From an uncultured Treponema sp. (GTDB lineage Bacteria > Spirochaetota > Spirochaetia > Treponematales > Treponemataceae), in the NCBI GenBank assembly GCA_934667505.1, contig CAKULY010000025.1, positions 1-29,746 of the forward strand: a stretch of DNA of 29,746 nucleotides, given 5' to 3'. The translations under genes were made by a program, and so were the position numbers. The notes under the pieces were generated by a model, which was not told where the DNA came from, searched no databases, and was given only the letters and a program-made list of their open reading frames with translations. Every line of letters starts with the position of its first letter. Within the stretch, counting starts at the first letter, position 1. This document shows, in pieces, positions 1 through 29,746 of the stretch.

Positions 1-98
1 TGCATATATTGCAATCATTTAGAGATTGTTGTATCAAGTACGACAATGACATTTAGAACTTATTAGACATCCCCTTATAATTCCAGCAAAAACTAGAA

Positions 99-959
99 CT
101 ATCTCAACAAACTAAGCACATTCTGGCTTGACTGATTTGCCTGCGCCAACATTGCAGTTCCAGCCTGAGAAAGAACTTGGTCTTTTGTAAGTTCAACCAT
201 TTCGCTAGCCATATCTGTATCGCGGATTCTTGATTCAGAAGCCTGAAGATTTTCAGCGCCAATATCAAGGCCTTTTACAGTCAAATCAAGACGGTTCTGA
301 TAAGCACCAAGATCTGCACGCTGCTTGTTGATTCTCTTCAAAGCTTCATCCAAAGTTCCGATTGCTCGGTTTGCTTCATCTGGAGTTTCCAAAGTCATGA
401 TTGTTTCATCGCCAACATTGCGAAGACCAAGCGCCATTGCAGACATTGTTCCAATATAAACCTGAGTGCGCTGATCCATGTTTGCACCAATATGAAGCCA
501 CATTGAACCAGTTACAACGTTTTCTCCTGTAGGACGAGCAAAACGACCTGTAAGCATATTCATTCCGTTGAACTGAGCGGCAGAAGCAATTCTGTCAACT
601 TCAGCGATTAAAGAAGAAACTTCTACCTGAATCTGCATGCGGTCTTCAGCAGAATAAATACCGTTTGAAGACTGAACTGCAAGTTCGCGGATTCTCTGTA
701 CAATGTCAGAAGTTTCCTGAAGGTATCCTTCAGTTGTCTGTATAAAAGAAATACCGTTCTGTGCGTTTCTTGAAGCCTGATTAAGCCCTCGAATCTGTGC
801 GCGCATCTTTTCAGAAACAGCAAGTCCAGAAGCATCATCGCCAGCACGATTAATTTTCATTCCAGAAGAAAGTTTTTCCATACTCTTCTGTGAAGCCAAA
901 TCCTGAATCCCCTGGGAACGCTGAGCGAACATAGCACTCATATTGTGATTAATAACCAT
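99..959 (-). CDS. flaB: Periplasmic flagellar filament core protein FlaB (flagellin)
   Basis: Flagellin of 286 residues, the usual length of spirochaetal FlaB proteins, which form the core of the endoflagella in the periplasm. The N-terminus ([14 protein letters not shown]) and the conserved D0/D1 helices ([20 protein letters not shown] near residues 31-50) and C-terminus ([17 protein letters not shown]) are the standard flagellin ends, with only a short variable centre. No signal peptide is visible, as expected for a protein exported by the flagellar type III system. The start is fixed by the N-terminus and by a GGAG Shine-Dalgarno site 8 bases upstream of ATG. It appears monocistronic, with a sigma-28-like promoter upstream. 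Very confident of the family; spirochaetes often carry several flaB copies and which paralogue this is cannot be told. Confidence 0.97.
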
Positions 960-960
960 A

Positions 961-1016
961 TTTTATCTCCTTGGTGCATACCAAAAAAAGTTAATTTCAC
1001 GTGGTTTCCACCACCC
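961..1016 (-). promoter_or_regulatory. Structured 5' UTR of flaB with a CsrA-like site pattern
   Basis: The flaB leader holds two small hairpins on the minus strand. One is GTGG-TGGAAA-CCAC (1014 to 1001), which can present GGA in its loop. The other is TTGGT-ATGC-ACCAA (984 to 971), which sits directly against the GGAG Shine-Dalgarno site (970 to 967). A GGA in a hairpin loop plus a second GGA at the Shine-Dalgarno site is the layout CsrA uses to repress flagellin mRNAs in Bacillus and Borrelia. The link to CsrA here is inference. Confidence 0.35.
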
Positions 1017-1024
1017 TTTACTTG

Positions 1025-1051
1025 AATATCGGAATATCAAATTTTTACTTA
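1025..1051 (-). promoter_or_regulatory. Sigma-28 (FliA)-type promoter of flaB
   Basis: On the minus strand TAAG (1048-1051), a 15-base spacer and CCGATATT (1025-1032) match the flagellar sigma-28 pattern TAAA-N15-GCCGATAA closely. It lies 66 bases upstream of the flaB start codon, giving a 5' UTR of roughly 55-60 bases. The neighbouring genes have sigma-70-like promoters instead. Confidence 0.7.
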
Positions 1052-1068
1052 AGAAAAAAATTACACTA

Positions 1069-1097
1069 TTTACAAAAAAAATTGCAAAGTATATTAT
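1069..1097 (+). promoter_or_regulatory. Sigma-70-type promoter, leaderless layout, for the 1104 gene
   Basis: TTTACA (1069-1074), a 17-base spacer and TATTAT (1092-1097) lie only 6 bases before the ATG at 1104. Transcription would start at or next to the start codon, and no Shine-Dalgarno site is present. Confidence 0.55.
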
Positions 1098-1103
1098 TTT
1101 TAT

Positions 1104-1826
1104 ATGAAAAAAATCTTTTTGCTGCTTTTTTTTATAGTTTCTACTATTAATTTATCTGCAAAAAGCATCAATTTTTTTACAGCCTCAAAACCAAATCTTC
1201 TAATAGAACAAAGTCTTTTTTTTAATATATTGGAATCAGAAGAAGACACTTTTCTGGGGTTCAACACAAAGTTTTCACTGGACATGAAAGAACTTGTTAT
1301 TTCAACTGGACTGCAAACGAACTTTAAAGATACGGATTTTACTATACAAGCAACTTATTGGCCTACAATTTTAGAACGTTTCAACATTGGCCCGAAATTA
1401 GTTTATCACGCTCAATCAAGACCAAACATTTTTACAGAACGCGACTTTCTAACTTGCCTTGCCTTTAAGTTCAGGGCAAACGATTTTTTTACATTTTTTT
1501 CACAAATTGGCTATCACAAAAAGATTTCAGAAATCGACGCAATAAAATCGATGGCAAACGCATTGCAAAACGACACAATGAATATTGGCATGAAGTTTTT
1601 ATTCTGCTTTGCTAAAAACAGTGAATTTTATCTTTCTTTTCTTTCAAATTCATTTTTTTCATATCCGGTTTTTTGCTCTCCGATTTTTGCCATCGGAACG
1701 CGGCTGCACTTTATGGAACAATTTTCGTTCGGGGCAGAACTTTCTTCTATATGGATAGACATGTTCACAGTAAGCGCAAGCCCAACCAACTTTACTTTAA
1801 ATTCTTTTATCCAGGTTGAATTATGA
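1104..1826 (+). CDS. Exported protein, probable small outer membrane or periplasmic protein
   Basis: A 240-residue protein that I do not recognise. It begins with a clear signal peptide (MKKIFLLLFFIVSTINLSA, cleavage near residue 19-20) and continues with alternating aromatic and polar residues and a repeated pattern of short amphipathic strands. It ends in a hydrophobic strand (SFIQVEL), which suggests a beta-rich outer membrane or periplasmic protein. It overlaps the next gene by four bases (ATGA), so the two are translationally coupled and probably act together at the cell envelope. There is no Shine-Dalgarno site; a promoter sits immediately before the ATG. Signal peptide is seen; localisation is inferred. 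Confidence 0.75.
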   Translation: MKKIFLLLFFIVSTINLSAKSINFFTASKPNLLIEQSLFFNILESEEDTFLGFNTKFSLDMKELVISTGLQTNFKDTDFTIQATYWPTILERFNIGPKLVYHAQSRPNIFTERDFLTCLAFKFRANDFFTFFSQIGYHKKISEIDAIKSMANALQNDTMNIGMKFLFCFAKNSEFYLSFLSNSFFSYPVFCSPIFAIGTRLHFMEQFSFGAELSSIWIDMFTVSASPTNFTLNSFIQVEL

Positions 1827-2695
1827 AAAAAGATTTTTCAAACAAGACTTTTATGCCTTTTGCAAAAATTTTTTGTATTTTTTTGCTCGCTTTTATAACT
1901 TTTACTTTTTCAAACTGCACTTACGGTGTAGACAATATTTTTTATGAGCAGAACAATGTAAACAACAGAATTGAAAATCTTGCCATAATAAACAGTTCAG
2001 ATTTTCCCAGCTGCGGAACTGAATATTCGGTCTTAATAATAACTGACACACATTTTGGAGCAAAAAAAGGAAATCCGCCTGTAGAAGAATTTTTAGACTG
2101 GATTTCTAAAAACAAGGAATCTAAAAATATAAAGTTTTGCCTTTGCTTAGGCGATGTTGCCGACCACGGTTACGAAAGTGAAATGAAATCTTTTGCAGAT
2201 TTTACAAAAAAAATCGAAAATGCCGGAATTCCTGTTTTTAATTCAGTTGGAAACCACGACCTTTACAATTCCGGTTGGGATTCTTGGAAAGAATACTCTT
2301 TTCCGCACACATCTTTTTATAATTTTAAAACAACGAATTTTAGCTGGTACAGCCTGGACACTGGCTCTGGAGTGGTCGGCAAGAAACAGTTTTCTATACT
2401 AAAAGAAAAAGTTCTGCAAGACACGCTGCCTAAAATTATTTTTTCGCACTATCCACTTTATTCTAACAAATTTCTTTTTAGCATGAACGATACAAATGAA
2501 CGAAACCGGCTCGTAGACCTTCTTGCTACAAACGACGTGCTTTTATACATAAACGGTCATCTTCACCGCCTTGAAATATATGAGCTTGGAAAAATGACGC
2601 AATACACATTGCCTTCTTTTAGATTCAAGAGAAAATGGGCGCTCTTGCAAATAAATGAAGAATCAAAAGACTTTAATATGACAATTCTTCCATAA
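1823..2695 (+). CDS. Lipoprotein calcineurin-like metallophosphoesterase
   Basis: A 290-residue metallophosphoesterase. All the metal-binding blocks of the calcineurin-like fold are present in order: DTH (in IITDTHFG), GDVAD, GNHD, SHYP and GHLH. The N-terminus has a long hydrophobic segment ending in FSNC, a relaxed spirochaetal lipobox, so the enzyme is probably lipid-anchored outside the cytoplasm. It hydrolyses a phosphomono- or diester, but the substrate cannot be read from the sequence. The start overlaps the stop of the preceding exported protein (ATGA), which indicates an operon of two. The stop is followed by an intergenic palindromic repeat that faces the convergent zinc-ribbon gene. 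Family is certain; the anchor is likely. Confidence 0.9.
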   Translation: MKKDFSNKTFMPFAKIFCIFLLAFITFTFSNCTYGVDNIFYEQNNVNNRIENLAIINSSDFPSCGTEYSVLIITDTHFGAKKGNPPVEEFLDWISKNKESKNIKFCLCLGDVADHGYESEMKSFADFTKKIENAGIPVFNSVGNHDLYNSGWDSWKEYSFPHTSFYNFKTTNFSWYSLDTGSGVVGKKQFSILKEKVLQDTLPKIIFSHYPLYSNKFLFSMNDTNERNRLVDLLATNDVLLYINGHLHRLEIYELGKMTQYTLPSFRFKRKWALLQINEESKDFNMTILP

Positions 2696-2706
2696 ACAGC
2701 ATAAAT

Positions 2707-2771
2707 GTCGAGTTTTTAGGAAAATGAATAAAAGCGTAAGCAATTCCTTCACGATTTATATAAAACTCGAC
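2707..2771. repeat. Intergenic palindromic repeat, copy 1
   Basis: A 65-base element bounded by perfect 10-base inverted ends (GTCGAGTTTT and AAAACTCGAC) with the internal core AAAGCGTAAG. It lies between two convergent genes and could fold as a bidirectional terminator. Copies with the same ends and core occur at 3205, 4611, 6267, 10400 and 16541. Confidence 0.75.
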
Positions 2772-2781
2772 TTTCGGCCTA

Positions 2782-3183
2782 TTAGTTTTTTTTGCCGCAA
2801 TTTCCGCAGCCGTTTATTATCACATGAGGTTTGCCGCTTTTTGTTTTATTGAACATTCTTGCAAGCAAAAAACCGTCTTGAGGAAGCGTTTTTTTACAAA
2901 CCGGGCAGCTTCTTTTTATTTCTTTTGAACAAACCGGATAGCAGTTTGAACAACCATAAATATAACACAATTGATCATTTGCGCTTTTGCTCGGTCTAAA
3001 AACCTTTGAAAACAGTTTTTGACCTTTTAAAAGGCAGCTTGAACAAACAGGGCACTGCACAAAAGAGCTGCTGCCAGCAGATTGCTCAAGATTATAATTT
3101 TTTTTGCTTAAACTAAAATATTTAAAATACATCAGCGCCGCTATAAAAAACACAACCGCAACCGAAGCAACTATATAAACCAT
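2782..3183 (-). CDS. Membrane-anchored zinc-ribbon protein
   Basis: A 133-residue protein with one N-terminal membrane segment (about residues 3-24) followed by a soluble Cys-rich domain. Four CxxC knuckles are visible (CPVC, CSNC, CPVC and CGNC, with extra Cys in CSSC and CSKE), which should bind two zinc ions as tandem zinc ribbons. The Cys-rich part is probably cytoplasmic or just outside the membrane. The start has a GGTGA Shine-Dalgarno site 6 bases upstream. I do not recognise a named family and no function can be given. It stands alone between two copies of the intergenic repeat. Confidence 0.75.
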   Translation of the reverse strand: MVYIVASVAVVFFIAALMYFKYFSLSKKNYNLEQSAGSSSFVQCPVCSSCLLKGQKLFSKVFRPSKSANDQLCYIYGCSNCYPVCSKEIKRSCPVCKKTLPQDGFLLARMFNKTKSGKPHVIINGCGNCGKKN

Positions 3184-3204
3184 AATTTCACCTTAATCAG
3201 CCTA

Positions 3205-3277
3205 AACTTCGAGTTTTTTATAAATTGTGAAAAAAACGCTTTCAACGAATTTATTCTCTTTCTAAAAACTCAAAGTT
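3205..3277. repeat. Intergenic palindromic repeat, copy 2 (inverted orientation)
   Basis: Ends AACTTCGAGTTTTT (3205-3218) and AAAAACTCAAAGTT (3264-3277) pair at 13 of 14 positions. The body is the reverse complement of copy 1 (TATAAATTGTGAA next to the left end). It lies directly upstream of the zinc-ribbon gene. Confidence 0.7.
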
Positions 3278-3296
3278 CGGACTAATTAACTAAATG

Positions 3297-3315
3297 CCTA
3301 AACTTCGAGTTTTTA
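3297..3315. repeat. Solo end of the intergenic palindromic repeat
   Basis: CCTAAACTTCGAGTTTTTA is identical to the outer flank and end found in copies at 3201 and 10400, but no matching opposite end is nearby. It looks like a decayed copy. Confidence 0.5.
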
Positions 3316-3337
3316 GATAAAGAAACACTTTGACCAA

Positions 3338-3964
3338 TTATATATCTGTTTTTCCTATGATAAGGCTTGAGCAAGGCAAATTTTCTATCCAATGGCAAAA
3401 AGTATGCCATTCATCAAGGCGATGAGCTTTTCTTGTAAAATAAATATTCTGCAGAACCTGATAGTTCAACTGAAGCGTAGCCTTTTGATTAAAACTAGCA
3501 GGAAGAAGCTGAATCATTTGCCACCAATCGCTTTTATCTTTTTTTTCATTAAAGCAATTTCTTGCATCGTTTAATGTCTTTATAAGAATATCTAAAGTTT
3601 TTAACGATTCTTCAGTTAAATGTTCGCAGCTAAAATCTTCGCGCACAAATTCTTTTGCTTGAATTTTATGCATTGTAGAACAGCTATTTCTTACGGTTCC
3701 AACTTTATAAGTGTCCATTTCCGCCCACCAATAACGAGGCGCATTGACATCCATTGTAACATTTATATAGCGCAAAAATTTTGCATGGCTTGGACCGCTT
3801 TTGCAAAGCCTTTCCATAAGCTCTAAATCGGCAGGACCAATATTATATTTTCCTGTTGAAACATCATAAGCGCTGTCAGAGCGATTCCAGCTATTAAAAG
3901 AATTTCTCATTCCCCGAATAGCTGCTTCCCATCCAAAAATCTCAGTTTTTTCAATAAAAATCAT
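3338..3964 (-). CDS. ThyX-like protein of unknown function
   Basis: A 208-residue protein. The central segment (SHAKFLRYINVTMDV, then APRYWWAEMDTYKVGT, then NSCSTMHK) resembles, in spacing and in the H...R...S..H pattern, the active-site region of flavin-dependent thymidylate synthase ThyX. However, the ThyX RHRxxS signature itself is replaced. Proteins of this type occur in phages and gut bacteria, usually as hypotheticals. If it is a divergent ThyX relative, it would act on nucleotides; catalysis cannot be claimed. An AAGG site 9 bases upstream supports the ATG at 3964. It is followed closely on the same strand, in the upstream direction, by the HdeD-like gene (17-base gap), so the two may be co-transcribed. 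Confidence 0.65.
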   Translation of the reverse strand: MIFIEKTEIFGWEAAIRGMRNSFNSWNRSDSAYDVSTGKYNIGPADLELMERLCKSGPSHAKFLRYINVTMDVNAPRYWWAEMDTYKVGTVRNSCSTMHKIQAKEFVREDFSCEHLTEESLKTLDILIKTLNDARNCFNEKKDKSDWWQMIQLLPASFNQKATLQLNYQVLQNIYFTRKAHRLDEWHTFCHWIENLPCSSLIIGKTDI

Positions 3965-3981
3965 CTTAAAAATCCTTAAAA

Positions 3982-4566
3982 TTAACTTTTTTCAATATCT
4001 CCAGAAATATCGTCAACAACTTCTACGCCTTCTTGAATTATAGGTCGATTTTTGTAACCGTATATTATGTATGCAGCTCCAAAAAGAAGAGTTGCGATTC
4101 CTATAATCCTTATAACTAAAGGACCAACTTTCGCAGCAATAATAAACAAAACTACGGCGCCTATTAAAGAAACAACAGATTCCTGAATAAACTTCTTGCG
4201 CTCTATTCCTGTGTCACGCATCTTTGCAGAAGCAAACAGCTGCAAAACAGTTGCCACAATAAGATAAACTGCAAAAATCCTTATCATGATTTTACAGATT
4301 TCAAAAACCGTTTTTGACCATATAATAGGGAAGAAAAAGGCAGAAAGACCAATTACAATGCTTAGCATACCCCGGATTATTATTGCATACTGAAAAGAAG
4401 AGTTAGGCAACAGCTTTCTTGTGTACACTAAATTGTAAACACCATTTGCTACACCTTCAATTCCTAAAAGGGCGATTATCACATTCGTGCAAAACTTAGG
4501 GGCGAACAGCATACAAATACCTATAACTGCAAATAAAATTCCGTAAAACAAATTCTTTTTATCCAT
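3982..4566 (-). CDS. HdeD-family (DUF308-like) integral membrane protein
   Basis: Starting at the ATG at 4566 gives 194 residues; the preceding frame to 4611 has no ribosome site of its own, while AAAGGA stands upstream of 4566. The protein has five to six hydrophobic segments in closely spaced pairs (for example GILFAVIGICMLFAPKF, VVSLIGAVVLFIIAAKV and IIGIATLLFGAAYIIYGY). These carry the repeated small-residue pattern (LLGIEGVANG, LLFGAAYIIYG) of HdeD/DUF308 proteins, ending in a short acidic cytoplasmic tail. The family is linked to acid resistance in enterobacteria, but a role here is unknown. It is probably co-transcribed with the gene at 3338-3964. Confidence 0.8.
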   Translation of the reverse strand: MDKKNLFYGILFAVIGICMLFAPKFCTNVIIALLGIEGVANGVYNLVYTRKLLPNSSFQYAIIIRGMLSIVIGLSAFFFPIIWSKTVFEICKIMIRIFAVYLIVATVLQLFASAKMRDTGIERKKFIQESVVSLIGAVVLFIIAAKVGPLVIRIIGIATLLFGAAYIIYGYKNRPIIQEGVEVVDDISGDIEKS

Positions 4567-4610
4567 AAAATTCTTATCCTTTTTGTTTTTTAGAGAGAAT
4601 TGAATATACA

Positions 4611-4682
4611 AAAAGTCAAGTTTTTCAAAAAAACAAACAAAAGCGTAAGCGAATTTTCACAATTTATAAAAACTCGGCTTTT
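4611..4682. repeat. Intergenic palindromic repeat, copy 3
   Basis: Ends AAAAGTCAAGTTTTT (4611-4625) and AAAAACTCGGCTTTT (4668-4682) pair with one mismatch and wobble. The core AAAAGCGTAAGC and the CACAATTTATAAAAACTC right side are shared with copy 1. Confidence 0.7.
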
Positions 4683-4751
4683 GCCATATTCAACTTTATA
4701 TAAAGTATAATGTTTTTTTTTCTTAAATTCTACATTTTTTTTATAGTTATC

Positions 4752-4780
4752 TTGACATAGTTGTTTTGTTTTGATATTCT
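4752..4780 (+). promoter_or_regulatory. Promoter of the tRNA cluster
   Basis: TTGACA (4752-4757), a 17-base spacer and TATTCT (4775-4780) lie 14 bases before the first tRNA. It is a near-consensus sigma-70 promoter. Confidence 0.8.
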
Positions 4781-4794
4781 ACTAATACATTTTT

Positions 4795-4880
4795 GGAGCG
4801 ATACCAAAGCGGTCGTACTGGGGCGGTCTTGAAAACCGTTGATCTTCACGGGTCCGGGGGTTCGAATCCCTCTCGCTCCG
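4795..4880 (+). tRNA. tRNA-Ser (UGA)
   Basis: An 86-base cloverleaf. The acceptor stem GGAGCGA pairs with TCGCTCC and the discriminator is G, as in bacterial serine tRNAs. The anticodon stem GCGGT/ACCGT encloses loop CTTGAAA with anticodon TGA (4830-4832). A long variable arm confirms the serine class. CCA is not encoded. Confidence 0.95.
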
Positions 4881-4887
4881 ATTAGCT

Positions 4888-4972
4888 GGAGGTGTGGTAG
4901 AGCGGTAATACAACGGATTGCTAATCCGTCAGTTCCGAAAGGGCTGGGCAGGTTCAACTCCTGTCGCCTCCG
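4888..4972 (+). tRNA. tRNA-Ser (GCU)
   Basis: An 85-base cloverleaf. Acceptor stem GGAGGTG/CGCCTCC with G discriminator, anticodon stem ACGGA/TCCGT with loop TTGCTAA (anticodon GCT at 4920-4922), and a long variable arm typical of serine tRNAs. CCA is not encoded. It follows the first tRNA after 7 bases in one transcript. Confidence 0.95.
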
Positions 4973-5009
4973 AATACCCGACAGCTTTAGCTGTTTATGC
5001 ATAATGCAT

Positions 5010-5084
5010 GAGATTGTAGCTCAGCTGGATTAGAGCACCACCCTGCGGAGGTGGGGGTCGCACGTTCGAATCGTGTCAGTCTCA
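5010..5084 (+). tRNA. tRNA-Arg (GCG)
   Basis: A 75-base cloverleaf. Acceptor stem GAGATTG/CAGTCTC, D-stem GCTC/GAGC, anticodon stem CCACC/GGTGG with loop CTGCGGA (anticodon GCG at 5045-5047, U33 in place), T-stem GCACG/CGTGT and an A discriminator. The D-loop GGA gives A20, an arginine identity element. A GCG anticodon is unusual because most bacteria read CGU/CGC with an inosine-modified ACG tRNA. Confidence 0.9.
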
Positions 5085-5113
5085 AAAACTCGTCACGACG
5101 GCGAGTTTTTTTT
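5085..5113 (+). terminator. Intrinsic terminator of the tRNA cluster
   Basis: AAAACTCGTC pairs with GGCGAGTTTT around loop ACGAC and is followed by a run of eight T. It begins one base after the tRNA-Arg end. Confidence 0.9.
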
Positions 5114-5129
5114 ATTTAACAGCAAATCA

Positions 5130-5158
5130 TTTACAATCTTTATAAAAACTGCTATATT
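5130..5158 (+). promoter_or_regulatory. Promoter of the pheA leader transcript
   Basis: TTTACA (5130-5135), a 17-base spacer and TATATT (5153-5158) lie just after the tRNA terminator. The predicted start is within a few bases of the leader peptide ATG at 5168 and about 230 bases before pheA, leaving a long leader RNA. Confidence 0.65.
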
Positions 5159-5167
5159 TTATCCACA

Positions 5168-5251
5168 ATGCAGAAAAATATTTTTTCTCTAAAAATTCAA
5201 ATCTTTTTAATCTGTTTTCCTACTTTATTCTTCGCCTTTTGGCGAGCGTAG
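5168..5251 (+). CDS. Candidate Phe-rich leader peptide of pheA
   Basis: A 27-codon open frame in the long leader of pheA. The peptide contains six phenylalanines (residues 6, 13, 17, 21, 22 and 24), with the densest group near its end (PTLFFAFW), much like the run of Phe codons in the E. coli pheL peptide. It ends in TAG shortly before a series of possible hairpins. There is no Shine-Dalgarno site; the promoter is placed so that the mRNA would be leaderless or nearly so. The T-rich base composition makes Phe codons common by chance, so the case rests on position, the dedicated promoter and the downstream alternative hairpins. Inference, not proof. Confidence 0.5.
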   Translation: MQKNIFSLKIQIFLICFPTLFFAFWRA

Positions 5252-5261
5252 TTTATTTTTT

Positions 5262-5380
5262 GTGCAGAAGACAAGAACTTGCACGGTAACCTGAAAAACA
5301 CACATGGACAATGTACGCTTAAGCCAAGACCTTGACTTTGCAGTCCTTAAGGTTTGTATAAGCCTTAAATCAAATCTTTT
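5262..5380 (+). promoter_or_regulatory. Possible pheA attenuator: pause, antiterminator and terminator hairpins
   Basis: Three foldings are visible after the leader peptide stop. A 6-pair hairpin GTGCAG/TTGCAC (5262-5284) could pause polymerase. A compound hairpin pairs AGACCTT (5327-5333) with AAGGTTT (5349-5355) around an inner GACT-TTGC-AGTC stem. A 9-pair hairpin (5347-5368, loop GTAT) is followed by a weak T tract (5377-5380). The last two share 5347-5355 and cannot form together, as antiterminator and terminator do. The weak T tract and the closeness to the pheA start also allow control of translation. Confidence 0.45.
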
Positions 5381-5397
5381 AGAACATGGAAAACCTT

Positions 5398-6258
5398 ATG
5401 AAATCTGAAATAAATTTAGAAATCTGCGCATACAGCGGAAAACGCGGAGCTTACGCCCAGCTTGCAGTAGACAAATATTTTAATAAAAAAGTAAAATCCT
5501 TAGCTGTTGATAGTTTCAAAAGCATCTTTCAAGATGTAGAAAAAGGTCTTGCTCAATACGGTATGGTTCCTATAGAAAACAGCACCGCTGGAAGTGTTTA
5601 CGAAAACTACGACAATTTTGCAGTGTTCAAAAATGTGCATATCATAGGAACGACAACGCTTAAAATTGAACATTCGCTTTTAGCTTGCAAAGACGCTTCT
5701 ATTGAAACTATAAAAAACGTGTATTCGCATCCGCAAGCGCTTTGCCAGTGCTCAAACTTTTTAGAGCAACATAAGGGATGGGCGCAGACCGACACAGTTT
5801 CTACAGCAACGGCGGCAAGTCTTGTAAGTTCAAAAAATTCCATAGATTGCGCCGCTATTGCAGATGCAGGAAATGCTGAAATTTATGGCTTAAAAGTCCT
5901 AAAAAATTCCATTCAAAACAACGAAGATAATTTTACAAGATTCGTAGTCATTGCAAATCAGCCCCGAAAAGACTTTCCAAAAGGAAAACTAATCGCTTCT
6001 TTAAGTTTTTGCACAGAAAACAAACCCGGAGCTTTATACGAATGTTTAGGAATCATAAAAAACTGCCACTTAAACCTTACACGCCTTGAATCAAGACCAA
6101 TTCCGCAAAAACCATGGACTTATAGATTCTTTACAGACGCAGTATTAGAAGAGCAAATTGAAAATCCGACGGAATACATTGCAATTTTCTTAAAAAAAAT
6201 GAAAGACTCCGCATCTGACATAAAACTCTTAGGCCTATATCCAGAATCAGAAAATTAA
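5398..6258 (+). CDS. pheA: Prephenate dehydratase with C-terminal ACT domain
   Basis: Monofunctional prephenate dehydratase, converting prephenate to phenylpyruvate in phenylalanine synthesis. The catalytic domain shows the AYSGKRGAYAQLAV start block, the PIENSTAGSV block and the NFTRFVVI motif carrying the catalytic Thr-Arg-Phe. The C-terminal ACT domain has the GALYE and ESRPIPQKPWTYRFF blocks that bind Phe for feedback inhibition. I chose ATG 5398 (286 residues) because GGA lies 8 bases upstream; ATG 5386 would add four residues but has no ribosome site. No chorismate mutase domain is fused and no other aromatic gene is adjacent. Upstream is a candidate Phe attenuator, which would fit control by Phe-tRNA supply. 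Confidence 0.96.
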   Translation: MKSEINLEICAYSGKRGAYAQLAVDKYFNKKVKSLAVDSFKSIFQDVEKGLAQYGMVPIENSTAGSVYENYDNFAVFKNVHIIGTTTLKIEHSLLACKDASIETIKNVYSHPQALCQCSNFLEQHKGWAQTDTVSTATAASLVSSKNSIDCAAIADAGNAEIYGLKVLKNSIQNNEDNFTRFVVIANQPRKDFPKGKLIASLSFCTENKPGALYECLGIIKNCHLNLTRLESRPIPQKPWTYRFFTDAVLEEQIENPTEYIAIFLKKMKDSASDIKLLGLYPESEN

Positions 6259-6265
6259 TAGCGCG

Positions 6266-6303
6266 TAAACCGAGTTTTCAGAAAAACCAATAAAAGCGTC
6301 TAA
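6266..6303. repeat. Intergenic palindromic repeat, copy 4 (truncated)
   Basis: Carries the left end CCGAGTTTTCAGAAAAACC and the core TAAAAGCGT, then breaks off where the thrE-like reading frame ends (TAG on the minus strand at 6302-6300). It lies between two convergent genes; the right half of the element is missing. Confidence 0.55.
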
Positions 6304-7628
6304 GAACTGTACCTGAATGCTCTGTCCGTAAGAATTCTAGCCGCAACTAAACCAAGCGGCAACGAAACCGTAATTAAAAGGGCGGCTGCTAGCCAAGATG
6401 CAGATTCAGAAAGCATCATGCCACCCAGATTATAAATTCCTTTATAGATGTAAAGACCTGGAACCATTATTACAATAGAAGGAATTGTTATAGAAATACG
6501 CGGGTAACCTACCCTTCTTTTTAAAAGAGAAGCTAAAAGGCCTGCCACAAAAGCACCGCAAAAAGCTGCCAATGCCGGCGGAAAACTGCAAAAGTCCACA
6601 AGCTCCAAGCGCAGAGTATTTGCCGCAGAACCTATGAAAGCCGCTGTAAGAGCCATCTTTACAGAACTGTTAAACATTATAGAAAAACCAAAAACGCCGC
6701 AAAAACTTGCAATAAGCCTGAGTAAAAAAACTTGCAAACTAGAAAATCCTAAAGGAGCAAACGGCAGGGGTTTTAATCCTAGAACTAATGCCATAATCCA
6801 AGCAGAAAGCGTTGCTGCCAAAACTATTATGATTGCATAAGTCAAACGCTCTAGTCCAGAACGCAAATCAAGTTTTGCAAGGTCAATTCCAGAAGTTATA
6901 AATGGAAAACCAGGAATTATAAAAAGCATTGAACAAATGTACCCTGCTTGATGGACTGCATCCAAGCCAAAAGCCAAATTGCAAATCTTAAAAAGAACAG
7001 CGTATACAAGGCAGGCTGCCATCACGGAGATAGAAACGTTCATTACCAGCGTGTAATGCTTTTTTATTAATTTTGAGCGAACAAAATTTCCTATGCCAGC
7101 TCCAGCAAATGCAAATAGCATTTCCCAAAAGCCTCCTCCCAGAAGAAAAGTAAATGCGCAGCAAGCCAACGCCGAAGCAAATCCTAAGACTACAGAAGGA
7201 TAAAGGGAACTTATTTTGTCAAATTCGTCAAACTTTTGGTGAATAGTTGAAACTGTAAAATTAGAACTCTCTTTTGGAAATCTTTTTATAAATTGTTCGA
7301 GGCGGTAGAGCTTAAATGTATTTATTCCAGTTTTTGAAAGATTATAAGACTGCGAAATGCATTCAGAGCCGTCTGAACAGTTAAAATTCAAGGCCATAAG
7401 ACCAATGTCAACCGTACAAGTAAGTCCTAAAGTCTTTGCGACTCTGTTCATGGAATTTCTAACTCGCCATGCGCCTGTTCCGCAAGACAAAAGCTCAAGC
7501 CCGACTCTGCCAACAATCATGGTTCGCTCCGCTAAAGTTGCATTTTTAATTTGCACATTGCTATCGTGCTGAGCGTGCTCCTTCCAAGGAATGTCTAATC
7601 TATTTTTTTCAACCGCTTTTTTTGCCAT
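6300..7628 (-). CDS. Threonine/serine exporter family protein (ThrE-type, fused YjjP and YjjB halves)
   Basis: A 442-residue integral membrane protein. The N-terminal cytoplasmic part has the family signature (ELLSCGTGAWRVRNSMNRVA), followed by a first bundle of five hydrophobic segments (about residues 140-270). A second, DUF3815-like set of five segments follows (about 280-440). This is the full-length ThrE arrangement known from Corynebacterium, where it exports threonine and serine; in many bacteria the two halves are separate proteins. The true substrate here is not shown. It is transcribed divergently from bioY and has no Shine-Dalgarno site, with a promoter ending 9 bases before ATG. 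The last codon and stop abut a truncated intergenic repeat. Confidence 0.88.
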   Translation of the reverse strand: MAKKAVEKNRLDIPWKEHAQHDSNVQIKNATLAERTMIVGRVGLELLSCGTGAWRVRNSMNRVAKTLGLTCTVDIGLMALNFNCSDGSECISQSYNLSKTGINTFKLYRLEQFIKRFPKESSNFTVSTIHQKFDEFDKISSLYPSVVLGFASALACCAFTFLLGGGFWEMLFAFAGAGIGNFVRSKLIKKHYTLVMNVSISVMAACLVYAVLFKICNLAFGLDAVHQAGYICSMLFIIPGFPFITSGIDLAKLDLRSGLERLTYAIIIVLAATLSAWIMALVLGLKPLPFAPLGFSSLQVFLLRLIASFCGVFGFSIMFNSSVKMALTAAFIGSAANTLRLELVDFCSFPPALAAFCGAFVAGLLASLLKRRVGYPRISITIPSIVIMVPGLYIYKGIYNLGGMMLSESASWLAAALLITVSLPLGLVAARILTDRAFRYSS

Positions 7629-7637
7629 AATAAAATT

Positions 7638-7666
7638 ACTCTAACATTTTTTAAGCACTTTTACAA
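7638..7666 (-). promoter_or_regulatory. Promoter of the thrE-like gene, near-leaderless layout
   Basis: On the minus strand TTGTAA, a 17-base spacer and TAGAGT precede the ATG at 7628 by 9 bases. Both hexamers match consensus at four of six positions, so this is a moderate call. No Shine-Dalgarno site is seen. Confidence 0.4.
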
Positions 7667-7690
7667 ATGCACTAGATGCAAAAAGCTAGA

Positions 7691-7719
7691 TTGACTTTAG
7701 ATTTACAAAATGATACTTT
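7691..7719 (+). promoter_or_regulatory. Promoter of the biotin transporter operon with an overlapping inverted repeat
   Basis: TTGACT (7691-7696), 17 bases, TACTTT (7714-7719), then 8 bases to ATG 7728. The inverted repeat ACAAAA (7705-7710) and TTTTGT (7718-7723) overlaps the -10 element and is a possible operator. It does not look like a BirA or BioR site. Confidence 0.45.
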
Positions 7720-7727
7720 TTGTCATT

Positions 7728-8285
7728 ATGAACAACTCACTTAGCAAAAAACTAATTTTCACAGCACTTTTTGCAGCCTTTATCTGCGCTGGCTGTTTTA
7801 TACAGATTCCTTTAGGAACAGGCGTTCCAATTGTTATACAAGACATGATGGCCATGCTTGCAGGTCTTGTGCTAGGTCCTGTTTGGGGTTCTCTATCAGT
7901 TTTAATCTTTCTTATTGCAGGCTGCGCAGGCATACCTGTTTTTAGCGGAAAAGCTGGCATTCAAATAATTCTACACGGACCTACTGGCGGATTTCTTATA
8001 GGTTACCTTGCAGCAGCATTTATAGGCGGTCTAATAGTTTATTTTACCTGCAAAAAAGATGCTGAAAAAAAAGCCTGGATATGGATTTGGACTGGCATTG
8101 CTGCAATTGCTGCAACAGCAGTTGTTTTTATACTTGGCATAATAGGATTTCAAAGAATTATCCCGGACAAACCAATGGATCAAGTTTTAAAAGCCGTTCT
8201 AATTCCTTTTATTCCAGGAAATCTTTTAAAGCTTGCAATTATGATTCCGCTTTCTGTAAAACTTAGAAAAGTCATAGGATTTTAA
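7728..8285 (+). CDS. bioY: Biotin-binding S component of an ECF transporter
   Basis: BioY, the membrane subunit that binds biotin for uptake. From ATG 7728 it has 185 residues and six hydrophobic segments. The family blocks are visible: KLIFTALFAAFICAG at the start, the loop PLGTGVPIVIQDMMAMLAG, and GCAGIPVFSGKAG followed by GPTGGFLIGY. The ATG at 7710 would add six residues but would lie inside the promoter region, so I prefer 7728. The next two genes encode the ATPase and the T component, so this is a dedicated (group I) BioMNY-type transporter rather than one sharing an energy module. No biotin synthesis genes are in the window. Confidence 0.93.
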   Translation: MNNSLSKKLIFTALFAAFICAGCFIQIPLGTGVPIVIQDMMAMLAGLVLGPVWGSLSVLIFLIAGCAGIPVFSGKAGIQIILHGPTGGFLIGYLAAAFIGGLIVYFTCKKDAEKKAWIWIWTGIAAIAATAVVFILGIIGFQRIIPDKPMDQVLKAVLIPFIPGNLLKLAIMIPLSVKLRKVIGF

Positions 8286-8306
8286 CAAGCGCGGCAAGTT
8301 AAAAAA

Positions 8307-9053
8307 ATGCTTAAAACTGAAAACATAGAGATGGAAAATCAGATTCTTCTAATTCAAAATGTCTGCAAATCGTTTGAAAAAAAACAGGCGCTTTGCGATG
8401 TTTCTTTTTCCTTAAAGAAAGGCTCATTTACCGTTATTGCAGGACCTAATGGCAGCGGAAAAAGCGTGCTTATGTCGTTAATTGCAGGACTAGACGAAGC
8501 TGATTCTGGAAAAATAGTTTCAAAGCCAGCGGGCTTGGTTTTCCAAGATGCAGATGCGCAGATTTTAGGCGAAACTCCTTTAGAAGACATCGCATTTAGC
8601 CTTAGAAATTTTGGGCTTCCAAAAAAAGAGCGAAAAATCGAGGCTGAAAAAGCCTTAGCAGAAATGAATCTTCTTGAAAAGAAAGATTTTCCGTCGCGTT
8701 CATTAAGCGGAGGAGAAAAAAGGCGTTTAGCCGTAGCAGGAATTCTCGCACTGAAACGAGATTTTTTTATATTTGACGAGCCTTTCGCAAATCTAGATTT
8801 TCCAGGTGTCAGCCAAGTTTGCAATATCTTAAAAAAACTAAAGTCGGAAGAAAAAACTGTAATCGTTCTTACGCACGAGCTTGAAAAAATTCTTGCCCTA
8901 GCGGATAATTTTATAATCCTAAGCAAAGGAAAAATTGTTTTTAACGGGACAGTGAACGACGGCCTAAGCAAAAACCTTGAAGACTTCGGAATAAAAAATC
9001 CATTTCAAAAATACACTGAAATTCAAGATTTGTTTTGGGGCTCAAAAGAATAA
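8307..9053 (+). CDS. ECF transporter ATPase (BioM/EcfA-like)
   Basis: An ABC ATPase of 248 residues that should energise biotin uptake by BioY. Visible motifs: Walker A GPNGSGKS (residues 46-53), Q-loop Q80 in LVFQDADAQ, signature LSGGE (133-137) and Walker B FFIFDEP (153-159) with a D-loop ANLD. The H-loop His follows in VLTHELEK. The start is uncertain between 8307 and the in-frame ATG at 8331 (240 residues), as neither has a strong ribosome site. It begins 21 bases after bioY and ends one base before the next gene, so the three form an operon. A role in biotin transport is inferred from context. Confidence 0.92.
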   Translation: MLKTENIEMENQILLIQNVCKSFEKKQALCDVSFSLKKGSFTVIAGPNGSGKSVLMSLIAGLDEADSGKIVSKPAGLVFQDADAQILGETPLEDIAFSLRNFGLPKKERKIEAEKALAEMNLLEKKDFPSRSLSGGEKRRLAVAGILALKRDFFIFDEPFANLDFPGVSQVCNILKKLKSEEKTVIVLTHELEKILALADNFIILSKGKIVFNGTVNDGLSKNLEDFGIKNPFQKYTEIQDLFWGSKE

Positions 9054-9054
9054 G

Positions 9055-9708
9055 ATGAAAAAAATCCCTGCCATATTAAAATTTATTCTTCTTGCGCTAA
9101 TAACATTCAGAGTTTTTAGCAACTCGACATACGCAGCTTCATGCGAATGGCTGATTTGGCTAAGAGTTACGATATATGTCGCTTTTACAACGGCGGCTTT
9201 TTTTTCGGCAAAAATACCTTTTCAAAGCTTAAAGAAACTTTCATTTATTGTTATATGGGGGCTTTGCATTTTATTTTTAGCGCTGATTCCAAACTCTTCG
9301 CAAGATTTATTAAACTATCGAATAAACGAAAAACTGCTTCTAAAAAATTTGCTATACGTTTACAGACTTTTTGCAACAAGTTTTTCTGCTCTAGTCATAT
9401 TTGAAACCACTTCTAATCTTGAAATTTTTGACGCTTTTGAAGACATTGAAAATATAATTGCAAAAATCTTTCCTCCTATAAAAAAAATAAGGATTTCCCA
9501 AGTCATTGCTGTAACAATTATTTTTATTCCAGCAATTTTTAATTCCTGGGAGAAAATTAAGCTTTCAGCCAAATCCCGCATCTCAAAAGAAAAAAAAATC
9601 CGCTTAAAAAATTCTATTAGCAACGCAATTTCTGAATTTTACGCGCTTTTTTTATATATGGTTCAGTATGCGGAAAATACTAGAAAAGCAATTGAAAACA
9701 GAAGATAA
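9055..9708 (+). CDS. ECF transporter T component (BioN/EcfT-like)
   Basis: A 217-residue membrane protein with four to five hydrophobic segments (starting with ILKFILLALITFRVF) and a long cytoplasmic part. Its C-terminus has two Arg-containing helices, KLSAKSRIS and QYAENTRKA, at the positions of the Ala-Arg-Gly coupling motifs that contact the ATPase in EcfT proteins; both are degenerate here. It should couple the ATPase to BioY. The start lies one base after the ATPase stop. The call depends partly on operon context, since the family is poorly conserved. Confidence 0.85.
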   Translation: MKKIPAILKFILLALITFRVFSNSTYAASCEWLIWLRVTIYVAFTTAAFFSAKIPFQSLKKLSFIVIWGLCILFLALIPNSSQDLLNYRINEKLLLKNLLYVYRLFATSFSALVIFETTSNLEIFDAFEDIENIIAKIFPPIKKIRISQVIAVTIIFIPAIFNSWEKIKLSAKSRISKEKKIRLKNSISNAISEFYALFLYMVQYAENTRKAIENRR

Positions 9709-9720
9709 CTGCTTTATACT
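9692..9720 (+). promoter_or_regulatory. Promoter of the dCMP deaminase gene, leaderless layout
   Basis: TTGAAA (9692-9697), 17 bases and TATACT (9715-9720) are followed after 6 bases by ATG 9727. The promoter overlaps the end of the bioN-like gene. There is no Shine-Dalgarno site. Confidence 0.65.
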
Positions 9721-9726
9721 GAAAAT

Positions 9727-10212
9727 ATGACAGATAAGCGAAAAGACTATATTTCCTGGGACGAATATTTTATGGGAGTTGCAGCTCTTTCCGGCATGCG
9801 TTCCAAAGATCCTAATTCACAAGTGGGAGCCTGCATCGTAAGCAGCGACAACAAAATTCTTTCAATGGGATACAACGGACTTCCCCGCGGCTGCTCTGAT
9901 GATAATTTTCCATGGGCACGCGAAGGTCAGATGCTTGAAACAAAGTATCCGTTCGTAGTTCACAGCGAGCTAAACGCCATTTTAAACTACAGAGGCGGTT
10001 CTTTAGAAAACACAAAAATCTATGTAACTCTATTTCCTTGCAACGAATGTGCAAAGGCCATAATTCAGGCTGGAATAAAAACGGTTGTTTACGACAGCGA
10101 CAAATATGATGGAACGCCTGCAAACCAGGCTTCTAAAAGGCTTTTAACCGAAGCCGGCATCGAATGCGTTGCATACAGACATTCTGGAAGAAAAATTGAA
10201 ATAGATTTATAA
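9727..10212 (+). CDS. dCMP deaminase (deoxycytidylate deaminase)
   Basis: A 161-residue zinc enzyme of the cytidine/deoxycytidylate deaminase fold that makes dUMP from dCMP, supplying thymidylate synthesis. Zinc ligands and the catalytic Glu are present: H79 and E81 in VVHSELNAI, and C105 and C108 in PCNEC. The N-terminal block (SWDEYFMGVAALSGMRSKDP) and GYNGLPRGC match dCMP deaminases of the ComEB type. The length is typical. It has its own promoter placed 6 bases before the ATG and is followed by the SRP RNA gene. It stands apart from the pyrimidine operon on the opposite strand. Confidence 0.94.
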   Translation: MTDKRKDYISWDEYFMGVAALSGMRSKDPNSQVGACIVSSDNKILSMGYNGLPRGCSDDNFPWAREGQMLETKYPFVVHSELNAILNYRGGSLENTKIYVTLFPCNECAKAIIQAGIKTVVYDSDKYDGTPANQASKRLLTEAGIECVAYRHSGRKIEIDL

Positions 10213-10229
10213 CTGTATTTCACTATGTA

Positions 10230-10258
10230 TTGAAGAAAAACAAATTATATGATATATT
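10230..10258 (+). promoter_or_regulatory. Promoter of the SRP RNA gene
   Basis: TTGAAG (10230-10235), 17 bases and TATATT (10253-10258) lie 8 bases before the RNA start at about 10267. Confidence 0.7.
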
Positions 10259-10266
10259 GGAATAAA

Positions 10267-10393
10267 GAGTCCTTGAATGAGTCCAGATGCCTTTCAAGAT
10301 TCCCTTTCAAAACTCCGCCAGGTTCGGAAGAAAGCAACGGTATGAATGCGGGTCTGTGCTTAGGATTATCTGGGCTCTTTCAAGGACTTTTTT
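10267..10393 (+). ncRNA. ffs: Signal recognition particle RNA (4.5S type)
   Basis: Small bacterial SRP RNA that works with Ffh in membrane targeting. The apical domain has the invariant signature GGTTCGGAAGAAAGCAACGG near 10321-10340. The outer stem pairs AGTCCTTGA (10268-10276) with TCAAGGACT (10380-10388), and a second long stem pairs GAGTCCAGAT with ATCTGGGCTC. The outer stem is followed by a T run that also serves as terminator. About 127 bases, slightly longer than E. coli 4.5S RNA. Confidence 0.93.
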
Positions 10394-10399
10394 ATTTAA

Positions 10400-10464
10400 C
10401 CTAAACTTCGAGTTTTCAGAAAAGCAAGCAGAAGCGTAAGCGAAGTTACAATTTGCGAAGGCTT
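10400..10464. repeat. Intergenic palindromic repeat, copy 5 (right end missing)
   Basis: Contains the flank and left end CCTAAACTTCGAGTTTTCAG and the core GAAGCGTAAGCGAA, but the matching right end is replaced by unrelated sequence. It sits between the SRP RNA gene and the convergent pyrC gene. Confidence 0.6.
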
Positions 10465-10506
10465 TGTGCAATCAGAACAATTAAAGCTGCGTAGCAACCC
10501 AACTTC

Positions 10507-11934
10507 TTAATTGTTTTCAAATAGCTTTTGTCCGTTTATGAAAACTGCTTTTACTTTTCCTGCAAGTTCTTTTCCTTCAAAAGGAGTCGCCTTGCCTTTG
10601 CTGTAAAAAAGCGATGGGTCTACGGTCCAATTTTCCTGCGGATCTAAAACTGTAATATCTGCATCGTAACCGGGTTTTAAAAGACCTTTATTTAAGTTTA
10701 AAATTCTGGCGGCATTTGCCGACATAAGCTGGGAAAGTTTTCTAGAACAAATCTTTCCTGTTTGAACAAGAACTGTATTGCAAACGGCAAATGCTGTTTC
10801 TATTCCAGAAAATCCAGGCGCGCCTTCCGCCTTGTCTTCCAAGGTATGAGGAGCATGGTCTGTGGCAATAACGTCTACCGTGCCATCGAGTATTCCATCT
10901 ATTATAGCATTGCAGTCGGCTTTTAAACGGAGAGGGGGATTTACCAATGCCCTTATATTCGGCTCTTTTGTTCCTTCAAGAGCAAGGTGATGCGGAGTTA
11001 CCTCGCAAGAAATATATTCGTACGATTTTTCTCCAAAACCTTTTTTTGCTTTCCTGATGTATTCTATGGATTTTTTTGTGCTGACGTGGCAAAGGTGAAT
11101 ATGACAGCCAGCCTGTTTTGCAATACACATATTTCTTTCCGTTGCAATATCTTCTGCAAGTTCTAGCAAACTGTTCGCGCAAGAAAGCTCTCTTTCTATA
11201 TCTTTCAAGGCGTCTTCTGGAATGTTTTTACAAGAAGAATCTCCTCCCCAGGCAGGAAGCGAATATTCTTTCATAATTTCAAGGGCTTTTTTTCTATGAG
11301 GCTTTGCAGCTAAAGCTAGTTCAGGGTCTTCGCAGTGGCAAGAAACTATAATTCCTTTTTTTGCGGCGATTTTCATTGCTTCAAGCATAACCGCGCTAGA
11401 AAGCACGTCGTGGCCATCTTCTGTAATAAGCGGAACAAATCGCCTTTCAAGATTTTTTATGTGAGAAACAGTCCTTCCATCAAAATCTTTTGTAATGCTA
11501 ACTGACTGAAACATATTCGCTAAACCAAGATGTTCTGCCTTAGACATATTCTTAAGAGCCATGCCGGAATCAGAAATGACCGGCAACGTGTTTGGCATGG
11601 CGACTACAGTTCCATATCCTCCTGCAATACAGGCATGAAGTCCCGAATCCAAATCTTCTTTTTGGGTCAAACCTGGGTCGCGCAAATGCACGTGCATATC
11701 AATAAAACTAGGAGTTACAACAAGCCCTTTTGCATCAAAAAAATCCAGGCTGCAAGAAAGATTGCATCCATCGTCTTTTAGGATTTCATTTACAGATGGC
11801 AAAAGCGTTTCTAGATTTGAAAAATAACCCTGAAAAATGCTTCTGATTTTTCCATTTACAATAAGGATTGCGCCCAAACTGTCAATAGATTCGTCCAAAA
11901 GCTGAGCATTGTATATCAGCAAAACCTTTGTCAT
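10507..11934 (-). CDS. pyrC: Dihydroorotase, class I amidohydrolase
   Basis: Cyclises carbamoyl-aspartate to dihydroorotate, step three of pyrimidine synthesis. The zinc motifs of class I dihydroorotases are clear: DMHVHLRDPG (H81 and H83 from the chosen start), CHCEDPEL and ATDHAPHT. ATG 11934 (475 residues) is chosen because it overlaps the pyrI stop as TGATG and has GGAGAG upstream; an earlier frame start at 11997 lies inside pyrI. At 475 residues it is longer than the usual ~430: extra residues lie near 36-68 and in a Lys-rich and Cys-containing insert after CHCEDPEL. It is the last gene of pyrB-pyrI-pyrC and is translationally coupled to pyrI. Confidence 0.94.
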   Translation of the reverse strand: MTKVLLIYNAQLLDESIDSLGAILIVNGKIRSIFQGYFSNLETLLPSVNEILKDDGCNLSCSLDFFDAKGLVVTPSFIDMHVHLRDPGLTQKEDLDSGLHACIAGGYGTVVAMPNTLPVISDSGMALKNMSKAEHLGLANMFQSVSITKDFDGRTVSHIKNLERRFVPLITEDGHDVLSSAVMLEAMKIAAKKGIIVSCHCEDPELALAAKPHRKKALEIMKEYSLPAWGGDSSCKNIPEDALKDIERELSCANSLLELAEDIATERNMCIAKQAGCHIHLCHVSTKKSIEYIRKAKKGFGEKSYEYISCEVTPHHLALEGTKEPNIRALVNPPLRLKADCNAIIDGILDGTVDVIATDHAPHTLEDKAEGAPGFSGIETAFAVCNTVLVQTGKICSRKLSQLMSANAARILNLNKGLLKPGYDADITVLDPQENWTVDPSLFYSKGKATPFEGKELAGKVKAVFINGQKLFENN

Positions 11935-12386
11935 CAGCAGCTCTCCACCGCAGTTCCGTCCTCGCCAGCTCTGTACAGCGTGTCGCAATATTCGCAACGG
12001 TAAAGCGCCTTAGCCTTATCTACCAGCAGAAAATTAGAATCAACGTAGTGTTCTGTTTGAGTTATGCAGCGAGGATTTTTACATTTGAACACATTTTGAA
12101 CCCTTGTTGGCAATTCCATTTTTATCTTGCGGATAATTTGCTCGTTTTGAATAACATTTACGCAGATATTTGGATCTATGAATCCCAAAACACTAAAATC
12201 AATATCCATTACGTTTTCAATCTTTATTATATCTTTCTTCCCTGATTTTGCAGAAGGCACATTCATTATAAGGGCCGCACAAAACGGAGCGCTGTTCAGG
12301 CCAAGCCACTGAAAGATTCTCCAGCCAGAGCCTGCTCTTATGTGGTCTATTACCAAGCCATTTTTTATTGTATCGACATTTAACAT
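11934..12386 (-). CDS. pyrI: Aspartate carbamoyltransferase regulatory subunit
   Basis: The 150-residue zinc-binding regulatory chain that binds nucleotide effectors and makes the catalytic enzyme allosteric. The C-terminal zinc site has four Cys, C102-x4-C107 and C131-x2-C134, as in E. coli PyrI, and the N-terminal nucleotide-binding part shows IKNGLVIDHI. The length is normal for the family. GAGGG lies 6 bases before the ATG. It is placed between pyrB and pyrC and overlaps the pyrC start by one base. Its presence implies the classical holoenzyme of catalytic trimers and regulatory dimers. Confidence 0.95.
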   Translation of the reverse strand: MLNVDTIKNGLVIDHIRAGSGWRIFQWLGLNSAPFCAALIMNVPSAKSGKKDIIKIENVMDIDFSVLGFIDPNICVNVIQNEQIIRKIKMELPTRVQNVFKCKNPRCITQTEHYVDSNFLLVDKAKALYRCEYCDTLYRAGEDGTAVESC

Positions 12387-12454
12387 TTTTTCCCTCGAAT
12401 AAAAAAATTATTGCAACTATAAGTTTTAGAATCCTATGCAATTTTCTAAAAACT

Positions 12455-13378
12455 TTATAAACAACCTGTAATTTTTGAAATCAGCGACATTCTTGCATAC
12501 ATTCCAAATTTTACTTGCTTAAAATAAGCCGCTCTTGGGTCGTCATCAACTTCCGGAGCAATTTCGTTCACTCTTGGAAGCGGATGCAAGACAATCATCC
12601 GCTGTCTTGCAAGCTTCATCTTTTCTTTATCAAGTATGTAGCTGTCTTTTAGGCGCAAATAATCCTGCTCGTTAAAAAAACGTTCCTTTTGAACACGAGT
12701 CATGTAAAGAATGTCCAAATCGCCAATTACATCTTCCAGCCGTTCCGCCGTTACGTACTCAATTTTCAAAGGCTCTAAAATATTTTTTATCATATATTCC
12801 GGCATGCAAAGCTCTTTAGGACTTATAAATACAAATTTATTATTCGGGTAACGGCACATTGCCTGCGTTAGACTGTGAACCGTCCGCCCAAATTTTAAGT
12901 CTCCGCAAAAACCAATCGTATGGCCTTCAAGAGTTCCCATAAGCCTTCTTATTGTAACAAGATCTGTTAAAGTCTGAGTAGGATGGCTGTGTCCGCCGTC
13001 ACCAGCATTTATTACAGGACAAGCAGAATACTTTGACGCAAGCAAGGCGGCTCCTTCTTTTGGATTTCGCATCGCAATGCAGTCAACATAAGAAGAAACA
13101 ACCCGTATTGTATCTGCAAGAGTTTCACCCTTTGTAGAAGATGTGCTAGAAGCGTCCGCAAATCCTTCTACAGTTCCGCCAAGGTGAAGCATTGCAGCCT
13201 CAAAAGAAAGCCTTGTCCTAGTGCTTGGCTCAAAAAAAAGTGTCGCAAGAATTTTCCCGCGACACACATCTTGAAATGATTTTGGATCAACTATCATCTG
13301 TTCTGCCAAAGAACAAATTTCATTAATTTCAGATACTGTAAGATCACCTGGTTCTATAAGATGCCTGCCTGCCAACAT
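12455..13378 (-). CDS. pyrB: Aspartate carbamoyltransferase catalytic subunit
   Basis: Condenses carbamoyl phosphate with aspartate, the first committed step of pyrimidine synthesis. The carbamoyl phosphate loop [13 protein letters not shown] (residues 48-60), the [12 protein letters not shown] block and HPLPRVNEI are all present. ATG 13378 gives 307 residues, close to the 311 of E. coli, and has GGAG 10 bases upstream; the longer frame would need a TTG start. It heads the pyrB-pyrI-pyrC operon. A consensus -10 lies upstream, overlapping the end of the preceding peptidase gene region. Confidence 0.96.
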
Positions 13379-13410
13379 ATTGCAAGAACTCCTATTTAGA
13401 AATTTTTGCA

Positions 13411-13416
13411 ATTATA
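13411..13416 (-). promoter_or_regulatory. Probable -10 element of the pyr operon
   Basis: A perfect TATAAT on the minus strand, 33 bases upstream of the pyrB ATG, in the short gap after the peptidase gene. No good -35 hexamer is seen at the right spacing, so it may need an activator or not be the main promoter. Confidence 0.4.
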
Positions 13417-13422
13417 TCAAAA

Positions 13423-16400
13423 TCAAAAACTTACATCTACACCAATTGAAAAGAAAAACAGCAAACTGGCTGATATTTCGCTGTACAAATATGCTTTATA
13501 AGAACTTGATGCTAAAGGTCCTATATTTGGCGAAAGGCCAATGCTTGTTCTTAACGAAATTAAGCTTCCAGAGTACATCCATTTTTCAAAGTCAAAATAT
13601 TCAGAAAGATTCATAATTCTGCTTCTTTGATTTGAATATCCAGATTCCAAAAACATAACTCTGTGAATTAGCGAAAATTTTATATCGTTTAAATAGATGG
13701 CGGTAAAAAGCGGAATTGCCTTTTGAATTTCCGCTGCAAAAAGAACAATTTCCCCATAGTATGAAACTAACGGCATTCCATAATTCAAAGCCAAAAATGT
13801 TGAGCTTCCGACTAATTCTTTAGGGCCGCCAAAAAGCATGGAAGAATTTGCAGGATTAAAAACCAGAGCAATTTTTGCAGGAAAGTTATAGGTAAATCGC
13901 CCTTGACTGCTTCTGATTGGCAGCAAATGCGGAATATAGAAAAGCATGGTCAGCCCGACATCAAATTTGTTAGCGTAATTCGTAGGGTTTTTGCCCAGTT
14001 TTTGATTGAACGTATAAAATCCAAACGGAGAAATTGAAAATCCTGCTTTTGAATTTCTTTGCGAAAGGCTTTTTCTAACCGTAGAAAATGCAACAGAAAA
14101 AACATCGGAATTGTAAAGATAGTGGTTCATGTCGCTTGAAACCGCGCTTCCCGGAGAAAAAATCGCATTGAACTCATCTGACAGTCTATGAGTCAAAGGT
14201 CTTCTGTTCGGTCTGCCGTAGCTTGCAAAGCTTTCAAGGGCAAACTTAAAATATGAAACGCGGCCAACGGACAGAACAGAAGAAAACTTGGCAGACATTT
14301 CAGCAGATTTCCAGCCGCGCGAATCAAATTCCGAAGCTGCAGCAAGATTATAATTGAACAAGGAAGTTGAAGTTCCAGAATTAAGACTTGCTTCAATCTT
14401 TGCAGATTTGGTTTCAAAGCCAAAACCTGCAGATACAGAAAATATTTTTGAAGTCCACGGATTTGAAGAAACGTATGTAAATCCAAAAGGAAGAGAATAA
14501 GACAATTCGTTACCAGCAAAGCTTTTTGAATCAAGCAAACTAAACGGAATAAAAACACCTCTTTTCATATAAGAAAAAGGATTATACTTTTTTGACGATT
14601 TTAATTCTTCTTTAGAGGAGTTAGTTTCAGCTTGAAGCTCTTCTTTAGAAATTTCAAATTGATTTGGCAAATCTTTCGAATTTTCCAAGCTCGAAGGAAC
14701 AACTTTTAAATCTTTTAAGACATAAGAAGTTTTTAAGATTGAAGAACTTTCAAAAAATTTTCCGACAAAAACAAGCTCATCATCCAGGCTAATGGCTTGC
14801 CCATCGCCAAGACTTGAAAAATCTTTCATTGAAAAAGATGTTCCAAAATCGACAGGAAAATGAACGCCTCCACTGATGTCTTTTGTCCCAAACAAAAAAT
14901 TCCTTGCATTTAAGTCGAAAAATCCTATTCGTGGCAGCAAATCTTTAGTCGTCCAAGAAAAAGCAAATCCCTCGCCAAATTTTGAAAGATTTCTTACTGC
15001 AAAATTCTTCTGTGAACTTTCAGGATTTGGAATTTTTGCGCAAGTAGAAATTTTTCCAGCGGAATCTGCAAAGCAAATTGAATATTCAAGGTTTTGCGAG
15101 AGCAAAAACGCAAACCGGCCGTCGCCAAAATCTATAAAATCGAAAGGAACACAATTTTTTTGCAAAGCAATTTCATTCAGGAATTCTAGATTTTGAATTT
15201 TATTTTTAGAATCCATGTTCAACTTGAAAATTCTGATTGAATTGCGCAAATCTTCATAAAAAGAATCCACAAGAAAATATGAGCCGTTTGCATAAAACAC
15301 AAGCGACTGCGAGCTTGAAACATTTTTTGTGTAGAACCAAGCTTTATTTTCAGTATCGTAAATAGCCTGCTTTAAAAGAACTGTTGAGGAAGCAGAATCG
15401 TAGTAGTTTACGGCGATAAAGCGGCCGTCATAACTTTGCGAAAGACTTTCGATATTTGAAAAAGAAAAAAGTTTTCTTGGAGCGATTTTATCTTGCAATT
15501 TTTGTGCGGAAGAAACAAAAAAGACACCTGAAGAATTTCTGTTCCAATACACAAGCCCTTTTTTAGAAGAAGTCAAATGCTCATTTTCAGAGCCGACTCC
15601 ATTTTCATAGGAAAGCTCAAATTCGTTCGGGGCAAAAAAATCCTTTGCAATTTCAGCCGTAACAGGATTTCCAACAACATCTGGAACTTTTACGCTATCA
15701 AAAAACAAATTCCAGGCATTTTTCAATTTTATTTTATAAACTTTTTTAAAAGCGCCTTGAACAGTTATATTCTTAAAATTGATAAGCCTGTACCAAAACT
15801 GCGCATATTTTTTCATTCCGTAAGTGTCTTGCAGCCACTGATGAAAAGAGCCGTTGAAATAATATGCAGTTCCCGAAGGATAAAAATCTCTTGCTCCCTG
15901 GACATCGTGATACTTGGGTATTTTATTTTCGATTTTTGCCTGTCGTACCATTTGCAGACTAAAGCCATCGTTTAGCCTGCCTTCGCCAAAAAGACTTTCG
16001 CTCGTTAAAGTAGCGCCTTCTGCGATTCCTGTTGTTATGTGGATAGCACCAAGGCTAACTGGATCGCCAAAGATTTTTCCCATAGATTTCCAAAAACCAT
16101 TCTTATGATTAAAGGTAAAGGCGTGTGTAAGCTCATGCTTAAAGGTTGAAAGAAGCTCTTGCGAAAATACATTCATGTCTTCAGAAGGGCGAGCGACATA
16201 AAGAACAATGTGATTGTAAGGAGCTTCTGAAAAATAAGCGTTGAACTGCTGAACTTTTGAAGTAAGAACAACTGGCATTCTAAAATAAGGAGAACTCTTG
16301 TAATTTTCTGCAATTTCCAAATAGATTTTGTCAGCATTTTTAGCCAGCAAAGCCGCTGAATTGACACAAGATTCAGGATAGATTATATCAAACCATTGCG

Positions 16401-16503
16401 TTTTATAGACTTTTAGATTTTTTTCGCCGCTCATAACGCCATCGTAGGCAAAAAGTGTAAAAGCGAACAAAAAAGAAAAAATTATCAAAAAACTTTTTTT
16501 CAT
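13423..16503 (-). CDS. Secreted HELTH metallopeptidase-like protein with C-terminal outer membrane barrel
   Basis: A 1026-residue protein with several domains. It has a signal peptide (MKKSFLIIFSFLFAFTLFA), then a domain with the zinc-peptidase motif HELTH at residues 123-127 and a likely third ligand E162 in GIAEGAT, as in the peptidase MA-like gluzincins. A long central part (about residues 280-620) has repeated strands of the type RKLFSFSNIESLSQSYDGRFIAVNYY, suggesting a TolB-like beta-propeller. From about residue 680 to the end there are alternating amphipathic strands ending in SIGVDVSF, the kind of C-terminal aromatic strand recognised by the BAM complex. It would place a peptidase and a propeller at the outer membrane. 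GGAGAG precedes the ATG. Motifs are seen; the propeller and barrel are inferred from pattern. Confidence 0.8.
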   Translation of the reverse strand: MKKSFLIIFSFLFAFTLFAYDGVMSGEKNLKVYKTQWFDIIYPESCVNSAALLAKNADKIYLEIAENYKSSPYFRMPVVLTSKVQQFNAYFSEAPYNHIVLYVARPSEDMNVFSQELLSTFKHELTHAFTFNHKNGFWKSMGKIFGDPVSLGAIHITTGIAEGATLTSESLFGEGRLNDGFSLQMVRQAKIENKIPKYHDVQGARDFYPSGTAYYFNGSFHQWLQDTYGMKKYAQFWYRLINFKNITVQGAFKKVYKIKLKNAWNLFFDSVKVPDVVGNPVTAEIAKDFFAPNEFELSYENGVGSENEHLTSSKKGLVYWNRNSSGVFFVSSAQKLQDKIAPRKLFSFSNIESLSQSYDGRFIAVNYYDSASSTVLLKQAIYDTENKAWFYTKNVSSSQSLVFYANGSYFLVDSFYEDLRNSIRIFKLNMDSKNKIQNLEFLNEIALQKNCVPFDFIDFGDGRFAFLLSQNLEYSICFADSAGKISTCAKIPNPESSQKNFAVRNLSKFGEGFAFSWTTKDLLPRIGFFDLNARNFLFGTKDISGGVHFPVDFGTSFSMKDFSSLGDGQAISLDDELVFVGKFFESSSILKTSYVLKDLKVVPSSLENSKDLPNQFEISKEELQAETNSSKEELKSSKKYNPFSYMKRGVFIPFSLLDSKSFAGNELSYSLPFGFTYVSSNPWTSKIFSVSAGFGFETKSAKIEASLNSGTSTSLFNYNLAAASEFDSRGWKSAEMSAKFSSVLSVGRVSYFKFALESFASYGRPNRRPLTHRLSDEFNAIFSPGSAVSSDMNHYLYNSDVFSVAFSTVRKSLSQRNSKAGFSISPFGFYTFNQKLGKNPTNYANKFDVGLTMLFYIPHLLPIRSSQGRFTYNFPAKIALVFNPANSSMLFGGPKELVGSSTFLALNYGMPLVSYYGEIVLFAAEIQKAIPLFTAIYLNDIKFSLIHRVMFLESGYSNQRSRIMNLSEYFDFEKWMYSGSLISLRTSIGLSPNIGPLASSSYKAYLYSEISASLLFFFSIGVDVSF

Positions 16504-16540
16504 AAGACTCTCCTGCTTAAAAGTATCTATTAAAAAGTCA

Positions 16541-16634
16541 AAATTTCGAGTTTTTATAGATTGTAAAAAAAACGTTGTCAGCGACTTTTCAATTTGCTTA
16601 CGCTTTTATTGCTTTTCATAAAAACTCGAAATTT
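16541..16634. repeat. Intergenic palindromic repeat, copy 6 (longest ends)
   Basis: Perfect 17-base inverted ends (AAATTTCGAGTTTTTAT at 16541-16557 and its complement at 16618-16634) enclose 60 bases. The internal GCTTACGCTTTTATTG is the reverse complement of the core in copies 1, 3, 4 and 5. It lies between fabV and the peptidase gene and can form a very stable hairpin. Confidence 0.75.
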
Positions 16635-16656
16635 GAACTAATATGACTCAGCCGTT

Positions 16657-16680
16657 TTTAGGGTTTTGATAAACCCTAAA
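16657..16680 (-). terminator. Hairpin directly after the fabV stop codon
   Basis: TTTAGGGTTT and AAACCCTAAA pair over 10 bases around a 4-base loop, starting one base after the fabV stop. There is no T run on the minus strand, so it may be an mRNA 3' stabiliser or a weak terminator; the large repeat further on may finish termination. Confidence 0.45.
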
Positions 16681-17931
16681 TTAGTCAAGGCTGTCCATTT
16701 TTTCTACATCTTTGCTGTAATCTACGCCAGCGACATCAAATCCGTTTGTGGCAAGAAAATCGTGCTTATAGCCTTCAAGGTCGCAAAGCTGCGCAAGATT
16801 TTCGTTGTTTACTTGCGACATAATCTTTGAAACTTCATCTTGAACATCAGGAGCCATTTCCCAATCGTCAATACGAATTCTATTTTCGCTATCAACAGGG
16901 ACTGTTCCTGCGGCATTGTCTTTTCCTGTATAAAGGCGTTCTGCAAAAAGGCGTTCCATTTGTTCTATGCAGCCTTCGTGCGTTCCTTTAGCCTTCATGA
17001 CTTTAAACAGAGCAGAAAGATAAAGCGAAATTATTGGAATTACAGCGGAAGAGCGAGTTACAAGGCCTTTGTTTACGCTTACATAAGCCGAGCCGCCAAG
17101 TTCTTTCTTAAGTTTTTCATCAAGAAGTTTCGCCGTTCGTTCAAGGTCTTTTTTTGCTTCTCCAATAGTTCCGTCGCGGTAAATTGCATGGCTCAATTCA
17201 GGTCCGATGTAGGAATATGCAACCGTTCTGCATCCCTGCGCAAGAATTCCTGCTTCAGAAAGCTGGTCTATCCAAAGCTGCCAGTCTTCGCCGCCCATTA
17301 CTTTTACAGTAGCAGCAATTTCCTGCTCGTTAGCAGGTTCAGCAGAACTTTCTTTTAAAGTTCCAGTCATTATATCAATTCCAAGCCCCGCATAAGTTTT
17401 TCCAATAGGCTTTATAACTGACTTATACATGACTTTTGCGCCTGTTTCAGGGTCGATTTTTACAGGATCGGTTCTAACTGGACTTGCCAAGCTGTAAACT
17501 ATAAGGTCAATTTTTTTGCCAAGTTTTTTTACTTCATCAATAATCATTGAACGAGTTTCGTTGGAAAAAGCGTCTACACTATAGGTTTTTGAAAAAAGAC
17601 CAGCTTTCGCAGCGGCTCTGTCAAAAGCGGCATTGTTGTACCAACCCGGAGTTCCACCTTTTTTTTCTGTGGCTTCTTTTTCAAAAGAAATTCCAATTGT
17701 ATCAGCTCCATATTCGAAAGCTGCTGTTATTCGGCTTGCAAGCCCATAGCCTGTGGAACAGCCTAAAACTAAAACTAAAGAGGGACCTTTTCCACCTTCA
17801 GAGCGAGTTTTTATTCCCCGTTCAGTTTTTTTATTCTTTACGTATTCAATTTGACGTTCTGTGTCCTTTACACATCCTATAGGATGGGCATTTATGCACA
17901 TATTACTTCTTACCATTGGCTTTATAATCAT
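16681..17931 (-). CDS. fabV: Trans-2-enoyl-CoA/enoyl-ACP reductase, FabV (TER) type
   Basis: NADH-dependent reductase of 416 residues that saturates trans-2-enoyl thioesters. The start (MIIKPMVRSNMCINAHPIGC) and the block PVRTDP are typical of FabV and of the Treponema denticola TER enzyme. The nucleotide loop GCSTGYGLASR is near residues 57-67. The catalytic Tyr-x8-Lys pair is Y251 and K260 in IYRDGTIGEAK. GAGG lies 5 bases upstream of the ATG. It follows fabF by 35 bases, which argues for fatty acid synthesis, although TER enzymes can also serve butyrate-type fermentation of crotonyl-CoA. Confidence 0.96.
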   Translation of the reverse strand: MIIKPMVRSNMCINAHPIGCVKDTERQIEYVKNKKTERGIKTRSEGGKGPSLVLVLGCSTGYGLASRITAAFEYGADTIGISFEKEATEKKGGTPGWYNNAAFDRAAAKAGLFSKTYSVDAFSNETRSMIIDEVKKLGKKIDLIVYSLASPVRTDPVKIDPETGAKVMYKSVIKPIGKTYAGLGIDIMTGTLKESSAEPANEQEIAATVKVMGGEDWQLWIDQLSEAGILAQGCRTVAYSYIGPELSHAIYRDGTIGEAKKDLERTAKLLDEKLKKELGGSAYVSVNKGLVTRSSAVIPIISLYLSALFKVMKAKGTHEGCIEQMERLFAERLYTGKDNAAGTVPVDSENRIRIDDWEMAPDVQDEVSKIMSQVNNENLAQLCDLEGYKHDFLATNGFDVAGVDYSKDVEKMDSLD

Positions 17932-17966
17932 ATTTTCCTCTTTTAATTTGATTTTTTAAGTTAATT

Positions 17967-19226
17967 TTATTCATATTTCTTTAAAATTACGCAAGCGTTG
18001 TGTCCTCCAAATCCTAAAGAACAGCTTGCCGCAGCAGTTATGCTGCAATTAATTCCTTTTTGCGGCGTATAATCTAAATCACAACCTTCTTCTATATCTG
18101 GATTTTCAAGGTTTATTGTAGGAGGAACAAAACTGTCTTCAATAGCTTTTACACAAAAAACTGCTTCTATTGCCCCTGCTCCACCGACCATGTGGCCAGT
18201 TTCGCTCTTTGTAGAAGAAATGTGCAATTTGTACGCATAGTCACCAAAAACGGTTTTAAGCATTCTTGTTTCCGCAGCATCGTTTGCATGCGTAGAAGTT
18301 CCGTGAGCGTTGTAATACTGGATTTCATCTTTTTTCATGCCAGCATCTGCAAAGGCTTTTTCCATTGCTTTTGCTCCTCCAGAACCGTCTTCTCTAGGAG
18401 CTGTTATATGATAAGCGTCGCTTGAAGAGCCAAAACCTGCAACTTCTGCATAAATCTTTGCACCGCGAGATTTTGCGTGTTCTAGTTCTTCCAAAACCAA
18501 AACGGCAGCGCCTTCCCCCATAACAAAGCCGCTTCTGTTTTTGTCGAATGGACGGCAAGCTTTTTTTGGATTGTCGTTAAAACTAGAAGTAAGCGCCTGC
18601 AAAACTTGATAGCAACCGATGTTGAAACCGGTTATGTTCGCATCGCAGCCACTAGCAAGACACATATCAATTCTGCCTGAGCGAATCATATCTAAAGCGA
18701 TTCCAATTGAATCTGTTCCAGAAGCGCACGCAGTTGAAACTGTGTAGCTAGGACCTTCAATTCCTAAATACATGCTTACAGCGGCGGCGGCCTCGTTGTT
18801 CAATGAAAGCGGCGCGGTAAGCGGCGGAAGGCGATTTACGCCAGCGTTTGGGTCAAGATATTTTCGATACCCGGCTTCGACTCCATCGCTAAGGCCAATT
18901 CCTATTCCATTTACTATGCCGATATTTTCAAGACCGATATTTTCTTTTGTGTAGCCAGAGTCTTGAACAGCTTCAATGCTTGCGCCCAGCAAAAACTTTG
19001 CGAACCGGCTCATCTTTCTAGTAAGCTTGTGGTCAACGTTATATGTGTCCAAAGAAAAATTCTTTACTTCAGCTGCAATTTGAACAGGAAAATCAGTTGG
19101 ATCAAACAATGTGATTCTATCAATTCCACATTCACCATTTTTTACAGCATTCCAAGAATCTTGAACATTATTACCAACGGAACAGATTGCTCCTAACCCT
19201 GTAACTACAACACGACGCTTTGACAT
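17967..19226 (-). CDS. fabF: Beta-ketoacyl-ACP synthase II
   Basis: Elongating condensing enzyme of fatty acid synthesis. From ATG 19226 it has 419 residues; GGGA lies 6 bases upstream, and the extra four codons in front of it carry no known FabF sequence. The catalytic Cys-His-His triad is visible: C167 in STACASG, the His of NAHGTSTHAND and the His of KSETGHMVGGAG. The glycine-rich C-terminus (SLGFGGHNACVI) is standard. It is followed by fabV and preceded by an acyl-CoA synthetase gene, all on the minus strand. A hairpin motif also found upstream of the synthetase lies about 105 bases before the start. Confidence 0.96.
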   Translation of the reverse strand: MSKRRVVVTGLGAICSVGNNVQDSWNAVKNGECGIDRITLFDPTDFPVQIAAEVKNFSLDTYNVDHKLTRKMSRFAKFLLGASIEAVQDSGYTKENIGLENIGIVNGIGIGLSDGVEAGYRKYLDPNAGVNRLPPLTAPLSLNNEAAAAVSMYLGIEGPSYTVSTACASGTDSIGIALDMIRSGRIDMCLASGCDANITGFNIGCYQVLQALTSSFNDNPKKACRPFDKNRSGFVMGEGAAVLVLEELEHAKSRGAKIYAEVAGFGSSSDAYHITAPREDGSGGAKAMEKAFADAGMKKDEIQYYNAHGTSTHANDAAETRMLKTVFGDYAYKLHISSTKSETGHMVGGAGAIEAVFCVKAIEDSFVPPTINLENPDIEEGCDLDYTPQKGINCSITAAASCSLGFGGHNACVILKKYE

Positions 19227-19330
19227 AAAAAATCCCATAAAAAATCAATTTGTATAAATACGTCTGCACAAGGCAGCAAAAGACCTTGACACAGGCGTTT
19301 TTAAAGTTCATAGCAACCTTAAATAAAAAA

Positions 19331-19352
19331 GATTGCAACGCAAACTATTATA
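19331..19352 (-). promoter_or_regulatory. Shared 15-base hairpin motif and -10 element upstream of fabF
   Basis: On the minus strand TATAAT (19352-19347) is followed by GTTTGCGTTGCAATC (19345-19331) and six T. The motif could end the acyl-CoA synthetase mRNA, whose stop lies 18 bases earlier, or act as an operator at the fabF start site. Its near-identical partners are at 21090-21104 and 25472-25486. Confidence 0.5.
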
Positions 19353-19363
19353 ACATATATAAA

Positions 19364-21070
19364 CTAAAAATCCTGCTTTATTTTATTTGCTTCTGTCCCC
19401 TTGTCTTTTTCGCGAATTTCCACCCGGCGGATTTTTCCGCTTATGGTCTTTGGAAGCTCTTTTACAAATTCATAAATTCTAGGACTTTTGTACATAGCCG
19501 TATTTTCTTTTGCAAAAGTAGAGATTATAGTTTCCATTTCTTTTGGATTTTTATCTTCATAACCGGCAGAAAGAACAATTGTGGCTTTTACAGCCATTCC
19601 CCGCTTTGCATCTTCAACGCCAGTAACTGCGCATTCCAGGACGGCAGGATGCTTTTGCAAAACAGATTCAACTTCAAACGGACTGATTCGGTAGCCAGAA
19701 GACTTAATAATATCATCTTTTCTGCCTACAAACCAAATGTAACCGTCGCTGTCTTTGTAAACGTTGTCGCCAGTGTGATAAACGCCGCCATCAAAAGCTG
19801 CCGCCGTAAGCGAAACATCTTTGTAATATCCCATAAGAAGTCCAAAAGGATGACCGTTTTCTACGTGAATACAAAGCTCGCCAACTTCGCCGACTGGAAC
19901 AGATTTTCCGTTTATATCAAGAACGTCAACATCGTAAAGAGGATTTGGAAGTCCCATTGAGCCAGGTTTTACAGGAGTTTCAAGAAAGTTTCCGCAAATT
20001 ATTGTAGATTCCGACTGACCATAGCCTTCGTAAATCTTTTTTCCTGTCTGCTCATACCACTTATTGAAAACTTCGCCGTTCAATGCTTCGCCAGCCGTGC
20101 TAAAGCGAGTGCATTTTGTTAAATCGTACTTTGACAAATCCTGACGAACAAGGAATCTGTAAACTGTAGGCGGAGCGCAGAAAGTTGTAAGTCCATATTT
20201 CGAAATCAACTGAAGCATTTTATCCGGCTTGAGCATATTCATGTCGTAAACAAACAAAGCAGTTCCTGCAAGCCACTGACCGTAGAGTTTTCCCCAGGTA
20301 GCCTTTGCCCAGCCAGTTTCGGCAATCGTAAGATGAAGACCATCTTCCACAACGCAGTGCCAATACTTTGCAGTCATTATATGCCCGATTGGGTAAAGGA
20401 AATTTTGAATTACCATCTTTGGATAGCCTGATGTTCCCGACGTAAAATACAAAAGCATTGGATCTTCATTGTGAGTTGCAGCCTCTCCTACAGGACGAGG
20501 AAATTCCGCAGGCATTTTTTCGTATTCTTCGTGAAAAGAAATCCAACCTTCGCGCTTTTCTTTTCCCACTGTCGCAAGGAGTTTTACGGTAGGAGATTTC
20601 GGCATAGCCTTTTCAATTTCATCAAGGACGTGCGGATTGTCATAAGAAATTATCATTTTTACTTCGGCAGCGTTTGTTCTGTATTCAATGTCTGCCTGAA
20701 GAAGCTGGTCTGTTGCAGGAATTACAATAGCTCCTATGCGGTGAAGAGCCGGCATTAAAAACCACCATTCGTAACGGCGGCGTAAAATAAGCATAACGGT
20801 GTCGCCTTTTTTAATTCCTACAGAGGTAAGCCAATAAGCAGCCCTTTTTGATTCTCGCGAAATGTCATCAAATGTAAATGTGTATTCTTCACCGTTGTCA
20901 TCAAGCCAGACCAAAGCTCTTTTTCCAGGAAATTCTGTAGCGTAGCGATCCACAACATCGTAAGCAAAATTAAAATTTTCTGGAGCTTTTAATTTACAAT
21001 TCTTTTTTAAATCTTCGTAGTCTTTAAACTCTCTGTCTTCAACTAAATAATCATGATACAAAGCAGACAT
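19364..21070 (-). CDS. AMP-forming acyl-CoA synthetase (medium-chain/acetyl type)
   Basis: A 568-residue adenylate-forming enzyme that activates a carboxylic acid to its CoA thioester using ATP. Signatures: the phosphate loop YFTSGTSGYPKM (residues 208-219), YGQSES (A5 region), the hinge GRKDDIIKSSGYRISPFEVE and the C-terminal catalytic lysine in PKTISGKIRR. The sequence resembles medium-chain acyl-CoA and propionate/acetate-type synthetases (for example the AETGWAKATWGKLYGQWL block), but the chain length it uses cannot be read. GGGAGG lies 7 bases before the ATG. It lies upstream of fabF-fabV on the same strand and may feed exogenous acids to lipid synthesis. Confidence 0.92.
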   Translation of the reverse strand: MSALYHDYLVEDREFKDYEDLKKNCKLKAPENFNFAYDVVDRYATEFPGKRALVWLDDNGEEYTFTFDDISRESKRAAYWLTSVGIKKGDTVMLILRRRYEWWFLMPALHRIGAIVIPATDQLLQADIEYRTNAAEVKMIISYDNPHVLDEIEKAMPKSPTVKLLATVGKEKREGWISFHEEYEKMPAEFPRPVGEAATHNEDPMLLYFTSGTSGYPKMVIQNFLYPIGHIMTAKYWHCVVEDGLHLTIAETGWAKATWGKLYGQWLAGTALFVYDMNMLKPDKMLQLISKYGLTTFCAPPTVYRFLVRQDLSKYDLTKCTRFSTAGEALNGEVFNKWYEQTGKKIYEGYGQSESTIICGNFLETPVKPGSMGLPNPLYDVDVLDINGKSVPVGEVGELCIHVENGHPFGLLMGYYKDVSLTAAAFDGGVYHTGDNVYKDSDGYIWFVGRKDDIIKSSGYRISPFEVESVLQKHPAVLECAVTGVEDAKRGMAVKATIVLSAGYEDKNPKEMETIISTFAKENTAMYKSPRIYEFVKELPKTISGKIRRVEIREKDKGTEANKIKQDF

Positions 21071-21089
21071 CTAATGCCTCCCATAAAAA

Positions 21090-21138
21090 GTTTACAACGC
21101 AAACTAATAAAATATAATAAGGTTGAATCCAAATACAA
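21090..21138 (-). promoter_or_regulatory. Promoter and hairpin motif upstream of the acyl-CoA synthetase gene
   Basis: On the minus strand TTGTAT (21138-21133), a 16-base spacer and TATATT (21116-21111) predict a start near 21104. This is exactly where GTTTGCGTTGTAAAC (21104-21090) begins, followed by TTTTT and then the GGGAGG ribosome site. The mRNA would start with a hairpin, or a repressor would sit on the start site. Confidence 0.5.
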
Positions 21139-21308
21139 AACAACTTTTTAACAATTAGACACACTGAAAAAAACTTGGTTGCAACAAAATCGTGTATATT
21201 GTCATTTTAACAAATTTTGTCATAATAGTCTATATTTTTGCTAAAAACTCATCTTCTGACCTAAATATCAAGACTGACTAAATTGATACAAAACATTTAT
21301 AAACATTG
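21139..21308. other. AT-rich divergent spacer with nothing assignable
   Basis: The gap between the acyl-CoA synthetase promoter and the pseudouridine synthase promoter shows no open frame or RNA that I can support. Near 21240-21266 CTAAAAACTCA...CTGACCTAA is weakly like the right end of the intergenic repeat. Confidence 0.3.
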
Positions 21309-21337
21309 TTTTCAACTAGCGTTACTTTTGATATAAT
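21309..21337 (+). promoter_or_regulatory. Promoter of the pseudouridine synthase gene, leaderless layout
   Basis: TTTTCA (21309-21314), 17 bases and a consensus TATAAT (21332-21337) are followed after 6 bases by ATG 21344. No Shine-Dalgarno site is present. Confidence 0.65.
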
Positions 21338-21343
21338 CAAAAT

Positions 21344-22090
21344 ATGAAAAAAACACCTGACTATACATTAATTTTTCAAGATGAAAATATAGTAGTTCTA
21401 AACAAACGCTCTGGTTTGCTAGTTGCAGCAGACCGATACGACACAGACGCTCCAAGGCTAGACCTTAAAGCAGAAAAAGAATTCGGAAAATTATTTGCCG
21501 TCCATAGAATTGATAAAGATACAAGCGGGATTGTGATTTACGCAAAAAATCCAGAATCGCATAAAAAACTTTCAATGCAGTTTCAAGAACGAGAAGTAGA
21601 AAAAATCTATCACTGCTTGGTTTACGGACATCCTTTGTGGGAAAAATTAAATGTGAATTTGCCGCTTCTTCCGGACGGAGACATTCGACACAGAACAGTT
21701 GTAAACAAAAGATTTGGAAAACCGTCTTTAACCGAATTCACGCTCATAGGAACGTGCGGACCTTACTCCTGGATTGAAGCAAAGCCAAAAACAGGGCGAA
21801 CCCATCAAATACGAGTTCACCTTGCGGAAAACGGACTTTCTATTGTTTGCGACCCGTTGTACAGCGGAAATCAAAAACCAGTACGGCTAAGCGAAATTAA
21901 ACGCCGCTGGAACGGCGATGAATATGAAGAAAGACCATTATTAAGCCGGCTTGCGTTGCACGCATACAAACTTACAATAAAATCTCCATCAAATGACGAA
22001 AAAATAACTTTCACGGCTCCGTATCCAAAAGACTTAGACGCAACAAGAAAACAACTTGCGAAAATCTTCGGAGTTGACCCTTTAGCATAG
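21344..22090 (+). CDS. RluA-family RNA pseudouridine synthase
   Basis: Converts specific uridines in rRNA or tRNA to pseudouridine. The catalytic motif HRIDKDTSG holds the essential Asp (D57), and the family blocks KPKTGRTHQIRVHL and LALHAYKL are present. The N-terminus starts directly at the catalytic fold (LIFQDENIVVLNKRSGLLV) with no S4 RNA-binding domain, and the 248-residue length fits the small RluA/RluE-like or TruC-like enzymes. The exact target base cannot be assigned. The next gene begins 8 bases after the stop with no ribosome site, so translation of the two is probably coupled. Confidence 0.92.
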   Translation: MKKTPDYTLIFQDENIVVLNKRSGLLVAADRYDTDAPRLDLKAEKEFGKLFAVHRIDKDTSGIVIYAKNPESHKKLSMQFQEREVEKIYHCLVYGHPLWEKLNVNLPLLPDGDIRHRTVVNKRFGKPSLTEFTLIGTCGPYSWIEAKPKTGRTHQIRVHLAENGLSIVCDPLYSGNQKPVRLSEIKRRWNGDEYEERPLLSRLALHAYKLTIKSPSNDEKITFTAPYPKDLDATRKQLAKIFGVDPLA

Positions 22091-22098
22091 TTCTATAA

Positions 22099-23112
22099 AT
22101 GAAAAAACAAGTTTTTTGGGTTACTACAGTATTCTTTTTCTTCATCGTGATTGAAAAAACAAACGCAGCAAATGCAAATTTTTTATTTACCCAGTTTTGC
22201 GGATTTAGAAAAGGCGCAATAAACGAATACGTACTTGAAAAAAACAGTTCTGGCGACCTAAAAAAGCTTAGTCAATTAGAATGGGAGCTTAATCCCGCGT
22301 TTTATACAGGAATTGCAAGCACGCTTTCGTTCGGATTTGGGAAAAAAAATAGAAATCAAATTGGAATGCAGCCATTTTTTGCCTGGTTCGGAAATTTTCC
22401 AAGCGGAAAGATGTACGATTCAGATTGGCTAGATTTAAATGATGTAAAAAATATCTATTCTATAAGCGAAAATTTTGTAGACACAGGATTATTTGCGGGG
22501 CTTAATTTATTTTGGAAGTATTCCCCATTAAAAATATTTGCATTTTCGTTTGAAGCAAAATTTCAGTACGATTACATCCATTTTGAAGCAAAAAATGGTT
22601 ACGGCTGGTATGGAGATGCATACCACAGCTCTACCGGCACAAACGTTTCTTACGATAGTTCAGCTGCAAAATTTATACCTTCAGGAAAGCTGTTCGGAAT
22701 TGCATATAAAAAGAATCTTTATTCGACTTGGGTTTCTGCGCAAGCAATTTTTTTTCCTTTTAAATATGCAACTTTAAAACTTGGAGCAGGGATTTCGCCA
22801 TTTGCATATTTTTCTTCAATAGATAAGCACTACAATAACGAGGGTGGAAACTTTTTCAAAGACATTGCAACTGGATTTTTTTCTCAAGGAAGTTTTTTTA
22901 CTTCTATTGATATACACAACTCTTTAAAAACATTGATTTTTTCTTTTTCCGCAAATAAAAGTTTTTCGCCTATGCTAACAGGTATTTCATACAGGGGCAG
23001 TTCTTCAGAAGGTCCTTTTAGTTTAATTTCTGTAAAAAGCGGCGGCGACATAAATTACTGGGACTTTACTTTTTCATTAACAATTAAGCTAAGCAGAAAA
23101 AACGCATTGTAA
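22099..23112 (+). CDS. Exported protein, probable outer membrane beta-barrel
   Basis: A 337-residue protein that I do not recognise. It has a signal peptide (hydrophobic VFWVTTVFFFFIVIE, cleavage near NAANA) and then many alternating aromatic/polar strands with Gly and Asn turns. The last strands (INYWDFTFSLTIKL) look like the end of a membrane barrel, though a short basic tail SRKNAL follows. It is placed 8 bases after the pseudouridine synthase gene. The stop at 23110-23112 lies only 19 bases before a truncated outer membrane protein gene, at what looks like a sequence junction, so the last residues may not be original. Confidence 0.7.
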   Translation: MKKQVFWVTTVFFFFIVIEKTNAANANFLFTQFCGFRKGAINEYVLEKNSSGDLKKLSQLEWELNPAFYTGIASTLSFGFGKKNRNQIGMQPFFAWFGNFPSGKMYDSDWLDLNDVKNIYSISENFVDTGLFAGLNLFWKYSPLKIFAFSFEAKFQYDYIHFEAKNGYGWYGDAYHSSTGTNVSYDSSAAKFIPSGKLFGIAYKKNLYSTWVSAQAIFFPFKYATLKLGAGISPFAYFSSIDKHYNNEGGNFFKDIATGFFSQGSFFTSIDIHNSLKTLIFSFSANKSFSPMLTGISYRGSSSEGPFSLISVKSGGDINYWDFTFSLTIKLSRKNAL

Positions 23113-23131
23113 CAAAATTCCTGGTACCATA

Positions 23132-24979
23132 ATGAAGTACAAGTTCATCAGCGACGGCAACTGGACAGCCGACATTAAGGCTCCGGATACTGTTGATGAC
23201 GGTTTCGGCGGCTTGAACGGTCTTGTTGACGTAAACGTTCTTGGCGCAGGCGGCGACGGCGCTGCAGCTAGCGGTCCTAAGATTAAGTTCCTTACTTGGA
23301 GCATGCTTGGGGCGCAAACAAAATTCCTTTTGAACGATGATACAGCTAATGAACTTGACAAAGGTGTTCAGTCTGCAGGTATAAACTTCAAATCTTATGT
23401 AAAATTTGCAGGCGATGTTCTTCCTAAAGTTCCAATGTACGTAGAAATTGCTGTCGCTGAACAAGATTCTTTTGAAAATCTTTACAAACAAGGCGATAAA
23501 GAAGAAAAAATCGACTTTATCGACGGTTTGAAAAAATTCGGTGTAGGAATTCTTACTTCTCCTGTAGATGCACTTGACGGCGGAGCTGCAAACGCAACAT
23601 ATCTTGGACACTTCAAGTTTGGAATCAGTTCTGACTATGTAAACTGGACAACAGGCTATAAATATGCAAAACTTCCACCACACCAAATCAACGACTGGAT
23701 TACAGTAGACAAGGAATGGGAAGCAGGATATTCGGCAGTTGGTGGATTCAACTACTTTGAGCTTGGACACAAACTCCAGCAGCTTGGACCTGTAACACTC
23801 AAGGCAGCTATAGCTCCAAACCGCAGCGCAGACCGCAAAGGCGAACAGTTCGGCTTCTTTGGCTGGGTAAACGCTTCTGTTGGACCAATGGCTACTGTTG
23901 ACTTCCAGTACAACGCAGCTCTTGGAAAAACTTTCGATACAATCTTTGGTCACTGCTACGAACAGGATTTCATCGTTGGTTACAAAGGTGTTTATGGTCC
24001 AGTTACAGCACGTGCTAACTACGTTGCAAACCTTTATGGCGATGGCGACCTTGTAAAAGTAAATGGCGTTGTAAAAAAGACAACATTTGCACCAGCTGCA
24101 TCTGACGTAGGAGCAGTAGATCCAACAATTTCTGCCCTTGCAAATATGGCAGCAACAGCAGACGTAAACTATACAAACGACACATTGAGTGCAACAGTTG
24201 GTGGACGCTTCCGCGGTAAACAAGCAGGTCTTATGTACGTAGAAGAAGGTGCAGATGACCATACAAACGTTAGCGACCAGCTTGGTAACTTGAACCACAT
24301 GAGATTCTGGGCAGATGTAAACGCAAACGTAACAACAGCCTTGAACATTGGTTTGAATCCATATCTTGAAATGACTTTGGACAAAGACCTTAAATCTCCA
24401 TATAAAGATGCAGACACAATGAAAATCTACGCAAAGCCATACTTCGCGCTCGACCTTGACGAAGCATTCTACGTTCCAGGAAAACTTGACGGCTATGCAG
24501 AATTCAACTACTTCACAAAAGAAGCAGACAAAGTTTCTTCTGTAATTGGCAACAACCAGTTCAGAATCGAAGCAGCCGGAATCAAATATTCTATGGAATT
24601 GAGCGGAGTTGTTAAAGGTATCGAAGCAATCTACTGCTACGACGACACAAATGGCGACAAGCTTTTCAACAGCGTAATTTCAACAATCAAGTTCGACAAA
24701 GACTACAACGTTCAGGCAGGTTTCGGTATAAGAACAAAGAACTCTGAGTCAACAGTAGAAATCAACAATCCGTTTGGCTTCTTTGTTGGAGCTACAAAGA
24801 AACTTCCAGTTCTTGCAAAACCAACAGCATATCTTCAGTTTATGTACGCAATGGATCCATACAACGCATTTGGCGACGGTCCGACAGCATACAAACTTGA
24901 CGACTACAAGCTCAAGAACGGTGTTTCAAACTATGAAAACAACGCTGCAGTACGAATTGGATTGCACTGGGACCTCTAG
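23132..24979 (+). pseudogene. Large outer membrane protein lacking its 5' end (signal peptide and first domain missing)
   Basis: A 615-codon open frame. It starts in mid-domain: YKFISDGNWTADIKAPDTVDDGFGG resembles the closing strands of a CBM48/E-set carbohydrate-binding domain, whose earlier strands and signal peptide are absent. There is no Shine-Dalgarno site or promoter before the first ATG, and the same frame is closed by a stop at 23090. The rest is a long series of amphipathic strands ending in AAVRIGLHWDL, a good outer membrane C-terminus. Its codon use (GGC, AAC, CTT, GGA rich) looks like a highly expressed gene and differs from the AT-rich genes on both sides. It is either a 5'-truncated gene, a silent cassette for recombination, or an assembly join. 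Confidence 0.65.
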
Positions 24980-25003
24980 TCTTGGGTAGTGGAGGAAAAA
25001 TAT

Positions 25004-25423
25004 ATGAAAAAATTTATACTTAGCATTTTGGCTGTTTTTGCAGTATTTGCAATGACTAGTTGTGAAATGACTTATGACAAGGATTACGAAACATTAACAC
25101 AATGGTTCGCTCCACACACAGGCGACACAGGCGACTGGATAGCACCTTCTAGCGAATGTGAAATGACTTACAACGCAGGAACAGGTTTGTATGAAATTGA
25201 AATTACAACAAACCGTAAAAACGTAGGTATTAGCGTTTGTAAAGATGCAAACTACGGCGGACAGCTCAACTGGGATAAATCTGACGAAGCAACACAGGCT
25301 GCTTTCACTTGGCGAGAAGATTATGGAAACAAGCAGTTAGTTATCAAAAAGAAGGGAACTTACCTTGTAACAGTTGATAATAGCAATCCGGAATCTCCAA
25401 GTTGGACTGTAACAGCAAAATAA
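25004..25423 (+). CDS. Small surface lipoprotein
   Basis: A 139-residue protein starting at ATG 25004, where GGAGG stands 9 bases upstream; a frame start 15 bases earlier has no ribosome site. The signal peptide ends in a lipobox, AMTSC (Cys about residue 20). The mature part has short beta strands with conserved Trp and Gly (TGDWIAP, GLYEIEI, GGQLNWDKS, GTYLVTVDN, SWTVTA). This suggests a small beta-sandwich of the kind seen in SusE/SusF-like or E-set glycan-binding lipoproteins; that is a guess from pattern. It follows the outer membrane protein gene by 24 bases and probably shares its transcript. Confidence 0.8.
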   Translation: MKKFILSILAVFAVFAMTSCEMTYDKDYETLTQWFAPHTGDTGDWIAPSSECEMTYNAGTGLYEIEITTNRKNVGISVCKDANYGGQLNWDKSDEATQAAFTWREDYGNKQLVIKKKGTYLVTVDNSNPESPSWTVTAK

Positions 25424-25440
25424 AAGCGTAGTTGCTAAAA

Positions 25441-25464
25441 GTAATTTGAAGGTACTTCAATTAC
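25441..25464 (+). other. Imperfect palindrome between the two lipoprotein genes
   Basis: GTAATTTGAAG and CTTCAATTAC pair over 10 bases with one bulged T around a 3-base loop. It stands just before the terminator-like motif at 25470 and could be an operator or mRNA end structure. Confidence 0.4.
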
Positions 25465-25469
25465 AAATT

Positions 25470-25491
25470 AGGTTTGCGTTGCAAACTTTTT
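25470..25491 (+). terminator. Terminator-like hairpin carrying the shared GTTTGC...GCAAAC motif
   Basis: GTTTGC-GTT-GCAAAC (25472-25486) is a perfect 6-pair hairpin followed by TTTTT, about 50 bases after the small lipoprotein stop. It would serve as an intrinsic terminator. The same sequence occurs upstream of the acyl-CoA synthetase and fabF genes, so a regulatory role for the next gene is also possible. Confidence 0.6.
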
Positions 25492-25529
25492 ATTACCCAA
25501 TCATTTGATTGATTTTTTTGGGAGAAAAT

Positions 25530-27017
25530 ATGAAAAAAATAATTGGAAAGTTAGCAGGTACAATTCTTGCCGCTGCAGCACTTTTTTCTGTTGCAAGTTG
25601 CAAGAATCAGCTTGACTATGTAAACGATACAACTGCTATAAATAGAATGAAAATTCTTGGCTTTCATGCATCAGGCGAAGCTCTTAAAAGTTATAACGGT
25701 GCAACTGCAGCATTGTATGTAGTCGAAAATGAAGTTGCTAAATGTATCGCAAAAGGTGAAGTTGCAGGAACAAATTCTAGTAATTTAAATTATCTGTCTG
25801 GAAATGCTTATGTAAAATTAACCACACCTTACATTTTTGATGGAGATAAATATCATGTATCATCTATAGAAATGTATCTTGTTGTTGCAGATAAAACTTT
25901 GAAAGTTTGGAATAAAGATTTTACTTCAAAGGAAAATGCATCACTTTCAATTCCTTCATCTCCGGCTGGAACAGATGACAAGGATTTGGAAGAACGCTTT
26001 GTAACTATAACCGTACCAAGTGTAGATGATAATGCGGCTGTTCTTTATAATTTTGCGAAGTCAAATTCTGTTACAGAACCTACAAAATCAAACTTGTATG
26101 AAATTTATGCAGACAAAGTTGGCATTTTAGGCAATAAAACAATTGCAGAATGGAATAAAATTCCAGGTATTAAAGTAGAAACTGAAACTTCTAAAACAAC
26201 CAATCCAAAATACACCATTACAATATCAGGACTTGATAATGATATTGGAGGGAAATATGGAGTAAGAGGTGCTTCTATTTCTGCAAAAGATTCTGATTTA
26301 GGAGATCATTGGGATCAAAAGAATCCTGACGAAGGGTTGGACTCTGCCATAGCGAAAGACGATAAAGACGTGGCTAAGATTTCATTTACATTTTATGGTA
26401 AAAAACCTAGCTGGGCAAATGCCGAAGATGTGGGACCTGCATTTAAAATTGTAAAAGTAGGAACTGAAAAAGACCCTTGGGAATGTCTTCTTGGTGATTC
26501 AAGAAATATAAACTTATTTTTTCCAAAAGATATAGGTTCTAATGATGTAACAGTTTCTATTGATTACACAATGCTTAATTCCAATGCAAAGAAATTTACA
26601 GCGGCAACTAAGGAAGATTCAAAATATGTAAAGAAATTTACTATTAGTAATGTCATTCTTAAAAATGCTCCTGCAATTGGAAATGCTGGATACATTGCAT
26701 TGTGCGAGGCTTGGTTACCAGGAAACATATGGGGTGTAAAAACTTCAAACAAAATTACTTCTCTTGCTGGTAAAAATGCTATTCTTGCACTTAATTATGA
26801 TTATTGTATAGATGCTAGTTCTTCAGATTCTTCCGTTGAATTAAAATTACAAGCGGTAAATCCTGCGGAAGACAATGATGGAAAATTCTGGGAAAATAAA
26901 ATTTACGCAGACTCAGATCCAAAAGCGTCTGTAAGTTTTTCAGAATACAAAGACAAGAATATAAATCTTGTCTATGACATAACTGCAAAAACAGCAAAAG
27001 TTGAAGTAGCAAACTAA
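25530..27017 (+). CDS. Large surface lipoprotein of unknown function
   Basis: A 495-residue protein from ATG 25530, with GGAGA 7 bases upstream. The signal peptide ends in the lipobox SVASC. The mature protein is acidic, rich in Asp, Ser, Asn and Lys, with many short strands such as KFTISNVILKNAP and NIWGVKTSNKI, and no Cys-rich or catalytic motif that I recognise. Two segments look related in tone (KYTITISGLDND and KKFTISNVILKN), hinting at repeated beta-sandwich domains. It follows the truncated outer membrane protein and a smaller lipoprotein, so a surface ligand-binding role is plausible but unproven. Base composition is more AT-rich than the outer membrane protein gene. Confidence 0.8.
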   Translation: MKKIIGKLAGTILAAAALFSVASCKNQLDYVNDTTAINRMKILGFHASGEALKSYNGATAALYVVENEVAKCIAKGEVAGTNSSNLNYLSGNAYVKLTTPYIFDGDKYHVSSIEMYLVVADKTLKVWNKDFTSKENASLSIPSSPAGTDDKDLEERFVTITVPSVDDNAAVLYNFAKSNSVTEPTKSNLYEIYADKVGILGNKTIAEWNKIPGIKVETETSKTTNPKYTITISGLDNDIGGKYGVRGASISAKDSDLGDHWDQKNPDEGLDSAIAKDDKDVAKISFTFYGKKPSWANAEDVGPAFKIVKVGTEKDPWECLLGDSRNINLFFPKDIGSNDVTVSIDYTMLNSNAKKFTAATKEDSKYVKKFTISNVILKNAPAIGNAGYIALCEAWLPGNIWGVKTSNKITSLAGKNAILALNYDYCIDASSSDSSVELKLQAVNPAEDNDGKFWENKIYADSDPKASVSFSEYKDKNINLVYDITAKTAKVEVAN

Positions 27018-27029
27018 AAATTATTTTTT

Positions 27030-27060
27030 ACACCTTGCGGAAAACCGCAAGGTGTATTTT
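27030..27060 (+). terminator. Strong intrinsic terminator after the large lipoprotein gene
   Basis: A perfect 11-pair stem, ACACCTTGCGG/CCGCAAGGTGT, with loop AAAA, followed by ATTTTTATA. It separates the lipoprotein locus from the accessory genes. Confidence 0.92.
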
Positions 27061-27074
27061 TATAGGAGAAAAAT

Positions 27075-27395
27075 ATGAATTGTAAAACTTTATCTAATAG
27101 TGGAGATTGCTCTAATTGGCAAAACAAAAATGGAACCAGTGATAGAAATTGTTCGTGTGGAACATGGAAAGAACACTGGCAAAATTTTAGTAACAAAAAA
27201 TGGCCAGAGACGTGTTCTGTTCAAAATTGTGATAATAAAGCAACTTTAGGAGCTCATATTATTAATAGTAATAATATGAGTGGAGAATGGATTGCCCCTT
27301 TTTGCAGTTCTTGCAACAAGAGAACCGATATCTTTTCATTAAAGCCAGATACTACAGTTGTTTCTGCGAATAAAGATTTAACTTGTGAAAAATAA
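27075..27395 (+). CDS. Small Cys-rich HNH-like protein
   Basis: A 106-residue protein with nine Cys. The central arrangement C47-x4-C52, then GAH61, then C77-x2-C80-N81 resembles a treble-clef/HNH zinc fold in which GAH supplies the catalytic-type His. A second pair, C26 and C28 in the CSCGTW block, precedes the WKEHW segment. I have a general memory of similar small hypotheticals in gut and enteric bacteria, but no named function. AGGAG lies 7 bases before the ATG. It lies between two strong terminators, with a small P-loop protein gene next on the same strand. Nuclease activity is only a suggestion from the motif. Confidence 0.7.
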   Translation: MNCKTLSNSGDCSNWQNKNGTSDRNCSCGTWKEHWQNFSNKKWPETCSVQNCDNKATLGAHIINSNNMSGEWIAPFCSSCNKRTDIFSLKPDTTVVSANKDLTCEK

Positions 27396-27429
27396 TTTTT
27401 AAAATAAGCATCTGTTGTATAACCCACAT

Positions 27430-27463
27430 ACTAGGTGTTTTTGACTACCTAGTTGTTTTTTTT
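27430..27463 (+). terminator. Intrinsic terminator between the HNH-like and P-loop genes
   Basis: ACTAGGT (27430-27436) and ACCTAGT (27447-27453) pair around a 10-base loop and are followed by TGTTTTTTTT. The T run ends right at the ribosome site of the next gene, which therefore needs either read-through or a promoter in the terminator region. Confidence 0.8.
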
Positions 27464-27475
27464 ATGGAGTTTATT

Positions 27476-27868
27476 ATGAAAAAATTAATCATCTTATCTG
27501 GAAGCTCAAATTCTGGAAAATCTGATACTTTAAAATACTTAGTCACAAAATTAGGAGGCACTCTTACAACTAATTATGATGACAAATATACATGTAATAA
27601 AGGAAAATTAAAACTATGCATTTGCACTGCAGGTGATAGTGCTAGTATAACAAATGATAATATCAATTTCTTTAATCAACACAAAAATTGTGATGTTTTT
27701 ATATCTGCAGCTAGAAGCAGTGGAGCAACTGTTAATCTTTTAGTTGATTGGGCTAATGCAAATAAAATTGATTATATTTATGTAACAAAAAGTTGGTTAG
27801 AAGATAAAAATAATAACTTTCATTTTTTTAATGATAAATTTGCTGATTTTTTAAATGCTCTAATATAG
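27476..27868 (+). CDS. Small P-loop NTPase-like protein
   Basis: A 130-residue protein from ATG 27476, with GGAG 7 bases upstream; a frame start at 27464 overlaps that site. A Walker A motif GSSNSGKS is at residues 9-16. A possible Walker B-like strand (NCDVFISAARS) ends without a clear acidic residue but holds an Asp, and the rest alternates strands and helices like a compact nucleotide-binding domain. It is too short for a full GTPase or AAA module and resembles small kinase-like or deoxynucleotide-type P-loop proteins only in the first strand. It is AT-rich, as is its HNH-like neighbour. Family not recognised. Confidence 0.7.
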   Translation: MKKLIILSGSSNSGKSDTLKYLVTKLGGTLTTNYDDKYTCNKGKLKLCICTAGDSASITNDNINFFNQHKNCDVFISAARSSGATVNLLVDWANANKIDYIYVTKSWLEDKNNNFHFFNDKFADFLNALI

Positions 27869-27938
27869 AATTTTTATGAGCAAAATTGAACATAGAAAAT
27901 TTTTGTATCGTTTTTTTCTAAAACTTGCATTTTTAATA

Positions 27939-27981
27939 TATATGGGATAATATAAACTTACACTTTGGATTATCCCATATA
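27939..27981. repeat. Thirteen-base inverted repeat upstream of the AAA ATPase gene
   Basis: Arms TATATGGGATAAT (27939-27951) and ATTATCCCATATA (27969-27981) are perfect complements separated by 17 bases. They end 18 bases before the ATPase start. No T run follows, so an operator or a structure in the leader is more likely than a terminator. Confidence 0.65.
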
Positions 27982-27999
27982 ATAATTTTGGAAGAAACT

Positions 28000-29232
28000 A
28001 TGTCATTTATAGAACGTCATGCAAAAAAAACAATAGAACGAATTTCCAATTCATTTCCGGCAGTTTTGGTTACAGGTGCAAGGCAAACTGGAAAAACAAC
28101 TCTTCTAAAAAGCATCACGGACAAAAAATCCGTTGGCTATCTTACATTCGATAATCCTATGGAAGAGCAGTCTGCAAAATCTGACCCGCAAATGTTTATC
28201 GATTTTCATCCTAACCCTTTTTTATTTGATGAAGTTCAGTATGTTCCCGATTTATTTCGTTATCTAAAAATTGAAATTGACAAGAATCGGCAAAACGGAA
28301 TGTACTATCTTACAGGAAGCCAGCAGTTTCGTCTTATGGAAAAAGCGACGGAAAGTCTTTCTGGAAGAATCGGAATCGTACAGCTTTATCCGCTTTCTGC
28401 ACGCGAAAAACGCGGCGATGGTTTTGACAAACCTTTTATTCCATCAAAAGAATATATTTTGCAGAGAAATAATGCATTTTCTAACAAGGAATTTTCTGCA
28501 ACAGAAATATGGAATTCTATTTTTATTGGTGGTTACCCAGAAGTTGTAACCAAAAATATTTCGCCAAATGATTTTTATTCAAATTATCTAAAAACTTATA
28601 TCGAGCGAGATATTCGAAGTCTTACCCAAGTAGCGAACGAAATGCAGTTTTTTCAGTTTATTTCGGTTGTTGCGGCAAGAACTGCACAGCTTGTGAATTA
28701 TGAAGACATTGCAAGTGAAGTCGGAATCAGCGAAGTTACGGCGAAAAAGTGGCTTTCGCTCCTCGTAACTTCTGGGCTTGTTTATTTGCTTCAACCGTTT
28801 TCAGTGAATGTTGAAAAGCGTGTTGTAAAAACTCCCAAACTTTATTTTGTTGACACAGGACTTGCCGCCTACCTTACAAGATGGACAGATTCAAATGTGC
28901 TTAGTTCTGGTGCTATGTCTGGTGCATTTTTTGAAACCTACATTGTGAGTGAAGTTTTAAAATCTTTCTGCAATGCCGGAATTGAGCCTCCGCTTTATTT
29001 CTACAGAGATAAAGACAAGATTGAAATTGACTTGGTTATTTTCTTGAATAACACAATTTACCCAATTGAAATAAAAAAGACCGCTTCGCCAAAGTCAGAC
29101 GATGCAAAAAACTTTTTCATTACAGGAAGAATTAAAAACATCGAAGTTGCTCCACCATGCATTGTTTGTAATTGTGCAAAGCCAATTTCTGTGTCAAAAG
29201 GGGTAATGGCAATTCCTGCAGAATACGTTTGA
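28000..29232 (+). CDS. AAA-type ATPase with DUF4143 domain
   Basis: A 410-residue protein of a family widespread in gut bacteria and archaea. The N-terminal AAA_14 domain has Walker A GARQTGKT (residues 26-33), Walker B FLFDEVQ (74-80) and the sensor segment YLTGSQQF. The middle contains a helix-turn-helix-like stretch (EVGISEVTAKKWLSLLVTSGLV). The C-terminal DUF4143 part ends with IEIDLVIF...YPIEIKKT, which has the spacing of a PD-(D/E)XK nuclease core. ATG 28000 is chosen because GGAAG lies 6 bases before it; a TTG start at 27988 is less likely. The role of the family is unsettled; it is often found near mobile elements. Confidence 0.9.
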   Translation: MSFIERHAKKTIERISNSFPAVLVTGARQTGKTTLLKSITDKKSVGYLTFDNPMEEQSAKSDPQMFIDFHPNPFLFDEVQYVPDLFRYLKIEIDKNRQNGMYYLTGSQQFRLMEKATESLSGRIGIVQLYPLSAREKRGDGFDKPFIPSKEYILQRNNAFSNKEFSATEIWNSIFIGGYPEVVTKNISPNDFYSNYLKTYIERDIRSLTQVANEMQFFQFISVVAARTAQLVNYEDIASEVGISEVTAKKWLSLLVTSGLVYLLQPFSVNVEKRVVKTPKLYFVDTGLAAYLTRWTDSNVLSSGAMSGAFFETYIVSEVLKSFCNAGIEPPLYFYRDKDKIEIDLVIFLNNTIYPIEIKKTASPKSDDAKNFFITGRIKNIEVAPPCIVCNCAKPISVSKGVMAIPAEYV

Positions 29233-29375
29233 AAAATAAATTAAATTTACTTAAAAAAACACCTGACCGTAGTTTAATTTATGACAAAGGTAAATCAGTT
29301 GGTTATTCTATTTGATGTACGTGTTCTTAGCTTTAATTAACCCTTGCCATTTACACAAATTTTATAACAGGATTT

Positions 29376-29746
29376 CTACAGCCCCTTAATCTGCTCTAAA
29401 GAAAGTCCTGTGCATTCGGAGATGGTGTTCAAGTCAATGCATTTTTTTATCATCTTCTTTGCGGTTTCAACGGCTTTGTTCAAAGCTCCTTCTGCAATTC
29501 CTTTAGACAGACCTTCCTTCAAGCCTTGAACTTTGCCGATTTCGCGGGCTTCCTCTTTCCATTCGGTGACTTGGTCTTCCCATAACATGTATTCGGCCCT
29601 CCATTTTTGGTGATTCTTGCATATGTCGACGGCTTCTTGAATCTTGTGCGTCAACAAATCTGTCGCCGACCTTTCTTTTACGAACTTCAAGAACGCCCTG
29701 ACTTTCGGCTCTTTCGCCTTTTCAAAGTCACTTGCATTATAAATCA
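29376..29746 (-). CDS. C-terminal part of an Rpn-family PD-(D/E)XK nuclease/putative transposase (partial)
   Basis: The frame runs off the right edge of the window, so only the last 123 or so codons are seen. The visible segment (VRAFLKFVKER, then WRAEYMLWEDQ, then a Glu/Gly/Lys-rich tail EGLSKGIAEGALNKAVETAKKM, ending in STG-like CTGLSLEQIKGL) is the typical C-terminal half of Rpn (recombination-promoting nuclease) proteins, often labelled as transposases. The catalytic PD-(D/E)XK core would lie outside the window. The internal TTG at 29690 is not a start. The stop is TAG. It is convergent with the AAA ATPase gene. Confidence 0.75.
   Translation of the reverse strand, partial: IYNASDFEKAKEPKVRAFLKFVKERSATDLLTHKIQEAVDICKNHQKWRAEYMLWEDQVTEWKEEAREIGKVQGLKEGLSKGIAEGALNKAVETAKKMIKKCIDLNTISECTGLSLEQIKGL

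Follow-up and report, generated by a model that had tools for sequence, protein, structure and literature searches.

What stands between a tRNA gene cluster and pheA in an uncultured Treponema sp., and does it sense phenylalanine? The window analysed here is a 29,746-nucleotide stretch of DNA (contig CAKULY010000025.1, assembly GCA_934667505.1); the coordinates of the locus refer to it, and all of its features described here lie on the forward strand. A sequence-only reading had proposed that pheA is controlled by an attenuator with a Phe-rich leader peptide. Comparison with related genomes upholds the kind of system, namely a Phe leader within a conserved element, but not the details of its hairpins, and transcription is perhaps stopped in another manner than had been suggested. 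It is quite likely that 5130-5298 is a Phe-sensing leader-peptide attenuator of a type common to Treponema relatives, a judgement which excludes the step at which transcription is stopped. By sequence comparison, the promoter, the frame, its Phe codons, both hairpins and the gene context are conserved; translation, a Phe response and the step that stops transcription are what we infer.

The leader region in front of pheA

The pheA gene (5398..6258) encodes a stand-alone prephenate dehydratase of 286 aa (PF00800, E 3.8e-59; NF008865, 223 bits with a cut-off of 219). Its start is probably ATG 5398 (MKSE...) rather than ATG 5386, which would extend PheA by MENL, since P0001 and P0002 (94% and 90% identical) begin with MKSE. 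The tRNA-Ser/Ser/Arg cluster upstream ends in an intrinsic terminator (5084..5110; the fold of 5084-5115 has -12.1 kcal/mol, with a T run), which separates the cluster from the leader, so that the leader lies between this terminator and pheA. A second small frame of 34 aa (5304..5408) overlaps the pheA start by 11 nt and shows coding-like codon usage, at the 38th percentile of true windows, with 12.5% of wrong-frame windows scoring as high; it could encode a translationally coupled small protein.

The promoter proposed for the leader is indeed present: a motif scan finds a promoter-like site at 5130..5158, with the -35 box TTTACA, a 17-nt spacer and an extended -10 box TATATT with TG. Because the scan finds 7 such sites in 1.8 kb compared with 3.9 expected, this site by itself proves nothing; its -35 box and spacer are conserved in the 43 leaders described below. 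The frame proposed for the leader peptide (5168..5251), whose ATG lies 9 nt past the -10 box, was confirmed in the sequence and in homologous leaders. It reads MQKNIFSLKIQIFLICFPTLFFAFWRA-stop and has 27 codons, six of them for Phe (codons 6, 13, 17, 21, 22 and 24). The T-rich composition of the region had been named as a weak point; given an open 27-codon frame of this composition, at least six Phe codons occur in 39% of cases. Among 4000 dinucleotide shuffles of the window leader, 3.5% contain an ATG frame with at least six Phe codons, and 9.3% reach this number if GTG and TTG starts are allowed. Furthermore, the codon usage of the leader frame is not gene-like, 99.8% of the 427 true coding windows having a higher score, and the fold of the leader is ordinary (z -0.98; 35 of 200 shuffles equally good). 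Taken by itself, the window contains parts which are barely beyond chance, and the case is not proven.

Hairpin 1 (TTCGCC-TTTT-GGCGAG, 5231..5246), which was absent from the sequence-only reading, lies over the last codons of the frame; it is seen in relatives and is terminator-like by a loose scan (4 such sites compared with 2.4 expected). A U-rich spacer (5252..5261) leads from it to hairpin 2 (TTGTGCA...TGCACGG, 5260..5286), which is found by folding and in relatives and is the hairpin that had been claimed shortly past the leader stop. In the window, the outer stem of hairpin 2 is kept, and the inner stem, which covaries in relatives, is degenerate or lost. The conserved element ends (5285..5290) with GGTAAC, GGTAAT or GGTAGC (29, 12 and 2 of the 43 leaders, respectively), which may pair partly with the U tract. 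The two hairpins that had been proposed closer to pheA, 5327-5355 and 5347-5368, are mutually exclusive in the fold as claimed, but lie outside the conserved element, and no counterpart was seen when the leaders of relatives were compared by eye.

Relatives of the element and the genes behind it

An alignment of pheA leaders from related Treponema had been proposed as a check. Some pheA match is present in 232 of 274 family genomes, the best being 58% identical among the matches listed, and a single-sequence scan of genome contigs for close pheA relatives found none. The stronger matches mostly lie in open frames of about 600-700 codons, and Pfam identified the one examined in this way as a DAHP-synthase/prephenate-dehydratase fusion. 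Where the match is weak (E about 1e-40), the genome encodes another prephenate dehydratase, and one of six such proteins inspected (L233) is fused to chorismate mutase. Stand-alone prephenate dehydratases without a long extension were noted in the window, L127, L128, L130 and L134, and those within 600-700-codon frames in many Treponema relatives (e.g. L081-L116 and L225), with a DAHP synthase fusion in L225.

Three of 47 pheA or aroF-pheA loci are cut by contig ends, and the element is found in only one of the 44 readable upstream regions (up to 290 nt each). This is L106/L147 (G084), where a Phe-rich frame ending in FFA is followed by TTCGCC-nnnn-GGCGAG, a U-rich spacer and GTGCA-n-TGCACGGTAACC, the same letters as in the window. 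Searching the other 43 loci with model R3 (see below) gave a best E of 0.3. On this count the element was rejected as a general pheA attenuator; the usual downstream gene is paaK.

The pattern GTGCA-N4-20-TGCACGGTAAC matches in 25 of the 274 genomes (reversed control, 0). A full leader is present in 21 of the 26 pattern matches; those without a leader (L141, L142, L148, L165 and L166) are omitted from alignment A2. The 21 full-leader matches and the window make up model R1, which found 42 copies in 41 of the 274 Treponema-family genomes, each with an E of 5.9e-12 or lower; the remaining 11 matches have E 1.9e-4 or worse. The weak matches L208-L214 (E 1.9e-4 to 0.05) were dropped by eye as unlike leaders; L209 and L211 contain Phe-containing frames, but in another layout. 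A phylum-wide search of 392 genomes with a second model, R2, yielded 13 strong matches, all in genomes already known. R1 and R2 include the window, whereas R3 consists of the 41 other distinct copies without it, its rows having been found and aligned using R1, which contains the window. Across the 29.7 kb window, R3 gives a single match, the whole element at 5219..5298 (45.2 bits, E 2.8e-10), and nothing further up to E 10. Because of this leave-one-out match, the window is assigned to the conserved Phe-leader element; it is a diverged copy, with 45 bits in R3, the others scoring 58.7-105.4 bits in R1, where most of these others are themselves included. L197, whose element is identical to that of L181 from the same genome, is omitted from A4 and A5.

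When the leader, three relatives and the complete window were searched against Rfam, only the window tRNAs and SRP RNA gave matches above threshold. A T-box or other Rfam family was rejected, as no curated model reaches threshold over the element. A sub-threshold Thr_leader match was noted at 401-471 of L207 (31.7 bits, cut-off 55; E 0.0069), with the Phe element downstream at 619-702.

Downstream of the 42 copies are genes for a PaaK-like phenylacetate-CoA ligase in 39 cases, the aroF-pheA fusion of G084 in one, and contig ends in two, of which L205 stops after the first codons of a PaaK-like gene. Two PaaK-like genes were tested and scored 539 and 548 bits with TIGR02155, below the cut-off of 646. 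Element and paaK are about 30 to about 215 nt apart; by eye, repeat-like insertions lengthen this gap in L171, L176, L178 and L182. The gene order in G059 is a POR/IorB-type subunit, a SpoIIE-type protein, the leader, paaK and an ACT-domain pair. Rumen anaerobes are known to synthesise Phe from phenylacetate, a route reportedly described by Allison, and a Phe signal ahead of paaK is sensible because of this route. Making Phe from phenylacetate is what we take to be the role of the gene behind the 39 copies. In the window and in G084, the leader adjoins a gene supplying Phe, pheA and aroF-pheA, respectively. The element also suggests that related species place one and the same Phe signal ahead of either phenylacetate activation or de novo Phe synthesis, depending on the genome.

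Of 38 inspected regions ahead of paaK that lack a model match, 17 have the end of a POR/IorB-type frame close by, one has a variant leader (L256), and neither was seen in 20; in the 17, paaK stands closely behind the IorB-type frame without a leader of its own. L256 (G061) carries at 372-560 a divergent Phe leader before paaK, in which hairpin 1 is followed by a small hairpin and five T that replace hairpin 2. By eye, the regions before paaK in L246-L248 share a common stretch, TTATTGTA...AGAAACAT...TTCAGGGAG, without a Phe leader, possibly a different regulatory element.

Conservation of the frame and the hairpins

The 42 copies and the window give 43 leaders, in which the -35 box is TTTACA in 40 and TTGACA in 3 and the spacer is always 17. 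The ATG lies 6-9 nt past the -10 box in 42 leaders; in the exception, L196, a first ATG lies 1 nt past the box and a second, in-frame ATG 7 nt past it. Since the ATG is so close to the -10 box, the RNA probably begins at or almost at the AUG, and the leader start would be leaderless or nearly so. The absence of a Shine-Dalgarno sequence, which had been noted as a weak point, is accounted for by this position of the start codon.

The Phe-codon frame proposed for the window is conserved in its relatives. The ATG shares its reading phase with the GCC (Ala) codon of hairpin 1 in all 43 leaders, and among 39 distinct frames Phe accounts for 29.8% of residues, compared with 12.3% expected from composition and with 10.5% and 15.0% in the shifted frames. 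The leaders have eight different lengths (15, 17, 18, 19, 20, 21, 22 and 27) and 4-8 Phe each. Forty of the peptides end with FFA, the stop codon lying inside the hairpin-1 loop; those of L206, L207 and the window extend further (FASWRV, FASWRA and FAFWRA, respectively), with the stop just past hairpin 1. Over the 21 nt preceding hairpin 1, T/(T+C) is 0.94 at the first codon position but 0.57 at the third (39 distinct frames), which argues for selection for Phe codons, beyond pyrimidines alone. Furthermore, single-base codon differences among 36 distinct FFA-class leaders are synonymous in 1145 cases and not in 593, with 1133 of 1738 at the third position, counts which compare related sequences and are not of independent events. 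The conserved frame and its third-position variation suggest that the leader is translated.

In the 42-sequence alignment, 93.8% of cells are paired. The covariation score is 0.119 compared with 0.073 for shuffled alignments (0 of 500 as high) and at most 0.035 when slid, and 28 cells are changed on both sides compared with 13.7 in shuffles. Of the five covariation measures, two are no higher than in the shuffles, namely both-side-changed pairs (3 vs 3.5) and further pair types (10 vs 12.3). It is the inner stem of hairpin 2 (C-G 25, U-A 9, U-G 7; and A-U 16, U-A 10, C-G 6), together with one outer pair (C-G 33, U-A 3, U-G 3), that lends support. Five of six pairs in hairpin 1 and five of seven in outer hairpin 2 are invariant, part of this invariance stemming from the pattern used for finding the first set. 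The pairing of hairpin 1 is plausible, albeit unproven because it is invariant except at its base; the codons that it covers also dictate its sequence, the last Phe and Ala codons forming the 5' arm in every leader. All 43 leaders keep 17-19 nt between the GGCG of hairpin 1 and the GTG of hairpin 2. The conserved pairings are those of hairpins 1 and 2, and not the two nearer to pheA, which fall outside the element. By eye, a frame starting in hairpin 2 (ATGCG...TAA) is uninterrupted in certain copies and disrupted in others.

Possible stopping steps and comparison with known attenuators

In the mechanism we propose, the RNA would start at or just before AUG 5168, and a ribosome would load on the near-leaderless start and read the peptide with its clustered Phe codons. 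With charged tRNA-Phe in good supply, the ribosome would reach the stop at hairpin 1 and leave; under scarcity, it would stall on the Phe codons and cover the 5' arm of hairpin 1 together with pyrimidine-rich RNA. The position of the ribosome would decide whether RNA polymerase passes into pheA, or into paaK or aroF-pheA in the relatives. A ribosome in the leader frame could act only on hairpin 1 and the surrounding pyrimidine-rich RNA. No conserved antiterminator or strong terminator was recognised in the sequences of the 43 leaders.

We tentatively favour Rho as the stopping step, judging it the most likely single candidate, albeit with less than even confidence, and placing it ahead of hairpin 1 as a weak terminator. 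Over the 78 nt that precede hairpin 2, the pyrimidine fraction is 0.67, which 0.5% of background windows reach, and the C/G ratio is 1.7 compared with 1.0, which 8% reach; a Rho gene was found in 8 of 8 genomes tried, seven of them over the cut-off, and G084 shows it as two partial matches on a single contig. However, the pyrimidine bias follows partly from the Phe codons themselves, and hairpin 1 satisfies the loose terminator rule (at least 5 T among 8 bases, 0-2 nt from the stem) in 35 of 43 leaders, the window included, which favours another stopping step. That step would be hairpin 1 as a weak intrinsic terminator, past which polymerase proceeds when a stalled ribosome covers the 5' arm, so that no antiterminator is needed; we consider this rather unlikely, although its T-rich tail, the flagging of the window copy by the scan and the last Phe and Ala codons in the 5' arm are in its favour, as is the tail of L256, TTTAATTTT. 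Its dense T run begins several nucleotides past the stem, and the d-type terminator score is below 0 in 43 of 43 leaders (median -42), an uncalibrated score which serves for ranks only, since the tRNA-terminator positive control is also below 0 (-10). Neither Rho nor a weak terminator as the stopping step accounts for hairpin 2 with GGTAAC.

Alternatively, the leader frame would sense Phe with an output other than termination, the hairpins affecting mRNA stability or binding a protein, for which hairpin 2 would be the site. The hairpin-2 internal loop and the flank GGTAAC/T are conserved beyond pairing needs, at the fixed spacing from hairpin 1. This alternative is nevertheless unlikely: no partner was identified, and the variable distance between element and paaK makes direct control of the ribosome site unlikely. 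A broader proposal, which we regard as possible but short of probable, is that the element defines a spirochaete-specific attenuator class before paaK and pheA/aroF-pheA, combining a leaderless Phe frame with a fixed two-hairpin element without a strong intrinsic terminator or classical antiterminator, in which hairpin 2 and GGTAAC would be a new termination or antitermination signal.

A classical trp-type switch, in which hairpin 1 is the 1:2 hairpin, its 3' arm pairs into an antiterminator, and an intrinsic terminator follows downstream (hairpin 2, or 5347-5368 in the window), appears improbable. It would fit L256, where hairpin 1 is followed by the small hairpin AGCAG/CTGCT (-4.2 kcal/mol) and five T, and where the hairpin-1 arm can pair with the small-hairpin region (-10.1 kcal/mol); it would also fit the mutual exclusion of the two additional window hairpins. 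In the 43 main-class leaders, however, pairing of the hairpin-1 3' arm with hairpin 2 is at chance (mean -6.86 vs -6.99 shuffled; 18 of 43 better), and a switch between hairpins 1 and 2 as antiterminator was rejected on this ground. A terminator-like hairpin past hairpin 2 was found in 1 of 43 leaders (L170) and is absent in the window, one of the scanned regions being shorter than 100 nt; hairpin 2 itself satisfies the loose rule in none of the 43 and is not followed by a U tract. The switch of the sequence-only reading is likewise not supported, its two hairpins lying outside the element and lacking a visible counterpart in relatives.

It is very improbable that the product is a functional small hydrophobic peptide with incidental hairpins: frame and third-position variation would agree with this, but the 31 distinct peptides differ in length (15-27 aa) and at the N-terminus, and the constants are Phe near the end, the distance to the hairpins and the kind of downstream gene. 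That T-rich intergenic DNA has yielded Phe codons and hairpins by chance is hardly credible, because the weak statistics of the window alone are outweighed by the leave-one-out E of 2.8e-10 and conservation in 41 genomes.

Leader-peptide attenuation has long been known, and the systems found to come nearest to the Treponema element are those of Acholeplasma aroF, Sinorhizobium meliloti trpL and Corynebacterium ilvB-II. In the enterobacterial pheA and pheST attenuators, competing hairpins end in an intrinsic terminator. The Treponema element resembles these in having a Phe-rich leader peptide before a Phe gene and a hairpin at the leader end, but differs in that it appears to lack a conserved antiterminator or strong terminator. 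Stalling of a ribosome on an upstream frame is linked to Rho-dependent termination in tnaC. It is similarly tied to Rho-dependent termination in the E. coli toiL uORF as described in PMC12121999, although Rho action in Treponema is inferred only, and toiL senses translation stress and acts via the topAI ribosome-binding site. The presumed closeness of start codon and RNA 5' end is reminiscent of Sinorhizobium meliloti trpL, described as a leaderless amino-acid attenuator in which the RNA begins with the start codon of the peptide (PMC7298713), and which responds to Trp and belongs to an alphaproteobacterium. Like the Treponema leaders, the Corynebacterium ilvB-II uORF is described as having a conserved frame with lengths all multiples of three and enriched end-product codons; it differs in concerning branched-chain amino acids and in a P2 followed by uridines like an intrinsic terminator (PMC10272879). 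The uORFC-13-1 motif of Acholeplasma aroF, as described in PMC8632094, shares promoter, start codon and Phe-coding uORF before an aromatic-pathway gene with the Treponema element. It comes from another phylum and is described as having, in addition, a ribosome-binding site as well as what looks like an intrinsic terminator adjacent to it.

A 2010 survey (PMC2965389) names Proteobacteria and Actinobacteria as the only groups with demonstrated leader-peptide systems, ermC excepted, and adds Firmicutes to them; the Acholeplasma motif is a later prediction (PMC8632094). We found no description of the present element among the papers listed by searches of the open literature. The comparisons point to an amino-acid-sensing switch in a phylum for which we found no described example in that literature. 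If this is true, spirochaetes would join the leader-peptide phyla, with a leaderless start and without a canonical terminator, and the element would be a natural test of transcription control by a stalled ribosome without competing hairpins.

Other Phe-rich small frames were seen before aroF-pheA or pheA in L092, L107, L130 and L134, and also in L106 besides the element's own. In L134 (G065), a hairpin of -18.9 kcal/mol with a long T run lies 18-63 nt before a stand-alone pheA, and it may be either the terminator of the upstream gene or another attenuator.
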